51,979 nucleotides of DNA from a virus. The translations under genes and the position numbers were made by a program. This document shows, one piece after another, positions 1 to 51,979 of the stretch. Within the stretch, counting starts at the first letter, position 1, and each line of letters begins with the position of its first letter. The notes under the pieces are model-generated. The model was given only the letters and a program-made list of their open reading frames with translations, was not told where the DNA came from and searched no databases. The stretch covers positions 1-51,979 of IMG/VR virus record IMGVR_UViG_3300020420_000555. One strand, 5' to 3'.

Positions 1-2252
1 TTGATGCAGTAATCTGTGATGGTAATGGTGGTGCAGTAATGGACGATCATCCTGAATTCCAAAAGAATGCAGACGGCTCAGGCGGAACAAGATTTTACGA
101 TTACAATTGGTATCAATGGAATCCGCAGGTAACAGGCGGAAGTGCAAGTACATACAACTATGCATCTAATACAAGTAATCATGCTCATCACGTTGCAGGA
201 ACAGTTTTAGGTAACACACAAGGTTGGGCCAGAGATGCAAATTTATATCACTTGTATTATTTTTCCGGTGGAGTAAATTATAATTTTCCATACGTAATGG
301 ATTACATTAGACTATTCCATAACAACAAAGGCATTAACTCAGAAACAAAAGTAAAAAATCCTACTGTGGTTAATAACAGTTGGGGTATGAGTATATTCCC
401 AAGTGAATGGAGTTTTAATGATATTACAGAAGTTACATATAGAGGAGTAGTGCATCAAAGACCTGTAACTAGCACATCAGAAAATGGTCAATATGGTGTA
501 TATGGTACTGGTGCAGAACTTTCAAACTTTACTGATGTACTTGTAAACAAAGCAAATAGAATTACAACATCAGGATCTGAAACTCCTGCAAATGGAGACT
601 TTGGATCAACACCAACTGGTTGGACAAGATCAGGTGCAGTAATGAACATAGCCATAAGTGCTAATCCGCCATCACAAGATACAGTACAGGTACAAGGACC
701 AGCAGTAATTGATGTACAATATGATTTAGCAAGTTCTAGTGTTAGTGGAATTCAAAGTATGTCATTAGAGATAGATATAAGAGATTCAGGCAATAGTCCA
801 ATACAAACTAGTATTACAGGAACTGATGCATCTACAAATGATGGAGAAACTATTCAAGTCAATTTAGCACAATCAAACATAAGTCTACCTAACAACGAAG
901 TATATAATGTAATTTTTAACAGTACAACTTCATTAGGTAGTACACCTACAGTATCAGGTGAAAAGAAAGTTACAATAGTAGGTTACACGGCCGCAACTGC
1001 TCAGGCTTCTACAACTGACCTAGGAACTGTTTCAATTGCTAGTACAGATGGATTGACAGCATCAGTTACACCAACAACAGGAACAAACAATAACGGTTAT
1101 TGGTCAATAAGTATTCCGTTTAATATTAGTTACATATCACAAAATTATAATACAGTACACCTAGGTACAAATAGTTACTTAACGTTTGGAGGCGGTTCAA
1201 CAAATAGTACAAATATTTCTAGTACCAATCCAGGCTTTCCTAAAATTATGGTAGGTGGTGCAGATAGAAGTGCTCAAAGAGTTTGGTACGGAGTTACAGG
1301 TACAGGTGCTGATAGAATATTTAGATTAGTATATGAAGGAACAAGTACAACAACAGGTTCCGTTGGTTCACCAACAGTAAGATATGAATATAAATTTTAT
1401 GAAGCAAATCCATCTAGAATAGATTTAATAGTTGAACAAAATTCAAATGTTACAACAACTACTGGAAACTTTAGTTCATCTCAATTAAATGCCTGGGGAT
1501 TTATTTCAGGACAACGTATTCCAGTTAGAGTAAATGCTTTAGACAGTGACTTAGAAGATTTAGAACAAGCAGGTGTAATATTCTGTGGAGCGGCGGGCAA
1601 TGGTTATTGGAAACATGATTTACCTGGTGGACCAGATTGGGATAATAAATTTAAAATGAATGACAGATATCCTGGACAAGAATATTATTACCACAGAGGA
1701 ACTTCACCAACTGCAAATGATAATGTTGCAGGAGGTGGTACACATAACATCACGAATATTTGCGTAGGTGCTACACAAAATGAAATAGGTTCATTCCAAG
1801 AAAGTAGAGTTGACTTTAGTGATCACGGACCTGGAGTTGATATATGGGCACCTGGGCATAATATTGTCAGTGCGTATTATTCGAACACAGGAGTAGGAGA
1901 CACAAGAAACAATTCTAGATACTTAGGAAGAATAAGTGGTACATCTATGGCAAGTCCGCAAGTATGTGGAGTACTTTGTTGTCTTGCAGAAAGATATCCT
2001 ACGTTAAATCAAGATCAAATGAAAGTGTTACTACAAGGTATATCTAAAACTGATCAAATTGAAGATGGTACAACTGGTAGTGGCAATGATGATTATACAG
2101 ATGTAAATGCATTAAATGGTGCACCTAATTTGTATCTATTTTATCCTAAACTTAGACCAGATGATGGTGTAGCATTTCCTTACATTACGCATAGGGAAAG
2201 ACCTACAAGCGGAGCAGTGTATCCAAGATCTAATAGAACATATAGAGGATAA
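1..2252 (+). CDS. Subtilase-domain virion protein (5' end outside window)
   Basis: The reading frame is open from base 3, so the true start lies upstream; the first in-window ATG is at 39. Numbering from that ATG, the S8 (subtilisin) features are in order: an upstream Asp region (AVICDGN, before the ATG), the His motif HAHHVAGT (H48), the oxyanion-type AAGN (N521) and the Ser motif GTSMASP (S636). About 330 residues of Thr/Ser/Asn-rich beta-type sequence are inserted between the His and Asn motifs, so the protease fold is split by a large, probably beta-sandwich, insertion. The C-terminal ~70 residues have no recognised domain. The virion genes that follow and the late-type element at its 3' end suggest a structural protein that may process virion proteins or host surface material. 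The subtilase fold is well supported; the virion role is inferred. Confidence 0.8.
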   Translation, partial: DAVICDGNGGAVMDDHPEFQKNADGSGGTRFYDYNWYQWNPQVTGGSASTYNYASNTSNHAHHVAGTVLGNTQGWARDANLYHLYYFSGGVNYNFPYVMDYIRLFHNNKGINSETKVKNPTVVNNSWGMSIFPSEWSFNDITEVTYRGVVHQRPVTSTSENGQYGVYGTGAELSNFTDVLVNKANRITTSGSETPANGDFGSTPTGWTRSGAVMNIAISANPPSQDTVQVQGPAVIDVQYDLASSSVSGIQSMSLEIDIRDSGNSPIQTSITGTDASTNDGETIQVNLAQSNISLPNNEVYNVIFNSTTSLGSTPTVSGEKKVTIVGYTAATAQASTTDLGTVSIASTDGLTASVTPTTGTNNNGYWSISIPFNISYISQNYNTVHLGTNSYLTFGGGSTNSTNISSTNPGFPKIMVGGADRSAQRVWYGVTGTGADRIFRLVYEGTSTTTGSVGSPTVRYEYKFYEANPSRIDLIVEQNSNVTTTTGNFSSSQLNAWGFISGQRIPVRVNALDSDLEDLEQAGVIFCGAAGNGYWKHDLPGGPDWDNKFKMNDRYPGQEYYYHRGTSPTANDNVAGGGTHNITNICVGATQNEIGSFQESRVDFSDHGPGVDIWAPGHNIVSAYYSNTGVGDTRNNSRYLGRISGTSMASPQVCGVLCCLAERYPTLNQDQMKVLLQGISKTDQIEDGTTGSGNDDYTDVNALNGAPNLYLFYPKLRPDDGVAFPYITHRERPTSGAVYPRSNRTYRG

Positions 2253-2255
2253 ATA
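2248..2255 (+). promoter_or_regulatory. T4-late-like promoter GATAAATA
   Basis: GATAAATA lies exactly 5 nt before the ATG at 2261 and overlaps the stop codon of the preceding gene. If it is used like the T4 late element (positions -13 to -6), transcription starts on the A of the ATG. Confidence 0.5.
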
Positions 2256-2260
2256 TTAGT

Positions 2261-2947
2261 ATGGCAATACAAACAATTAACATCGGAACAGTAGCAAACG
2301 ACGGAACAGGTGATGATCTAAGAGAAGCATTTGTTAAAGTCAATGCCAACTTCGCAGAACTGGCGGCTAGAAATCCAGAACAAACTACAGGTGCTAACTT
2401 AGGAGCAAGTGGTGAAGGTGTTTTTGCACAGTTAAATGGTGCTGAAATGCAGTTTAAGAAGTTAATTGGCGGCGGTAATGTTACATTAACTAGTGATGGT
2501 AATGCTATTACCGTTAATAGTGTAGGAGGATTACAAACTCTTACAGTTGAAACAGACAATGGCTCACAAACAGTCACAGACGGTGATACACTTAAACTTA
2601 TAGGTGGTACAAACCTCAATACAAAAATAGCAGGTGGCGGAGTTACCTTTGATAGTGTTACAGAATTATCAAGCGATTTAACACCACAACTTGGTGCTAA
2701 TTTAGATGGACAAAATAACAATATTATTAATGTTAATAATATCAATGCAAAAGTATGGTATAAGGACATTAGAGATATTGCTGGTTTCAACTTTGGTACA
2801 ATTACAAAATCATATAACGATATGTTTGCTTGGTTATTAGATAATCAGGATATTGAGTTTGGATTGATTGATCAACCAGGCTTACAAGATGATAGTACCG
2901 TATCCATAAGACTCGTAGATTTAGGTACTATTAGCAATCCTCTATAA
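2261..2947 (+). CDS. Virion structural protein, fibre/baseplate-like
   Basis: A 228-residue protein. Its N-terminus (TINIGTVANDGTGDDLREAF, then a VNANFAEL segment) is a module I recognise at the start of many structural proteins of marine T4-like phages, where it is thought to mediate attachment or trimerisation. The rest is rich in Gly, Thr, Asn and Val with beta-strand periodicity (repeated LGANL-type turns) and no catalytic motif. It sits between two other structural genes and has the late-type element immediately upstream. Probable tail-fibre, baseplate or whisker component; the exact position in the virion is unknown. The ATG at 2261 lacks a good Shine-Dalgarno at normal spacing. Confidence 0.6.
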   Translation: MAIQTINIGTVANDGTGDDLREAFVKVNANFAELAARNPEQTTGANLGASGEGVFAQLNGAEMQFKKLIGGGNVTLTSDGNAITVNSVGGLQTLTVETDNGSQTVTDGDTLKLIGGTNLNTKIAGGGVTFDSVTELSSDLTPQLGANLDGQNNNIINVNNINAKVWYKDIRDIAGFNFGTITKSYNDMFAWLLDNQDIEFGLIDQPGLQDDSTVSIRLVDLGTISNPL

Positions 2948-2949
2948 CC

Positions 2950-2957
2950 GATAAATA
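2950..2957 (+). promoter_or_regulatory. T4-late-like promoter GATAAATA
   Basis: GATAAATA sits 19 nt before the ATG at 2977, with a Shine-Dalgarno-like AGGAAA in between. The predicted transcript start is near 2963, giving a short leader. Confidence 0.55.
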
Positions 2958-2976
2958 TACATAGTTAGGAAAAACT

Positions 2977-5520
2977 ATGGCTAATATCTGGACAGTAAAA
3001 ACAAATCATGAATTAGGAGTATATGCTGAACGTGTTTCTACGACAATAGCATTGCCCCTAAATACTACCAATTTTACCATATCAAGTGTTACACTTATTT
3101 CAGGCACTTTACCTGCAGGATTAAGAATAGATGGCACTAACCTTATAGGTACTCCTTTTGAAGTTGAAAGAACAACACAAAGTAGATTTGTTCTTAGAGC
3201 AAAGACTTCAACAGGCACAATAGCAGATTGTACATTATCAGCAATAGTAGAAGGTCCAGATAGTCCAACGTGGGTAACACCTACAGGAATGTTAGCACCT
3301 GCAAATCCTTTACAATATTTTATATTAGATAATACACCAGTTGATTTCCAACTAGATGCCATAGATGCAGACTTACCAGCAGGCGATACATTAGAATACT
3401 TTATAGCAGATGGTGGCGGAACGTTACCTCCAGGAATACAACTTACAACTGATGGTAGACTTGTTGGGGTTGTTGAGCCTATACTTGCACTAGATAAATT
3501 TGCAAACAGTGGTAGATATGATACTAATGTTTACGGTACATTTCCATTTGATTTTGGAATAAGAAGTGCAAGTGGTTTTGATAGTTTCTTTTACGATACA
3601 AGAATATATGACGACAACATTCCTACAAAGAGTCCAAGAAAATTAAACAGATATTATGAATTCACTGTAAGTGTAAGTGATGGAGATACAATAGCAACTA
3701 GAGACTTTAAAATTTATCTTGTTGGAGATGATTATCTAAGAGCAGACAATACAATTATGCAAGTAGCAAATGGATTGTTTACTGCTGACAACACTTATAT
3801 AAGAACTCCAATTTGGTTAACACCTGGTAACTTAGGATACAAAAGAGCAAATAACTTCTTAACAGTTTACTTAGATACTTTAGATCCTTCAAATGTTGCA
3901 GGAGTAATTTCTTATTCTTTAAGAAGTTTAAATGATGATAATTCAACAAGTACATTGCCACCAGGACTTACTTTAGATACAAGCACAGGTGAAATAGCAG
4001 GTAGAGTACCATATCAACCTGCGGTTACAAAAACATACAAATTTACAATTAGAGCAAATAGATTAGATGCACAGAGCACAATTGAATCCTACAAAGATAA
4101 AACATTTACACTTAACCTATTAGGAGAAATTGAATCTACAATTACATGGACAACGGCCGCTGACTTAGGTAGTATTAATGCTAACCTAATAAGCACATTC
4201 TTTGTCAATGCAACAACTAATGTTCCTAATGGTAAACTTGTTTACACATTGGCATCTGGTAAATTACCTCCAGGATTAAATTTAAGTTTATCAGGAGAGA
4301 TAATTGGAAAAGTAAGGCAGTTCGGAGATGGTACATTAAAAGGACTTACAACTTTTGACAAGAGTGCAACAGAAACTACATTTGATAATAACGGAACTAC
4401 AATAGATAAGGTTTATAAATTTACTGTAAATGCACAGGATAGATTTAAATTTAGTCAAACAACACGTGAATTTAAAATAACTATTTTAGATCCTGATGAT
4501 AATTTATATAGTAACTTATATGTGAAACCATTCATTAAAGAAACAACAAGAAGTGTATTCAATACATTTGTAAGCGATCCAAATATATTTGTTCCGGAGT
4601 ATGTTTACAGAAGTGGAGATCCAGAATTTGGCGTACAAAAAGATTTAAAAATGTTAGCATACGCAGGTATTATTACAAAAGATGTTAAAAACTATGTGGC
4701 CGCGGCCGCAAAACATCACAAGAGAAGAACTTATACTTTAGGTCAAGTCAAAACTGCAAAAGCAGTAAGACCTGGGACGAACACAACAATTTATGAAGTA
4801 GTATATGTTGAAGTAATAGATCCTGCAATGCCTACAAAAGGGAACATACTTCCGACTATCAATGTAGGCAAAGCAAGGAAACTTACAGTTGATAGTGTAG
4901 GTTTCGAAGCCAAAGATGATAACAGTAATTTAGGTAGTGGTGAAAGTATTATTACTTTTACCGGACAAGGACAAACTGCTATACAGGTTACTAGTAACGG
5001 AACTAATTTAGAAGTAGTAACTAGGAGTGGAGTAGTTGTTATTCCTACTGCTGGTACTGTAAAAGTTACATTATCAAATGGTACAACTGTATCATCAGAT
5101 CAACAATTTATTACTAACTTGGCAGACCCTTATAGATTTAGACCAAAGAATTCAAACACTGTAAAAGTAAGTGACGGAAATGTAAAAATTAGTGAAACTA
5201 ATAATCCAAGAAAACACGTTGTGAACACACAAACAATGAGGAATCAAATTGCTACTTTAGGACTTACTGAAAGAGACTTTTTACCATTATGGATGAGATC
5301 TGCTCAAGAGGCTAGTGTACAGGAATTAGGTTACGTGACTGCATTACCATTATGTTACACAAAACCAGGATATTCCGATGATATATTACTTAGAATCCAA
5401 AATAGTAATTTCAACTTTAAACAAATTAATTTTGATATAGATAGATACATTATAGACAGTACAACAGGTAATAGTAATGAGCAATATATACTGTTTCCTA
5501 ATTATGAATATAATGTCTAG
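2977..5520 (+). CDS. Large Ig-like repeat virion protein (He_PIG-type repeats)
   Basis: An 847-residue protein. At least four copies of the He_PIG-type signature recur: LPAGLRIDGTNLIGTP, LPPGIQLTTDGRLVG, LPPGLTLDTSTGEIAG and LPPGLNLSLSGEIIG. Each closes an Ig/cadherin-like beta-sandwich of roughly 100-150 residues, and three of the four are followed by strands ending in YKFTIRA-, YEFTVSV- or YKFTVNA-type sequence. The last ~250 residues are a different, mixed region. Such repeats are common in phage tail and baseplate proteins and bind carbohydrate or protein surfaces. There is no signal peptide. It has its own late-type promoter and Shine-Dalgarno. Likely a tail or fibre protein; receptor binding is inferred. 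Confidence 0.65.
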   Translation: MANIWTVKTNHELGVYAERVSTTIALPLNTTNFTISSVTLISGTLPAGLRIDGTNLIGTPFEVERTTQSRFVLRAKTSTGTIADCTLSAIVEGPDSPTWVTPTGMLAPANPLQYFILDNTPVDFQLDAIDADLPAGDTLEYFIADGGGTLPPGIQLTTDGRLVGVVEPILALDKFANSGRYDTNVYGTFPFDFGIRSASGFDSFFYDTRIYDDNIPTKSPRKLNRYYEFTVSVSDGDTIATRDFKIYLVGDDYLRADNTIMQVANGLFTADNTYIRTPIWLTPGNLGYKRANNFLTVYLDTLDPSNVAGVISYSLRSLNDDNSTSTLPPGLTLDTSTGEIAGRVPYQPAVTKTYKFTIRANRLDAQSTIESYKDKTFTLNLLGEIESTITWTTAADLGSINANLISTFFVNATTNVPNGKLVYTLASGKLPPGLNLSLSGEIIGKVRQFGDGTLKGLTTFDKSATETTFDNNGTTIDKVYKFTVNAQDRFKFSQTTREFKITILDPDDNLYSNLYVKPFIKETTRSVFNTFVSDPNIFVPEYVYRSGDPEFGVQKDLKMLAYAGIITKDVKNYVAAAAKHHKRRTYTLGQVKTAKAVRPGTNTTIYEVVYVEVIDPAMPTKGNILPTINVGKARKLTVDSVGFEAKDDNSNLGSGESIITFTGQGQTAIQVTSNGTNLEVVTRSGVVVIPTAGTVKVTLSNGTTVSSDQQFITNLADPYRFRPKNSNTVKVSDGNVKISETNNPRKHVVNTQTMRNQIATLGLTERDFLPLWMRSAQEASVQELGYVTALPLCYTKPGYSDDILLRIQNSNFNFKQINFDIDRYIIDSTTGNSNEQYILFPNYEYNV

Positions 5521-5525
5521 ACGTG

Positions 5526-5533
5526 GATAAATA
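5526..5533 (+). promoter_or_regulatory. T4-late-like promoter GATAAATA
   Basis: GATAAATA sits 17 nt before the ATG at 5551, with GAGAGG between as ribosome-binding site. Confidence 0.55.
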
Positions 5534-5550
5534 CATTGAGAGGATAAATT

Positions 5551-6138
5551 ATGGCAAGTGCAATAGATGATGCTAGTATTAATGCTTTATACCCAGTAGC
5601 AGGACAGGATAACGACTCACAGGGTTTTAGAGATAATTTTAGCACAATTAAAACTAATTTTACGACAGCAAAGTCCGAAATTTCAACACTTCAGACTAAT
5701 ACTGCTAAAAAGAATGAAGCAAACAATTTCTTAGGAAATGATGTTAGCGGAGCAAACTTTGTTAACAATACTAAAAAATTACATCCTGCTTCAGGCGAAG
5801 TACAAAACTCTCAAAATATTAACTTCACAAACGGACACTATCAAGAATTTACAATTGGTGGTAACGTAACTTTAACACTTACTGAATGGCCTGCAGACAA
5901 CAAGGTTGCAGAGATAAGAGTAGTATTAAAAAATGACGGTACGCAACGTGAAGTAACTTGGGCAACAGACGTAGGTAATGTTGTTAAGTATGATAATGAC
6001 TTTCCACATAAATCAGCCGCATCGGCAGATAAAGGTATAGTGAATATCATCAATGATCAAAACGTACAAGTTTTTGATTTCTTTACTATGGACGGTGGGA
6101 GTGTTGTTTACGCAAAATACATAGGCTACTTTGCATAA
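5551..6138 (+). CDS. Virion structural protein
   Basis: A 195-residue protein. The N-terminus (ALYPVAGQDNDSQGFRDNF followed by IKTNF) is another form of the recurrent N-terminal module of marine T4-like fibre/baseplate proteins: a short strand, a helix with Asn-Phe, then a coiled stretch (KSEISTLQTNTAKK). The C-terminal half (about 75-195) alternates hydrophobic and polar residues as in a beta domain (YQEFTIGGNVTLTLTEWP). No enzymatic motif is visible. It closes the structural block, carries its own late promoter, and its stop overlaps the next start (TAATG). Function inferred from resemblance and context. Confidence 0.6.
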   Translation: MASAIDDASINALYPVAGQDNDSQGFRDNFSTIKTNFTTAKSEISTLQTNTAKKNEANNFLGNDVSGANFVNNTKKLHPASGEVQNSQNINFTNGHYQEFTIGGNVTLTLTEWPADNKVAEIRVVLKNDGTQREVTWATDVGNVVKYDNDFPHKSAASADKGIVNIINDQNVQVFDFFTMDGGSVVYAKYIGYFA

Positions 6139-6362
6139 TGTTACATCCATTAGACGACGATCTATCCATCTACAATAATCAACAATTAGAATCAAAGATT
6201 GCTGACTTAACCAAAAAGTTTGTAAGACAGAGAAATCCTCAAGTAAAAGACCAAATGATTCTTTTAATCAATAGTTACAAAATGGAACTAAGAGAACGTA
6301 TTCAAAAAGAACAACGCCAAAAAACCAATTTAGATCTTGACAAATTAATTAATATCGAGTAA
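6138..6362 (+). CDS. Small helical protein, unknown
   Basis: A 74-residue, highly charged protein whose start overlaps the previous stop (TAATG), implying translational coupling. Residues 15-65 have a heptad-like pattern with many Lys, Gln, Glu and Arg and are predicted to be coiled coil. No motif is recognised. It could be a small structural or assembly factor, since it is cotranscribed with the virion genes. Confidence 0.5.
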   Translation: MLHPLDDDLSIYNNQQLESKIADLTKKFVRQRNPQVKDQMILLINSYKMELRERIQKEQRQKTNLDLDKLINIE

Positions 6363-6371
6363 AATAGTATT

Positions 6372-6893
6372 ATGAAGTTAGATAATCTAGGTTTGCCACG
6401 GTTCGCTGATCGCGATATTGTAGATTTGATTTACAAAGGCAACGCAGACAAATTAGGAAGAATATTCGCAGAGTCAAGTGTTGACGTGAAACTGTTCAAT
6501 ACCATTATGGAAGATCTACGCAAAGGTGTTCAAATTAAACAATATGAACACATGGAAATTAAGCCAGAGGATCTTGATGCAGTATTACAAGGCGAATGGT
6601 TTATGCCAGAAAAATATAAAGTTTTAAATATCGAAGAATATCTAAGCACAATAGTATCAATTAAATCTCCGGAATGGAAAATAGTTGAAGAAGAATTAGC
6701 AGAATTTAAGAAACGTAATATGTACCCTTTATTACAGTTTTTGGTATATCTTGTAGATTTTATGAGAGAAAACAAAATAGTATGGGGTGTAGGAAGAGGC
6801 TCTAGTGTGGCTAGTTATGTATTGTATGCAATTGGTGTACATAAGATTAATCCAATTCAATACGGCCTAGACTGGCGTGAGTTCCTTAGATAA
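6372..6893 (+). CDS. DnaE/PolC-like fragment (Pol III alpha-like short protein)
   Basis: A 173-residue protein. Its C-terminal ~45 residues (FLVYLVDFMRENKIVWGVGR, then GSSVASYVLYAIG and INPIQYGLDWREFL) align well with the bacterial Pol III alpha palm segment that reads GPGRGSGAGSLVAYALGI...DPL..GLLFERFL. The protein stops just before the position of the catalytic PDFDID motif, so the polymerase carboxylates are missing. The N-terminal part is helical with no recognised motif. It cannot be a polymerase by itself. It may bind nucleotide phosphates or DNA through the retained GRGS loop, or be a relic kept for another role. It reads through without frameshift, so it is probably functional rather than decaying. 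Such short DnaE-like proteins occur in other marine T4-like phages, as I recall. Confidence 0.65.
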   Translation: MKLDNLGLPRFADRDIVDLIYKGNADKLGRIFAESSVDVKLFNTIMEDLRKGVQIKQYEHMEIKPEDLDAVLQGEWFMPEKYKVLNIEEYLSTIVSIKSPEWKIVEEELAEFKKRNMYPLLQFLVYLVDFMRENKIVWGVGRGSSVASYVLYAIGVHKINPIQYGLDWREFLR

Positions 6894-6896
6894 ATA
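6889..6896 (+). promoter_or_regulatory. T4-late-like promoter GATAAATA
   Basis: GATAAATA overlaps the stop of the DnaE-like gene and lies 23 nt before the ATG at 6920, with TAGGAGAA as ribosome-binding site. Confidence 0.5.
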
Positions 6897-6919
6897 TACG
6901 TACATAATAGGAGAAACAA

Positions 6920-7291
6920 ATGGCAGTAAGACAAACTGGTAGAAAAGTTTACAAATCCATGCAAGGTAAAAGCATTGATATGGATTTGCTACGTCAGAAA
7001 AATGAACTTACTCCGGCTGTAGGAAATGCTCGTGTAAATGCACGTGGTGATGAATTAGGCCCGGGTGGTAAAATTGTTCGTAAGAGAGAAGACGTATTAG
7101 AAGACTACTATCGTGATACACCTAACCAAGTTCCAGATGAAGCACCTGTGGCTACAGGCGAGTCAGAGATTGAACACAAAGCAGATGCAGTTGAAGAAGA
7201 AATTGCAGAGCAAGTTCAAGATGAAGATGTTGAAAACTCAGAAAATTGGGTTGAAGACGATGATGGAAACTTTGTTAAAAAAGGTGAATAG
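6920..7291 (+). CDS. Conserved phage protein with acidic C-terminus, unknown
   Basis: A 123-residue protein in two halves. A basic N-terminal half (about 1-65) contains GRKVYKSMQGKSIDMDLL and LTPAVGNARVNARGDELGPG; an extremely acidic C-terminal half (about 75-120) is full of Glu and Asp. The N-terminal part looks strongly conserved and I associate it with marine T4-like phages, but I know no function. The charge split suggests a chaperone, scaffold or DNA-mimic role, which is speculative. It has its own late-type promoter and a good Shine-Dalgarno. Confidence 0.5.
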   Translation: MAVRQTGRKVYKSMQGKSIDMDLLRQKNELTPAVGNARVNARGDELGPGGKIVRKREDVLEDYYRDTPNQVPDEAPVATGESEIEHKADAVEEEIAEQVQDEDVENSENWVEDDDGNFVKKGE

Positions 7292-7293
7292 AG

Positions 7294-7716
7294 ATGTTAA
7301 CAAGTACAACTGTTCCAACAGTCAAGGGTAAAGTTAGACCTTTACACGATCGACTGATAGTAGCCGAAATGGAATTCGGTGAAGTTACCACTGCAGGTGG
7401 TATTATACTTCCAAGTGACGATGGCAAAGATGTAGGTATTAAACCTAGATGGGCCAAAGTTGTTGTGAAGGGGCATGAGAATAAAGAAGAATACGGTGAA
7501 GGCGATTGGGTATTAGTAGTACATGGTCGTTGGAGTAGAGGATTCAAAGTTCAAGAAGAAGATGACAGCGAACCTGTTATTTTAAGGACTGTTGAAGCAG
7601 AAGGTGTGTTAGGTTGGAGCAAAGAGGCTCCAAGCGATTTAGCATACTATAACAACCAAGCCGTTGTAAATCTAGAAAACAATATCTCGGCTAAAGACTT
7701 TGCAAAAGAGGAATAA
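7294..7716 (+). CDS. GroES-like co-chaperonin (functional analogue of T4 gp31)
   Basis: A 140-residue protein. KVRPLHDRLIVAEMEFGE then TTAGGIILP (about residues 9-37) is the Cpn10 signature: first beta strands, then the mobile loop that docks GroEL. A dome-type strand pair follows (WAKVVVKG, EGDWVLVVHGRW). It is longer than the ~95-residue GroES. T4 gp31 and phage RB49 CocO replace GroES so that host GroEL can fold the major capsid protein; a similar role is expected here. It starts 3 nt after the preceding stop and is followed immediately by the MazG gene. Confidence 0.85.
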   Translation: MLTSTTVPTVKGKVRPLHDRLIVAEMEFGEVTTAGGIILPSDDGKDVGIKPRWAKVVVKGHENKEEYGEGDWVLVVHGRWSRGFKVQEEDDSEPVILRTVEAEGVLGWSKEAPSDLAYYNNQAVVNLENNISAKDFAKEE

Positions 7717-8130
7717 TTGGAAAAAGTAGATCTAAACAAATACAGTCAATTTGTTGAAAAAGTAACATCACAAGAAAGTAATGAACTATCACCAATGGCT
7801 AGGAGACTATCCATTTTAGAAGGCACAGACGGCAAAATTAATATGGCGTTATTGCTAACAGGTGGAATTGGCTTATCGTCAGAAACAGGAGAATTTAATG
7901 AAATTATTAAAAAATGTATCTTCCAAGGTAAACCATTGGACGATGAAACTGTATTTCATGCTAAACGCGAACTTGGGGATATTATTTGGTATTGGATCAA
8001 CAGTTGCCGTGCTTTGGGTCTTGACCCAAATGAAGTCATAGAAGAAAACGTACATAAGTTAAAAAGCAGATACCCAGGTGGGGAATTTGATGTACATCAT
8101 TCAGAGAATCGGAAAGAAGGCGACCTATAA
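7717..8130 (+). CDS. mazG: MazG-like nucleotide pyrophosphohydrolase
   Basis: A 137-residue single-domain all-alpha NTP-PPase. The first half of the acidic metal site is in GLSSETGEFNEIIKK (around residue 50-64) and the second in RELGDIIWYW (about 88-97), followed by the family's VIEENVHKLKSRYPGG helix, typical of phage and cyanophage MazG. It probably hydrolyses (d)NTPs or related alarmones to monophosphates; the actual substrate cannot be read from sequence. The start is TTG at 7717, directly abutting the stop of the GroES-like gene, so it depends on coupling. Confidence 0.85.
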   Translation: MEKVDLNKYSQFVEKVTSQESNELSPMARRLSILEGTDGKINMALLLTGGIGLSSETGEFNEIIKKCIFQGKPLDDETVFHAKRELGDIIWYWINSCRALGLDPNEVIEENVHKLKSRYPGGEFDVHHSENRKEGDL

Positions 8131-8135
8131 AATAC

Positions 8136-8164
8136 TTGACTTTTAGGCCTTTAGACTCTATAAT
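8136..8164 (+). promoter_or_regulatory. Sigma70-type promoter
   Basis: TTGACT (8136-8141), a 17-nt spacer, and TATAAT (8159-8164). Predicted start near 8171, upstream of the small gene at 8194 and the clamp-loader operon. An AAAGGAT ribosome-binding site lies before 8194. Confidence 0.85.
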
Positions 8165-8193
8165 AATACTATAACTATTAAAAGGATTATAGA

Positions 8194-8376
8194 ATGGACG
8201 CAAGTATTATTTTACTTCTTGAAGAAATCAAAAAAACAAATAAAAAAGTAGATAAACTTCAGAGTAGCATTGATGAACTTGATGCTAAACTAACTAAACA
8301 TATAGGCTTTATTGATAAGACATATGATGGACTACGTAATCCAATTGATGCGGCGAGGAGGTTTTTAGGCAAATGA
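8194..8376 (+). CDS. Small coiled-coil protein, unknown
   Basis: A 60-residue protein that is almost entirely a predicted coiled coil (residues 5-45, with regular Leu/Ile spacing in LLLEEIKKTNKKVDKLQSSI), ending in a short DAARRFLGK tail. First gene after a strong early promoter, with a 4-nt overlap into the clamp-loader gene. It could be a regulator or replication accessory factor; nothing decides this. Confidence 0.6.
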   Translation: MDASIILLLEEIKKTNKKVDKLQSSIDELDAKLTKHIGFIDKTYDGLRNPIDAARRFLGK

Positions 8377-9287
8377 AAGAATTATGGGTAGAAAAATATC
8401 GTCCTAAGACTGTTGATGGTTACGTATTTAGAGATGAACATCAAAAGGCACAGGTCAAACAGTGGATAAAAGAAAAGACTATTCCGCACTTATTGTTTAG
8501 TGGTAATGCAGGTATAGGTAAAACTACACTTGCAAAAATTTTGTTTAATGAACTTGAAACAAATGATCTAGATATACTTGAAATAAATGCAAGTAGAACA
8601 AATTCAGTAGAAGACGTTAGAGATAAAATTGTAAACTTTGTGCAAATGATTCCATTTGGTGCATTCAAAGTTGTACTACTAGATGAAGCAGATTACTTAT
8701 CTCCAAATGCACAGGCGGCACTACGTGGTGTTATGGAAGAGTATCATACAACAAGTAGATTTATTTTAACTTGTAACTATCCTAATAGAATTATTCCTGC
8801 ATTGCATTCAAGATGTCAAGGCTTCCATATTGAAAGAATTGATCAAACAGAATTTACTGCAAGGGTGGCGAAGATCCTAATTGATGAAGGAGTCACTCCA
8901 GACTTAGATACACTTGACACTTATGTAAAAGCAACGTATCCTGATTTACGTAAATGCATTAATATGGTGCAAATGAATTCAGTTGATGGAAATTTAGTTA
9001 AGCCTCAAAAGAGTGATACAGGTGATGCTGATTACAAATTAGAAATGGTTGAACTATTTAAAAAGGGTGAAATAAGCAAAGCAAGAAAACTTGTTTGTAG
9101 TCAAGCAAGACCAGATGAGATCGAAGACATTTACAAGTGGCTCTATGATAACATTGTATTGTTTGGCGATGAAGAAAAACAAGAAAGTGCTATATTGATT
9201 ATTAAGCAAGGACTTGTAGATCATACATTAGTTGCTGATCCAGAAATTAACTTGGCGGCAACACTTATTAGACTTTCGCGAATGTAA
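8373..9287 (+). CDS. 44: Clamp-loader ATPase subunit (gp44/RFC-like)
   Basis: A 304-residue AAA+ protein close to T4 gp44 in length. It begins with the RFC-type [15 protein letters not shown], followed by Walker [10 protein letters not shown] (44-52), Walker B LLDEAD (102-107) and the trans-acting arginine-finger SRC motif (HSRCQ, R147). C-terminal helices form the oligomerisation collar. It loads the gp45 sliding clamp encoded at 34308. In T4 the small subunit gp62 follows gp44; here the next gene is a ferredoxin and no gp62-like gene is recognisable nearby. Start overlaps the preceding gene by 4 nt. Confidence 0.93.
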
Positions 9288-9622
9288 TGACATATCTAGT
9301 TAACGACAACTGTATTAAATGCAAACATACGGATTGTGTTGAGGTTTGTCCTGTTGATTGTTTTTACGAAGGCGAGAATATGCTTGTTATTAATCCTGAT
9401 GAATGTATTGACTGTGGTGTATGTGTTCCTGAATGTCCGGTAGATGCAATCATTACTGAAGCAGAAGATCCAGAACAAAAATGGTATCATGTTAATTTAG
9501 AATTCAGCAACAAGTGGCCAGTCATTACAGAAAAGAAAGACCCTTTACCAGAAGCAGAAGAATATGCTAATATCACAGATAAGTATGATAAACACTTCAG
9601 TGATAAATCTGGTGGAGACTAA
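9287..9622 (+). CDS. fdxA: Seven-iron ferredoxin (FdxA type)
   Basis: A 111-residue protein with the FdxA / Azotobacter FdI pattern almost intact: [14 protein letters not shown] and [12 protein letters not shown]. By that model C9, C17 and C50 bind a [3Fe-4S] cluster and C21, C40, C43 and C46 a [4Fe-4S] cluster, with C12 and C25 extra. The C-terminal part ([12 protein letters not shown]) also matches the family, so this is a full-length protein, not a fragment. It would be a cytoplasmic one-electron carrier. Overlaps gp44 by 1 nt (TAATG). The resemblance to alphaproteobacterial FdxA suggests capture from the host lineage. Partners could include the radical-SAM QueE at 45227 or host reductases; that is inference. 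Confidence 0.9.
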
Positions 9623-9957
9623 TGGAAATAAAAAAACTTAGAGCAAGTCATATACTCTTAAGTCATGCAGAAGCAAAATGGACAACCAACCATCGTGCTA
9701 AACCCCTAGCAGAACAAGAAGCATATAACGTAATACAAGATATCGCGGAAGGTTTACTTACATTCCATCAAGCGGCTAAAGAATTTAGTGCCTGCAGAGT
9801 AAGTGCAAAGAGCGGCGGAGATTTGGGTTGGTTTGACTATCCTGGAGAAATGGAATATCCACTTGCCCATGCAGTTAGTACTATGCAAAAAGATACAATG
9901 TTAGGTGTGCCAATTGAAACAGAGTTTGGCTACCATGTTATTCTAAGGACAGGGTAA
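9622..9957 (+). CDS. Parvulin-type peptidyl-prolyl isomerase (PpiC-like)
   Basis: A 111-residue single rotamase domain. It has the opening LRASHILLSHAEA, the central FHQAAKEFSACRVSAKSGGD, then LGWFDYPGEME, and the closing PIETEFGYHVILRTG, all in family order, including the SxC position and the terminal FGYH histidine. There is no signal peptide or membrane anchor, so it acts in the cytoplasm. It would speed proline isomerisation during folding of phage or host proteins and fits the other folding factors here (GroES, DnaJ, ClpA). Overlaps both neighbours by 1 nt. Confidence 0.85.
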   Translation: MEIKKLRASHILLSHAEAKWTTNHRAKPLAEQEAYNVIQDIAEGLLTFHQAAKEFSACRVSAKSGGDLGWFDYPGEMEYPLAHAVSTMQKDTMLGVPIETEFGYHVILRTG

Positions 9958-10511
9958 TGTACGATATAAAAGAAATTATCGTAAGTGAATATTACGAGGT
10001 AATTGAATCAGTCTATCCTGACTATAAAAATATCAATAAAGATTTAAAACAAATTATAATAGATAAAGGTGACGAAATGCAAAGAGTCACAAATGTCAAA
10101 GCAGATATGACAAATTATAAGATGTTACGTAATCCTACATTTAAAATTATTTGTAAGTTTGTTGAAGAACTAATATACAATAAATTAGTAGATGAACGCA
10201 TGACAATAGAAGCAATGAAAGTTTTACAAGTTAAACATATAGACTGCTGGGGTATGAGATACAAGAAAGGCGATCACTGTGTGCCACACGCACATTGGCC
10301 GGCTACCTTTAGTTGGATTTATTATGTAGAAGGTTGCGATAATTGTGCGGAACTTATATTTGATAAGTCAAATTATTCAGTTCATCCAGCACCAGGTAAG
10401 TTAGTAATTTGGCCAGGACATTTAAGCCATACAGTACCAGAGCAAACTTGTGATCATGATAGGATTGCAATTTCAGGTAATATTCAAGTTGTAGTAAAGG
10501 AAAAGAAATGA
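9957..10511 (+). CDS. Putative 2OG-Fe(II) oxygenase
   Basis: A 184-residue protein. The C-terminal half has a double-stranded beta-helix pattern: WGMRYKKGDHCVPHAHWPA gives candidate iron ligands in the HxH, then WIYYVEG, a PGKLVIWPGHLSHTVPE strand with the distal His, and DRIAISGNI, which may include the basic residue that binds 2-oxoglutarate. This is the layout of small phage 2OG oxygenases, though an HxH first pair is a departure from the usual HxD. Substrate unknown; nucleic acid, protein or small molecule are all possible. Overlaps the ThyX gene by 4 nt. Confidence 0.6.
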   Translation: MYDIKEIIVSEYYEVIESVYPDYKNINKDLKQIIIDKGDEMQRVTNVKADMTNYKMLRNPTFKIICKFVEELIYNKLVDERMTIEAMKVLQVKHIDCWGMRYKKGDHCVPHAHWPATFSWIYYVEGCDNCAELIFDKSNYSVHPAPGKLVIWPGHLSHTVPEQTCDHDRIAISGNIQVVVKEKK

Positions 10512-11179
10512 ACGTAAAATTAATATCATACAGTAAGGCAAGTGAGTTTGAGACTTATGAAGACGGAGGCTTACTTAACTTACAAGATTTAATTGCCTTT
10601 TGTGCAAGAGTAAGTAATCCATCTAATCAGATGAATAAAGAAACTAGTGAAAAATTAATTAAATATTTAATTAAACATAAACACTGGTCTCCATTAGAGA
10701 TGGTTAGTGCTTGTTTAGAAATAAACACTACACGTGATATTGCACATCAGATTGTAAGACATAGAAGTTTTAGTTTCCAAGAATTTAGTCAACGATATGC
10801 AAATCCACAAGACATGGAACAAGCATTTACATATAGAGAACCAAGACTACAGGATACAAAGAATAGACAAAATTCAATTGAAGTAAATGATCAACAATTA
10901 GAAATGGATTGGGGACACTATCAAAAGAAAGTGATTGAAACTAGTAAACAAGCATATGATTGGGCAATAGCAAATGGAATAGCCAAGGAACAGGCCCGTG
11001 TTGTTTTGCCAGAAGGACTCACAAAAACACGTTTATATATGAACGGCACTCTAAGGAGTTGGGTACACTATATAGAACTACGTGGAGCAAATGGAACACA
11101 AAAAGAACACATGGATATTGCTCATGAATGTGCCAAAGTAATAGCCAAAGTTTTTCCGTTGGTAACTAACCTTACATAA
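10508..11179 (+). CDS. thyX: FAD-dependent thymidylate synthase ThyX
   Basis: A 223-residue protein with the ThyX signature RHRSFSFQEFSQRY (84-97; consensus RHRxxSxNExSxRY, here Gln for Asn). Upstream HWSPLEM holds a flavin-site His. It converts dUMP to dTMP using methylene-tetrahydrofolate, FAD and NAD(P)H, independent of dihydrofolate reductase. Length and motif order are normal, so it should be active. It supplies dTTP for an AT-rich genome. In the same overlapping run as the 2OG oxygenase. Confidence 0.95.
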   Translation: MNVKLISYSKASEFETYEDGGLLNLQDLIAFCARVSNPSNQMNKETSEKLIKYLIKHKHWSPLEMVSACLEINTTRDIAHQIVRHRSFSFQEFSQRYANPQDMEQAFTYREPRLQDTKNRQNSIEVNDQQLEMDWGHYQKKVIETSKQAYDWAIANGIAKEQARVVLPEGLTKTRLYMNGTLRSWVHYIELRGANGTQKEHMDIAHECAKVIAKVFPLVTNLT

Positions 11180-11187
11180 GTATCATT

Positions 11188-11958
11188 ATGTTCAACAAAC
11201 TTATAAACTTTTTTGGAAGAAAACAACCTGTAATTAATTTTGCTTGTAGAAGTTGGGGTGTCAGAAAATATGCACCAATACAACCAGCAGGTAAATTCTT
11301 TCCAGAAAAATTTAAAAAGATGAGTCCTTATTTTGAAGATGGAAAAGCAGAACACAATATTGATAATCATAAAACTGTTAGAGCCTGCCCTGGTATTACA
11401 GATTATATGAGTATGGGATTTGTTATTCCTGCTTGGTGTGATATTACAATAGAACCTACTCCAGACGGAAAACATATTATAACACGTTACAGTGATGAGC
11501 AATATAATGATGCATTTCATCCTGACGGACAGTTAGGTAAGTTTATGGAAGGTAAGTTTAAAGTTAGAGGTGCAGTAAAACTTGACAATCCTTGGTTTAC
11601 TTGGAATAAGCCAGGTTGGAGTACTTTATATTTGCCAATGTATTATCATGAACGTAACTGGGAAGCAGTTCCAGGACTTATGGATCATGATTTAGGTGCA
11701 CCACAAAGTCCTATTAATATTATGTTAAAGGAAATTAAAAAGACTGAAATAAAAATGGGGGAACCTATTGTACAGGCAATACCATTCAAACGTGAACCTA
11801 TGGTTGCACGAACTATGGAACTTGACGAGTCAGCATGGAAACGTCAGTTAGCCATATCCAGCCTACACAAGATGAGTTATGCAGGCTGGCTTAAATGGGT
11901 CAAAGCAAAGAAACTTTATTCTGTAGATGCTCGGGATACTAATTTACCCGGCGATTAA
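11188..11958 (+). CDS. Conserved protein of unknown function
   Basis: A 256-residue soluble protein rich in Trp, Pro and aromatic residues (NPWFTWNKPGWSTLYLP, YMSMGFVIPAWCDI). Alternating strand-like segments between 75 and 160 suggest a beta-rich fold. I recognise neither a catalytic motif nor a family with certainty. It ends in a 4-bp convergent overlap with phoH on the other strand, with no visible terminator between them. Confidence 0.45.
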   Translation: MFNKLINFFGRKQPVINFACRSWGVRKYAPIQPAGKFFPEKFKKMSPYFEDGKAEHNIDNHKTVRACPGITDYMSMGFVIPAWCDITIEPTPDGKHIITRYSDEQYNDAFHPDGQLGKFMEGKFKVRGAVKLDNPWFTWNKPGWSTLYLPMYYHERNWEAVPGLMDHDLGAPQSPINIMLKEIKKTEIKMGEPIVQAIPFKREPMVARTMELDESAWKRQLAISSLHKMSYAGWLKWVKAKKLYSVDARDTNLPGD

Positions 11959-12677
11959 ACATCACCATATATTTCTAATACTTCTTTTACCGCTCTATGT
12001 CTTTCAATGTCTACATGATTAAATGAAGTCATTGCTAGTCTACTAGATCCGCTATGTGTACTGTAACATTGTATAAAGTCTAATAATCCATTATCCTTTA
12101 TTCGATCTGTTTGTGCTAAATCTCCAGTAACAGCCATATAAGATCCTGTGCCTAATCTAGTTAAAAGCATTTTCATTTGATTAGCAGTTGTATTTTGCAT
12201 TTCATCTGCTAAAATAAATGCACGTTTGAAAGTTCTACCACGCATATATGCTAATGGTGATATTTCAATAATGCCTTCTTCTATCATACCACTGATCTCT
12301 TTTGCAGTAAAATATTCACGTAGAACATCAAAAATAGGTCTTGTCCATGGTGCCATTTTTTCTTCTAGCGATCCTGGTAAAAATCCTAAGTCTTCATCTA
12401 CACTTACTACTGGTCTTGTTACTATTATCTTATCTACCGCTTTTTCCTTAAACAGTTTTATAGCCACCTGTACCGCTATTAACGTCTTACCGGTTCCTGC
12501 TGGACCTACTCCGAAGACTATGTCTTTCTTTAGGTCAAGTAGTTTTAGCATATAATCTTCTTGATTTTTGTTTCTTGGAATAATTTTAACGTCTTTGTGT
12601 TTGTTTGGTAGGAATTGTTGAAATTGTACCACGTTTCCGTGATGTCTGTTCTTGCGAACACTTCTTTTTGCACCCAT
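11955..12677 (-). CDS. phoH: PhoH-like ATPase
   Basis: The only convincing minus-strand gene. The best start is the ATG at 12677, which has AAAGGAGGA at ideal distance; an upstream in-frame ATG at 12764 adds 29 poorly conserved residues without such a site. From 12677 the product is 240 residues. Walker A is GPAGTGKT (58-65); IIVTRPVVSVDEDLGFLPG and FILADEMQNTT (Walker B) follow, then VTGDLAQTD. PhoH is a P-loop ATPase common in marine phages, sometimes placed in the phosphate regulon; its biochemical job is unsettled. No Pho box was identified here. Confidence 0.9.
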   Translation of the reverse strand: MGAKRSVRKNRHHGNVVQFQQFLPNKHKDVKIIPRNKNQEDYMLKLLDLKKDIVFGVGPAGTGKTLIAVQVAIKLFKEKAVDKIIVTRPVVSVDEDLGFLPGSLEEKMAPWTRPIFDVLREYFTAKEISGMIEEGIIEISPLAYMRGRTFKRAFILADEMQNTTANQMKMLLTRLGTGSYMAVTGDLAQTDRIKDNGLLDFIQCYSTHSGSSRLAMTSFNHVDIERHRAVKEVLEIYGDV

Positions 12678-12738
12678 AGAGTCCTCCTTTATGTGTGGTC
12701 TTTTATGAAGGTTGTACTTCTTCTTCATAAAAATATTT

Positions 12739-12752
12739 ACCGTTTTAACGGT
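12739..12752. repeat. Short inverted repeat in the divergent phoH/12818 spacer
   Basis: ACCGTT-TT-AACGGT, 6-bp arms with a 2-nt loop, in the 140-bp region between phoH (minus) and the gene at 12818 (plus). It could be an operator; a terminator is unlikely since no T-run follows. A GGTAAATA element, read on the minus strand, overlaps one arm. Confidence 0.3.
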
Positions 12753-12784
12753 CCAAGTTATCATAGTTTATATCTCTAATCCTA

Positions 12785-12792
12785 GATAAATA
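12785..12792 (+). promoter_or_regulatory. T4-late-like promoter GATAAATA
   Basis: GATAAATA lies 25 nt before the ATG at 12818. The ribosome-binding site there (ATGGGATCACTGTA) is weak. Confidence 0.5.
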
Positions 12793-12817
12793 AGTATGTA
12801 AATATGGGATCACTGTA

Positions 12818-13345
12818 ATGCAAGACATTTTAGACGTAATTAAGAACGTAGAAAACATATACGATAGCGACACATCATTCACTGTTTTAAAGGACTTTGA
12901 AAGGGTGTTAGACGAACTAGACTTATATGTGTACAAAAACTGGGAAGATGGCGAATTAGCATCTGGGCCTAACATCAAACGACATTGGATTGTATGCTCA
13001 TTTATGTGGCCAAGAGATAAAATGCCAGATCCTATGGGTGGCAAGAGATTGTTAGATTACGACTGTAAAGTTACATACAAAAAAGATAGCATAATTAAAC
13101 CAAGAAAAATACGTACTCCAGACGATATTAGACCAGGAACTAAAAAAGGTAGACTAGATAGAGAACCTATTTGGATAGTTGAAATAATGATGCCTAAAAA
13201 ATTAGTAATGGATATTTACAGTGGCTATAATGATATAATGGATAATACAGTAGATCCAGCGACACAACAACCTAACCCTACTCCAGAAGCACAGCCGGCA
13301 GATGATATAGCGGCCGCTGAAGCACCAGTTGAAGGAGCAGTATAA
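12818..13345 (+). CDS. Conserved phage protein of unknown function
   Basis: A 175-residue protein. Residues 1-135 look folded (mixed alpha/beta, with IKRHWIVCSFMWPRDKMPDP and KVTYKKDSIIKPRKI). The last 40 are a low-complexity Pro/Ala/Glu tail. I recall similar proteins in marine T4-like phages, without known role. Late promoter, and a 1-nt overlap with the next gene. Possibly a minor virion or assembly protein. Confidence 0.5.
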   Translation: MQDILDVIKNVENIYDSDTSFTVLKDFERVLDELDLYVYKNWEDGELASGPNIKRHWIVCSFMWPRDKMPDPMGGKRLLDYDCKVTYKKDSIIKPRKIRTPDDIRPGTKKGRLDREPIWIVEIMMPKKLVMDIYSGYNDIMDNTVDPATQQPNPTPEAQPADDIAAAEAPVEGAV

Positions 13346-14049
13346 TGGGATTACGTGAACACGATTTAAAAGATTGTATAGAAAACATTTTTGAAATAGA
13401 TTCATATAAATCAAAAATGGGCGATGACAAAGACATTTGTGTATTAAGTTTTTCAGCAATTACAGAACAAAGTGCAAAAGATTTAGAAAACTTTTTTGAG
13501 AAAGGTTATCCCTTTGTACTAGATGCTGATGCAACATCAGGTGAACAAAAAGATGGAACTTACAAAGTATTTGTTGAAATCGAAAGAGGTAGAGAAACAC
13601 CTGAAAGAATAGCAGAATTATTAGATGGTATTACAAAACTTACTGACCAAGAATATAAGTTTAGATACTACAAAGGTTTCAGAAGTATGCCGGCAACATT
13701 AGATACTTTCAATGAAACTATTCCATTAGACGCTGACTCATATGGTATCAAAGTCAACGAAAACAATATGGACAACTATAAGAATTTCTTTAATAAGAGT
13801 TATGCAGAATCAATTGAAATGAAAGAGGATATTTTAACAGTGAAAAATACTTTTGCTGATCCGGTCTCTTTCAATGTGGTTGACTTCGGTAAAATTGATA
13901 GTATAAATATCAATGAGGCGTTGAATGTCAATGATTTTGCAGAAGTAATTTGGTTAACAAAGTATCTAGGTGATTACAATGTAACCAAGTACGGAACAAA
14001 AATTGTTCTGGAAAATAACGGACATCAATTAATATTAACAAGGAGATAA
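13345..14049 (+). CDS. Conserved phage protein of unknown function
   Basis: A 234-residue acidic protein. It begins GLREHDLKDCIENIFEIDSY, a segment that looks family-defining, and continues as alternating alpha and beta with VFVEIERGRETPERIAELLD in the middle. No catalytic motif. Cotranscribed with 12818 (TAATG overlap) from a late-type promoter, and immediately upstream of the lysozyme pair. A structural or assembly role is possible. Confidence 0.5.
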   Translation: MGLREHDLKDCIENIFEIDSYKSKMGDDKDICVLSFSAITEQSAKDLENFFEKGYPFVLDADATSGEQKDGTYKVFVEIERGRETPERIAELLDGITKLTDQEYKFRYYKGFRSMPATLDTFNETIPLDADSYGIKVNENNMDNYKNFFNKSYAESIEMKEDILTVKNTFADPVSFNVVDFGKIDSININEALNVNDFAEVIWLTKYLGDYNVTKYGTKIVLENNGHQLILTRR

Positions 14050-14052
14050 GAG

Positions 14053-14571
14053 ATGGCAACAGATAACTTTATTCCTTCCTTGGATATCGTCCTAGCAAAT
14101 GAAAGCGGATATGTAGATAATGCAGATCCGATGAAATGTTCTAATTTAGGTATCACTAAAGAAGAATATGAAAATCACATGAATAAGGTGATTACTAAAG
14201 ACAAAGTAAAAGCATTTGTAAAAGCCGATGTAGCGGAAGTGTATAAGAATTACTGGACTGAAATGAAGTGTAATGATATTCCTAAGGGTATGGATTTATG
14301 CGTATTTGATTTCGCAGTATATAGAGATCCAAGTATTGCACAAAGAGAATTACAATATATTCTTAATGCAAAAAGAGATACATGGATTGGTCCTATAACA
14401 TTAGGATTATTAGACGGAATGATTGCAGAAAAAGGCATATCAGCAACTATTGATACATACCAAGATCATAGAAAAGCATGGATTGATAAATTGCAAATTA
14501 CAGAAGCAGAAAAAACTACGTTTAAAGACCGTGTAGATGTAATTACGGCCGGCGCAAAAGGAATGTTATAA
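14053..14571 (+). CDS. GH108-like lysozyme paralogue, diverged
   Basis: A 172-residue protein homologous along its length to the next gene: matching features include LGITKEEY, CVFDFAV and WIGPITLGLLD. The catalytic-type Glu is kept (ANESGYV, E17), but the DPGGMT loop that follows it in the neighbour is replaced by DPMKCSN. This may alter or abolish peptidoglycan cleavage. Retention next to an intact copy suggests a new role, such as a regulator of the endolysin or a virion-associated form. 1-nt overlap with the next gene. Confidence 0.7.
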   Translation: MATDNFIPSLDIVLANESGYVDNADPMKCSNLGITKEEYENHMNKVITKDKVKAFVKADVAEVYKNYWTEMKCNDIPKGMDLCVFDFAVYRDPSIAQRELQYILNAKRDTWIGPITLGLLDGMIAEKGISATIDTYQDHRKAWIDKLQITEAEKTTFKDRVDVITAGAKGML

Positions 14572-15095
14572 TGGCACAAAATTTCAAACACTGTTTGGAA
14601 ATAATTTTACATCATGAAGGTGGATATGTAAACCATCCTAAGGATCCAGGTGGTATGACAAACTTGGGTGTTACAAAAAGGGTTTACGAATCATGGGTAG
14701 GCAAGGAAGTTAATGAGAGTGATATGAGAGCATTAACAGCCGATGATGTTGCTCCTATCTATGAAAAAAACTATTGGGATAAAGTAAAGGGAAATGACCT
14801 TCCAGGAGGTTTAGACCTTTGCGTATTTGACTTTGGCGTTAATGCTGGTCCAGGTAGAGCCGCAAAATATTTGCAGACTATGATTGGAACAGTTGCAGAC
14901 GGCGGAATAGGTCCAAACACATTACTTGCATTAGGAAACTATGTAGATGAAGTAGGTGATGTGGCGCAAGTAATAAAAGATTATCAAGAAAAAAGACAAT
15001 CATACTACGAAGGACTGAGTACGTTTGCTACGTTTGGCAAAGGTTGGACACGCAGAGTAGAAGAGACCACTGAAGAAGCATTAAAGATTGTATGA
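14571..15095 (+). CDS. Endolysin, glycoside hydrolase family 108 type
   Basis: A 174-residue protein with the GH108 N-terminal signature HEGGYVNHPKDPGGMTNLGV (E16 the predicted catalytic acid), then CVFDFGVNAGPGRAAKYLQ and a GIGPNT loop, followed by a C-terminal region equivalent to the peptidoglycan-binding part of the family (WTRRVEET). It should cleave the glycan strands of peptidoglycan (N-acetylmuramidase). No signal peptide, so release needs a holin; a holin-like protein is at 17118. It is followed by overlapping spanin-like genes. Confidence 0.85.
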   Translation: MAQNFKHCLEIILHHEGGYVNHPKDPGGMTNLGVTKRVYESWVGKEVNESDMRALTADDVAPIYEKNYWDKVKGNDLPGGLDLCVFDFGVNAGPGRAAKYLQTMIGTVADGGIGPNTLLALGNYVDEVGDVAQVIKDYQEKRQSYYEGLSTFATFGKGWTRRVEETTEEALKIV

Positions 15096-15232
15096 TAAAG
15101 TATTGTCAGAACTGTGGCAGAGCCCATGAGGGCAGATTAATCGAAGAATTCAAGGACGGTGATAACAAACCTATCGAAATAGTGGTTTGCGAACACGCAA
15201 GATACGAGGAAGAAGATGGAAAAAGTAGTTAA
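15092..15232 (+). CDS. Small zinc-ribbon-like protein
   Basis: A 46-residue ORF starting ATG at 15092, overlapping the endolysin stop (ATGA) and running 17 nt into the acyl-carrier-like gene. It has a CQNCGRAH pair (C5, C8) and a second VVCEHA pair (C33, H35), spacing suitable for one Zn ion. The tight coupling on both sides supports it as a real gene. Function unknown. Confidence 0.6.
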   Translation: MIKYCQNCGRAHEGRLIEEFKDGDNKPIEIVVCEHARYEEEDGKSS

Positions 15233-15440
15233 AGCAATAGCAGAACATTTAGACGTTGATGCGTCTAAGGTCGTACCAGGAGCATCTTTGATAGATGACT
15301 TAGGTGCTGACGACTTTGATATCGTTGAACTTACCATTGCGATACAAAACGCAACAGGTACAAGCATTTCAACTGAAGAAGAAGCCAACGTAAAGACAGT
15401 TGGCGACTTTATTAAAATAGTGGAGAGCAAGAGTGTTTAG
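15216..15440 (+). CDS. Acyl carrier protein-like, lacking the phosphopantetheine serine
   Basis: A 74-residue, acidic four-helix protein with clear ACP similarity: LDVDASKVVPGASLIDDLGA, then IVELTIAI. At the conserved D-S-L site where 4'-phosphopantetheine is attached, the sequence reads G-A-D-D-F-D, placing Asp (D33) where Ser should be. The protein therefore cannot carry an acyl group in the usual way. It may be a decoy or binding partner that mimics host ACP towards ACP-binding enzymes, or it may stabilise another protein. It sits in the lysis cassette, which hints at envelope lipid metabolism, but that is inference. Confidence 0.85.
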   Translation: MEKVVKAIAEHLDVDASKVVPGASLIDDLGADDFDIVELTIAIQNATGTSISTEEEANVKTVGDFIKIVESKSV

Positions 15441-15918
15441 TTCTATAAAAATTGCATTAATGTTAGTGGTGTTAGCAGGTGCCGGTGGAGGCTTTATGTA
15501 TGTTAAAGGACTTAAAGCAGACTTGGCAACATCAGAAGCAAATAATCTTAAATTGGAACAAAGTGTTGAAAGCCAAAAAGCAGTTATTCAACAGATGAAA
15601 GCAGACTTTGAAGCAATAACTAAAATAAAAGCAGAAATAGAAAATCAAAACAAAATCCTTAAAGCCGAGTTTGCGGCTTTGGATAAAAAATTTAATAAAA
15701 TAAACGGAAAAGGCGAAGTGCGTGATATAGGTGATCTCGCAACGAAGAGACCCGAGTCAGTCGAAAACATAATTAATAAAGGAAGTACCAATGCAAAACG
15801 ATGTGTCGAGATTGCAATGGGAAGTCCGTTAACGGAGAAAGAGAAAAATGCAACTAAGAAGTCTGAAATCAATTCTGAGTGTCCTAGTATTGCTAACCCT
15901 AACTACGTTCCTTACTAG
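15433..15918 (+). CDS. Inner-membrane spanin-like protein
   Basis: A 161-residue protein from a GTG start at 15433, overlapping the previous gene by 8 nt. An N-terminal membrane helix (about 5-24, IALMLVVLAGAGGGFMYV) is followed by a long coiled coil (about 28-90), giving N-in, periplasmic C-terminus topology, like Rz-type i-spanins. The C-terminal part has two Cys. Its 3' end overlaps a lipoprotein gene in another frame by 71 nt, the arrangement typical of i-spanin/o-spanin pairs. Its job would be disruption of the outer membrane at lysis. Confidence 0.65.
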   Translation: MFSSIKIALMLVVLAGAGGGFMYVKGLKADLATSEANNLKLEQSVESQKAVIQQMKADFEAITKIKAEIENQNKILKAEFAALDKKFNKINGKGEVRDIGDLATKRPESVENIINKGSTNAKRCVEIAMGSPLTEKEKNATKKSEINSECPSIANPNYVPY

Positions 15919-16240
15919 TTGTGGGACCGCAGTTAAGCAATTAGAAATTTTCACCAAAGAAGAGCCTAGACAGCCTCTCAATCTTCCTGAACCACTAACA
16001 CCTAAACTAGAAGAAATTAAGTGGACAATAATTACATCTGATAATGCTGATGAAGTGTTTGCTAAACTTAAAGCAGGTGGCGTAGATCCTGTATTATTTG
16101 GTTTAACAGATGAAGGTTACGAAGCATTAAGTAAAAACTTTGCACAGATACGTGCTTATATGCTACAACAAGACGAAATAATCAAGTCTTATAAAGAATA
16201 CTACGAATCAGAAAACGGCCCATCTAAAAAATCTAAATAA
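15848..16240 (+). CDS. Lipoprotein, outer-membrane spanin candidate
   Basis: A 130-residue protein beginning inside the i-spanin-like gene in another frame. Signal peptide with lipobox LTSC (C25) after a hydrophobic stretch (LSVLVLLTLTTFL). Right after the Cys comes a Pro-rich segment (EPRQPLNLPEPLTPKLEEIK), as in o-spanins, then a helical C-terminal domain ending in a charged tail. It is longer than classical Rz1, so it may do more than bridge. GGAG at 15835 serves as ribosome-binding site. Confidence 0.65.
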   Translation: MQLRSLKSILSVLVLLTLTTFLTSCGTAVKQLEIFTKEEPRQPLNLPEPLTPKLEEIKWTIITSDNADEVFAKLKAGGVDPVLFGLTDEGYEALSKNFAQIRAYMLQQDEIIKSYKEYYESENGPSKKSK

Positions 16241-16407
16241 TGCACCATGTGTTCATACTTGTAATAGTCCTAATATTCTCTGGATGTGCGGCCAAAACAG
16301 AGTGTAGAGTAGATCCAAGTGTGAAAGTGAACGTGGATTCAAACGGAATACCTAAAACCAGCGATTTAGACATCACGCCTAAAGCAAATTTGAGTTGTAA
16401 TTTTTAA
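16240..16407 (+). CDS. Small lipoprotein
   Basis: A 55-residue ORF, start overlapping the preceding stop (TAATG). The N-terminus is hydrophobic (VFILVIVLIFSGC, lipobox FSGC with C16), and the mature part is about 40 residues with two further Cys (C22 and C53) that could form a disulfide. In the lysis cassette; could be a second o-spanin-like or an exclusion lipoprotein. Only the signal and coupling support it. Confidence 0.55.
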   Translation: MHHVFILVIVLIFSGCAAKTECRVDPSVKVNVDSNGIPKTSDLDITPKANLSCNF

Positions 16408-16415
16408 ACTGCCCA

Positions 16416-16423
16416 GATAAATA
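16416..16423 (+). promoter_or_regulatory. T4-late-like promoter GATAAATA
   Basis: GATAAATA lies 26 nt before the ATG at 16450, with AAAGGAT as ribosome-binding site. It separates the spanin genes from the next three membrane-protein genes. Confidence 0.5.
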
Positions 16424-16449
16424 CATATAATAAAAGCAAAGGATATTAT

Positions 16450-16698
16450 ATGTGGTTTTTCTTAATAAAATCAATAGTAGGTGCTATACTTGGACAGGCT
16501 ACAAATGCCTGGTTTAAGAAAACAGCAATGGGTAAATGGTTCTATGGAAAGATGGAATCATGGTACAACTGGGCGGCTGAAAGATATGATCTTAAAATAT
16601 TGACTGCAGAAGAAAAGACAATGCAGAAATTTCCAGCATTAAAGAACAAGTTAGATGCTATGGAATCGAGAATTAAAAAGTTAGAAAAGAAGAAGTAA
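16450..16698 (+). CDS. Small membrane-associated protein
   Basis: An 82-residue protein. A hydrophobic N-terminal helix (FFLIKSIVGAILGQATNAWF) is followed by a Trp-rich amphipathic segment and a charged coiled-coil C-terminus ending in many Lys. The layout fits a small inner-membrane peptide such as a pinholin or antiholin, or a virion peptide; no family is recognised. It is the first gene of a three-gene late set with the MscS-like and holin-like genes. Confidence 0.45.
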   Translation: MWFFLIKSIVGAILGQATNAWFKKTAMGKWFYGKMESWYNWAAERYDLKILTAEEKTMQKFPALKNKLDAMESRIKKLEKKK

Positions 16699-16699
16699 A

Positions 16700-17131
16700 A
16701 TGTTTGACCAGTTAGGATTTGATCTAGCAGATGTACTAGCACCATGGATAGCAATTTTAATATCGCTATCAGCAGTCTTTTGGTTTAAAGACTTTGCCGT
16801 AAATTTAATGAGTGGATTAAAGTTTAAATTTAATCCTGCATTTAATGAAGGTGACCATATCATACTAGATGGTGAAGATGCAATAATTGTAAGAATAGGA
16901 TTGAGAGAAACTGTATTTGGTGTGTATAGTGAAAAAGGTTATGTTTGGAGATTTATTTCAAACGATAGATTAAAATTACACAAACTAGAAAAGATTATCA
17001 ATAAAGATTTACACCTTGACAGCGATGCTGAAAAAGGACGAAGGTTACAGGCAATGATTGACCAGGCACAGAACGATAAAATTATTAAGAATAAACTTGA
17101 AATAGAAAAAATTAAAAATGGAAAAAAGTAA
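16700..17131 (+). CDS. MscS-like mechanosensitive channel fragment protein
   Basis: A 143-residue protein. One N-terminal membrane segment (about 13-32, VLAPWIAILISLSAVFWF) leads into DFAVNLMSGL, then FNPAFNEGDHIILDGEDAII and VYSEKGYVWRFISNDRL. This matches the end of the MscS pore helix followed by its beta domain (in MscS: R-P-F-x-x-G-D-x-V, then the I-P-N-x-x strand). The C-terminus is a Lys-rich helix instead of the alpha/beta cage. With a single membrane helix it could oligomerise into a minimal pore or interfere with host MscS. Position by lysis genes suggests a role in osmotic timing of lysis (inference). Overlaps the next gene by 14 nt. Confidence 0.55.
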   Translation: MFDQLGFDLADVLAPWIAILISLSAVFWFKDFAVNLMSGLKFKFNPAFNEGDHIILDGEDAIIVRIGLRETVFGVYSEKGYVWRFISNDRLKLHKLEKIINKDLHLDSDAEKGRRLQAMIDQAQNDKIIKNKLEIEKIKNGKK

Positions 17132-17474
17132 AGTCATAAAAGAAGATAAGTTATTAACCAAAGAAGGGGGCAAGCCAGTGGCAGATGTCAAGAAGAAAGT
17201 AAACGTAGAATTAGAAGTTGACACTTCTGTAAAGGATTTAGGTCCTAATCCATATGCAAAATTAATACATCTTGCAAAAGCAGTAGACAGTTGGAGAATA
17301 TTTCCAAGAATATTCATTACAACTTATATCTATTTGTTATACAAGGTAGTAATTTGGTATATGGCTATACCGCAACCAACAATGGAACAATCAGGTTTGG
17401 TATCTATAGTAGTTGGTGCTGGTGCGGCATGGTTTGGTTTATATACTGGGTCAAGTAAAAAGTCAGACAAATAA
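17118..17474 (+). CDS. Holin candidate
   Basis: A 118-residue protein. A charged N-terminal ~45 residues is followed by two membrane segments (about 63-82, IFITTYIYLLYKVVIWYMAI; about 92-110, GLVSIVVGAGAAWFGLYTG) and a short Lys-rich tail. The second helix, rich in small residues and ending GLYTGSSKKS, resembles the last helix of several phage holins. In line with an endolysin lacking its own signal, this is the best holin candidate in the window. Called on topology and context only. Confidence 0.5.
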   Translation: MEKSKVIKEDKLLTKEGGKPVADVKKKVNVELEVDTSVKDLGPNPYAKLIHLAKAVDSWRIFPRIFITTYIYLLYKVVIWYMAIPQPTMEQSGLVSIVVGAGAAWFGLYTGSSKKSDK

Positions 17475-17477
17475 TTG

Positions 17478-17506
17478 TTGACACACGCCTAGAATAAGTA
17501 TATAAT
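17478..17506 (+). promoter_or_regulatory. Sigma70-type promoter of dnaJ
   Basis: TTGACA (17478-17483), 17-nt spacer, TATAAT (17501-17506). The predicted start, 7 nt after the hexamer, is 17513, which is the A of the dnaJ ATG; no Shine-Dalgarno is present. Confidence 0.85.
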
Positions 17507-17512
17507 AATACT

Positions 17513-18385
17513 ATGGATTATTACGACACTTTAGGCGTTCCTCGAAACGCATCGCAATCGGATATTAAAAAAGCATACAAAAAACAAAGTATGCAACACC
17601 ACCCTGATCGCACAGGTGGCGATGACACCAAATTCAAAGATGTAAATGAAGCCTATCAAGTATTAAGTAATTCAGAAAAGAAACAAATGTACGATCAATT
17701 TGGAACTGCTGATCCCCAACAAGCAGGATTCAATCCAAACCAAGGAGGTCAACAGTTTCATTTTAATATGGGACAAGGCCAAGGCTTTGAAGATGTATTT
17801 GCTTCATTTTTTGGGGGTAATCAAGGACCTTTTAGACAGCAAAGGCAAGTTAGAAATAGGGACATAACTATCGCTTGTGATATAGACTTATCAGATGTGT
17901 ATAAAGGCAAAGGTGTCATAGCAACATTTAGAACACATTCGGGTAGAGAAGAAACAGTTAATATAGATATACCGGTTGGAGCAAAGGCAGGAGATAATAT
18001 TAGATTTGAAGGGTTAGGAGATGACAGTATTGCTCAAGTACCAAGAGGTAATCTAATAGTAAAAGTTCGTTTTAGAAGACATCCAGAATATGATGTACAT
18101 GGTATTAATTTAGAAACTACCAAAACATTAAACATATTTGATTTAATATGCGGTACAACCGTAAATATAGCAACACCTGAAGGCAGAGAGTTAAATATTA
18201 ATGTACCGGCGGGCACACAACCTGGAACAACAATGAGTTTATCAGGTGCAGGACTTCCTGACTATCGCACTGGTACGAAAGGTAACATCTTCTTAAGGTT
18301 AAATGGAATGGTTCCAAAAAACATAACAGAAGAACAAAAAAAGATATTATTAAAGATTAAAAATGAAACTAATTTATCATCCTAA
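17513..18385 (+). CDS. dnaJ: DnaJ/CbpA-like co-chaperone
   Basis: A 290-residue J-protein. The J domain (1-65) has the HPD motif (30-32). A Gly/Phe/Gln-rich linker (about 70-112, with FHFNMGQGQGFEDVFASFFG) follows, and then two C-terminal peptide-binding beta domains. It lacks the CxxCxGxG zinc repeats, so it is type II, like CbpA. It would stimulate host DnaK. It heads an early operon with peptide deformylase and ClpA and overlaps the deformylase by 23 nt. Confidence 0.92.
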   Translation: MDYYDTLGVPRNASQSDIKKAYKKQSMQHHPDRTGGDDTKFKDVNEAYQVLSNSEKKQMYDQFGTADPQQAGFNPNQGGQQFHFNMGQGQGFEDVFASFFGGNQGPFRQQRQVRNRDITIACDIDLSDVYKGKGVIATFRTHSGREETVNIDIPVGAKAGDNIRFEGLGDDSIAQVPRGNLIVKVRFRRHPEYDVHGINLETTKTLNIFDLICGTTVNIATPEGRELNINVPAGTQPGTTMSLSGAGLPDYRTGTKGNIFLRLNGMVPKNITEEQKKILLKIKNETNLSS

Positions 18386-18887
18386 TAACTGGCTACAAGA
18401 AAAAGTCAAGCCTTTTGACTTTGAAAAACATGATGCTAAAAAGATATCTGAAGAGATGATTAGCATTATGGAAAAGAATAACGGTGTAGGACTTGCTTCA
18501 AACCAAGTTGAACTAGATGCACAAATTTTTATTATTAAACCTACAGGATTAAAAGACAATGAGGAAGATAAACCATTTGCAATTATTAATCCTAAGATAG
18601 CCGCAGTAACAGAAGACATGGAACAAGGTGTTGAAGGTTGTTTAAGTTTTCCAGGATTGTACTTAAAGGTAAACAGACCTAAGGGTTTGGTGGTAGAGTA
18701 TCTTGACATTGACGCAAAAGAGTGTAAAATAGAGTTACAAGGTTGGAATGCTAGAATATTTGGTCATGAATATGATCACTTGTTTGGTATTAATTTCATA
18801 GACAGAGTAAGCAAGTTGAGATTAGATATGGCTAAGAAGAAACAGAAAAAATTATTTAAGAAATATAAGGTGGATATTAAATGGTAG
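18363..18887 (+). CDS. def: Peptide deformylase
   Basis: A 174-residue metalloenzyme with all three motifs: GVGLASNQ (41-48; Ser replaces the second Ala of the usual GxGLAAxQ), EGCLS (91-95, metal Cys93) and HEYDH (135-139, two metal His and the catalytic Glu). It removes the formyl group from nascent N-terminal Met. Full length, unlike the shortened cyanophage enzymes that lack the C-terminal helix. It may keep phage protein maturation going late in infection. Overlaps both neighbours (23 nt and 7 nt). Confidence 0.95.
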   Translation: MKLIYHPNNWLQEKVKPFDFEKHDAKKISEEMISIMEKNNGVGLASNQVELDAQIFIIKPTGLKDNEEDKPFAIINPKIAAVTEDMEQGVEGCLSFPGLYLKVNRPKGLVVEYLDIDAKECKIELQGWNARIFGHEYDHLFGINFIDRVSKLRLDMAKKKQKKLFKKYKVDIKW

Positions 18888-21121
18888 AACCAAGTGAAGG
18901 ATTACAGTTAGTTTTTGATAAAGCATTAAGTGATGCCAAGAAGTTAAAACATGAATACGTCACTTTAGAGCATATGGTATATGCAATGCTTTGTGTAGAG
19001 AGTTTTGAAAAGATCGTAGACGGTTACGGTGCTGACGTTAATCAAATGAAAGCAGGCCTAGAAGCATATCTAAAAGGTCCTGACTGTGAAGATTTGAAAA
19101 CAAATGCCGCTAAATTTAAACCTAAGAAGACTGCAACTGTAGAAAGAGTTTTAAACAGAGCATTTACTCAAGTATTGTTTAGTGGTAGACATTTAATTGA
19201 AATTACTGATGTATTCATAAGTGTTATGAATGAGAAAAAGGCATGGGCATATTATCATATTACTAAATCAGGAGTTGAAAAGGAAAAATTTGCTGAGTAT
19301 ATCAGCAGTGAAGTTGATGCACAATACGAAGATGAAGAACTAAGAGGTGTTGCATTAAGAGCCTTACGAGAATATACTTCCGATCTTAATAAAGAGGTTA
19401 CAGATAGTAAAATTGATCCTGTAATCGGACGTAATGAAGAATTAGAATCAATAGCATTAGCACTAGGACGTAGACAAAAGAGTAACGTATTACTAGTAGG
19501 TGATCCAGGTGTGGGTAAAACTGCTATTGCTGAAGGACTTGCATTTAATATTGTTAATAAAGCAGTTCCAGAGTTTCTGCAAGAGTATAAAGTTTATAAT
19601 TTAGATATAAGTGCTATGTTGGCTGGATCTAAATACCGTGGAGACTTTGAAGAAAGATTTAAACTTGTTATGGCAGGTATTAAAAAGCAAGGCAAAACTA
19701 TTGTATTCATAGATGAAGCACACATGATTAGTGGTGCAGGTGCAGGTGGACAAAATAGTTCAACTGATCTTGCTAATATGTTAAAGCCTGCATTAGGAAA
19801 AGGTGATATTAAAGTCATTGCATCAACTACTTGGGAAGAATATAGAAAGTATTTTGAAAAAGACAGAGCATTGATGAGAAGATTCCAACGTGTAACAGTT
19901 GATGAACCTACTAATGAAGTTACACTAGATATACTTAAAGGTATTAGAAAGTATTACGAAGACTATCATGCTACACAAATTACTGATGAAGCATTAAAGA
20001 GTGCTATCAAACTATCAGTTAAGTACCAAGCAGATAAGAAACTTCCAGACAAGGCTATTGATTTAATAGATCTAGCCTGTGCAAGGTTCAAACTTAAAAA
20101 GATTGAAGGACATAAAATTGTAGACACTGAACAAGTACAATTTGAATTAGCAAAAGCAGTGAAATTACCTGCGGAACAAGTACAACAAAAAGAAACAAGC
20201 AATCTTGCTAACTTAGACAGCAATCTTAAAAAGGTTGTGTTTGGACAAGAGAAAGCAATAGATGAAATCGTAGAAAAAATACTTGTTGCCCAAGCAGGAC
20301 TTAAAGTAGATAACAAACCAATTGGGTCGTTTGTGTTTATGGGTCCAACTGGTGTAGGAAAAACTGAAACTGCAAAACGTCTAGCAGAAGAACTATCTGT
20401 TAAACTTGTAAGATTCGATATGTCAGAGTATCAAGAAAAACACGCAGTCGCAAAACTTATTGGATCACCTCCAGGGTATGTAGGTTATGAAGAAAATGCA
20501 GGATTATTAATTACTAAATTACAAGAAAATCCAAACTGTGTCTTGCTTTTAGATGAAGTTGAAAAAGCACACCCTGATGTATCACAAATATTATTGCAAA
20601 TAATGGACAATGGAAAGATTACTGGAAGCAACGGTAAAGAAGCCGACGCAAGAAACTCGGTTCTAATCCTAACTACAAACTTAGGTGCGGAGCAGGCTGA
20701 GAAAAATGCGATCGGCTTCAATCAAGATTCAGATATGGATTACGAAGATACTGAACTAAAACGTTATTTTGCACCAGAGTTTAGAAATAGACTTGATGGT
20801 GTAATAGCATTTGGCAAACTTGACAAGAATGTAATGATTAAGATTGTAGGCAAGTTCCTATTAGAACTTAAGAATATGCTTGTTGATAAAGATATCAAAG
20901 TAACCATAGATGATACTGCAATAGATTACTTGGTAGAAAAAGGCTTCGATGCTAAAATGGGTGCAAGACCACTACAACGTGTAATTGATAAAGAGATCAA
21001 AACAGATCTAAGTAAAATGGTATTGTTTGGTGCTCTTAAAAATGGTGGTGTACTACATATTAACATTACAGATGACAAGATCGACTTGCAGGTCAAAGAA
21101 ACTAAACTTGTAGAAGCATAG
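18881..21121 (+). CDS. clpA: ClpA-type Hsp100 AAA+ unfoldase
   Basis: A 746-residue protein with a Clp N-domain (about 1-145), first AAA+ module with Walker A GDPGVGKT (207-214) and second with Walker A GPTGVGKT (488-495), then a C-terminal D2-small domain. It lacks the long coiled-coil middle domain of ClpB. An IGF tripeptide (611-613) is at the place of the ClpP-docking loop of ClpA, so it is predicted to use host ClpP; no clpP is in the window. It could redirect host proteolysis during infection. Last gene of the dnaJ operon. Confidence 0.92.
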   Translation: MVEPSEGLQLVFDKALSDAKKLKHEYVTLEHMVYAMLCVESFEKIVDGYGADVNQMKAGLEAYLKGPDCEDLKTNAAKFKPKKTATVERVLNRAFTQVLFSGRHLIEITDVFISVMNEKKAWAYYHITKSGVEKEKFAEYISSEVDAQYEDEELRGVALRALREYTSDLNKEVTDSKIDPVIGRNEELESIALALGRRQKSNVLLVGDPGVGKTAIAEGLAFNIVNKAVPEFLQEYKVYNLDISAMLAGSKYRGDFEERFKLVMAGIKKQGKTIVFIDEAHMISGAGAGGQNSSTDLANMLKPALGKGDIKVIASTTWEEYRKYFEKDRALMRRFQRVTVDEPTNEVTLDILKGIRKYYEDYHATQITDEALKSAIKLSVKYQADKKLPDKAIDLIDLACARFKLKKIEGHKIVDTEQVQFELAKAVKLPAEQVQQKETSNLANLDSNLKKVVFGQEKAIDEIVEKILVAQAGLKVDNKPIGSFVFMGPTGVGKTETAKRLAEELSVKLVRFDMSEYQEKHAVAKLIGSPPGYVGYEENAGLLITKLQENPNCVLLLDEVEKAHPDVSQILLQIMDNGKITGSNGKEADARNSVLILTTNLGAEQAEKNAIGFNQDSDMDYEDTELKRYFAPEFRNRLDGVIAFGKLDKNVMIKIVGKFLLELKNMLVDKDIKVTIDDTAIDYLVEKGFDAKMGARPLQRVIDKEIKTDLSKMVLFGALKNGGVLHINITDDKIDLQVKETKLVEA

Positions 21122-21126
21122 ATTAA

Positions 21127-21134
21127 GATAAATA
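21127..21134 (+). promoter_or_regulatory. T4-late-like promoter GATAAATA
   Basis: GATAAATA ends 5 nt before the ATG at 21140 and does not overlap the preceding stop. No Shine-Dalgarno is visible. A leaderless mRNA is predicted if it works like T4 late promoters. Confidence 0.6.
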
Positions 21135-21139
21135 ATACT

Positions 21140-21481
21140 ATGCAAAGCAATAGTGAAACAATCTTATCAGCAAATACACACCCAGGTGATAGTACGGTGC
21201 AAACTGTTACTGGATCTAACTTCAAAGGTGATGGATATTATGGTAGAGCAGACGGTGTACATACTGTACAAGCAACGTACACTGACTTTGTAGGTAGTAT
21301 TACTATACAAGGTACACTTGCTACAACACCAACTGACAGCGACTGGTTCACTGTACACACATTTACTGAAACAAGTGCTACAAAGAGCGTCTATGCTAAC
21401 TTTACAGGCAACTATACATACATTAGAGCCAAGTTAGTGTACACATCTGGTAGTGTAGGCAGTGTTTTATTGAACCATTAG
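21140..21481 (+). CDS. Small virion-type beta protein
   Basis: A 113-residue protein of short strands rich in Thr, Ser and Gly (DGYYGRADGVHTVQATYTDF, then IQGTLATTPTDSDWFTV, then YIRAKLVY). The pattern resembles small beta-sandwich proteins that I recall in marine T4-like phages, probably structural. No catalytic motif. Starts a late gene block. Confidence 0.5.
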   Translation: MQSNSETILSANTHPGDSTVQTVTGSNFKGDGYYGRADGVHTVQATYTDFVGSITIQGTLATTPTDSDWFTVHTFTETSATKSVYANFTGNYTYIRAKLVYTSGSVGSVLLNH

Positions 21482-21489
21482 GAACTATT

Positions 21490-21756
21490 ATGAGCCATTT
21501 TATTAATATTGTATTCAACAAACAAGAAGAGTTAGATGATATAGCAGTAGAATCAGTGCTTAATGGTGCTAATTTACCGCTTAATGAAGATGAAACTACA
21601 TATTCAGCATACGACACCACAGGTGGCAAGACTGTATTAACTATTGATACCCATTTTGCTATGGATGAAGCAGAATCAAATCAACTAGCAGAGCATATTG
21701 CCAACAAATTCTTCGATCTAGGGTACGATAACTTCGACATAGAAATATCAGTCTAA
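21490..21756 (+). CDS. Small acidic protein, unknown
   Basis: An 88-residue acidic protein with possible alpha/beta fold (a Thr-Val-Leu-Thr-Ile strand, then the helix DEAESNQLAEHIANKFF). No motif recognised. Between two late-promoter elements, so probably late. Confidence 0.45.
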   Translation: MSHFINIVFNKQEELDDIAVESVLNGANLPLNEDETTYSAYDTTGGKTVLTIDTHFAMDEAESNQLAEHIANKFFDLGYDNFDIEISV

Positions 21757-21768
21757 CTTCTATACAGT

Positions 21769-21776
21769 GATAAATA
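21769..21776 (+). promoter_or_regulatory. T4-late-like promoter GATAAATA
   Basis: GATAAATA sits 23 nt before the ATG at 21800, with AAGGGGAAT as ribosome-binding site. Confidence 0.55.
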
Positions 21777-21799
21777 CTCTATATAAGGGGAATATCGCT

Positions 21800-22159
21800 A
21801 TGAAAAATTTTAAAGAATATCTTTCAGAGTCAATCTACAAAGAAGAAACATATGAAGGTGACGACTTCTTTGAAACATATGGCGTATTATGGTTCAATGA
21901 AGATGATGTCGTTGATGAAGCAGAATATCAAGGACGTAAAGTAAAACTAGGCAAGCCAATGCGTGGCGATGTCAAAAAGTTTAAAGTTTATGTTAAAGAC
22001 CCAAAAACAAAGAACGTTAAAAAAGTAAACTTTGGTGATCCTAATATGAAAATTAAAAAGTCTAATCCAGCACGTAGAAGAAGTTTCCGTGCAAGACATA
22101 ATTGCGATAATCCAGGCCCAAGAACAAAAGCAAGATATTGGTCTTGCAGGAAGTGGTAA
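21800..22159 (+). CDS. Putative capsid-targeted basic protein
   Basis: A 119-residue protein starting at the ATG at 21800, preceded by AAGGGGAAT; an upstream GTG in frame would lie inside the late promoter. The N-terminus MKNFKEYLSES closely resembles the T4 capsid-targeting sequence (MKTYxEFxxE), with LSE as possible prohead-protease site. A strongly basic C-terminal module (KSNPARRRSFRARHNCDNPG, then KARYWSCRKW) is one I recall in many phage proteins as a small domain with conserved Cys and Trp. Could be an internal head protein that binds DNA. Function inferred. Confidence 0.55.
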   Translation: MKNFKEYLSESIYKEETYEGDDFFETYGVLWFNEDDVVDEAEYQGRKVKLGKPMRGDVKKFKVYVKDPKTKNVKKVNFGDPNMKIKKSNPARRRSFRARHNCDNPGPRTKARYWSCRKW

Positions 22160-22160
22160 T

Positions 22161-22496
22161 ATGAAACTAAAAGAATTTACCGATATCGATTTAGATAAAA
22201 AAAATGATATAGGATATGACATAGTTGATGACTTAAAATGTCATATGCGTGATGATCCTATGTTCTACAGAAAATTATACTATCCTTGTATGGCACAATT
22301 AAAAGATAGTTATGATAAAGGCGATCACAATTTTACTGGTGTTGCTGAAATGGTAGAAAAAGCAATACATCATTATTGTAAAAAATATGATCTTATCCAA
22401 TCCCCAACAGAACTCTTGACAAAAGAAGATAAAGATGCTCTAATACAAGAAATATATAACGAAGAGTTAGAAGAAGTAAAAAAAGGCGAATACTAA
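22161..22496 (+). CDS. Small protein with head-targeting-like N-terminus
   Basis: A 111-residue protein from ATG 22161, one nt after the previous stop. MKLKEFTDIDL starts it, similar to the basic/hydrophobic/Glu openings of its neighbours. The rest is helical and acidic (MRDDPMFYRKLYYPCMAQLK, then VEKAIHHYCKKY). No enzyme motif. Abuts the next gene with no gap. Confidence 0.5.
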   Translation: MKLKEFTDIDLDKKNDIGYDIVDDLKCHMRDDPMFYRKLYYPCMAQLKDSYDKGDHNFTGVAEMVEKAIHHYCKKYDLIQSPTELLTKEDKDALIQEIYNEELEEVKKGEY

Positions 22497-23363
22497 ATGC
22501 TTTTAAGAGAGATAACATCACCTAATAAAACTGTCAGTTTTGCATTAGGAAGACTAAACCCTGCAACAACAGGACACGGACTTCTTGTTGAAGCAGTAAG
22601 ACAAGGACCTGGTGATGCTATTTTATTCTTAACAGACCGTCCAGCAAAACTTCCTACAGATCCACTTAACCCAAATGAAAAATTAGATTGGGCCAGAAAA
22701 AGTTTTCCAGATATTAAAATAGAACTTGCAAAAAATATTATGTTTGCCGCTAGTGATTTATATGCTAGAGGATATAGAGGTGTAACTTTTTTTGAAGGTG
22801 AAGATAAGTTAGGTAATCTATTAGAAAAATACAATGGACAAAAATCTGCACATGGTTTTTTTGAATTTGATGAAATAAAATTTGAAAGATTATCACGTAA
22901 TCCTGATGCCGAAGATGCCTCAGGCATGAGTGCAAGTAAATTAAGACAGGCAGTAATAGCCAAAGACTTTGATGCGTTTAATAAAGGTGTTACAAAATCT
23001 GCACAACCATATGCTAAAAAAATGTTTGATAATTTATCAACTATATTAGGTAGCACAGAAGAAAACTTAGAAGAACTAGTAGTAAAACAACAGAAGCCTA
23101 AACTAGATGTACTTAATAACATAGCAAGTAGAAAAGATAATCAACCTTTTCCTTTAAGTTGGAATGCAGACGACAATGAAATCAAAGTAGGCGGTAAAGT
23201 ATATGTTACACCACAAGAAGCAAATAAATTTTTACGTTTTTATGATGGCAGATCAGAAGACGAACAAGAACTTATGCAAAAGGCATTAAGAAGTGCAAAG
23301 ACAACAGTCAATTTATTTAAAAATTTAAATTTTAAATTTACAACTGCACAAGAAAGTATTTAA
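22497..23363 (+). CDS. Cytidylyltransferase-like nucleotidyltransferase
   Basis: A 288-residue protein. FALGRLNPATTGHGLLVEAV (about 16-35) is the nucleotidyltransferase signature (GRFxPxxxGH, with T/HxGH) of the NMNAT/FAD-synthetase/PPAT superfamily. The second motif is in the GMSASKLRQAV region (residues ~143-153; consensus ISSTxxR). A C-terminal ~110-residue region is unlike these enzymes and mixed. It would transfer a nucleotide from an NTP to a phosphate; NAD biosynthesis or a virion-delivered enzyme is possible. The N-terminus MLLREITSPNK fits the head-targeting-like set around it. Confidence 0.75.
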   Translation: MLLREITSPNKTVSFALGRLNPATTGHGLLVEAVRQGPGDAILFLTDRPAKLPTDPLNPNEKLDWARKSFPDIKIELAKNIMFAASDLYARGYRGVTFFEGEDKLGNLLEKYNGQKSAHGFFEFDEIKFERLSRNPDAEDASGMSASKLRQAVIAKDFDAFNKGVTKSAQPYAKKMFDNLSTILGSTEENLEELVVKQQKPKLDVLNNIASRKDNQPFPLSWNADDNEIKVGGKVYVTPQEANKFLRFYDGRSEDEQELMQKALRSAKTTVNLFKNLNFKFTTAQESI

Positions 23364-23591
23364 ATGGATATTGCAGACTTAAAAAAACTAGCAGGTATTC
23401 CAGAATATACAGGACAACATCCTGTTACTTCTGAAGATATCAACATTAGTCATACTGCAACTGCACTGAAGCAGAAAGAAAGAGAACTTGGTCTTAAGCC
23501 AGGGGATCAAGAATGGTTCAAACTTTGGTTTGGACTTCCTAAAATGACAGGTATGAATATGCCTAAAGGTTTTAGAGGAAGGAAGAAATGA
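23364..23591 (+). CDS. Small basic-tailed protein, unknown
   Basis: A 75-residue protein. N-terminal MDIADLKKLAGI; a short helix (HTATALKQKERELGLKPG); then WFKLWFGLPKMTGMNMPKGF and a basic RGRKK end. Directly abuts the cytidylyltransferase gene and overlaps the lipoprotein gene by 4 nt. No known function. Confidence 0.5.
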   Translation: MDIADLKKLAGIPEYTGQHPVTSEDINISHTATALKQKERELGLKPGDQEWFKLWFGLPKMTGMNMPKGFRGRKK

Positions 23592-23782
23592 AAATATTAG
23601 CAATACTAATTACAGGATTGATGTTAGCATCTTGCAGTGGACATATTGTACCACCAAGTGTTAAATTAGGCAAAAAATGTACCGTTGCAGAGGATGGACA
23701 AATAGTTTATTCTTATGTATGGTTACATAAAAAAGGTGAAGAACTTACCGCAAACGCAAAAACTTGTGAAAAGATAAAATAA
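23588..23782 (+). CDS. Small lipoprotein
   Basis: A 64-residue protein with a signal peptide (ILAILITGLMLASC, lipobox LASC, C16) and a mature part with two Cys that could pair. Overlaps the gene before by 4 nt (ATGA) and precedes the next by 1 nt. Phage lipoproteins often block superinfection or act in lysis; nothing here decides. Confidence 0.6.
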   Translation: MKILAILITGLMLASCSGHIVPPSVKLGKKCTVAEDGQIVYSYVWLHKKGEELTANAKTCEKIK

Positions 23783-23783
23783 A

Positions 23784-25247
23784 ATGAAATTACGCGAACT
23801 TTATGAGCATGGTGGAAGAATTGTAAAAGGTGTAAACACTACTCCTGATGTTGGCGTGAATCAAATACCAATAGAAGCAGGGAAGTTTGGCTTTAAAGTA
23901 GACAAAGACGGACGGCCTCCAGAACTTAACAAAAAGGCAAGAAAAAATTCTAGTCCAAACACATTATTTAATTTAGGTTTAGCAGAAAGTAAGATAGACG
24001 AAATTAAAGCAAAGGAGTTATCAAGTTCATCAGAGATATTTGTAGATATGGATGGTGTGCTTGTTGATTTCTTTGGTGCATGGACTAAACTTATGAAAGT
24101 TAAAAAGTGGTTTCAAATTAAAAATGTAGAAAAAGGTCTACAAAAAGTAAGAGATACCGAAGACTTTTGGCTTAACTTAAAACCTACTAAGAACGCAGAT
24201 AAATTATTAGGAATCATTAAAAACATTAAAGGTGAATATAATATTTTATCGGCTCCATTAGCAGATGATCCGAGAGCAGAACCAGATAAACGTGCTTGGG
24301 TAGAGAAATACTTAAAGGCATTTCCACCTAAGAAGGTTATCATTACTGCAAACAAACAAGCATACGCAAAACAAAAAGATGGAACTCCAAATATCTTAAT
24401 TGATGACTTTGGACAAAACGTGAAAAAATGGGAAGGCGCAGGTGGCGTTGGATTCAAACATAAAGACCATAAGTTCGAAAGAACTGCAAGTAGTCTTAAA
24501 CAATACTTTGAAAAACCAGCAACTGAAGGCGACTTAATTCCACTTCCAAAAAATAGTGTTTCAGTAGATTCAGATGCTACTGATTACGACTTTATGAAGT
24601 TAGGACGTAACATGGCCAATATAGCAACAACTAATCCAGATGATGCTAATATGGGTGACCAAGATATTATGTTAAACTTCTTCGGAGGTGAAAAAGAAAA
24701 GAAACATATGGTATCCAACCTTAAAAGATTAGGTTACAAGGTTGGTGATGTAAGTGGTTATCAAGACCACAACTTTGACCCAGAACCCACTAAAGGCAAT
24801 CCGCCGCCACAAATACATTCCAAAGACGTGGACGGTAAACTTGGTAAAATGAAGATCGCTCTCATTACACCAGTACAAAAGGATAGATCCTTTAGTAAAC
24901 TAGCGAAACAATATCGTAATGTTCAATTGGATGAATATAACCCGATCGTTGTTGACCGCAAAGGACGTATTTGTAACGGACATCATAGATACGATGCACT
25001 ACGCCTGCTAGATCACGAGTATGCTTTGGTAAAAATGGTAGATACATACTTGGAAGACATCATGAGCGAAAACTTTGCGGATGGCAAGAAGCCTGGACGG
25101 AAAGGCCTTAGCAAGAGAGTTGGAATACCAAAAAAGGCTTCCATAAGCCAACTGAGTAAAATTGCTAAATCTAGTTCAGGAGAGAAGAGGCGCATGGCCC
25201 AGTGGCAGTTAAATATGCGTAGAGGCAAGGCAAAAAAAGGTAAATAG
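23784..25247 (+). CDS. HAD phosphatase / ParB-like two-domain protein with basic C-terminus
   Basis: A 487-residue multi-domain protein. Residues ~85-245 form a HAD-type 5'-nucleotidase domain: IFVDMDGVLVDFFGAWTKLM (DxDGV nucleophile motif), then NILSAPLADDP and NILIDDFGQNVKKW (motif IV DD). Residues ~320-420 contain a ParB/Srx-like motif, VQLDEYNPIVVDRKGRICNG followed by HHRYDALR. The final ~55 residues are a strongly basic module (GRKGLSKRVGIPKKASISQL, then RRMAQWQLNMRRGK) known from other phage proteins. MKLRELYEHGG at the N-terminus fits the head-targeting-like set. A multi-enzyme cargo protein is plausible. Confidence 0.7.
   Translation: MKLRELYEHGGRIVKGVNTTPDVGVNQIPIEAGKFGFKVDKDGRPPELNKKARKNSSPNTLFNLGLAESKIDEIKAKELSSSSEIFVDMDGVLVDFFGAWTKLMKVKKWFQIKNVEKGLQKVRDTEDFWLNLKPTKNADKLLGIIKNIKGEYNILSAPLADDPRAEPDKRAWVEKYLKAFPPKKVIITANKQAYAKQKDGTPNILIDDFGQNVKKWEGAGGVGFKHKDHKFERTASSLKQYFEKPATEGDLIPLPKNSVSVDSDATDYDFMKLGRNMANIATTNPDDANMGDQDIMLNFFGGEKEKKHMVSNLKRLGYKVGDVSGYQDHNFDPEPTKGNPPPQIHSKDVDGKLGKMKIALITPVQKDRSFSKLAKQYRNVQLDEYNPIVVDRKGRICNGHHRYDALRLLDHEYALVKMVDTYLEDIMSENFADGKKPGRKGLSKRVGIPKKASISQLSKIAKSSSGEKRRMAQWQLNMRRGKAKKGK
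25239..25246 (+). promoter_or_regulatory. Late-promoter-like GGTAAATA
   Basis: GGTAAATA ends 5 nt before the ATG at 25252, the same geometry as GATAAATA before 2261 and 21140. It differs by one base and overlaps the previous stop region, so confidence is low. Confidence 0.35.
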
Positions 25248-25251
25248 TAGT

Positions 25252-26109
25252 ATGAGACTAAGAGAATTAACATCGGTAAAGGAAAACCCTTTAGCACCAA
25301 AACCTACTATGGCTCAACAGGCCGCAGGTGCAGTCAAAAAAACTGTAAACAAAGTAGGACAAGGCGCTAAAATGGCCGCACAGAAGATGGGTGCAAAAGG
25401 TACTGGTGGTATGATGGCAAAAGGTTTAGATAAACTTGCATCAGGCGGTGCTTTGACAGGTAATTTATCCAAGCAAATTGCTCCATTTGCCAAGCAACTA
25501 TCTACTATATTAGCAGATACTACACTTAGAAACAAATTTATGATGCTTGTAAAACAAGCAGAAGCAGGTGCTAAAAAGCAGGCGGCACAACCACAAGCAG
25601 GACAACCTCAAGCACAACCACAAGCAGGACAACCTCAAGCACAACCACAAATGCAAACGCAAAGCATGGAGGAAGATCCTTTTAACGATGAAGTTAATAA
25701 CATACTTAAAAAACATCCAGAAGCAACTGCAAAAATGAAATCAACAGGTGATGTAAATGATATTTACAACACTGATTTATACATGGATTTATTTACACAC
25801 TATCAACAAGATATGCCATACGGCACACAAAAAGCAAGAGATGGTGATCCAGTACAATTTATACAAGACGAATTAGATGAATTAGGCATATTTGATGATA
25901 ACGAAATGGCTGAAGCGGCAACACCAGGTGCCACTAGTGCAGGTTCAATAGCAACTGTGGCTAATCCTATAACTGCTTATGCTAAAGTTAAAAAAGATGG
26001 CAAAGGTGTTCCTAAAGCAGACCAAAAGAAAACTCCTAAAGGAACAGCCGTAAATGCACTTGATATGAAGGGTGCAAGTCTATTTGGCGGAAACATACAA
26101 AAGAGGTAA
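25252..26109 (+). CDS. Putative internal head protein with Gln/Pro repeats
   Basis: A 285-residue protein. It opens MRLRELTSVKENP (head-targeting-like, with possible LRE and VKE cleavage sites), then a basic, Ala/Gly/Met-rich amphipathic stretch (about 20-110; KKTVNKVGQGAKMAAQKMGA), a QPQAGQPQAQ repeat (about 113-138), an acidic middle and a basic Lys-rich C-terminus (KVKKDGKGVPKADQKKTPKG). No enzyme motif. The basic amphipathic part could bind DNA or membrane, as expected of an ejected internal protein. Inference only. Confidence 0.5.
   Translation: MRLRELTSVKENPLAPKPTMAQQAAGAVKKTVNKVGQGAKMAAQKMGAKGTGGMMAKGLDKLASGGALTGNLSKQIAPFAKQLSTILADTTLRNKFMMLVKQAEAGAKKQAAQPQAGQPQAQPQAGQPQAQPQMQTQSMEEDPFNDEVNNILKKHPEATAKMKSTGDVNDIYNTDLYMDLFTHYQQDMPYGTQKARDGDPVQFIQDELDELGIFDDNEMAEAATPGATSAGSIATVANPITAYAKVKKDGKGVPKADQKKTPKGTAVNALDMKGASLFGGNIQKR
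25586..25650 (+). repeat. 27-bp tandem repeat inside coding sequence
   Basis: Two perfect copies of a 27-nt unit (25586-25612, 25613-25639) and an 11-nt partial third, encoding QPQAG/QPQAQ blocks of the head-protein candidate. Copy number could vary by slippage. Confidence 0.85.
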
Positions 26110-26112
26110 ATA
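26105..26112 (+). promoter_or_regulatory. Late-promoter-like GGTAAATA
   Basis: GGTAAATA ends 5 nt before the ATG at 26118 and overlaps the stop of the previous gene. Same geometry as 25239, so low confidence. Confidence 0.35.
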
Positions 26113-26117
26113 CTGTT

Positions 26118-26885
26118 ATGAAAGAGAAAGAACTTAAAAACGAAGGTTTAGCAGATTTGGCTTATAAGGCAGAAGCCGATCATGAAGTACAAATGGCTCG
26201 TGCTGAATTGTACAAAATTGGAAAGTATGCAATTAAATTACATGAGATGCTTAAAGGTGTTTCAGAACAAGATGGTTTAGAAGGTTGGGTACAATCTAAA
26301 ATTACAAAAGCAGGCGATTACCTAAGCAGTGTATATCATCATATGGATTACGAACAAAAGTTCGAGCAAGTTCAAACTGAAGCAAAAGCGAAACCAGACT
26401 TTTTAGACATGGACAAAGATGGCGATAAAAAAGAGCCAATGAAGAAAGCAGTCAAAGACAAAGAAGAGAAAAAAGATAAAAAAGAATCGACGGATTATAA
26501 GTCCGGACTTACAGAAGAACTAAACAAAGTTCTTTCAAAAAAAAAGACTGAACGTTCTCTAACTAAACCCGAAGAAAAGAAAAAAGAAAAATACGTTAAA
26601 GGTATGAAAAAAGCCAAAGGCGATTTCAAAGATCGTTATGGTGATGATGCTGAAGCAGTAATGTACGCAACTGCAACTAAAATGGCAAAGAAAGAATCTG
26701 TTTTAGAAGATTACGTAAACAAACCAATCACAGAAGAAGAATTCGAAAAACTAGCAGAAAAGAAAGATGCTTGTTACCACAAAGTAAAATCAAGATATAA
26801 AGTATGGCCAAGTGCATACGCCTCTGGTGCTCTAGTTCAATGCAGAAAAAAAGGTGCAAAGAACTGGGGAAACAAGAGTAAGTAG
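26118..26885 (+). CDS. Lys/Glu-rich protein, putative head core or cargo protein
   Basis: A 255-residue protein. The N-terminal domain (about 10-90) is helical: AEADHEVQMARAELYKIGKY, and LEGWVQSKITKAGDYLSSVY. A DMDKDGDKKEPM motif looks like a single Ca-binding loop (about residue 96). A long Lys/Glu-rich linker follows. The C-terminal part carries two modules I recall in other phage proteins: YGDDAEAVMYATATKMAKKE, and the Cys/Trp-containing ACYHKVKSRYKVWPSAYASG. Composition resembles T4-like scaffold or core proteins. Function inferred from composition and position. Confidence 0.55.
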   Translation: MKEKELKNEGLADLAYKAEADHEVQMARAELYKIGKYAIKLHEMLKGVSEQDGLEGWVQSKITKAGDYLSSVYHHMDYEQKFEQVQTEAKAKPDFLDMDKDGDKKEPMKKAVKDKEEKKDKKESTDYKSGLTEELNKVLSKKKTERSLTKPEEKKKEKYVKGMKKAKGDFKDRYGDDAEAVMYATATKMAKKESVLEDYVNKPITEEEFEKLAEKKDACYHKVKSRYKVWPSAYASGALVQCRKKGAKNWGNKSK

Positions 26886-27386
26886 ATGCGTTTCCTAGAG
26901 TTCAAAAGAGATACCCACTGTTCACCCAAGTGTTGTGGTGCCAATGTAAAAAGAGAAGACTGTGGTTGCAAACCAGACTGTCCACATTGTAATTGTAATG
27001 CTGAAATAGACGAAGGAACACGTTGTTGGAAGGGTTACGAAAAGAAGGGCATGAAGACCATGTTCGGAAAACGTGTACCTAACTGTGTTAAAAGAGAAGA
27101 CATAGACTTTTGTGTCAACTGTGGAGACATACTATTTGCAGAAGGATTAGATGAAAACCTTAAAAAATGGTTTAAAGACAAATGGGTGCGTTTCGGACCA
27201 GATGGAAAGATCAGAGGAGACTGTGCAAGGGGTTCAAGCAGTGAAGGAAAGCCTAAATGCTTACCAAGAAGCAAAGCACAATCCTTAGGTAAAAAAGGAC
27301 GTAAGACAGCCGCAAGTAGAAAACGTCGTGAAGATCCTAATAAGAATAGACGCGGTAAAGCCAAGAACGTTAAGACAAAATCATAA
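26886..27386 (+). CDS. Cysteine-rich basic protein, putative head cargo
   Basis: A 166-residue protein. MRFLEFKRD at the N-terminus is followed by a Cys-rich stretch (about 10-40, with HCSPKCCGANVKREDCGCKP and CPHCNCN; 9 Cys) that could bind Zn. A CWKGYEKKGMKTMFGKRVPN module is next, and then a very basic C-terminal half (KWVRFGPDGKIRGDCARGSS, then RKTAASRKRREDPNKNRRGK). These last modules recur as tails on various phage proteins. Likely binds DNA in the head; inference. Confidence 0.55.
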   Translation: MRFLEFKRDTHCSPKCCGANVKREDCGCKPDCPHCNCNAEIDEGTRCWKGYEKKGMKTMFGKRVPNCVKREDIDFCVNCGDILFAEGLDENLKKWFKDKWVRFGPDGKIRGDCARGSSSEGKPKCLPRSKAQSLGKKGRKTAASRKRREDPNKNRRGKAKNVKTKS

Positions 27387-27389
27387 ATA
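27382..27389 (+). promoter_or_regulatory. Late-promoter-like CATAAATA
   Basis: CATAAATA overlaps the previous stop and lies 28 nt before the ATG at 27418, with TGAGGAA as ribosome-binding site. One base off the window's GATAAATA consensus. Confidence 0.4.
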
Positions 27390-27417
27390 CATTATAACAA
27401 ATTAACTGAGGAATTGT

Positions 27418-28065
27418 ATGGCCTTTTTAGTTCATAACCTACCGCCTATTGAAGTATATGTTAAGAAAGAATACCTATACGATCATCAAAAAGGCCATGG
27501 CGAACTTACTCCTGGTATATGGATTTCAATAAGAAGTATTATGGGCAAAGCATTATACTTTGAAACACTACTAACAGACTATGGTGCCTTGTATGATAAA
27601 CTTCCTATATCAGCATTTGTTTGGAAGGAAGATTATAATAAAGATGATCAACTTCCACTAGATACACTTCAAATTTGGGATTGTTTTGATTATGATATTA
27701 CTGTAATTAAAAAACCTATGTTAGCAAACTGTGAGTTTTTTGGTAAAGATAAAAAAATGCACAAGGGCGAATATATGTTTACACTTGACACGTGCCATAC
27801 ACAACATTCAACTATTGATATAAATTTTTCAGAGCATGATCCAGAACACAAAACATTCAACATAATCAAATTAGACAACGGTCAATTTGCCGCACAACCA
27901 AATAACAGAACTGTATTCACAGATCAAAGTTTGGTACATCCAGAAAAGAAAATACCTGATTTCAAAGTGTGTACTCAAAATTATACAGTTGAAAACACAC
28001 CAAAATGGGCAGTAGGTCATACTGATGAATGGTCATACAAAACCAAAGACGAAGAATCCAAATAA
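27418..28065 (+). CDS. Conserved phage protein of unknown function
   Basis: A 215-residue, beta-rich soluble protein (VYVKKEYLYDHQKGHGELTP, then GIWISIRSIMGKALYFETLL). His/Asp-containing segments (DTCHTQHSTIDINFSEHDPE) could bind metal, but no fold is recognised. I recall similar sequences in marine T4-like phages. Last gene of the late block; a virion role is possible. Confidence 0.5.
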   Translation: MAFLVHNLPPIEVYVKKEYLYDHQKGHGELTPGIWISIRSIMGKALYFETLLTDYGALYDKLPISAFVWKEDYNKDDQLPLDTLQIWDCFDYDITVIKKPMLANCEFFGKDKKMHKGEYMFTLDTCHTQHSTIDINFSEHDPEHKTFNIIKLDNGQFAAQPNNRTVFTDQSLVHPEKKIPDFKVCTQNYTVENTPKWAVGHTDEWSYKTKDEESK

Positions 28066-28116
28066 TATAGCCAGATACAGAAAACAAAATCTCCACATAC
28101 GTTAAATAAAAATAAC

Positions 28117-28145
28117 TTGACATTATTAGTACACGAGTATATAAT
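28117..28145 (+). promoter_or_regulatory. Sigma70-type promoter
   Basis: TTGACA (28117-28122), 17-nt spacer, TATAAT (28140-28145). Predicted start near 28152. CTAGGAGAA precedes the gene at 28170. Confidence 0.88.
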
Positions 28146-28169
28146 TACATATTAAACTAGGAGAATACA

Positions 28170-28430
28170 ATGTCTGATAGAACATATGGACCGGACGAAA
28201 AAGCGAAACTGGAACGTCTCATTAACGAAGGCGCAACAGTAATTAGAGAAATTGAAGACTTACAAACAGGCTTAAGAGATACAGTAAAGGCAGTAGCAGA
28301 AGAATTAGAAATCAAACCTACACTAATAAACAAGGCAATTAAAATTGCACATAAAGGTGATTGGGCCGCTCATGCTGATGCTTTTGATGATCTCGAAACA
28401 TTGGTGGTGACAGTTGGTAAAGACAAATAA
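28170..28430 (+). CDS. DsbA-like dsDNA-binding/late-transcription accessory protein
   Basis: An 86-residue helical protein: a first coiled helix (KAKLERLINEGATVIREIED), then VKAVAEELEIKPTLINKAIK and a C-terminal helix. The second part has a helix-turn-helix feel and resembles T4 DsbA, which binds DNA near late promoters. The length agrees (T4 DsbA is about 89 residues). It is first in an early operon leading to the DNA polymerase. Identification is by pattern, so moderate. Confidence 0.5.
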   Translation: MSDRTYGPDEKAKLERLINEGATVIREIEDLQTGLRDTVKAVAEELEIKPTLINKAIKIAHKGDWAAHADAFDDLETLVVTVGKDK

Positions 28431-28650
28431 AGACATAACTTTTTATTTAAAATGGGTAGCAACTACCGTTTTGATTATAGGTACTGCTCTTAATACTCAA
28501 AAAGAACTTTATCCAATTGGTCCATTAGTACTCGCTTGTGGCGGATTGATATGGTTAGCAGTATCAATAATGTGGAAAGAATGGAGTTTAATAATTACTA
28601 ACTCAATCTTAGCATTGGTTGGTATAGGCGGAATCATAATTGCATGGTAA
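28414..28650 (+). CDS. Small membrane protein with three predicted helices
   Basis: A 78-residue protein with hydrophobic segments at about 11-26 (LKWVATTVLIIGTALN), 34-50 (IGPLVLACGGLIWLAVS) and 58-77 (LIITNSILALVGIGGIIIAW). The only start with room for the full first helix is TTG at 28414, overlapping the previous gene by 17 nt. I recall similar proteins in cyanophages. Inner-membrane location; function unknown. Confidence 0.55.
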   Translation: MVKTNKDITFYLKWVATTVLIIGTALNTQKELYPIGPLVLACGGLIWLAVSIMWKEWSLIITNSILALVGIGGIIIAW

Positions 28651-29156
28651 GTGAAGAAGATAAAAAAAGAATTGATACTTGGTTAGATAAACATCTAAAA
28701 GAATTATCACAACCAGAAGATGGATCTACCGCAAGATGTCCTTGGGCATACAGTTCAAAAGTTCCAATAGTACACACAGATCAATATATGGATATCATGA
28801 AGAACATGATAAATTTTCCATATGACGATGGCATACACGGACTATTAATTGTATTACATGGTGTAAAAGACAGAAACGAAGGACAAGACTTAATTGGATT
28901 ATGTAAAACACCATACTTTACTGAAAGAGATTTATTGTTTATTGAATATAACTATGATCATTATAAAAACGAACTTAATGATCCTACAATTAGATTATTC
29001 ATTATTCAAAGGCTAACCGAAACAGAAAAGGCAAGCCAAAAACTATACCAAACGGATTACTATAAAACTTATCCACACAATATGGTATTTAGAAAGATAC
29101 GAGAAGCAATGGGTGGTAAACACTTTTTTGATACACCAAAGGAGACAAAGTATTGA
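28644..29156 (+). CDS. Conserved phage protein of unknown function
   Basis: A 170-residue mixed-charge protein. Two helical stretches flank a central strand pair (GIHGLLIVLHGVKDRNEGQD). No motif recognised. Overlaps the membrane protein by 7 nt and the HAD gene by 4 nt, so translation of the run is coupled. Confidence 0.45.
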   Translation: MVSEEDKKRIDTWLDKHLKELSQPEDGSTARCPWAYSSKVPIVHTDQYMDIMKNMINFPYDDGIHGLLIVLHGVKDRNEGQDLIGLCKTPYFTERDLLFIEYNYDHYKNELNDPTIRLFIIQRLTETEKASQKLYQTDYYKTYPHNMVFRKIREAMGGKHFFDTPKETKY

Positions 29157-29446
29157 TTTATATGGTTGACATCGACGGAACTATATGTTATACTATAGGT
29201 AACAATTATGAAAGTAGTGAACCAAAGTATGATCGTATTGATAGGCTTAACAAATTATTTGATGAAGGCAATGAAATACATTATTGGACGGCACGTGGTG
29301 CCAAGTCCGGTAAAGATTGGACAGAGTTTACTAAAAGGCAATTAGGCAGATGGGGTGTCAAGTCAACGAGCATAAGACTAGGCAAACCACATTATGATAA
29401 GTGGATCGATGATAAAGCCATCGATGCAGAAGAGTATTTTAAGTAA
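29153..29446 (+). CDS. Minimal HAD-family phosphatase
   Basis: A 97-residue protein. MVDIDGTICYT has the DxDGT nucleophile motif; HYWTARGAKSG carries the motif II Thr; the RLGKPHYDKWIDDKAIDAEE end has motifs III and IV (Lys and DD). This is a compact, cap-less HAD like the phage 'capsular phosphatase' group. The start is TTG at 29153, since GGAG at 29141 is at right distance; an ATG at 29162 is the alternative. It would be a small-molecule or nucleotide phosphatase. Confidence 0.75.
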   Translation: MIYMVDIDGTICYTIGNNYESSEPKYDRIDRLNKLFDEGNEIHYWTARGAKSGKDWTEFTKRQLGRWGVKSTSIRLGKPHYDKWIDDKAIDAEEYFK

Positions 29447-29511
29447 GGTACAAACGGCCATAAACGTTTTATTTGGTATTTGTCAGCCACAAATGACATA
29501 TAGGAGAAGCA

Positions 29512-32196
29512 ATGAGTTACGTAGACGCATTTTTTAATCGTGAAGCAGATCAGATACAAGTGGTCGAGCGTCGAGAAGATGGAAAAAGACACTTCACAGA
29601 ATATCCAGTAAGATACACATTTTATTATGGTGACCAACGAGGCAAATATAAAAGCATCTATGGTGATCCTTTAAACAAAATAACTTGTAAAAATACAAAA
29701 GACTTTAGAAAAGAATTAGCAATAAACAAGAATAAAGATTTATATGAAAGTGATATAAATCCTATATTCCAATGTTTGAGCACAAACTATTTAAATCATG
29801 ATGCTCCGAAACTTAATGTAGCATTTTTTGATATTGAAACAGACTTTGATCCAGAAAGAGGTTTTGCCGATCCGGCAGATCCATTTATGCCTATTACTGC
29901 AATCTCCGTACATTTGCAATGGATGGATACACTTGTAACACTGGCAGTTCCTCCTAAGGGATTAACAATGGAAGAAGCAAAAGAACAATGTAAAGACTTT
30001 CCAAACACACATCTGTTTAGTGATGAAGCAGATATGCTGAAAACATTCTTAGATTTAATTGAAGACAGTGATGTATTAACAGGTTGGAACAGTGAAGGTT
30101 ATGATATTCCTTATACTGTTAATCGTGTAGCAAGAGTTTTAAGTAAAAATGATACTAGACGTTTCTGTTTATGGGATCAACTTCCTAAGAAACGTGAGTA
30201 TGAAAAGTTTGGTAGAACACTTGTAACCTATGACCTAATAGGTAGAGTGCATTTAGATAGTTTAGAATTATATCGTAAATACACATATGAAGAAAGACAT
30301 ACTTACAGACTTGATGCCATTGGAGAAATGGAAGTTGGTGAAAAGAAAACTGTGTATGAAGGCACACTCGATCAACTTTATAACAATGATTTCAGAACGT
30401 TCATTGAGTACAACAGACAAGACGTTGCACTACTGGACAAGTTGGACCAAAAACTAAAGTTCTTAGATCTATCAAATGAACTTGCTCATGCAAATACTGT
30501 TTTGCTACAGACAACAATGGGTGCTGTCGCAGTTACAGAACAAGCGATTGTTAATGAAGCACATAGACGTGGTATGCAAGTTCCTAATAGACCAAGACGT
30601 GATGAAGAAAATACTGCGGCCGCAGGTGCTTATGTGGCATTTCCAAAGATTGGTGTACATAAGTGGATAGGTAGTATGGACTTGAACAGTCTGTATCCTA
30701 GTGTTATTCGTGCATTGAATATGGATCCAGCAACCATTGTTGGACAACTACGTCCTGAACATACAGATAATTTTATAAATGAACAGATGGGATTAAAGAA
30801 GAAATCCTTTGCTGGTGCATGGGAAGGTAAATTTGCAACTCTTGAGTATGATGCCGTAATGGAAAAACGTAGAGATGTTAGTATTACTGTTGACTTTGAG
30901 AATGGTGAATCAGAAGTAATGAGTGGTGCACAAATTTACAAAATAATCCACGATAGTAATAATCCATGGATGCTCAGTGCAAATGGAACTATCTTTACAT
31001 ATGAACATGAAGGTGTTATTCCAGGACTTCTTAAACGTTGGTATAGTGAACGTAAAGAAATGCAAGGAATGAAAAAGAAATCCATTGATGCAGGAAATAA
31101 AGCAGAAATAGAATTTTGGGATAAAAGACAACTTGTTAAAAAGATTAACCTAAATAGTTTATATGGTGCTATTCTTAATCCAGGTTGCAGATTCTTTGAT
31201 AAACGTATTGGACAATCAACTACACTTACAGGTAGAGCGATTGCAAAACATATGAGCGCCGAAGTAAACAAAGTTATAACAGGTGAATATGATCACGTAG
31301 GAAAAAGTATTATATATGGTGATACTGATTCTGTGTATTTTAGTGCATTTCCAATCCTTAAAAAAGAAATAGAAGCAGGACAAATTCCATGGACAAAGGA
31401 TAGTGTAATACAACTTTATGATCAAGTATGTGGAGAAGCAAACAAAACATTTGAAAAATTTATGCATCAAGCATTTCATTGTCCTAAAAGTAGAGCAGAA
31501 GTGATTGCGGCAGGTAGAGAGATTGTTGCAGAAAGCGGGTTGTATATTACAAAGAAACGTTATGCGGCATTAATATATGATGATGAAGGCGAACGTAAAG
31601 ATGTAGATGGTAAGCCAGGCAAAGTAAAAGCAATGGGTCTTGATCTTAAACGTTCAGATACTCCTGTGTTTATGCAGGACTTCTTAAGCGAATTACTGCT
31701 TATGGTATTACAAGAAAAGAAAGAAAAAGAAATACTAGATGCCGTTGCAGAATTTAGAACAGAATTTAAAAAACGCCCTGGTTATGAAAAAGGTTCACCT
31801 AAACGTGCAAACAAGATTGGACATTATCAGAAGTTAGAAGAACGTCAAGGTAAAGCAAATATGCCCGGACACGTTCGAGCAAGTATTAATTGGAATACAT
31901 TAAAGAAGATGAACGGCGACAAATATTCACAAGAAATTGTTGATGGTATGAAAGTTGTTGTTTGCAAACTTAAAAAGAATCCACTAGGTTATACTAGTGT
32001 TGCATATCCAACAGATGAATTGCATTTGCCTGATTGGTTTAAAGAACTGCCATTTGATGGAGATGCAATGGAAGAAACAATTATAGATAATAAACTAGGT
32101 AACTTAATTGGTGTTTTAAGTTATGACTTAGAAAGCACTAAACAAAAGAATACATTTAACAGTTTATTTGACTTTGGAGGTACAGATGAAGGCTAA
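29512..32196 (+). CDS. 43: DNA polymerase, family B (gp43-like)
   Basis: An 894-residue polymerase, almost the length of T4 gp43 (898). 3'-5' exonuclease: ExoI FFDIETDF (D107, E109), ExoII GWNSEGYDIPY, ExoIII YNRQDVALLD. Polymerase: motif A MDLNSLYPS (D390), motif B KKINLNSLYGA (N548, Y551, G552), motif C YGDTDSVYF (D604, D606). A C-terminal FNSLFDFGG segment looks like the clamp-binding tail of gp43 that docks on gp45. All catalytic residues are present. No promoter was found in the 65-bp spacer before it, which has AGGAGAA before the ATG. Confidence 0.97.
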   Translation: MSYVDAFFNREADQIQVVERREDGKRHFTEYPVRYTFYYGDQRGKYKSIYGDPLNKITCKNTKDFRKELAINKNKDLYESDINPIFQCLSTNYLNHDAPKLNVAFFDIETDFDPERGFADPADPFMPITAISVHLQWMDTLVTLAVPPKGLTMEEAKEQCKDFPNTHLFSDEADMLKTFLDLIEDSDVLTGWNSEGYDIPYTVNRVARVLSKNDTRRFCLWDQLPKKREYEKFGRTLVTYDLIGRVHLDSLELYRKYTYEERHTYRLDAIGEMEVGEKKTVYEGTLDQLYNNDFRTFIEYNRQDVALLDKLDQKLKFLDLSNELAHANTVLLQTTMGAVAVTEQAIVNEAHRRGMQVPNRPRRDEENTAAAGAYVAFPKIGVHKWIGSMDLNSLYPSVIRALNMDPATIVGQLRPEHTDNFINEQMGLKKKSFAGAWEGKFATLEYDAVMEKRRDVSITVDFENGESEVMSGAQIYKIIHDSNNPWMLSANGTIFTYEHEGVIPGLLKRWYSERKEMQGMKKKSIDAGNKAEIEFWDKRQLVKKINLNSLYGAILNPGCRFFDKRIGQSTTLTGRAIAKHMSAEVNKVITGEYDHVGKSIIYGDTDSVYFSAFPILKKEIEAGQIPWTKDSVIQLYDQVCGEANKTFEKFMHQAFHCPKSRAEVIAAGREIVAESGLYITKKRYAALIYDDEGERKDVDGKPGKVKAMGLDLKRSDTPVFMQDFLSELLLMVLQEKKEKEILDAVAEFRTEFKKRPGYEKGSPKRANKIGHYQKLEERQGKANMPGHVRASINWNTLKKMNGDKYSQEIVDGMKVVVCKLKKNPLGYTSVAYPTDELHLPDWFKELPFDGDAMEETIIDNKLGNLIGVLSYDLESTKQKNTFNSLFDFGGTDEG

Positions 32197-32314
32197 AAGA
32201 AATAGACTTGAAAGAAAACTGGACGAGTACAATCATATAATGGAACTAGTAAGAACCATTGTGCCGATTGCAGTTTTAGTAATACAAGTAATCATCTTAA
32301 TAAAGTTGGTATAA
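32186..32314 (+). CDS. Small single-span membrane protein
   Basis: A 42-residue ORF starting at ATG 32186, with GGAGG at 32176-32180, overlapping the polymerase 3' end by 11 nt. A basic N-terminus (MKAKRNRLERKLDEY) precedes a membrane helix (IVPIAVLVIQVIILIKLV). It looks real from the strong ribosome-binding site and the spacing to the next gene. Unknown function. Confidence 0.6.
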   Translation: MKAKRNRLERKLDEYNHIMELVRTIVPIAVLVIQVIILIKLV

Positions 32315-32315
32315 T

Positions 32316-32852
32316 ATGGCAACACATGGAATGATAGATTTAGAAACATTAGGAGTAACTAATGATTGTGCAGTCCTTACAGTTGGAGCAATTAAGTTTG
32401 ATCCTTACAGTGACACAGAACCACATTCAGGATTATACCTTAGAATTAATGTTGATGAACAAACTGACCTTGGTAGAACTGTTGACGATAACACATTAGA
32501 ATGGTGGGGTAAACAAGATCCTAAGATCAGAGAAGAAGCACTAGGAGATGAGAATAGAGTAAGTGTAAACGAACTTTTAAAACAACTTAACAAGTTTACA
32601 GTTGGTTGTACTGAATTATGGTGCCAAGGTCCTTTGTTTGATTTTGCAATATTAGAACATCTTTATAAACAAATGGGTCAACCTTTTCCTTGGAACTTCT
32701 GGCAAATTAGAGATAGTAGAACTGTGTTTAGTATGATGCCACAAGACCCACGTAAAGCAATACAAGAAGAATTACATAATGCTTTGGCAGACTGTTATTA
32801 TCAAGCAAAGTGTATCCAATCAACTTTTAAACACTTTGGAGTTAAAAAATGA
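32316..32852 (+). CDS. dexA: DEDDh 3'-5' exonuclease (DexA-like)
   Basis: A 178-residue nuclease. MIDLETLG holds the first Asp/Glu pair, LWCQGPLFDFAIL the second Asp, and HNALADCYYQA the His/Asp pair. This is the DEDDh layout of T4 DexA and related phage exonucleases. It is shorter than T4 DexA (227). Its job would be degradation of host DNA or RNA ends or proofreading. Overlaps the NifU-like gene by 4 nt. Confidence 0.85.
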   Translation: MATHGMIDLETLGVTNDCAVLTVGAIKFDPYSDTEPHSGLYLRINVDEQTDLGRTVDDNTLEWWGKQDPKIREEALGDENRVSVNELLKQLNKFTVGCTELWCQGPLFDFAILEHLYKQMGQPFPWNFWQIRDSRTVFSMMPQDPRKAIQEELHNALADCYYQAKCIQSTFKHFGVKK

Positions 32853-33142
32853 GCGATAGAACTAAAGAAGAAATTATAGAAAATATTAATCACATAGTTG
32901 CTAACAATATTCAACCAAGTGTAGAAATGCACGGAGGCGTTGTGAAGTTACAAGACTTTAACATGGAAACAGGCGTTGCACTTATGCTAATGAGTGGTGC
33001 TTGTTCAGGTTGTGCAAGTAGTTCAGTAACTTTAAAATTAGGCGTTGAAAATATGTTGAAACATTATGTTCCAGAAGTAAATGCAGTCGAAGGCGTAGAC
33101 GATCCTGACTTTAACGATCCTTATTACACAGAGATGCCATAA
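32849..33142 (+). CDS. NifU C-terminal-domain (Nfu-type) Fe-S scaffold protein
   Basis: A 97-residue protein. IVANNIQPSVEMHGGVVKLQ and LMSGACSGCASSSVTLK (C52, C55) match the Nfu/NifU C-terminal domain, including the CxxC that binds a transferable [4Fe-4S] cluster across a dimer. The acidic C-terminal tail is phage-specific. Full-length single domain. It could mature Fe-S proteins made by this phage: the ferredoxin (9287) and the radical-SAM QueE (45227). Overlaps neighbours on both sides. Confidence 0.9.
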   Translation: MSDRTKEEIIENINHIVANNIQPSVEMHGGVVKLQDFNMETGVALMLMSGACSGCASSSVTLKLGVENMLKHYVPEVNAVEGVDDPDFNDPYYTEMP

Positions 33143-33534
33143 TGATGGATCCGAATAAAATGGTTCAACAACAGGTTAAAAATTTATGGCAACATTTTGT
33201 TGGTGTCATATGTTTAAACCAAACAGGTAGGATACAAGTAAAAAGGGTGTTACCAGAGTTCTTTGATAAATGGCCAACACCAGAAAAGTTTTTAAAGAGC
33301 GATACTAAAACTGTGATAGAAGTAATAAAAAGTTTAGGATTTTATAATAGACGTGAAGCAACAATTAGGAAGATGACAAAAGACTTTTTAACTTGGGATA
33401 GAGAAGATGCCACAAAGTTACATGGCATAGGCAAGTATGGTTCAGATAGTTATGAATTATTTTACAAGAAACGTATTCCTGAGAACGTGGCTGATCATGA
33501 ATTAAAAAGATATATTGAGGAAGAATTTGTATGA
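33142..33534 (+). CDS. MBD4-like HhH-GPD DNA glycosylase
   Basis: A 130-residue protein. FVGVICLNQTGRIQVKRVLP, then KSLGFYNRREATIRKMTKDF, then LHGIGKYGSDSYELF (the helix-hairpin-helix) and VADHELKRYIEE (catalytic Asp in DHEL). The order and wording follow the glycosylase domain of MBD4 (LHGIGKYGNDSYRIF, DHKLNKY). It has no EndoIII-type catalytic Lys or Fe-S cluster, so it should be monofunctional, acting on mismatched T or U opposite G. A role in repair of phage DNA, or in removing bases from host DNA, is possible. Coupled start (1-nt overlap). Confidence 0.8.
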   Translation: MMDPNKMVQQQVKNLWQHFVGVICLNQTGRIQVKRVLPEFFDKWPTPEKFLKSDTKTVIEVIKSLGFYNRREATIRKMTKDFLTWDREDATKLHGIGKYGSDSYELFYKKRIPENVADHELKRYIEEEFV

Positions 33535-34289
33535 TAATTTTATTAACAGGTCATAAAGGTTTCTTAGGTACAAAGTTACAACAACACCTAAATAACAATG
33601 GACACGTTACAATAGGTTTGGATAAGACTGAAGGCGAAGACTTACTTAACTGTAATCTTACTTGGGATTGCGATCTAGTTATTCATCTAGCAGGTGAAAG
33701 TGGAGTACGTAAAAGTATTGATAACCCGCACTTATATTGGGAGAACAATGTAATTGCAACTAGAAGATTATTTGATCACTATAAAGATACAAAGGTAATA
33801 TATGCAAGTTCAAGCACTGCTGAAGAACCAGATAGGAATCCGTATGCTTTATCAAAACGTACTATTGAAAAAATGGCTCCTGCAAATAGTTTGGGTTTAA
33901 GATTCACAACTATATATGGAGGTACCGGCAGAGATAATATGTTTATACCAAAGTTATTAAAGAACGAAATAAAATATGCAAACGATCATCAAAGAGACTT
34001 TATACATATTGATGATGTTATTAATGCAATAGATATTCTTATTAATGCACCCGCAGACGTTAAGGGTGTTATTGACGTAGGAACCGGCAAGACTGTTTCA
34101 ATACAGGAACTTGCCAAAAAGTTTTGTACCGATTACGTAGAAACGGTTGGTGACAAACACGAAAGGATCAATAATAAAAGCGATCCTAAAGAACTTTTGG
34201 CTCTAGGTTGGAGTTCAAAAATTGATATCATAGATTACATCAACCAAGAAAAGAACTTGACAAATGATGAAAATCTAAATATAATATAA
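33531..34289 (+). CDS. NAD-dependent nucleotide-sugar epimerase/dehydratase (SDR)
   Basis: A 252-residue extended SDR. LLTGHKGFLGTKLQQHL is the Rossmann GxxGxxG. LVIHLAGESGV follows; ASSSTAE has the catalytic Ser/Thr; PYALSKRTIEK has YxxxK. Late sequence includes RDFIHIDDVINAI, typical of sugar epimerases. Substrate unknown. It may supply a sugar nucleotide for the glycosyltransferase at 38070. Overlaps the glycosylase gene by 4 nt. Confidence 0.85.
   Translation: MIILLTGHKGFLGTKLQQHLNNNGHVTIGLDKTEGEDLLNCNLTWDCDLVIHLAGESGVRKSIDNPHLYWENNVIATRRLFDHYKDTKVIYASSSTAEEPDRNPYALSKRTIEKMAPANSLGLRFTTIYGGTGRDNMFIPKLLKNEIKYANDHQRDFIHIDDVINAIDILINAPADVKGVIDVGTGKTVSIQELAKKFCTDYVETVGDKHERINNKSDPKELLALGWSSKIDIIDYINQEKNLTNDENLNII
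34257..34285 (+). promoter_or_regulatory. Sigma70-type promoter of the sliding clamp
   Basis: TTGACA (34257-34262), 17-nt spacer, TATAAT (34280-34285), within the 3' end of the epimerase gene. Predicted start near 34292; TAGGAGT before the ATG at 34308. Confidence 0.88.
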
Positions 34290-34307
34290 TAATAGGAGTA
34301 AAGGCAA

Positions 34308-35039
34308 ATGAAAGATATCTTACAAGACGTTGTTGCACATACACATAGTCTAGGCTTTTTAAATTTAGTAAAAGTCTCTAGTGATGAAGCAAACACAAAC
34401 ATCGAAAGTATGGCAGAAGACCGTTCGGTTATTATGTCCGCTACTACAAAAAATAAAGTTGGCGAATTTACAGGCGTATTTGGTATGCCTAATTTAGATA
34501 AACTAGCACTTCACTTAAAATGTCCTGAATATCAAAAGGATAGCAAGATTGAAGTTGTTAGTGCAGAACGCAATGGCGAAACTGTTCCAACACACATTCA
34601 CTTTGAAAACACTGCTGGTGATTTCCAAAATGATTATCGCTTTATGAACAAGCAGATCATTGAAGAAAAACTTAAGACAGTTAAGTTTAAAGGTGCAAGT
34701 TGGGACGTAGAATTTAGTCCTTCAATGGCAAGTATTCAAAGAATGAAATTTCAAAGTTTAGCACACTCAGAAGAAACAGTATTTTCTGTAAAGTCAGAAG
34801 GTACAAACTTAATGTTTAACTTTGGTGATGCTAGTACACACGCAGGTCAGTTTGTTTTTGAAACAAATGCAAATGGTGAACTTAAACATAGTTGGAGTTG
34901 GCCAGTAGCACAGGTTCAAGCAATACTAGGACTTGATGGAAAACTATCAATGAAAATATCTGATCAGGGTGCTATGATGATTACAGTTGATTCTGGAATG
35001 TCAGAATATGACTACATACTTCCTGCTCAAAGCAAATAG
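34308..35039 (+). CDS. 45: DNA polymerase sliding clamp (gp45-like)
   Basis: A 243-residue protein. The C-terminal half has the T4-like gp45 pattern: NLMFNFGDASTHAGQFVFET, then LKHSWSWPVAQVQAILGL, KISDQGAMMITVDSGM, and the final EYDYILPAQSK. It forms a ring on DNA for gp43 and, in T4, activates late transcription with gp33 and gp55. Distance from the clamp-loader gene (25 kb) is unlike T4, where 45, 44 and 62 are adjacent. Own early promoter. Confidence 0.9.
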   Translation: MKDILQDVVAHTHSLGFLNLVKVSSDEANTNIESMAEDRSVIMSATTKNKVGEFTGVFGMPNLDKLALHLKCPEYQKDSKIEVVSAERNGETVPTHIHFENTAGDFQNDYRFMNKQIIEEKLKTVKFKGASWDVEFSPSMASIQRMKFQSLAHSEETVFSVKSEGTNLMFNFGDASTHAGQFVFETNANGELKHSWSWPVAQVQAILGLDGKLSMKISDQGAMMITVDSGMSEYDYILPAQSK

Positions 35040-35046
35040 GAGTTTT

Positions 35047-35241
35047 ATGACAGATGATAGATCAGAAGACGCAACATACGAAAACGAAAATAGTACGGTA
35101 ACAATACCTTTGAGAGAATACGACAAGTTACGTGAACGTCAATCATATATTACTGATAAAAGTTTAATTGGTATAATTGATAAGTTAGAAGAACTTGTAA
35201 GAGCATTAAGAAAACATATAGTAAGGACGGACTTAGATTGA
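35047..35241 (+). CDS. Small coiled-coil acidic protein
   Basis: A 64-residue protein, start ATG 35047 preceded by TAGGAGT. The N-terminal ~20 residues are acidic and disordered; a helix follows (LREYDKLRERQSYI) and a second (IIDKLEELVRALRKHI). No family recognised. Overlaps the DpdA-like gene by 4 nt. Confidence 0.55.
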   Translation: MTDDRSEDATYENENSTVTIPLREYDKLRERQSYITDKSLIGIIDKLEELVRALRKHIVRTDLD

Positions 35242-36695
35242 ATACTAACCTAACAAAAGAACAAAAGGATTATGCAATATTCTTACCTGCATTAAGCGGG
35301 TTCTTTGCTACGTTTGTAGGTAAACAAAGAAGAGAAGAATATGTAGATAAAGCACGAATACCATCTTCATTTCCAAATGAAGTTGAAAGTATGAACTGGT
35401 TAAATCCTAGCAAAAGCATTTTTGAATATAACTGGAGCCTTTACTCGGCCGGTCATGCGGAACTTGATGTAAACAAAGATGCACCTAAGGAATTAATGGT
35501 ACGTGATAGAGATCGAAATACTTCTTGGTTGTTAGGCGATTCAGGTGGTTTCCAGATTGGTAAAGGAGTGTGGGAAGGTGATTGGAAAGATCCTAACTGC
35601 CCTAAGGCCAAAAAGAAACGTGAACAAGTTCTTACGTGGATGGATGCTTATATGGATTATGGAATGATACTTGATATTCCTGCTTGGGTGTCAAGGTCAC
35701 CTGCTGGTATAAAAGCAACTGGCATTAGTTCATATCAAGAGGCCGTTGATGCTACACGTATTAATAATGATTACTTTATGAAAAATCGTAATGGTAATTG
35801 TAAATTCTTAAATGTATTACAAGGTGAAAACCATACAGATGCTGAAGACTGGTATCAACAAATGAAAGACTACTGTGATCCTAAGAAATACACAGATCAC
35901 TTTAATGGTTGGAGTATGGGTGGACAAAATATGTGTGATATCCATTTAGTATTAAAAAGATTGGTAGCACTACGTTTTGATGGTTTACTTGAAAAAGGTA
36001 AGCATGACTTTATGCACTTCTTAGGTACAAGCAAATTAGAGTGGGCGACACTACTAACTGATGTACAAAGAGCAGTTCGTAAGTATCATAATGAAAACTT
36101 TACTGTAACATTTGATTGTGCAAGTCCTTTTTTAGCAACTGCAAACGGTCAGATTTATTGTGAACTAGAAACAAAAGATAGAACTAAATGGGTCTATAGA
36201 ATGGTGCCTAGCATAGATGACAAAGCATTGGCAACTGACACTACTCCATTTAGTCAAGCATTTGTTAGAGAAGGTAAACATAAAAGTTTCTTAGATAGTC
36301 CTATAACAAAAGGACTTTCAGCCAAAGATATTTGTATTTACAATCCAGGTGATTTAAATAAAATTGGCAAAGAAGGAAAAACATCCTGGGATAGTTTTTC
36401 ATATGCGATCCAGATGGGTCATAATGTATGGAGTCACATTAATGCAGTACAAGAAGCGAATAGACAATACGACAATGGAGTCGTTCCAGCAATGCTTGTG
36501 GAAGAACGGTTCGACAGGATATTTTTTAGAGATGTTGTGGAGGCAATATTTGCAACTAGCAACAGAGACGAAGCAGAAGCAGTAATTGAAGAATTCTCTA
36601 AGTTCTGGATGAGTATTATCGGAACTAGAGGAGCAACAGGAAAGAAAACCGTGAACGCAAGTACAGGATTTTCTAACTTGTTTGAGGAGGTATAA
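35238..36695 (+). CDS. dpdA: TGT-like DNA transglycosylase (DpdA-type)
   Basis: A 485-residue protein of the tRNA-guanine transglycosylase fold. DSGGFQIG (D101) matches TGT's DSGGFQ base-binding Asp. KFLNVLQGENH and GWSMGGQ match the following strands. HFLGTSKLEW matches the MGVGxPEDL region. FDCASPFLATANG (D293) matches the nucleophile segment FDCVMPTRNARNG, with D, P (+4), N (+10) and G (+11) all in register. The CxCxxC zinc site of TGT is missing. In phages this subgroup (DpdA) swaps G in DNA for a 7-deazaguanine. FolE, QueE and a QueD-like protein in the window supply the expected precursor pathway. Start is coupled to the preceding gene. Confidence 0.8.
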   Translation: MNTNLTKEQKDYAIFLPALSGFFATFVGKQRREEYVDKARIPSSFPNEVESMNWLNPSKSIFEYNWSLYSAGHAELDVNKDAPKELMVRDRDRNTSWLLGDSGGFQIGKGVWEGDWKDPNCPKAKKKREQVLTWMDAYMDYGMILDIPAWVSRSPAGIKATGISSYQEAVDATRINNDYFMKNRNGNCKFLNVLQGENHTDAEDWYQQMKDYCDPKKYTDHFNGWSMGGQNMCDIHLVLKRLVALRFDGLLEKGKHDFMHFLGTSKLEWATLLTDVQRAVRKYHNENFTVTFDCASPFLATANGQIYCELETKDRTKWVYRMVPSIDDKALATDTTPFSQAFVREGKHKSFLDSPITKGLSAKDICIYNPGDLNKIGKEGKTSWDSFSYAIQMGHNVWSHINAVQEANRQYDNGVVPAMLVEERFDRIFFRDVVEAIFATSNRDEAEAVIEEFSKFWMSIIGTRGATGKKTVNASTGFSNLFEEV

Positions 36696-36886
36696 TGATT
36701 ATGGCAACAGGAAGAATGAGCAAACAAACAAAAAGTCTACAAGACTTACATAGATTTCTTGATAAAAAATCACAAGAAGTTGAAAATGAAAGAGAAGAAG
36801 ATAGATCATGGACTACAAAAGAACATTTGATCAATCTTAAAAAACAGAAACTAAAAGTAAAAGAACAACTTAAAGGCATTAAGTAA
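36695..36886 (+). CDS. Small DUF465/YdcH-like coiled-coil protein
   Basis: A 63-residue Lys/Glu-rich helical protein. The later part (KEHLINLKKQKLKVKEQLKG) resembles the second helix of YdcH-like proteins. Start is ATG 36695 overlapping the previous stop, with GAGGAGG before it; ATG 36701 is an alternative. Function unknown. Confidence 0.5.
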   Translation: MIMATGRMSKQTKSLQDLHRFLDKKSQEVENEREEDRSWTTKEHLINLKKQKLKVKEQLKGIK

Positions 36887-37390
36887 ATGGAAAGAGATTA
36901 CTCAAGTGGAACAAAAGACGGAGTAACATACTTCACAGGTTTTGAAGTAGAAAAGACTCCTGCTTTTGATATGGACACATTATTTGTTGTTGGTTGCAGA
37001 CCATTAGAAGAAGTATTGGAAAAAGCAAAAGAACATCATGTGGATCATATTTACTTGGGTGCTAATCAAAGTTTTGTACCAAAAGAAGATTGGGAAGATT
37101 TAGTAACAGGTTTACTTAATAAAAAATACACAGTCACTTTAGACTATGATGTAAAATATCATGATTGGGTAATTGAACAAGGGTTCAACCAATATAATAA
37201 TTTTATTAGTCAAATAAGTGTTAAACTGCCACACGTCAAAGAATTAAATTATAATGCTTGTATCAAAATAGATGATGCTGACTTTAACCATTCAAACACA
37301 GGTGTTTGGATTCATCAAGTACATGATTTATTGGATCGAGAAAAGTTTACAGATTGGACAAAGTATGGCAATGATGAGATTGACAACTGA
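36887..37390 (+). CDS. Conserved unknown between dpdA and the QueD-like gene
   Basis: A 167-residue soluble protein with alternating alpha/beta features: DMDTLFVVGCRPLEEVLEKA, HIYLGANQSFVPK, and KYTVTLDYDVKYHDW, each repeated strand ahead of a helix as in a flavodoxin- or TIM-like segment. No motif is known to me. It directly follows the small helical gene (no gap) and lies between two genes of the 7-deazaguanine set, so a role there can be asked. Otherwise unknown. Confidence 0.5.
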   Translation: MERDYSSGTKDGVTYFTGFEVEKTPAFDMDTLFVVGCRPLEEVLEKAKEHHVDHIYLGANQSFVPKEDWEDLVTGLLNKKYTVTLDYDVKYHDWVIEQGFNQYNNFISQISVKLPHVKELNYNACIKIDDADFNHSNTGVWIHQVHDLLDREKFTDWTKYGNDEIDN

Positions 37391-37409
37391 CCTGAAAGGT
37401 GTTAATATA

Positions 37410-37847
37410 ATGAGTATTACTGATGAATTATTTAAAAAGCAATACGAAAAAAATAGGAAAGATAGGATTATGACTGATGCTAAAAGAATGATATGGGTTA
37501 CTTTTACTAAAGAAGGTATCCACAAATATCCAGCGGCACTTGATGACCCTAAACTTGCAACAGGCGACGAGTATGATGTAAGTTTTTTAGGTTATCCTCA
37601 TAGACACATTTTCCACTTTAAAGTAGCAATTACCGTTACACACAATGATAGAGACATTGAGTTTATACAATTAAAACGTTGGCTAATGAAACTATATGAA
37701 GGTGAATTAAATGTAGATTACAAGAGTTGCGAAATGATGAGTGATGATCTTTATGCGAAGATCAGCGAGAAATATCCAGGACGTGAAGTTCATATAGATA
37801 TTTCAGAAGATGGAGAAAACGGTGCTCATATCGAGTATTACACATAG
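37410..37847 (+). CDS. T-fold protein, QueD/PTPS-like
   Basis: A 145-residue protein. A His in FTKEGIHKYP and the pair in LGYPHRHIFHFKVAITV could be the three Zn ligands of the 6-carboxytetrahydropterin synthase fold (AAHxL ... HGHxF). DIEFIQLKRWLMKLY parallels the VxDFxxLK helix of that family, and CEMMSDDLYAKI the helix with the T/C-E pair. The match is diverged, so call it T-fold QueD-like rather than a proven QueD. Position between dpdA, folE and queE supports it. Start ATG 37410 after AAAGGTG; ATG 37470, also with AGGA upstream, is possible. Confidence 0.55.
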   Translation: MSITDELFKKQYEKNRKDRIMTDAKRMIWVTFTKEGIHKYPAALDDPKLATGDEYDVSFLGYPHRHIFHFKVAITVTHNDRDIEFIQLKRWLMKLYEGELNVDYKSCEMMSDDLYAKISEKYPGREVHIDISEDGENGAHIEYYT

Positions 37848-37863
37848 AAGAGGAGAAACTGTC

Positions 37864-38070
37864 GTGGGTAAGTATTTCGACAAACACCCCGAAGTGGTTC
37901 AAATCTTTACTGACCTTGAGAAGTTTGCTACGTTCTGTAGATTTGAAGGTTACAAGTATGATGAGAAAGACTTGTACAAAAAATCTGCTAAGAGTTGGCA
38001 GGCGTTCTTACGTGGTCCGCAAAGACGTAGACCTCGACGCAAGTTTAATAACAAAAAAAGGTTCAACTAA
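37864..38070 (+). CDS. Small basic protein
   Basis: A 68-residue protein. GTG at 37864 is chosen because GAGGAG lies at normal distance; an upstream in-frame ATG at 37810 is inside the previous gene with no such site. Helical N-terminal part (EVVQIFTDLEKFATFCRFEG) and a very basic tail (GPQRRRPRRKFNNKKRFN) that should bind nucleic acid. Unknown function; overlaps the next gene by 1 nt. Confidence 0.55.
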   Translation: MGKYFDKHPEVVQIFTDLEKFATFCRFEGYKYDEKDLYKKSAKSWQAFLRGPQRRRPRRKFNNKKRFN

Positions 38071-39143
38071 TGACTATTTACATTGTAGATATTGAAGCAG
38101 TAGACACACGTTACACAAAGCAATGGAAGGAATATCTTCCAAAGCAACTGCGTCATGCGACAAATTACAATGTGGAAGTAATTAGTGGAGGGGATACGCC
38201 TCAGGCTACTACGCCTGGGGCGTTTCTAAACTTTGGTGGAACTAATGTTTACAAAAGTAAACAACTAGAAATCATTGGGGAGAAGTTTTGTAATGGCGAA
38301 ATTAAAGATGGCGATTACTTTCTTTATACTGATGCTTGGAATCCTACTGTTATCCAACTTAAATATATGGCTGAATTGCTCGGAGTTAAAATTAAAGTGG
38401 GTGGCTTGTGGCACGCCGGCAGTTACGATCCTGCGGACTTTTTAGGTAGACTAATTGGAGACAAACCTTGGGTTAGAAATGCAGAACGTTCTATGTTTGA
38501 ATGTTATGATAACAACTTCTTTGCAAGTGACTTTCATATAAACATATTTGTAGATGCATTTAGAGAAGTAGGCAACTACGTAGGACTTTCAACAGATAAG
38601 ACTAAGGTACAACGTGTTGGTTGGCCTATGGAATATTTAGATAAAAGTTTTGAAATGTATAGAGGCATGACTAAGAAAAACCTTATATTATTTCCACATA
38701 GAGTTGCTCCTGAGAAACAACCTGAAATATTTTATGATTTAAAAGACAGTTTGCCACAATATGAATTTATTGTATGTCAAGAAAAACAATTAAGTAAAAA
38801 TGAATATCATAACTTATTGGGCGAAGCAAAACTTATGTTTAGTGCAAACCTACAAGAAACGTTAGGCATCAGTTGGTATGAAGGTGCTATTGTAGATTGT
38901 TTGCCAATGGTTCCAGATAGATTAAGTTACAAAGAAATGGCCATTGATGAATTTAAGTATCCAAGTGAATGGACACAAGATTTCGAAACTTATAAACTTA
39001 ATAAAAAGTTTGTAGTTGATAGAATTATTAATTACATGGAAAACTACAAGGACTTTGTAGGCCATGTGCAAAAACAAAGACTAAGATTAAAAGAAAGGTA
39101 TTTCAGTGGTAAAGCACTCTACAATAGCATCGCCAAGCAGTGA
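38070..39143 (+). CDS. GT-B glycosyltransferase
   Basis: A 357-residue protein. The C-terminal half is a nucleotide-sugar-binding Rossmann domain: NLILFPHRVAPEKQPEIFYD (R and K of the donor site), KLMFSANLQETLGISWYEGA (the E-x7-E-type motif) and DCLPMVPD. The N-terminal acceptor domain has AWNPTVIQLKYMAELLG and WHAGSYDP. Similar to group 1 (GT4-like) enzymes. It might glycosylate DNA bases, as phage T4 does, or a virion or host polymer; the nearby dpdA set makes a DNA-base acceptor worth testing. Confidence 0.75.
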   Translation: MTIYIVDIEAVDTRYTKQWKEYLPKQLRHATNYNVEVISGGDTPQATTPGAFLNFGGTNVYKSKQLEIIGEKFCNGEIKDGDYFLYTDAWNPTVIQLKYMAELLGVKIKVGGLWHAGSYDPADFLGRLIGDKPWVRNAERSMFECYDNNFFASDFHINIFVDAFREVGNYVGLSTDKTKVQRVGWPMEYLDKSFEMYRGMTKKNLILFPHRVAPEKQPEIFYDLKDSLPQYEFIVCQEKQLSKNEYHNLLGEAKLMFSANLQETLGISWYEGAIVDCLPMVPDRLSYKEMAIDEFKYPSEWTQDFETYKLNKKFVVDRIINYMENYKDFVGHVQKQRLRLKERYFSGKALYNSIAKQ

Positions 39144-39426
39144 TTACACAATTACTTACGGTGGAGACTCGGATTATATGACTGACACAGGCACTGAATA
39201 TACATTTAACACAGATAGTATGATGAATGACGATGGTACTATAACATTAAATGGAGTAACAGGATTTGGAGATATGTCTTACGTAGAAGACAGTTGGCCA
39301 ATGGAGCATACAGTACAAGATATGATTAAGGAATATCCTGCACTAAGAATACAATACGAAAAGTTTATTGAAATTTACAATTTAGTAAAAGACGATTACA
39401 GAAGTGGACAAAAGAAAAATGTTTGA
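39106..39426 (+). CDS. Conserved small phage protein, unknown
   Basis: A 106-residue protein. GTG at 39106 has AAAGG at about 8 nt; ATG 39178 is the alternative. A disordered acidic N-terminal half is followed by a conserved-looking block (TITLNGVTGFGDMSYVEDSW, then EYPALRIQYEKFIEIYNLVK). I recall this block in other marine T4-like phages. Unknown role. Overlaps the glycosyltransferase by 38 nt. Confidence 0.5.
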   Translation: MVKHSTIASPSSDYTITYGGDSDYMTDTGTEYTFNTDSMMNDDGTITLNGVTGFGDMSYVEDSWPMEHTVQDMIKEYPALRIQYEKFIEIYNLVKDDYRSGQKKNV

Positions 39427-39853
39427 CATTTTTAAAGATAGAAAAAGAATAATATATGATAGAAACAATCAAGTGCCTTATTTGATTAGGTGGTACGTGT
39501 TTCTAAAAGATAGAAAGAACTTCCCGTTTAACATAACGTTACACAAGATTCTTGTAAGCGACCTTGACGACTTACATGATCATCCTTGGAATTATGCGAC
39601 TTTAATTCTCAAGGGTGGGTATTATGAACATACCCCTGAAGGCAAGTTCTGGAGAGGACCAGGTCATTTCCGCTATCGTAAGTCTACAGATCTGCATAGG
39701 CTAGAACTTGCCAAGGATGAAAAAGGCAATGAACTGCCATGTTGGAGTTTATTTTATATGGGTAAAAAAGAACAAGATTGGGGTTTTATCAAGAATGGTA
39801 AATGGATACACAACGAAACTTATCTTGCAGAAAGAGATAAAGCAGAAGCATGA
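39419..39853 (+). CDS. Cupin-like protein
   Basis: A 144-residue protein from ATG 39419 (GTG 39404 would add five residues). LHDHPWNYATLILKGGYYEH has the first cupin motif (HDHPW, then the G-Y-Y strand), followed by GHFRYRKSTDLHRLEL and a late WSLFYMG strand. Candidate metal ligands are the two His of HDHP and the later DLHRL His. Small cupins act as isomerases, dioxygenases or sugar-binding proteins. It overlaps the 2OG oxygenase gene by 4 nt, hinting at a joint pathway. Confidence 0.65.
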   Translation: MFDIFKDRKRIIYDRNNQVPYLIRWYVFLKDRKNFPFNITLHKILVSDLDDLHDHPWNYATLILKGGYYEHTPEGKFWRGPGHFRYRKSTDLHRLELAKDEKGNELPCWSLFYMGKKEQDWGFIKNGKWIHNETYLAERDKAEA

Positions 39854-40476
39854 AAAGAACAAGTTACTTTAATGGATTAATAGTTACATATGACAATGTA
39901 TTCAAACCTAGTCTAATTTCAATGTTAGAAAAGGAAATACAAAATGTTCCTTTTAAATGGGGAACAAAAGATAATCCAGAAAACCCTCCTACAGGTTTAC
40001 AATGTTTTAGTTTTGAAGATACTAATGTATGGAAAATATTATGGGCAGAGTCTAACAAAATAGAAGAATTACAAGGGTTTCAATATAAAAGAAGCAATCT
40101 AAATTTCTTTTCAACAAATGAAGATGCTTATTATCACGATGATGATTGTGATATGACTTTATTGTATTACTGCAATAGTCAATGGGGACCAAATGAAAAA
40201 GGCGAAACAAAGTTTTTTATCACTAAGGAAGATTTAAAAGGATATGAATTAAAAGACATCGAAGGTGATCCAGATCATATAGTTGTTAATATTGCTCCTA
40301 TTCCTGGTAGATTTTGTATCTTTAATAGTAAGGTACAACATACTGCAACAGGATTTAGAAGCAATCCAAGATTTGTTCCTAGTCTAAAGTTTGTAAATGC
40401 TGATCAACAAGGAACAGGATTTATAGTTGATAAAAATAATAATGAACCGTTTACAGTGGAGAAAAACTTTGATTAA
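39850..40476 (+). CDS. 2OG-Fe(II) oxygenase
   Basis: A 208-residue protein. YYHDDDCDMTLLYYCN supplies the HxD iron pair; GETKFF, IAPIPGRFCIFNSKVQHTAT (distal His) and FRSNPRFVPSLKF (Arg for 2-oxoglutarate) complete the beta-helix fold of the P4Hc-type family. All three iron ligands and the Arg are present, so it should be active. Substrate unknown: protein, nucleic acid or metabolite. Embedded in the modification-rich region. Confidence 0.8.
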   Translation: MKRTSYFNGLIVTYDNVFKPSLISMLEKEIQNVPFKWGTKDNPENPPTGLQCFSFEDTNVWKILWAESNKIEELQGFQYKRSNLNFFSTNEDAYYHDDDCDMTLLYYCNSQWGPNEKGETKFFITKEDLKGYELKDIEGDPDHIVVNIAPIPGRFCIFNSKVQHTATGFRSNPRFVPSLKFVNADQQGTGFIVDKNNNEPFTVEKNFD

Positions 40477-41002
40477 GAAAAAATATTATAGTTGGCAAGA
40501 CGTAGAAAAAATGTGTCATCAAATTACTGTACAATTATACAATAGTAGTTGGAAGCCTGATTTGATTGTAGGTATAACAAGAGGTGGTAATGTGCCGGCA
40601 ACTATCTTGTCTAATATGTTAGATATTCCTGCAGATGCAATTAAGATTAGTTTTAGAGATGATAACAAAATTGTTAAATCAGATGTGGCGTTGGCAAAGA
40701 TTGCATTTGGACATGATGAAAGACTATTGCCTACAACTGCACGAGGCAAAAAGATACTAATAGTAGATGATATAAATGATACAGGGGCAACTTTTAAAGC
40801 ACTTAAAGAAGATTGGCAAAAGAGTTGTTTACCAGAAGATCCATGGTGGGATCAAGTTTGGGGGAAGTCTGTTAGATTTTGCACCCTTACTGAAAATTTA
40901 TCAAGTGAATTTGACCAAGTCGATTACTATTCAGACTCCGTTAATAAAGCAGATGAGGATGTTTGGTTAGTTTATCCTTGGGAAAATGTAAGTGAATATT
41001 AA
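40469..41002 (+). CDS. Phosphoribosyltransferase-like protein
   Basis: A 177-residue protein. TTG at 40469 is preferred: GGAG lies 7 nt before, while upstream in-frame starts at 40427 and 40442 have none. LIVGITRGGNVPATILSN is the N-terminal loop, and KKILIVDDINDTGATF is the PRPP-binding signature (VDDxxxTGxT). Resembles xanthine/guanine PRTases, with a late DEDVWLVYPWE segment as in the Gpt group. It may salvage a purine or a 7-deazapurine (inference). Confidence 0.85.
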   Translation: MIKKKYYSWQDVEKMCHQITVQLYNSSWKPDLIVGITRGGNVPATILSNMLDIPADAIKISFRDDNKIVKSDVALAKIAFGHDERLLPTTARGKKILIVDDINDTGATFKALKEDWQKSCLPEDPWWDQVWGKSVRFCTLTENLSSEFDQVDYYSDSVNKADEDVWLVYPWENVSEY

Positions 41003-41020
41003 CATAAACGGAGAATGCAA

Positions 41021-41431
41021 ATGGAATTTAAAGATATCCCCTGGGACGATATTTTAATAGATACAAGAGACTTCACAGTATTTAAAGACAAGTATCCCGT
41101 AACAGAAGGACATATACTTTTTGTACCCAAGACACAAACTTGGGAAGACCTAGCAAAATGTTACAAGGCCGCATACGCCTGGGGCTATGATTGGGTAGAC
41201 AAAGAATATTGTTCAGGTTATAACATTGGACAGAATATAGGCTCTAGTGCAGGTCAAACAATTATGTGGCCACACGTACATCTTATTCCAAGACGCAAAG
41301 ATGATATGGCAGATCCTAAAGGCGGTGTAAGACACGTAATTCCTGAAAAGGGAAACTATACCAAAAGCACATACATACAGCCAGTAACATCTAAAAGTGA
41401 ACTATTACAAATGGAGTTATTTGATCAATGA
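41021..41431 (+). CDS. HIT-family nucleotide hydrolase/transferase
   Basis: A 136-residue protein from ATG 41021 (GGAG at 41010; the ATG at 41015 is too close to it). KYPVTEGHILFVPK, then YNIGQNIGSSAGQTI and WPHVHLIPRR, the HIT motif (HxHxH-type with the first His replaced by Pro-His here). It is likely to split dinucleoside polyphosphates or nucleotide adducts. Overlaps the next gene by 4 nt. Confidence 0.85.
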   Translation: MEFKDIPWDDILIDTRDFTVFKDKYPVTEGHILFVPKTQTWEDLAKCYKAAYAWGYDWVDKEYCSGYNIGQNIGSSAGQTIMWPHVHLIPRRKDDMADPKGGVRHVIPEKGNYTKSTYIQPVTSKSELLQMELFDQ

Positions 41432-42234
41432 GAACTGCTGTCATAGGTTGTAGTCATAGTGCAGGATATAGTTTTGCAGGTGCCGTCGGCGATAAAGATC
41501 GTTGGCTGGACAACAACTGGGCAGAGTTTTATATCAACAATCAAAACAAGGACGGAGCCATATTTGCTTGTCCTGGAAGAGGTTGGTATGATTACAGTGA
41601 AAGATTAGCATTTTTATTCAAACATTATAATGATATTGATGAAGTAATCATTCAACAAACATATTGGAATAGATTTAGATTAGGTTTTCACAATCCTTGT
41701 CATTATGAAAACATTGTGCCTTTGGAAAGACACATGATGAAAGAAGAAACACATGACAAAATAGATTGTTGGAATATTCAAATGTGGTTAGATAAAGAAC
41801 AAAGTTTTGATGGTGGAAGAATAACTGTGAAAGGTGATTATGCTATTGATCCTGTATTGGCTCTAAGATGGGAACCATTTGATGTAGAACAACCCCATTT
41901 ACAGTCAGAAGGTTATCAAAGAATAAAGGCATGGTATGAACTGATGACAATCACGAACCAAAGAGCATTTTTTAAAGAAGTTTATCTTTGGAACCAATTG
42001 TGTAAGGATAACAAAGCAAAATTAAAAATTTTTGCCATTAACGATATTACACATTTACCTAAAGACTTAAATATGATTGGGAATTGCAATTACGGAATAG
42101 TCGCAGATAAGACAGTAGACCAATTTCTAACAGAGCAAGGTTTAGAAACAAACTTTATTGATGACGAACATTATACAACTGATGTTCATAAATTGATTGC
42201 GGACAAGTTTATTCCGCAAATAGAAAGGAACTAA
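41428..42234 (+). CDS. SGNH hydrolase-like protein
   Basis: A 268-residue protein. MRTAVIGCSHSAGYSF has the block I Ser (GxSH form), DEVIIQQTYWNRFRLG corresponds to block III (Q/N), and DDEHYTTDVHKLIADKF gives the Asp/His pair near the end. The fold is probably SGNH esterase, though the GxSH start is unusual and the enzyme may work on a sugar or lipid ester. In the same overlapping run as the HIT gene. Confidence 0.6.
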   Translation: MRTAVIGCSHSAGYSFAGAVGDKDRWLDNNWAEFYINNQNKDGAIFACPGRGWYDYSERLAFLFKHYNDIDEVIIQQTYWNRFRLGFHNPCHYENIVPLERHMMKEETHDKIDCWNIQMWLDKEQSFDGGRITVKGDYAIDPVLALRWEPFDVEQPHLQSEGYQRIKAWYELMTITNQRAFFKEVYLWNQLCKDNKAKLKIFAINDITHLPKDLNMIGNCNYGIVADKTVDQFLTEQGLETNFIDDEHYTTDVHKLIADKFIPQIERN

Positions 42235-42235
42235 A

Positions 42236-42442
42236 ATGGCATACGATAGACAACTTATGATAGATGCAATGATTAAACACGCAGAAGGTCATATTGCAAA
42301 GCACAAGGCAAATGTTGAAGTATATTTCCATAATGCGGCTGGGGTTGGTGAACACCCGGATATTTTGGAAGCAATCGAAAAAGAATTGAATGTAATTTCA
42401 ATGTATCATGATCAGATTGAAATGCTCAAAAAGTATTTTTAA
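42236..42442 (+). CDS. Small helical protein, unknown
   Basis: A 68-residue, two-helix protein (MIDAMIKHAEGHIAKHKANV, then LEAIEKELNVISMYHDQIEM) with many His. No family recognised, though similar proteins recur in marine T4-like phages as I recall. Ends just before the folE promoter. Confidence 0.5.
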   Translation: MAYDRQLMIDAMIKHAEGHIAKHKANVEVYFHNAAGVGEHPDILEAIEKELNVISMYHDQIEMLKKYF

Positions 42443-42454
42443 TTAATAAAATAC

Positions 42455-42483
42455 TTGACAAAAACCTAAATATAATGTATTAT
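42455..42483 (+). promoter_or_regulatory. Sigma70-type promoter of folE
   Basis: TTGACA (42455-42460), 17-nt spacer, TATTAT (42478-42483). A TATAAT at 42471 has a 10-nt spacer and is not usable with this -35. Predicted start near 42490. Confidence 0.8.
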
Positions 42484-42489
42484 ATACAT

Positions 42490-42533
42490 AATTAATGGTC
42501 GAGACATCCTCGTCTATAACTCGGAGAAGTGAA
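42490..42533 (+). promoter_or_regulatory. folE leader with competing short pairings
   Basis: The predicted 44-nt leader has CGAG (42500-42503), which can pair with CTCG at 42509-42512 or with CTCG at 42520-42523. The second pairing would cover the edge of the GGAG at 42523-42526. AGAC/GTCT (42502-42505/42512-42515) extends the first. These are short helices, so any switch is speculative. Confidence 0.25.
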
Positions 42534-43220
42534 TTGAAAAAATTTGAAGAAATTACGAAACGTATTGCTGACAGCAAAGACCGTTACTGGGCAGGCGATA
42601 ACATTTCGAAACATATACTCAGTGGCGAAAAAGAGATATTAATCGATGAAGCCACTGAAGCATTTGAAATAGTTTTAGATAGACTACTAATCGATAGGTA
42701 CACAGATCCTAATTCTAAGGATACTGCAAGAAGACTTGCAAAAATGTACTTCAATGAAATAATGAGCGGACGTTACAATCCAATGCCTAATGCAACTGCA
42801 TTTCCTAATCATGTAGATGATGGTTATAAAGGTATGTTGGTTGTGCGAAGTGAAATAAAAAGTATGTGTTCGCATCACCACCAACCAGTGAATGGTGTAG
42901 CATACATTGGTATTATTGCCGCGGAAACACTTATAGGACTTTCTAAATATACACGTATTGCCCAATGGTGTGCAAGACGTGGTACACTACAAGAAGAACT
43001 TAATAATGTTATTGCAAATGAAATACAAAAGGCAACTCATAGTAATAACGTAGGTGTTTACTTACAAGCAACACATGGTTGTTGTGAGAACAGAGGTATT
43101 GGTGCTAAGAGTAGTTTAACACAAACAACTGTTCTTAGAGGTGCATTTAGTGAAGATATGAGTACTAAAAAAGAGTTTATGGATAACATTAAATTACAAC
43201 AGGAGTTTGCACGTGATTAA
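42534..43220 (+). CDS. folE: GTP cyclohydrolase I (FolE-like)
   Basis: A 228-residue protein. TTG 42534 is chosen since GGAG is 7 nt before; ATG 42495 in frame is only 5 nt from the predicted transcript start and has no ribosome-binding site. SMCSHHHQPVNGVAYIG holds the Zn Cys and His, and ATHGCCENRG the second Zn Cys; IGLSKYTRIAQWCARR is the family's structural block. It makes dihydroneopterin triphosphate from GTP, the first step to 7-deazaguanines and to folate. With queE and a QueD-like gene nearby, the former is likely. Confidence 0.92.
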   Translation: MKKFEEITKRIADSKDRYWAGDNISKHILSGEKEILIDEATEAFEIVLDRLLIDRYTDPNSKDTARRLAKMYFNEIMSGRYNPMPNATAFPNHVDDGYKGMLVVRSEIKSMCSHHHQPVNGVAYIGIIAAETLIGLSKYTRIAQWCARRGTLQEELNNVIANEIQKATHSNNVGVYLQATHGCCENRGIGAKSSLTQTTVLRGAFSEDMSTKKEFMDNIKLQQEFARD

Positions 43221-43596
43221 AGAATGGATCGTATCAGGTTGGAATGGCATTATGGATCATAGGATTAATCCATTAAGACATATCCCAGACTTACAAGTGC
43301 GTCATATGATGATGCAGGTGTTAGCATTTATGTGGTCAAGCATTTTTGCTATTTTGATCGTAGATAGTGTATGGGCATTTGGTATTAGTGCTATTGCTCA
43401 TATGATGTTTATTGCAGGGGTAGTTATTACTGTGGCAACATTTAAGGTTGCTGAAAGCAATCCGAACGCCTTTAACTTTATCAAAGGCTATCATTCATAT
43501 GGTAGAGGTAGAGGTCATGTTATTATGAGAGACAAACATGGTAATCCATATAAGATTGATTTACCAAAAGGTGATCCAGGAGGAGAACATGAATAA
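43213..43596 (+). CDS. Membrane protein with two predicted helices
   Basis: A 127-residue protein. GTG 43213 is 7 nt from AGGAG, so it is preferred over the TTG at 43207. Hydrophobic helices at about 35-52 and 57-78 (FMWSSIFAILIVDSVWAF; AIAHMMFIAGVVITVATF), then a Gly/His/Lys-rich cytoplasmic tail. No family. It overlaps folE by 8 nt and the small membrane gene by 8 nt. Confidence 0.55.
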   Translation: MIKEWIVSGWNGIMDHRINPLRHIPDLQVRHMMMQVLAFMWSSIFAILIVDSVWAFGISAIAHMMFIAGVVITVATFKVAESNPNAFNFIKGYHSYGRGRGHVIMRDKHGNPYKIDLPKGDPGGEHE

Positions 43597-43717
43597 TTTA
43601 ATTGACCCTAAGAATCCTCATACTGTAGGTAAGAGCATTGCCAACTTAGGTAATCATGTTTTACTTGCAGGATTTATAGGAGCAATCATATTTGTGGTTG
43701 TAGCAAGTTATGGGTAA
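43589..43717 (+). CDS. Small single-span membrane protein
   Basis: A 42-residue ORF, ATG 43589 with AGGAGGAGA just upstream. The N-terminal half is polar (NNLIDPKNPHTVGKSIANLG); the C-terminal half is a membrane helix (VLLAGFIGAIIFVVVASY). Strong ribosome-binding site and coupling on both sides suggest it is real. Confidence 0.6.
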   Translation: MNNLIDPKNPHTVGKSIANLGNHVLLAGFIGAIIFVVVASYG

Positions 43718-43928
43718 TACAAAAATAGATAGAATGGTTCAAACACTTGCTGAAAACTACAAGGATAAAAAGATGATGAGAAAAGTAGACACATATGAAT
43801 ACGAAGCACTTGAAACTTGTATTAAAACAGAACAAGTTCCAGCGAGCCATATTGCAGAATTTTTTACCGACAAAGCATTTTATGATTGGTATAGTAAAAG
43901 AAATTTTAACAAAGGAGATAAAGTATGA
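43710..43928 (+). CDS. Small helical protein, unknown
   Basis: A 72-residue charged helical protein (YKDKKMMRKVDTYEYEALET, then IAEFFTDKAFYDWYSKRNF). ATG overlaps the preceding stop. Unknown, with 4-nt overlap into the peroxiredoxin gene. Confidence 0.5.
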   Translation: MGNTKIDRMVQTLAENYKDKKMMRKVDTYEYEALETCIKTEQVPASHIAEFFTDKAFYDWYSKRNFNKGDKV

Positions 43929-44470
43929 CAGTAAAGGGATTTAAGATTCCATTAACTAAATTCAAAGTTAGAGAAGGCGATGTCGTACTAGAACAAGGTT
44001 GCAGTTTTGACGAAGGTGTTTGGACTGAAAAGACTACAGATGATTATTTCAAAGATAAGAGAGTTGTGCTTTTTAGTTTACCTGGAGCATTTACTCCTAC
44101 CTGTACTAGTAATCAACTTCCTGGTTTTGAAAATAATTACGATGCTATCAAAGGCATGGGCATAGATGAAATATATTGTTGTTCTGTTAATGATACATTT
44201 GTAATGAATGCTTGGGCAGAAGTACTAGGCATTAAAAACGTAAAGGTTATTCCAGACGGTTCTGGTAACTTTACAAGATATATGGGTATGCTAATTGGAA
44301 AGAACCATAGAGGTTTTGGAAATAGATCATGGAGATATATGGCAGTAGTAAATGACGGAGTTATTGAAAAATGGTGGCAAGAACCAGGAATCAATAATGA
44401 TGGAGAAGATGATGATCCATACGTTGAGACTACTCCAGAAAACATGATGGCTTATCTAGGGAGTAATTAA
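43925..44470 (+). CDS. Peroxiredoxin (Prx5-like)
   Basis: A 181-residue thiol peroxidase. LFSLPGAFTPTCTSNQLPGF carries the PxxxT/SxxC active site (peroxidatic C60). DEIYCCSVNDTFVMNAW follows, with a Cys pair that could provide a resolving Cys as in atypical 2-Cys Prx5. It reduces H2O2 or organic peroxides using thioredoxin, glutaredoxin or glutathione. It probably lowers oxidative damage during infection. Confidence 0.92.
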   Translation: MTVKGFKIPLTKFKVREGDVVLEQGCSFDEGVWTEKTTDDYFKDKRVVLFSLPGAFTPTCTSNQLPGFENNYDAIKGMGIDEIYCCSVNDTFVMNAWAEVLGIKNVKVIPDGSGNFTRYMGMLIGKNHRGFGNRSWRYMAVVNDGVIEKWWQEPGINNDGEDDDPYVETTPENMMAYLGSN

Positions 44471-44471
44471 T

Positions 44472-44585
44472 ATGAGAAAGAATAAACCATTGAAGTGGGT
44501 TGTATTAGATAACCTACCAACTATATGGGTTGGATTAGTATTTGCATTTGGGTTAATACTAGCGGCCAATCATGCAGGAGCCTAA
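44472..44585 (+). CDS. Small single-span membrane protein
   Basis: A 37-residue ORF, ATG 44472, two nt after the peroxiredoxin stop. Lys-rich N-terminus (MRKNKPLKWVVLDNL), then a membrane helix (IWVGLVFAFGLILAAN). Fits the compact gene spacing here. Unknown function. Confidence 0.5.
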   Translation: MRKNKPLKWVVLDNLPTIWVGLVFAFGLILAANHAGA

Positions 44586-44586
44586 T

Positions 44587-44838
44587 ATGCCTATACCAGA
44601 AAAAATTATTATTCCAGCAAGTAAAGATCCAGGCGACAATCATTTTGCAGTAAGTCTAGTAAAAAGTGTATTTAGATTTGTTGCATCAGGATTACTTGCT
44701 TGGGCAGGTTATAACCTATGGACAGGTGAATTAATGTACACTGACTTTTTTGTTACAGAAGTTGGGTTTTTGATGATGTTATCAGGTGCAGGTTTTTTTG
44801 TAGCAGAAGTACTTGGAGTAATTGAGGAGATTGTATGA
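44587..44838 (+). CDS. Membrane protein with two predicted helices
   Basis: An 83-residue protein from ATG 44587, with GGAG at 44577-44580; an ATG at 44572 in frame lies inside the previous gene. Helices at about 29-46 (FRFVASGLLAWAGYNLW) and 58-78 (VTEVGFLMMLSGAGFFVAEV). Unknown function, overlaps the next gene by 4 nt. Confidence 0.55.
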   Translation: MPIPEKIIIPASKDPGDNHFAVSLVKSVFRFVASGLLAWAGYNLWTGELMYTDFFVTEVGFLMMLSGAGFFVAEVLGVIEEIV

Positions 44839-45023
44839 TGAAGGAAGGTCCAATGAAAAGCATGGTAGAAGGTGATACCGAAGGCGTTGTGAAACAAGAG
44901 TTCATTCAGTATCGGAAAAAGAACGGTATGCTTGTAAAAGAAAGTACCGTAAGGAATTTTCAAAGCAATGGTGACTACAATGACAGTTACTATGACGAGC
45001 CACTTTGTAAGATAGGTGACTAA
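44835..45023 (+). CDS. Small soluble protein, unknown
   Basis: A 62-residue protein with three possible ATG starts (44835, 44838, 44853); GGAG at 44825 favours the first. No motif (EFIQYRKKNGMLVKESTVRN). It abuts the next gene without a gap. Confidence 0.5.
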   Translation: MMKEGPMKSMVEGDTEGVVKQEFIQYRKKNGMLVKESTVRNFQSNGDYNDSYYDEPLCKIGD

Positions 45024-45227
45024 ATGGTTGAGAAAAAAGATACTAGAAGAGATGCTTGGAACTTTGATTATATTGGTATAAAAGCATTCAAAAGAAAAGA
45101 TGATCGCCCAGATTGGGAACGTATGTCAGATGACGGAATGAACAAATTCCTTAAATTTTGTATATATTGTATCTTTACATTTGGTATAGTTCATGTTATA
45201 ATAGCACTATACGATAGGTTTAATTAA
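45024..45227 (+). CDS. Small single-span membrane protein
   Basis: A 67-residue protein with a charged N-terminal part (KKDTRRDAWNFDYIGIKAFK) and a C-terminal membrane helix (about 44-63, FCIYCIFTFGIVHVIIALYD). Tail-anchored topology is predicted. Overlaps queE by 1 nt. Confidence 0.5.
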   Translation: MVEKKDTRRDAWNFDYIGIKAFKRKDDRPDWERMSDDGMNKFLKFCIYCIFTFGIVHVIIALYDRFN

Positions 45228-46129
45228 TGGATAAAGCAGAAAAGAAAGTATATTACAGTGAAATATTTCACTCTATTCAAGGAGAAGGACACTATACAGG
45301 TGTGCCTACTGCTTGGATACGTTTCTTTTTATGTAATTTACAATGCAGTGGCTTTGGACAGATAGATCCTACAAATCCAGAAACATATGATTTGCCGTTT
45401 TTGGATTATGATGTTAGCCAGGTAAAAAGAGTAGAAGACTTGCCTGTGTGGGAAAAAGGTTGTGATAGTTCTTATACTTGGGCAAAGAAATATAAACATC
45501 TAATGGGACAGGAAGTTCCTAGTGTATTAGCAAACAAGATTGTTGATATATTAAAGACAGATTCAAATCCAGAAGGTTTGTTTTTACACCCTGTTACAAA
45601 TCAAAGACAACACTTATGTTTTACAGGTGGTGAGCCTTTGATGGTCACAGGACAAACTGCAAGTGTTGGAATATATGAAGAATTAGAAAGGCAAGGTAAT
45701 TTGCCTAGTTCGATGACGTTTGAAACTAATGGTACACAAAAACTAAGAGATCCATTTAAAGAATGGGTAAAAAGAATTGATGAGGAAGTATTCTTTAGTT
45801 GTAGTCCTAAACTGTTTACAGTAAGTGGTGAAGAAACTAAAAAAGCAATTATACCAGAAGTGGTAGCAGAATATAGAGAAGTGTCTAAGGCAGGACAATT
45901 AAAATTTGTTGTAGGTTCTGAACAAAGACAATGGGACGAAATGGAAGGTGCTATTGAGAAGTATAAAGCACTTGGAGTGGATTGGCCGATATGGGTAATG
46001 CCTGTAGGAGCAAGAGAGGAAGAACAGAGTGCAACAGCCGGTGACGTTGCTAAGATGGCTTTTCAAAGAGGCTATAATGTTGCGGCTAGAGTACACGTTT
46101 ATCTGTTCGGTAATGCAATAGGCACTTAG
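45227..46129 (+). CDS. queE: 7-carboxy-7-deazaguanine synthase (QueE-like radical SAM)
   Basis: A 300-residue protein. FHSIQGEGHYTGVPTAWIRF is the QueE opening. The cluster-binding Cys are unusual: C36 and C40 in LCNLQCSGFGQ, and C79 in KGCDSSYTW, so a 38-residue insertion separates the second and third Cys (QueE normally has these close together). LCFTGGEPLM is the GGEP motif and MTFETNGTQ the next block. It converts 6-carboxytetrahydropterin to CDG. An electron donor is needed; the ferredoxin at 9287 is a candidate. Part of the DNA-modification set with dpdA, folE and the T-fold gene. Confidence 0.88.
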   Translation: MDKAEKKVYYSEIFHSIQGEGHYTGVPTAWIRFFLCNLQCSGFGQIDPTNPETYDLPFLDYDVSQVKRVEDLPVWEKGCDSSYTWAKKYKHLMGQEVPSVLANKIVDILKTDSNPEGLFLHPVTNQRQHLCFTGGEPLMVTGQTASVGIYEELERQGNLPSSMTFETNGTQKLRDPFKEWVKRIDEEVFFSCSPKLFTVSGEETKKAIIPEVVAEYREVSKAGQLKFVVGSEQRQWDEMEGAIEKYKALGVDWPIWVMPVGAREEEQSATAGDVAKMAFQRGYNVAARVHVYLFGNAIGT

Positions 46130-46138
46130 GAGGTCATT

Positions 46139-46480
46139 ATGAGATTATTAATAGCAATACTAGTTTTATTTACTGCGGTAGCAGTTTACACAGATGCGAA
46201 TGCAGGCGAATGGCAAGACAAACCAATTGTTTGTGCAGTTGAGTCTGAAATAAAAGCAGGATTGGCAAATAGAGGAGAAGTGGAGATATTCCAATCATTA
46301 CAGATAACACCTGTACGTGATACAAATGGAATAGCAATGAATCCAGTGATACTACCACTTTCAATATACGTCAATCCAAATACAAAAACATATACAATAA
46401 TAGAGTACCATCCTGGTTATGATACTTACTGTATCATAAGTTATGGCACGGATTGGAACTTAATTGGAGAACAACTATGA
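46139..46480 (+). CDS. Exported protein, unknown
   Basis: A 113-residue protein with a signal peptide (LLIAILVLFTAVAVYTDANA, likely cut after ANA at residue 22) and no lipobox. The mature part has strand-like repeats and two Cys (VCAVES; YCIISYG) that may form a disulfide in the periplasm. AGGAGG before the ATG. Function unknown. Confidence 0.6.
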   Translation: MRLLIAILVLFTAVAVYTDANAGEWQDKPIVCAVESEIKAGLANRGEVEIFQSLQITPVRDTNGIAMNPVILPLSIYVNPNTKTYTIIEYHPGYDTYCIISYGTDWNLIGEQL

Positions 46481-46854
46481 AGGACTTGTTTAATAAAGTC
46501 AAAGATACGTTGACTGGGAAAAAGAAAGATCCTAGTGAACTTACACATAAGGAATTGATGGCTAAAGAAAAAGAACAAGCCACAAAAGAAGGAAAACCGT
46601 GGGTTGGAGTATTGAATACTCACGTTAATAAAGAAAACATAAGAAATGGATTCTTTGAACTAGATTGGAATAATGAGTTTATTGAACAATTATTAGATGC
46701 TGGTTACAAAGGAGAAACAAACGAAGAGATTGTTGACGGCTGGTTTAAAGACATAGCAAGAAACGTTCTTGCTGAAGAAGGTATGGACGAAGACAGACCC
46801 GCAGGATATATTAAAACAGACAATCTTGGAGACGGGAAAGCAGAGGTAAAATAA
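46477..46854 (+). CDS. Conserved phage protein of unknown function
   Basis: A 125-residue protein from ATG 46477, with GGAGA upstream. A Lys-rich N-terminus is followed by VLNTHVNKENIRNGFFELDW and VLAEEGMDEDRPAGYI, which I recall as conserved in marine T4-like phages. Unknown function. Confidence 0.5.
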   Translation: MKDLFNKVKDTLTGKKKDPSELTHKELMAKEKEQATKEGKPWVGVLNTHVNKENIRNGFFELDWNNEFIEQLLDAGYKGETNEEIVDGWFKDIARNVLAEEGMDEDRPAGYIKTDNLGDGKAEVK

Positions 46855-47003
46855 TGACTTATCCAGAATTAATTTATTCGGACATTTGGTTTTATATCGA
46901 TTATGCAATTATGATCGCAGGAGTATTTTTTCTATACAAAATTGCAAGAAATTTAAGAATGATACTAAAAGAAATGTGTCATATCGGAAAAAAGATTAAG
47001 TAA
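46854..47003 (+). CDS. Small membrane protein
   Basis: A 49-residue ORF, ATG 46854 overlapping the previous stop. A membrane helix (about 12-30, WFYIDYAIMIAGVFFLYKI) and a basic tail (KKIK end). Overlaps the next gene by 1 nt, supporting it as real. Confidence 0.5.
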   Translation: MTYPELIYSDIWFYIDYAIMIAGVFFLYKIARNLRMILKEMCHIGKKIK

Positions 47004-47221
47004 TGAGTACTGATATATTAGGTTATAGTTCACATGATTGGCGTAAGAATACAGATGATGCTATTGTGGTTTCTTCTAATATAGGAATACAATTAGAAGT
47101 CAATAAAAGCAAAGTAATCTTTACTAATCCTAAAACACTTAAAACTGAAGAAGTAGATGTTTCAAGACTTGTTAGAGTGTTTGTGAATAATAGAGATGAT
47201 CTAAAAAGGAGTGTGAAATGA
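47003..47221 (+). CDS. Small protein, unknown
   Basis: A 72-residue protein with beta-type strands (AIVVSSNIGIQLEVNKSKVI) and an ending helix. TAATG overlap in front, 4-nt overlap behind. Unknown function. Confidence 0.5.
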   Translation: MSTDILGYSSHDWRKNTDDAIVVSSNIGIQLEVNKSKVIFTNPKTLKTEEVDVSRLVRVFVNNRDDLKRSVK

Positions 47222-47949
47222 GTTTAATTAGAATTAAAAGTTTTCATCCACTAACTGAATTTAGTCCTAGTTGGAATATTCCTATTTGGTTGACACAATG
47301 GTCTGAACCAGAAAAGGTTGATGTGGTTAGAAAGACTATAGAAGATGATGAAGAAAATATTCTTAAAGAGTTTGACTATGCTAATAGTGGTGGTACTGGA
47401 TTAGGTCCGGACGATGTTACTACACGATTCGGCAAATATAATGTATTCACAAGATACGAAAAGGTACCTGAAGTAACAGGACTTTTAAAATTTTTACAAT
47501 ATAGTTACTTGCAGTATGTTACAACACAACAAATAGAACTTAAAGAACTTAAAATAGTTTCTTGGGCAAACATAATGAAGCAAGGACAACAAATGGAAAG
47601 TCATGCACACGGATCTCAACCTGACAGTTATCTAAGTGGTAACATACATTTAGATGAATATCAAAGCAAAACAACATATCATTCTCCATATGATGTGTTA
47701 AGCAAGATATCGCTACCTAACCAAAAAGGAGGCAACTCTTTATTTCCAAGTTATTGTCCGCATTATACAGATAAGCACGACGAAGCAAAGAAAAGAGTTA
47801 GTATAGCATACGATTTAAGATTAAAAGGTACGTTTGATGAAGATGAATTCAAGTGTGTTGATTTTATGAATCAAGCAATACTTGACGAAATTAACAAAAA
47901 ACGAGCAGATGAATTAGCAAAACAAAAAAAAGAAGTTGACACAAAGTAA
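47218..47949 (+). CDS. 2OG-Fe(II) oxygenase-like protein
   Basis: A 243-residue protein. VSWANIMKQGQQMESHAHGS gives the HxH region, SYLSGNIHLDEY the next strand, and LFPSYCPHYTDKHDEAKKRV the distal His and Arg. The order follows the phage 2OG oxygenase group with W-N...H-x-H...S-Y-L-S-G. Substrate unknown. The 3' end holds the RNase H promoter. Third oxygenase of this general type in the window. Confidence 0.65.
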   Translation: MSLIRIKSFHPLTEFSPSWNIPIWLTQWSEPEKVDVVRKTIEDDEENILKEFDYANSGGTGLGPDDVTTRFGKYNVFTRYEKVPEVTGLLKFLQYSYLQYVTTQQIELKELKIVSWANIMKQGQQMESHAHGSQPDSYLSGNIHLDEYQSKTTYHSPYDVLSKISLPNQKGGNSLFPSYCPHYTDKHDEAKKRVSIAYDLRLKGTFDEDEFKCVDFMNQAILDEINKKRADELAKQKKEVDTK

Positions 47950-47964
47950 TAAGGCAGTTATAAT
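47936..47964 (+). promoter_or_regulatory. Sigma70-type promoter of RNase H gene
   Basis: TTGACA (47936-47941), 17-nt spacer, TATAAT (47959-47964). Predicted start is 47971, the A of the ATG; no Shine-Dalgarno is placed correctly. Confidence 0.85.
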
Positions 47965-47970
47965 AAAGAC

Positions 47971-48957
47971 ATGAAGTACATACTCGTAGACACCGCAAAC
48001 ACATTCTTTCGTGCAAGACATATTATACGTGGCAATCTAAATGAAAAGATTGGCATGGCATTGCACGTTACTTTCAATAGCATTAGAAAAGCATGGAAAG
48101 ACTTTGATGCTGATCATGTTGTATTTTGTTTAGAAGGTAGGAGTTGGCGTAAAGATGTTTATGCTCCTTATAAAAGAAATAGAAGTGATGCACGAGCAAT
48201 TCTTACTCCGGCACAACAAGAGGAAGAAGAAGTATTCTGGGAAACATTCGACGAGTTTAAAAACTTTGTTTCTGATAAAACAAATTGTACAGTATTGCAA
48301 AATGAAAATTTAGAAGCAGATGATTTAATTGCAGGTTGGGTACAAGCACACCCTAATGATGATCATGTTATTATTAGCACTGATGGTGACTTTGCACAAC
48401 TTATCGCAAGTAATGTTACACAGTATAATGGTGTTAGTAATACAACTATTACACACGAAGGATACTTTGATGACAAAGGCAAGAAAGTCATTGATAAAAA
48501 GACAGGCAAAGAAAAGGCGGCTCCGAATCCACAATGGTTATTATTTGAAAAATGTATGAGAGGCGATACAAGTGATAATGTATTTTCTGCATATCCAGGC
48601 GTAAGAGTAAAAGGCACAAAGAACAAGGTTGGATTACAAGAAGCATTTGCAGACAAAGATAGCAAAGGTTACAGTTGGAATAATATGATGTTACAACGTT
48701 GGGTTGATCATGAAGGTGCAGAACATAGAGTACTTGATGATTATGCAAGAAATGTAACACTTTGTGACTTGACTGCACAACCACAAAATATTAGAAAAAT
48801 TATAAATGATACAATAGAAGATGCTACTGAAACACCTAAAGAAGTAAGTCAAGTTGGCATTAAACTTATGAAGTTCTGTGCAAAACATGATATGGTTAAA
48901 ATAAGCGAACAAGCACAAAGTTTCAGTGAACCACTAAATGCGAGGTATGTAATATGA
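47971..48957 (+). CDS. rnh: FEN-type 5'-3' exonuclease / RNase H
   Basis: A 328-residue protein, near T4 RNase H (305). MKYILVDTANTFFRA, LEGRSWRKDVYAPYKRNR, LEADDLIAGW, ISTDGDFAQL and MRGDTSDNVFSAYPGV hold the acidic metal-binding clusters of the T4 RNase H / FEN family in order. The helix-hairpin-helix in PGVRVKGTK is present. It removes RNA primers from lagging-strand fragments. Overlaps the next gene by 4 nt. Confidence 0.9.
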   Translation: MKYILVDTANTFFRARHIIRGNLNEKIGMALHVTFNSIRKAWKDFDADHVVFCLEGRSWRKDVYAPYKRNRSDARAILTPAQQEEEEVFWETFDEFKNFVSDKTNCTVLQNENLEADDLIAGWVQAHPNDDHVIISTDGDFAQLIASNVTQYNGVSNTTITHEGYFDDKGKKVIDKKTGKEKAAPNPQWLLFEKCMRGDTSDNVFSAYPGVRVKGTKNKVGLQEAFADKDSKGYSWNNMMLQRWVDHEGAEHRVLDDYARNVTLCDLTAQPQNIRKIINDTIEDATETPKEVSQVGIKLMKFCAKHDMVKISEQAQSFSEPLNARYVI

Positions 48958-49433
48958 CAAAATTAAAAGCGAATCCAATTGTCAACGGCAAGTTTTGGAT
49001 TATAGAGCAAGATGGTGAACGTGTAGGTACACTCACTAAAAATAACGATAAAACATTTATGTATTGTTGCGACACTGGTACAAGTTTCTTTGAAAATGAA
49101 AGACAACTTAATAACACATTTGATGATATCAATTGGGGTACTAGTCTAAGCGACAAAGACAAAGACACTAAAAAAGAAGTACATACATATCCAACAAGTG
49201 TAAAACCTTTTAATCAAATGTATGATGTAAAACGTAAACTACCTTTGTTTACCAAGAGTAAAAAAAGCAAAAGTTTATATTGTGCAGGTTATTATATTAT
49301 TAGATTTGATAAAGGTTGGGTAAGAAGTTTTTGTCCTAAATTAGTTACTATTGAAAATTATGAATCTAAAGGCCCTTTTAGAACTGAAATAGTAATGAGA
49401 CAGGAGTTAAGTAAGGCTAATGCAAACAAATAA
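48954..49433 (+). CDS. Conserved phage protein of unknown function
   Basis: A 159-residue beta-rich protein (KFWIIEQDGERVGTLTKN, then LPLFTKSKKSKSLYCAGYYI). I recall similar proteins in marine T4-like phages next to replication genes. No motif. Cotranscribed with RNase H. Confidence 0.5.
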   Translation: MTKLKANPIVNGKFWIIEQDGERVGTLTKNNDKTFMYCCDTGTSFFENERQLNNTFDDINWGTSLSDKDKDTKKEVHTYPTSVKPFNQMYDVKRKLPLFTKSKKSKSLYCAGYYIIRFDKGWVRSFCPKLVTIENYESKGPFRTEIVMRQELSKANANK

Positions 49434-49671
49434 ACCTATTAATACAACGCCATTACAACTGTTTATAGAGCAAGTAAAAGGTGCTGATGTATCTAATCAA
49501 CAAGAGATTAGAATGCCTTTACAACAGGCTAAACAATTAGCCTTTACAATAGGCGAAATAGAAGCACGTTTACACGGCACGTTAGAACAGTTTGTAAGTA
49601 ATACCGTAGGAAAAATAGAAGCAACACCAATTGATGTTTCTATGGACGGCGGCGGATTTAAAGAAGAATAA
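49420..49671 (+). CDS. Small protein, unknown
   Basis: An 83-residue protein, mainly one helix (QQAKQLAFTIGEIEARLHGT) with disordered ends. Overlaps the previous gene by 14 nt. Ends before a late-type promoter. Confidence 0.5.
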   Translation: MQTNKPINTTPLQLFIEQVKGADVSNQQEIRMPLQQAKQLAFTIGEIEARLHGTLEQFVSNTVGKIEATPIDVSMDGGGFKEE

Positions 49672-49690
49672 CAATAATCCTCACATTATA

Positions 49691-49698
49691 GATAAATA
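49691..49698 (+). promoter_or_regulatory. T4-late-like promoter GATAAATA
   Basis: GATAAATA lies 33 nt before the ATG at 49732, with AATAGGATT between as ribosome-binding site. Confidence 0.5.
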
Positions 49699-49731
49699 TA
49701 TACGTAGTTAATTAATAGGATTACGTATATT

Positions 49732-50025
49732 ATGAGTAGACCAAAACCAACGATTATATTAGAACACGTTAACAAGAAGAATTATAAGAGTGATCAGATT
49801 CTTCAAAGCGAAGCCATATGGGCAGTGTTCTATAAAGCGAAACCGTTTAACCTAAAGACCAGCAATGTAATTACAAACTATCCTGGTCCTAAATATAAAA
49901 AAGTATCTTTTAGTAATCCCGGCCATGCACACAATCTTGCAAAAAAACTTAACAGCCTTTTTGAAGTTAAAGACTTTGAAGTTTATAAATTAACTCAAGG
50001 AACAGTAGTAAAAGAGGAAAAATAA
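49732..50025 (+). CDS. Conserved phage protein of unknown function
   Basis: A 97-residue protein. AIWAVFYKAKPFNLKTSNVI and GPKYKKVSFSNPGHAHNLAK look conserved; I recall this family in marine T4-like phages. Compact alpha/beta layout; could bind nucleic acid (basic). Late-type promoter. Unknown role. Confidence 0.5.
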   Translation: MSRPKPTIILEHVNKKNYKSDQILQSEAIWAVFYKAKPFNLKTSNVITNYPGPKYKKVSFSNPGHAHNLAKKLNSLFEVKDFEVYKLTQGTVVKEEK

Positions 50026-50457
50026 ATGTACAAATATCGTTGTAAAATAGTTAAAGTTATAGACGGAGATACTGTAGACGTAGATATCGATTTAGGCTTT
50101 GGTGTATGGATGCACAAAGAAAGAGTTAGAGTACACGGAATAGATACTCCAGAATCTAGAACTAGAGATAAAGTAGAAAAGAAGTTTGGTCTTTATGCAA
50201 AGAAAATTGTACAAGGATTTTTACCTAAAGGATCTATGCAGACATTGGTTACAATGAAAGATGCAACAGGAAAATTTGGTAGGATATTAGGTAAGTTTGA
50301 AATACAAGATGATAAAACTAATACCACTATGATGATGGGTGATTGGATGATCAGAGAATCTGTTGCAGTAGCATATGAAGGCCAATCAAAAGATGATATC
50401 GAACAAGAGCACCTGGCGAACAGAAAGACACTGATCGAAGCAGGATTGGTAAAGTGA
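50026..50457 (+). CDS. SNase-like (thermonuclease) nuclease
   Basis: A 143-residue protein. VIDGDTVDVDIDLGFGVW, RVRVHGIDTPESRT (Arg and Asp/Glu of the Ca site), and KFGRILGKFE (second Arg) follow the staphylococcal nuclease fold. No signal peptide, so intracellular or virion-linked. May cut host DNA or trim ends. The 4-nt overlap with the next gene is GTGA. Confidence 0.85.
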   Translation: MYKYRCKIVKVIDGDTVDVDIDLGFGVWMHKERVRVHGIDTPESRTRDKVEKKFGLYAKKIVQGFLPKGSMQTLVTMKDATGKFGRILGKFEIQDDKTNTTMMMGDWMIRESVAVAYEGQSKDDIEQEHLANRKTLIEAGLVK

Positions 50458-50840
50458 ACTGGAAAGAAACATACACAAAAATTTTCCTTAAAGAAGCAGG
50501 CATTTCAATCAACAAACAGACCTTAGCAGAGTATATGCCCAAATGGTGGCAGAATACAAGGAACAAAGAAGAAGGTGGATTGAGACTTACTGATGATGGA
50601 ATAGAGTTTATAAAGGGTAAACTTGACCTTACAACCTACGATATACCCTTTCCCCAGGATTTTGAAATGACTACTCAAGTCATTATATTTTTGGACAAGT
50701 TTATAGACTGTCCTTATTGGTTAGGCCGTGGAGGTATGATTGTTACTAAAGAGAAAAAAGCATTAGAATTAAGTCTTTTTAGTGGTGATGTACGTAAATA
50801 TGGATTAACCAAAGCACTAAAACGAGCAGACGAACACTAA
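50454..50840 (+). CDS. Conserved protein of unknown function
   Basis: A 128-residue protein from GTG 50454 overlapping the SNase stop. DDGIEFIKGKLDLTTYDIPF and DCPYWLGRGGMIVTKEKKAL are distinctive; no catalytic motif known to me. Ends before the 100-bp regulatory spacer of the ATPase gene. Confidence 0.5.
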   Translation: MNWKETYTKIFLKEAGISINKQTLAEYMPKWWQNTRNKEEGGLRLTDDGIEFIKGKLDLTTYDIPFPQDFEMTTQVIIFLDKFIDCPYWLGRGGMIVTKEKKALELSLFSGDVRKYGLTKALKRADEH

Positions 50841-50859
50841 AAACGTTGATTTTACTAGA

Positions 50860-50880
50860 CATTTTTTTTGAAAAAAAATG
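50860..50880. repeat. Perfect T8/A8 inverted repeat upstream of promoter
   Basis: CATTTTTTTT-G-AAAAAAAATG, 10-bp arms around a single G, ending 10 bp before the -35 at 50891. It could act as an UP element for RNA polymerase alpha, as a bent-DNA operator, or as a weak terminator for the operon before. Confidence 0.5.
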
Positions 50881-50890
50881 CATTTTCTGG

Positions 50891-50919
50891 TTGACCTTTT
50901 GATAAAGAGGTGCTATTAT
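50891..50919 (+). promoter_or_regulatory. Sigma70-type promoter of the AAA+ gene
   Basis: TTGACC (50891-50896), 17-nt spacer, TATTAT (50914-50919). Predicted start near 50926; AAGGAG lies 7 nt before the ATG at 50970. Confidence 0.8.
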
Positions 50920-50969
50920 ATAAACATAATAAGGCACTGAATATGACACAGAAAAAAAGGAGTACAAAA

Positions 50970-51979
50970 ATGGAAAATCTAGCAGTCCGTCAAGTAAGTC
51001 CTAACAATGCTAAGAAGAGCATTTTAAGGGCATTCAAAAAACAAAGACCGATCTTTATATGGGGACCTCCAGGTATTGGTAAATCGGATATTGTTTCGCA
51101 AATAACAGAAACGTTTGATAATTCACACTTAATTGATATTAGGTTAAGTTTGTGGGAACCTACAGATATTAAAGGCATACCGTATTATGCTTCTAATGAT
51201 AATACAATGAAGTGGGCACCTCCGGTTGAATTACCAGATGAGAAGATGGCTAAGAAATACAAGACTATTGTATTGTTCTTAGACGAAATGAATTCAGCCG
51301 CTCCGGCAGTACAGGCCGCGGCTTATCAACTTATTCTTAATAGAAGGGTTGGTACTTATAAACTACCTGACAACGTTTTGATTGTTGCCGCTGGTAACAG
51401 AGAAGCAGACAAAGGTGTTGTATATAGAATGCCTGCTCCGTTGGCTAACAGATTTGTTCACTTAGAACTTAAAGTGGATTTTGATGATTGGTTTCAGTGG
51501 GCAGTTGCAAATGATGTACACCAAGACGTTGTAGGTTATTTGACTTTTGCAAAGAAAGACTTGTATGACTTTGATCCTAAGAGTCCAAGTAGATCTTTTG
51601 CAACACCTCGTTCTTGGTCATTTGTATCCGAATTGCTAGAGGATGACGATGACGAGAATACCACTACCGATTTGGTAAGTGGTGCAGTTGGCGAAGGCTT
51701 GGCTGTGAAGTTCATGGCGCACCGTAAGGTTGCTTCGAAACTCCCTAACCCAACAGACATTTTGGCTGGTAAGGTTAAGGATTTAGAGACTAAAGAAATC
51801 AGTGCCATGTATTCCTTAACAGTCTCTTTATGTTATGAACTTAAAGAAGCCTGTGATAAAAAAGATAAGAAGTTTGATACTAAGGTAAACAACTTCTTGA
51901 GATTTGCAATGGATAACTTTGAAACTGAATTGGTTGTCATGGGTATCAAACTTGCACTTACTCAATATCAATTACCAAT
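50970..51979 (+). CDS. MoxR-like AAA+ ATPase (3' end outside window)
   Basis: At least 336 residues, open at the window end. From ATG 50970 with AAGGAG 7 nt before; an in-frame ATG at 50943 lacks such a site. IFIWGPPGIGKSDIV is Walker A, TIVLFLDEMNSAAP Walker B, LIVAAGNREADKG sensor 1, and ATPRSWSFVSELL the sensor 2 region, as in MoxR/RavA-type ATPases. These usually partner with a VWA-domain protein, which may be encoded downstream outside the window. Own early-type promoter. It may remodel a metal- or cofactor-containing complex (family knowledge, not seen). Confidence 0.85.
   Translation, partial: MENLAVRQVSPNNAKKSILRAFKKQRPIFIWGPPGIGKSDIVSQITETFDNSHLIDIRLSLWEPTDIKGIPYYASNDNTMKWAPPVELPDEKMAKKYKTIVLFLDEMNSAAPAVQAAAYQLILNRRVGTYKLPDNVLIVAAGNREADKGVVYRMPAPLANRFVHLELKVDFDDWFQWAVANDVHQDVVGYLTFAKKDLYDFDPKSPSRSFATPRSWSFVSELLEDDDDENTTTDLVSGAVGEGLAVKFMAHRKVASKLPNPTDILAGKVKDLETKEISAMYSLTVSLCYELKEACDKKDKKFDTKVNNFLRFAMDNFETELVVMGIKLALTQYQLP

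What the first reader, a model, noticed from the sequence alone, without database searches (positions are those of the whole stretch)
21800..27386. A run of proteins with T4-like capsid-targeting N-termini and basic C-terminal modules
Openings include MKNFKEYLSE, MKLKEF, MLLREITSP, MKLREL, MRLRELTSVKE and MRFLEFK. T4 internal proteins use a similar ~10-residue tag (MKTYxEFxxE) cut after (L/I)xE; most of these have an LxE. The products include a cytidylyltransferase, a HAD/ParB-like protein, an amphipathic Ala-rich protein and a Cys-rich basic protein. Several end in basic Cys/Trp or Lys/Arg modules. Together they look like a set of packaged and injected cargo proteins, some enzymatic.
Basis: inference. 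Interest (0 to 1): 0.75.

Follow-up and report, generated by a model that had tools for sequence, protein, structure and literature searches.

The report
Tagged virion cargo of marine phages
A marine T4-like phage carries a gene block whose unrelated proteins mostly begin with the same short address label, much like the one phage T4 uses to load proteins into its head, and relatives of several of them have been found by mass spectrometry in purified cyanophage particles, so the block most likely encodes proteins shipped inside the virus.

Summary
In the window only 2 of 9 ORFs have L/I-x-E ending at residues 8-11; two ORFs (22161, 23364) belong to families without it and 23588 is lipoprotein-like. 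Across 80 related contigs the six other families carry it in 97 of 154 distinct N-termini, against 3 of 240 in background genes. Two tags occur: the T4 register on 21800, and a shorter M-x-L-R-E-L-[FY]-E on the rest, joined to about ten unrelated sequences and shared with a gene beside the portal. Large relatives encode T4-like gp21 and gp23. Eight genes of three cyanophages with published virion proteomes match window proteins 22497, 26118 or 26886; all eight are virion proteins (chance about 1e-6). Unexpectedly, 25252-26109 contains a copy of the mature capsid protein's N-terminal arm; in four of seven phages tested one non-capsid protein resembles the arm of its own capsid protein. Most likely this is a modular cargo set comparable to T4 internal proteins. 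Packaging rests on homology; cleavage and injection are inferred. New variant of a known kind.

The parts
21800..22159 (+). Cargo protein with strict T4-register tag MKNFKEYLSE|S; C-terminal basic Cys/Trp module SFRARHNC...YWSC (phrog_7595)
   Evidence: family has tag I in 25/39 members and LxE at residues 8-11 in 19/29; related C-terminal module in Melnitz and HTVC008M proteins
22161..22496 (+). Conserved 111-aa protein, MKLKEF start; family lacks LxE (1/38), so targeting is doubtful
22497..23363 (+). NMNAT/cytidylyltransferase-like cargo; tag II (relatives MFLRELFE|AP; window MLLREITS lacks the E); nucleotidyltransferase motifs TTGH and SASKLR present
   Evidence: phrog_3041 E=1.2e-32; tag in relatives; homologues are MS virion proteins in S-CREM2, S-SZBM1, S-SCSM1
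23364..23591 (+). 75-aa protein with MDIxxLxxLAGI start; family not tagged by the criterion used
   Evidence: 1/32
23588..23782 (+). Small lipoprotein-like ORF (hydrophobic start then LASC); not cargo-tagged
   Evidence: sequence
23784..25247 (+). Tag II (MKLRELYE|H) + deoxyribonucleotidase-like HAD domain (about aa 84-230) + ParB-N/sulfiredoxin-like domain (about aa 340-420) + basic C-terminal module
25252..26109 (+). Ala-rich cargo with tag MRLRELTSVKE, containing a mimic of the mature capsid-protein N-arm
25912..25959 (+). Capsid-arm mimic EAATPGATSAGSIATV (aa 221-236); in 26 distinct copies the motif is preceded by E
26118..26885 (+). Cargo with LKE-type start in relatives (window MKEKELKNE); carries KPDFLDMDKDGDKKEPMKKA, VMYATATK and C-terminal CYHKVKSRYKVWPSAYASG modules
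   Evidence: 75% identity over 55 aa to virion protein S-CREM2 gp160, E=6e-22; also S-SCSM1 ORF29 and ORF92, S-CREM2 gp111
26886..27386 (+). Cys-rich basic cargo (MRFLEFK start) with EGTRCWKGYEKKGMKTMFGKRVPNCVK and KWVRFGPDGKIRGDC...KRREDPNKNRRGKAK modules
   Evidence: S-CREM2 gp160 E=1e-7, S-SCSM1 ORF29 E=8e-9, S-SZBM1 gp139 E=6e-4

Best explanation
The block 21800-27386 of a marine T4-like phage mainly encodes virion cargo comparable to T4 internal proteins. A short N-terminal tag, either the T4-register type (M-x-x-F-x-x-[FY]-L-x-E) or a shorter variant (M-x-L-R-E-L-[FY]-E), brings otherwise unrelated proteins into the prohead core; in most relatives the tag ends in L/I-x-E, the site at which a gp21-type protease would cut it off during maturation. 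The bodies are built by shuffling: a cytidylyltransferase/NMNAT-like enzyme, a deoxyribonucleotidase plus ParB-like domain, and small basic Cys/Trp modules that probably bind packaged DNA. One member adds a copy of the mature capsid protein's N-terminal arm, likely a second docking or cleavage element. The cargo would enter the cell with the DNA and act early on nucleotides, NAD or host nucleases. Shown: the tag and its conservation, module shuffling, the arm mimic, gp21 and gp23 in relatives, virion location of cyanophage homologues. Inferred: targeting by the tag, cleavage, DNA binding, injection, enzymatic roles.
For: Tag conserved across unrelated families: L/I-x-E at residues 8-11 in 97/154 N-termini of six window families against 3/240 background; about ten distinct downstream contexts; leave-one-family-out AUC 0.905-1.0, and in the 200-kb relative the seven best profile scores genome-wide all lie in the cluster. 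The signature M[IQ]LRE[LI]F starts the portal-adjacent gene in 14 of 16 distinct N-termini, the other two reading MTTLREIF. gp21 (S77 family, E=4e-27) and gp23 (E<1e-78) in both large relatives; their gp23 has LNE|TAGAGATSAG, an L-x-E. Virion proteomics: all eight cyanophage genes matching window proteins at E<1e-3 are MS virion proteins. T4-type tags on virion-detected enzymes: S-CREM2 SAM hydrolase MKDFDSFLEE, kinase MKRFDAFLTEE, cytidylyltransferase MKNFSSFLTEA, S-SCSM1 NMNAT MKSFLQFLKEA. Capsid-arm mimic: scores 61, 65, 95 and 85 against null maxima 49, 47, 51 and 52 in G002, G003, S-CREM2 and Syn33.
Against: In the window itself only 2 of 9 ORFs keep the cleavage motif. No proteomics exists for this phage or its close relatives; cyanophage homologues are distant (29-34% for the enzyme; modules only for the others), and 21800, 23784 and 25252 have no match in the three proteome genomes. 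The strict T4 tag predicts virion presence well in S-CREM2 (4/5) and S-SCSM1 (1/1) but not in S-SZBM1 (0/3). CsCl preparations can carry contaminants, as the proteomics authors note. The window is a fragment without gp21.
Confidence: 0.75

Rival explanations
1. The proteins are head or core structural parts (scaffold-like or DNA-condensing) that stay in the particle, not cargo that enters the cell.
For: The basic Cys/Trp modules dominate several genes, the capsid-arm mimic suggests capsid contact, and the same tag is on a portal-adjacent gene.
Against: Enzymatic domains with conserved motifs (nucleotidyltransferase, deoxyribonucleotidase) and strong variation of the block between relatives fit cargo better than a fixed structure.
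Confidence: 0.3
2. The proteins are ordinary late or auxiliary proteins; the similar N-termini reflect translation-start preferences or common descent of start regions, and virion detection is contamination.
For: Lysine-rich starts are common in AT-rich phages; proteomics authors raise contamination; most window copies lack the LxE.
Against: L3 and R4 are invariant with five synonymous codons each, background genes of the same contigs have the site in 3/240, and all eight homologous genes are in virion lists that hold only 14-24% of genes.
Confidence: 0.1
3. The tags target the prohead but are not protease sites in the window's phage; targeting and processing have become uncoupled.
For: Of the five window genes with a tag II-type start only one (23784) has L/I-x-E; in T4 IPIII targeting depends mainly on residues 4 and 7 and processing on 8 and 10.
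Against: E8 is kept in 31/35 cytidylyltransferase and 32/41 HAD/ParB starts of relatives, usually followed by A in the former.
Confidence: 0.2

Closest known systems
T4 internal proteins IPI-III and Alt with capsid targeting sequences (CTS)
   Same: Short N-terminal tag shared by otherwise unrelated proteins, L/I-x-E end, gp21-type protease in relatives, variable gene block; T4 Ip1-3 share only the leader (PMC12373910; PMC9026906)
   Different: Most tags here are a shorter LRELFE-type variant, bodies are enzymes and shuffled basic Cys/Trp modules rather than small restriction inhibitors, and one member mimics the capsid protein arm
Cytidylyltransferase/NMNAT of cyanophage virions (T4-GC190; S-SM1, S-SCSM1, S-SZBM1, S-CREM2, S-CBWM1)
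   Same: Homologous enzyme, found in purified virions; strict T4-type tag in S-CREM2, S-SCSM1 and Syn33, a looser one in S-SZBM1
   Different: The passages read do not link virion presence to a targeting tag and leave contamination open; the window's clade uses the shorter tag
Giant-phage (phiKZ, SPN3US) head proteins cleaved by gp21-like proteases
   Same: Large sets of head proteins cleaved after a short motif ending in E (PMC9026906)
   Different: phiKZ cleavage motif is S/A-x-E, and the cargo is unrelated

Membership tests
T4 internal protein / CTS cargo | Short N-terminal leader shared by otherwise non-homologous proteins | tested here: met
T4 internal protein / CTS cargo | T4 register: hydrophobic residues 4 and 7, L/I at 8, E at 10 | tested here: inconclusive
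   Met by 21800; the other tagged genes use a shorter register (hydrophobic at 3 and 6, E8 in relatives) and do not meet it literally
T4 internal protein / CTS cargo | L/I-x-E processing site at the end of the tag | tested here: inconclusive
   97/154 in relatives against 3/240 background, but only 2 of 9 in the window
T4 internal protein / CTS cargo | gp21-type prohead protease encoded by the same phage | tested here: inconclusive
   Found in two large relatives; the window is a fragment and holds none
T4 internal protein / CTS cargo | Present in the virion | not testable with these tools
   No proteomics for the window's phage; for cyanophage homologues 8 of 8 are virion proteins
T4 internal protein / CTS cargo | Cleaved N-terminus in mature particles; entry into the cell with DNA | not testable with these tools
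   needs N-terminal proteomics and infection assays
NMNAT/cytidylyltransferase-like (phrog_3041) | HMM match and nucleotidyltransferase motifs (T-x-G-H, S-x-S-x-x-R) | tested here: met
   E=1.2e-32; motifs TTGH and SASKLR in the sequence; substrate unknown
5'-deoxyribonucleotidase (NT5C, PF06941) | HMM match over the family cut-off and matching fold | tested here: met
   36.2 bits against cut-off 24.8; best PDB match 1q92

The most novel reading that the evidence does not exclude
Marine T4-like phages package a cargo protein that carries a copy of the mature N-terminal arm of their own major capsid protein, and the copy tracks the capsid protein of each lineage (GATSAG-type here, GPVAGFDPVM-type in cyanophages). 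It would be a second, capsid-mimicking docking or cleavage signal in addition to the N-terminal tag, a way of loading cargo not described for T4 in the papers read.
Probability: 0.45. Interest if true: 0.78.

Novelty: new variant of a known kind. Interest (0 to 1): 0.68.

Why it matters
Cyanophage virion proteomes repeatedly contain enzymes (NMNAT/cytidylyltransferase, SAM hydrolase, kinase) that authors could not tell from contamination. A T4-type targeting tag on several of them, and a related tag across a large group of uncultured marine T4-like phages, gives an independent sequence criterion for which proteins are packaged, and so predicts what very abundant ocean viruses deliver in the first minutes of infection. 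The capsid-arm mimic would, if functional, be a new loading or docking element.

Tried and rejected
Near nucleotide relatives in the phage collection: none. gp21 in the window itself: none, fragment. Strict T4 CTS as a genome-wide predictor of virion proteins: good in S-CREM2 (4/5 annotated tagged CDS against 48/214; Fisher P=0.012) and S-SCSM1 (1/1), fails in S-SZBM1 (0/3); not used as main evidence. Capsid-arm mimic in S-SZBM1 and HTVC008M: no significant hit; Melnitz top hit lies within the null range. A regex for tags on WPSAYASG-module proteins recovered only 5 of 33, so the regex is too narrow or many are untagged. PDB sequence search with the cytidylyltransferase: nothing. AlphaFold of the Cys-rich protein: poor model, mean pLDDT 48.5, not interpreted. 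tRNA and Rfam scans of the window: nothing. Families 19, 28, 39 and 51 in the larger count 117/183 were chosen partly by their tags, so the less biased figures 97/154 and 99/224 are quoted. An earlier count said the portal-adjacent signature is in all 16 N-termini; the correct count is 14 of 16.

Full report
Setting. The window is a 52-kb virus record of a marine T4-like phage; the annotated isolates that surface as relatives are Melnitz, HTVC008M and cyanophages. The region has no near nucleotide match in the phage collection, and the window holds no gp21.

The observation. The quoted N-termini are present. Taken alone, the window is weak evidence: L/I-x-E ending at residue 8-11 occurs in 2 of 9 ORFs of the block and 5 of 72 others, so the statement that most have an LxE is wrong here. 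The block also contains a lipoprotein-like ORF (23588) and two families (22161, 23364) without the site.

Relatives. A scan with the HAD/ParB protein gave 80 loci. Lined up by family, the same short start recurs on unrelated proteins: MFLRELFEA on the cytidylyltransferase, MRLRQLYED on the HAD/ParB protein, MLLRELIE on the TRCWKGYEKKG module, MRVLEIVE on a stand-alone copy of the ENFADGK module, and MTKTFKDYLKEA-like starts (T4 register) on the 21800 family. L/I-x-E at residues 8-11 is found in 97 of 154 distinct N-termini of the six window families so tagged, 99 of 224 if the two untagged families are added, and 3 of 240 in background families from the same contigs. Residue shuffles of the tagged families predict about 4-12%. 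A profile trained without the tested family separates it from background with AUC 0.905 to 1.0. About ten different downstream sequences follow the tag-with-E. Synonymous codon diversity at invariant residues shows selection on the peptide, not the DNA.

Link to the head. Two large relatives, 200 and 268 kb, carry gp21 and gp23 of T4 type. In the 200-kb genome the seven best tag scores all lie in the cargo cluster, in the 268-kb genome the four best do. Outside it, a short gene beside the portal begins MILRELFYFDKE or MTTLREIFYFDKE; among 16 distinct N-termini of its relatives 14 read M[IQ]LRE[LI]F. That this gene encodes a head-core protein is inferred from its position.

Virion evidence. Published MS virion proteins are listed for S-CREM2 and S-SZBM1 and marked in the S-SCSM1 record. 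Searching the window block against all ORFs of these three genomes gives eight matching genes at E<1e-3: S-CREM2 gp111, gp154, gp160; S-SZBM1 gp139, gp140; S-SCSM1 ORF29, ORF91, ORF92. All eight are virion proteins; by chance about 9e-7 (product of the terms, treating genes as independent). They match window proteins 22497, 26118 and 26886; 21800, 23784 and 25252 have no such match. S-CREM2 gp160 holds in one chain modules that in the window lie in 26118 and 26886, plus its own capsid-arm mimic. S-SM1 virions also contain the cytidylyltransferase (PMC3037559). Several virion-detected enzymes have textbook T4 tags: S-CREM2 MKNFSSFLTEA, MKDFDSFLEEF, MKRFDAFLTEE, S-SCSM1 MKSFLQFLKEA.

Capsid-arm mimic. 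By its sequence, mature gp23 of the relatives should start after LNE with TAGAGATSAGNVATL. A matching segment occurs in one other protein per genome, in the cargo cluster: scores 61 and 65 against null maxima 49 and 47; window 25252-26109 scores 53 with the G003 query (no separate null was run for the window). In 26 distinct copies the motif is always preceded by E. In S-CREM2 and Syn33, whose capsid arm is different, the corresponding proteins match their own arm (95 against 51; 85 against 52). S-SCSM1 ORF97, a 61-residue virion protein, is such an arm with a basic tail by inspection. S-SZBM1, Melnitz and HTVC008M gave no significant match.

Mechanism. By analogy with T4, where residues 4 and 7 of the CTS target and 8 and 10 allow processing (PMC9026906), the tag would bind the prohead core and be cut by gp21 after E. 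The bodies (nucleotidyltransferase; deoxyribonucleotidase plus ParB-N/sulfiredoxin-like fold; basic modules) would travel with the DNA. T4 internal proteins block type IV restriction enzymes (PMC12373910); here roles in early nucleotide or NAD metabolism and DNA protection are guesses.

Limits. Packaging of the window's own proteins, cleavage and injection were not tested; the clade has no proteomics. Part of the family choice was made after seeing the tags; the less biased counts are given. Starts in metagenomic loci were called by a simple script, which may misplace some. The literature search covered open-licence papers only, so prior recognition of these tags elsewhere cannot be excluded.

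Noticed in passing
S-CREM2 gp12 (L085:7704-10313, minus strand): A protein annotated as Cas9-like nuclease, MS-detected in virions, has a tag-like stretch RFASFMAEA near its N-terminus, suggesting a misplaced start or an internal tag.
   Followed up: no
S-SCSM1 ORF93 (L128:39627-39836): A 69-residue virion protein ends in RTFKEFLEYIE, which looks like the targeting tag placed at the C-terminus.
   Followed up: no
window 7294-7716, 9622-9957, 17513-18385, 18363-18887, 18881-21121: By reading, the window encodes GroES-like, parvulin-like, DnaJ-like, peptide deformylase-like and ClpA-like proteins, a large folding and proteolysis set.
   Followed up: no
window 15216-15440: Acyl carrier protein-like ORF (DDLGADDFDIVEL).
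   Followed up: no
L140-L219: The CYHKVKSRYKVWPSAYASG module is nearly invariant (94-100% over about 52 aa in many rows) across many viral contigs, also as mini-proteins of about 60 residues.
   Followed up: partly
S-SZBM1 gp191 and gp192 (L092:24311-25125, minus strand): Two adjacent small genes with textbook T4 tags (MKSFKSFLSES, MKTFKQYITEA) near the terminase genes that are not in the published MS list.
   Followed up: no
G002:27891-30867 and G003:107636-110318: Large genes near the head genes also score as tag-like (MKLQEVF, MKVHQIISE, MKLNEVI, MKINQIVTE).
   Followed up: no
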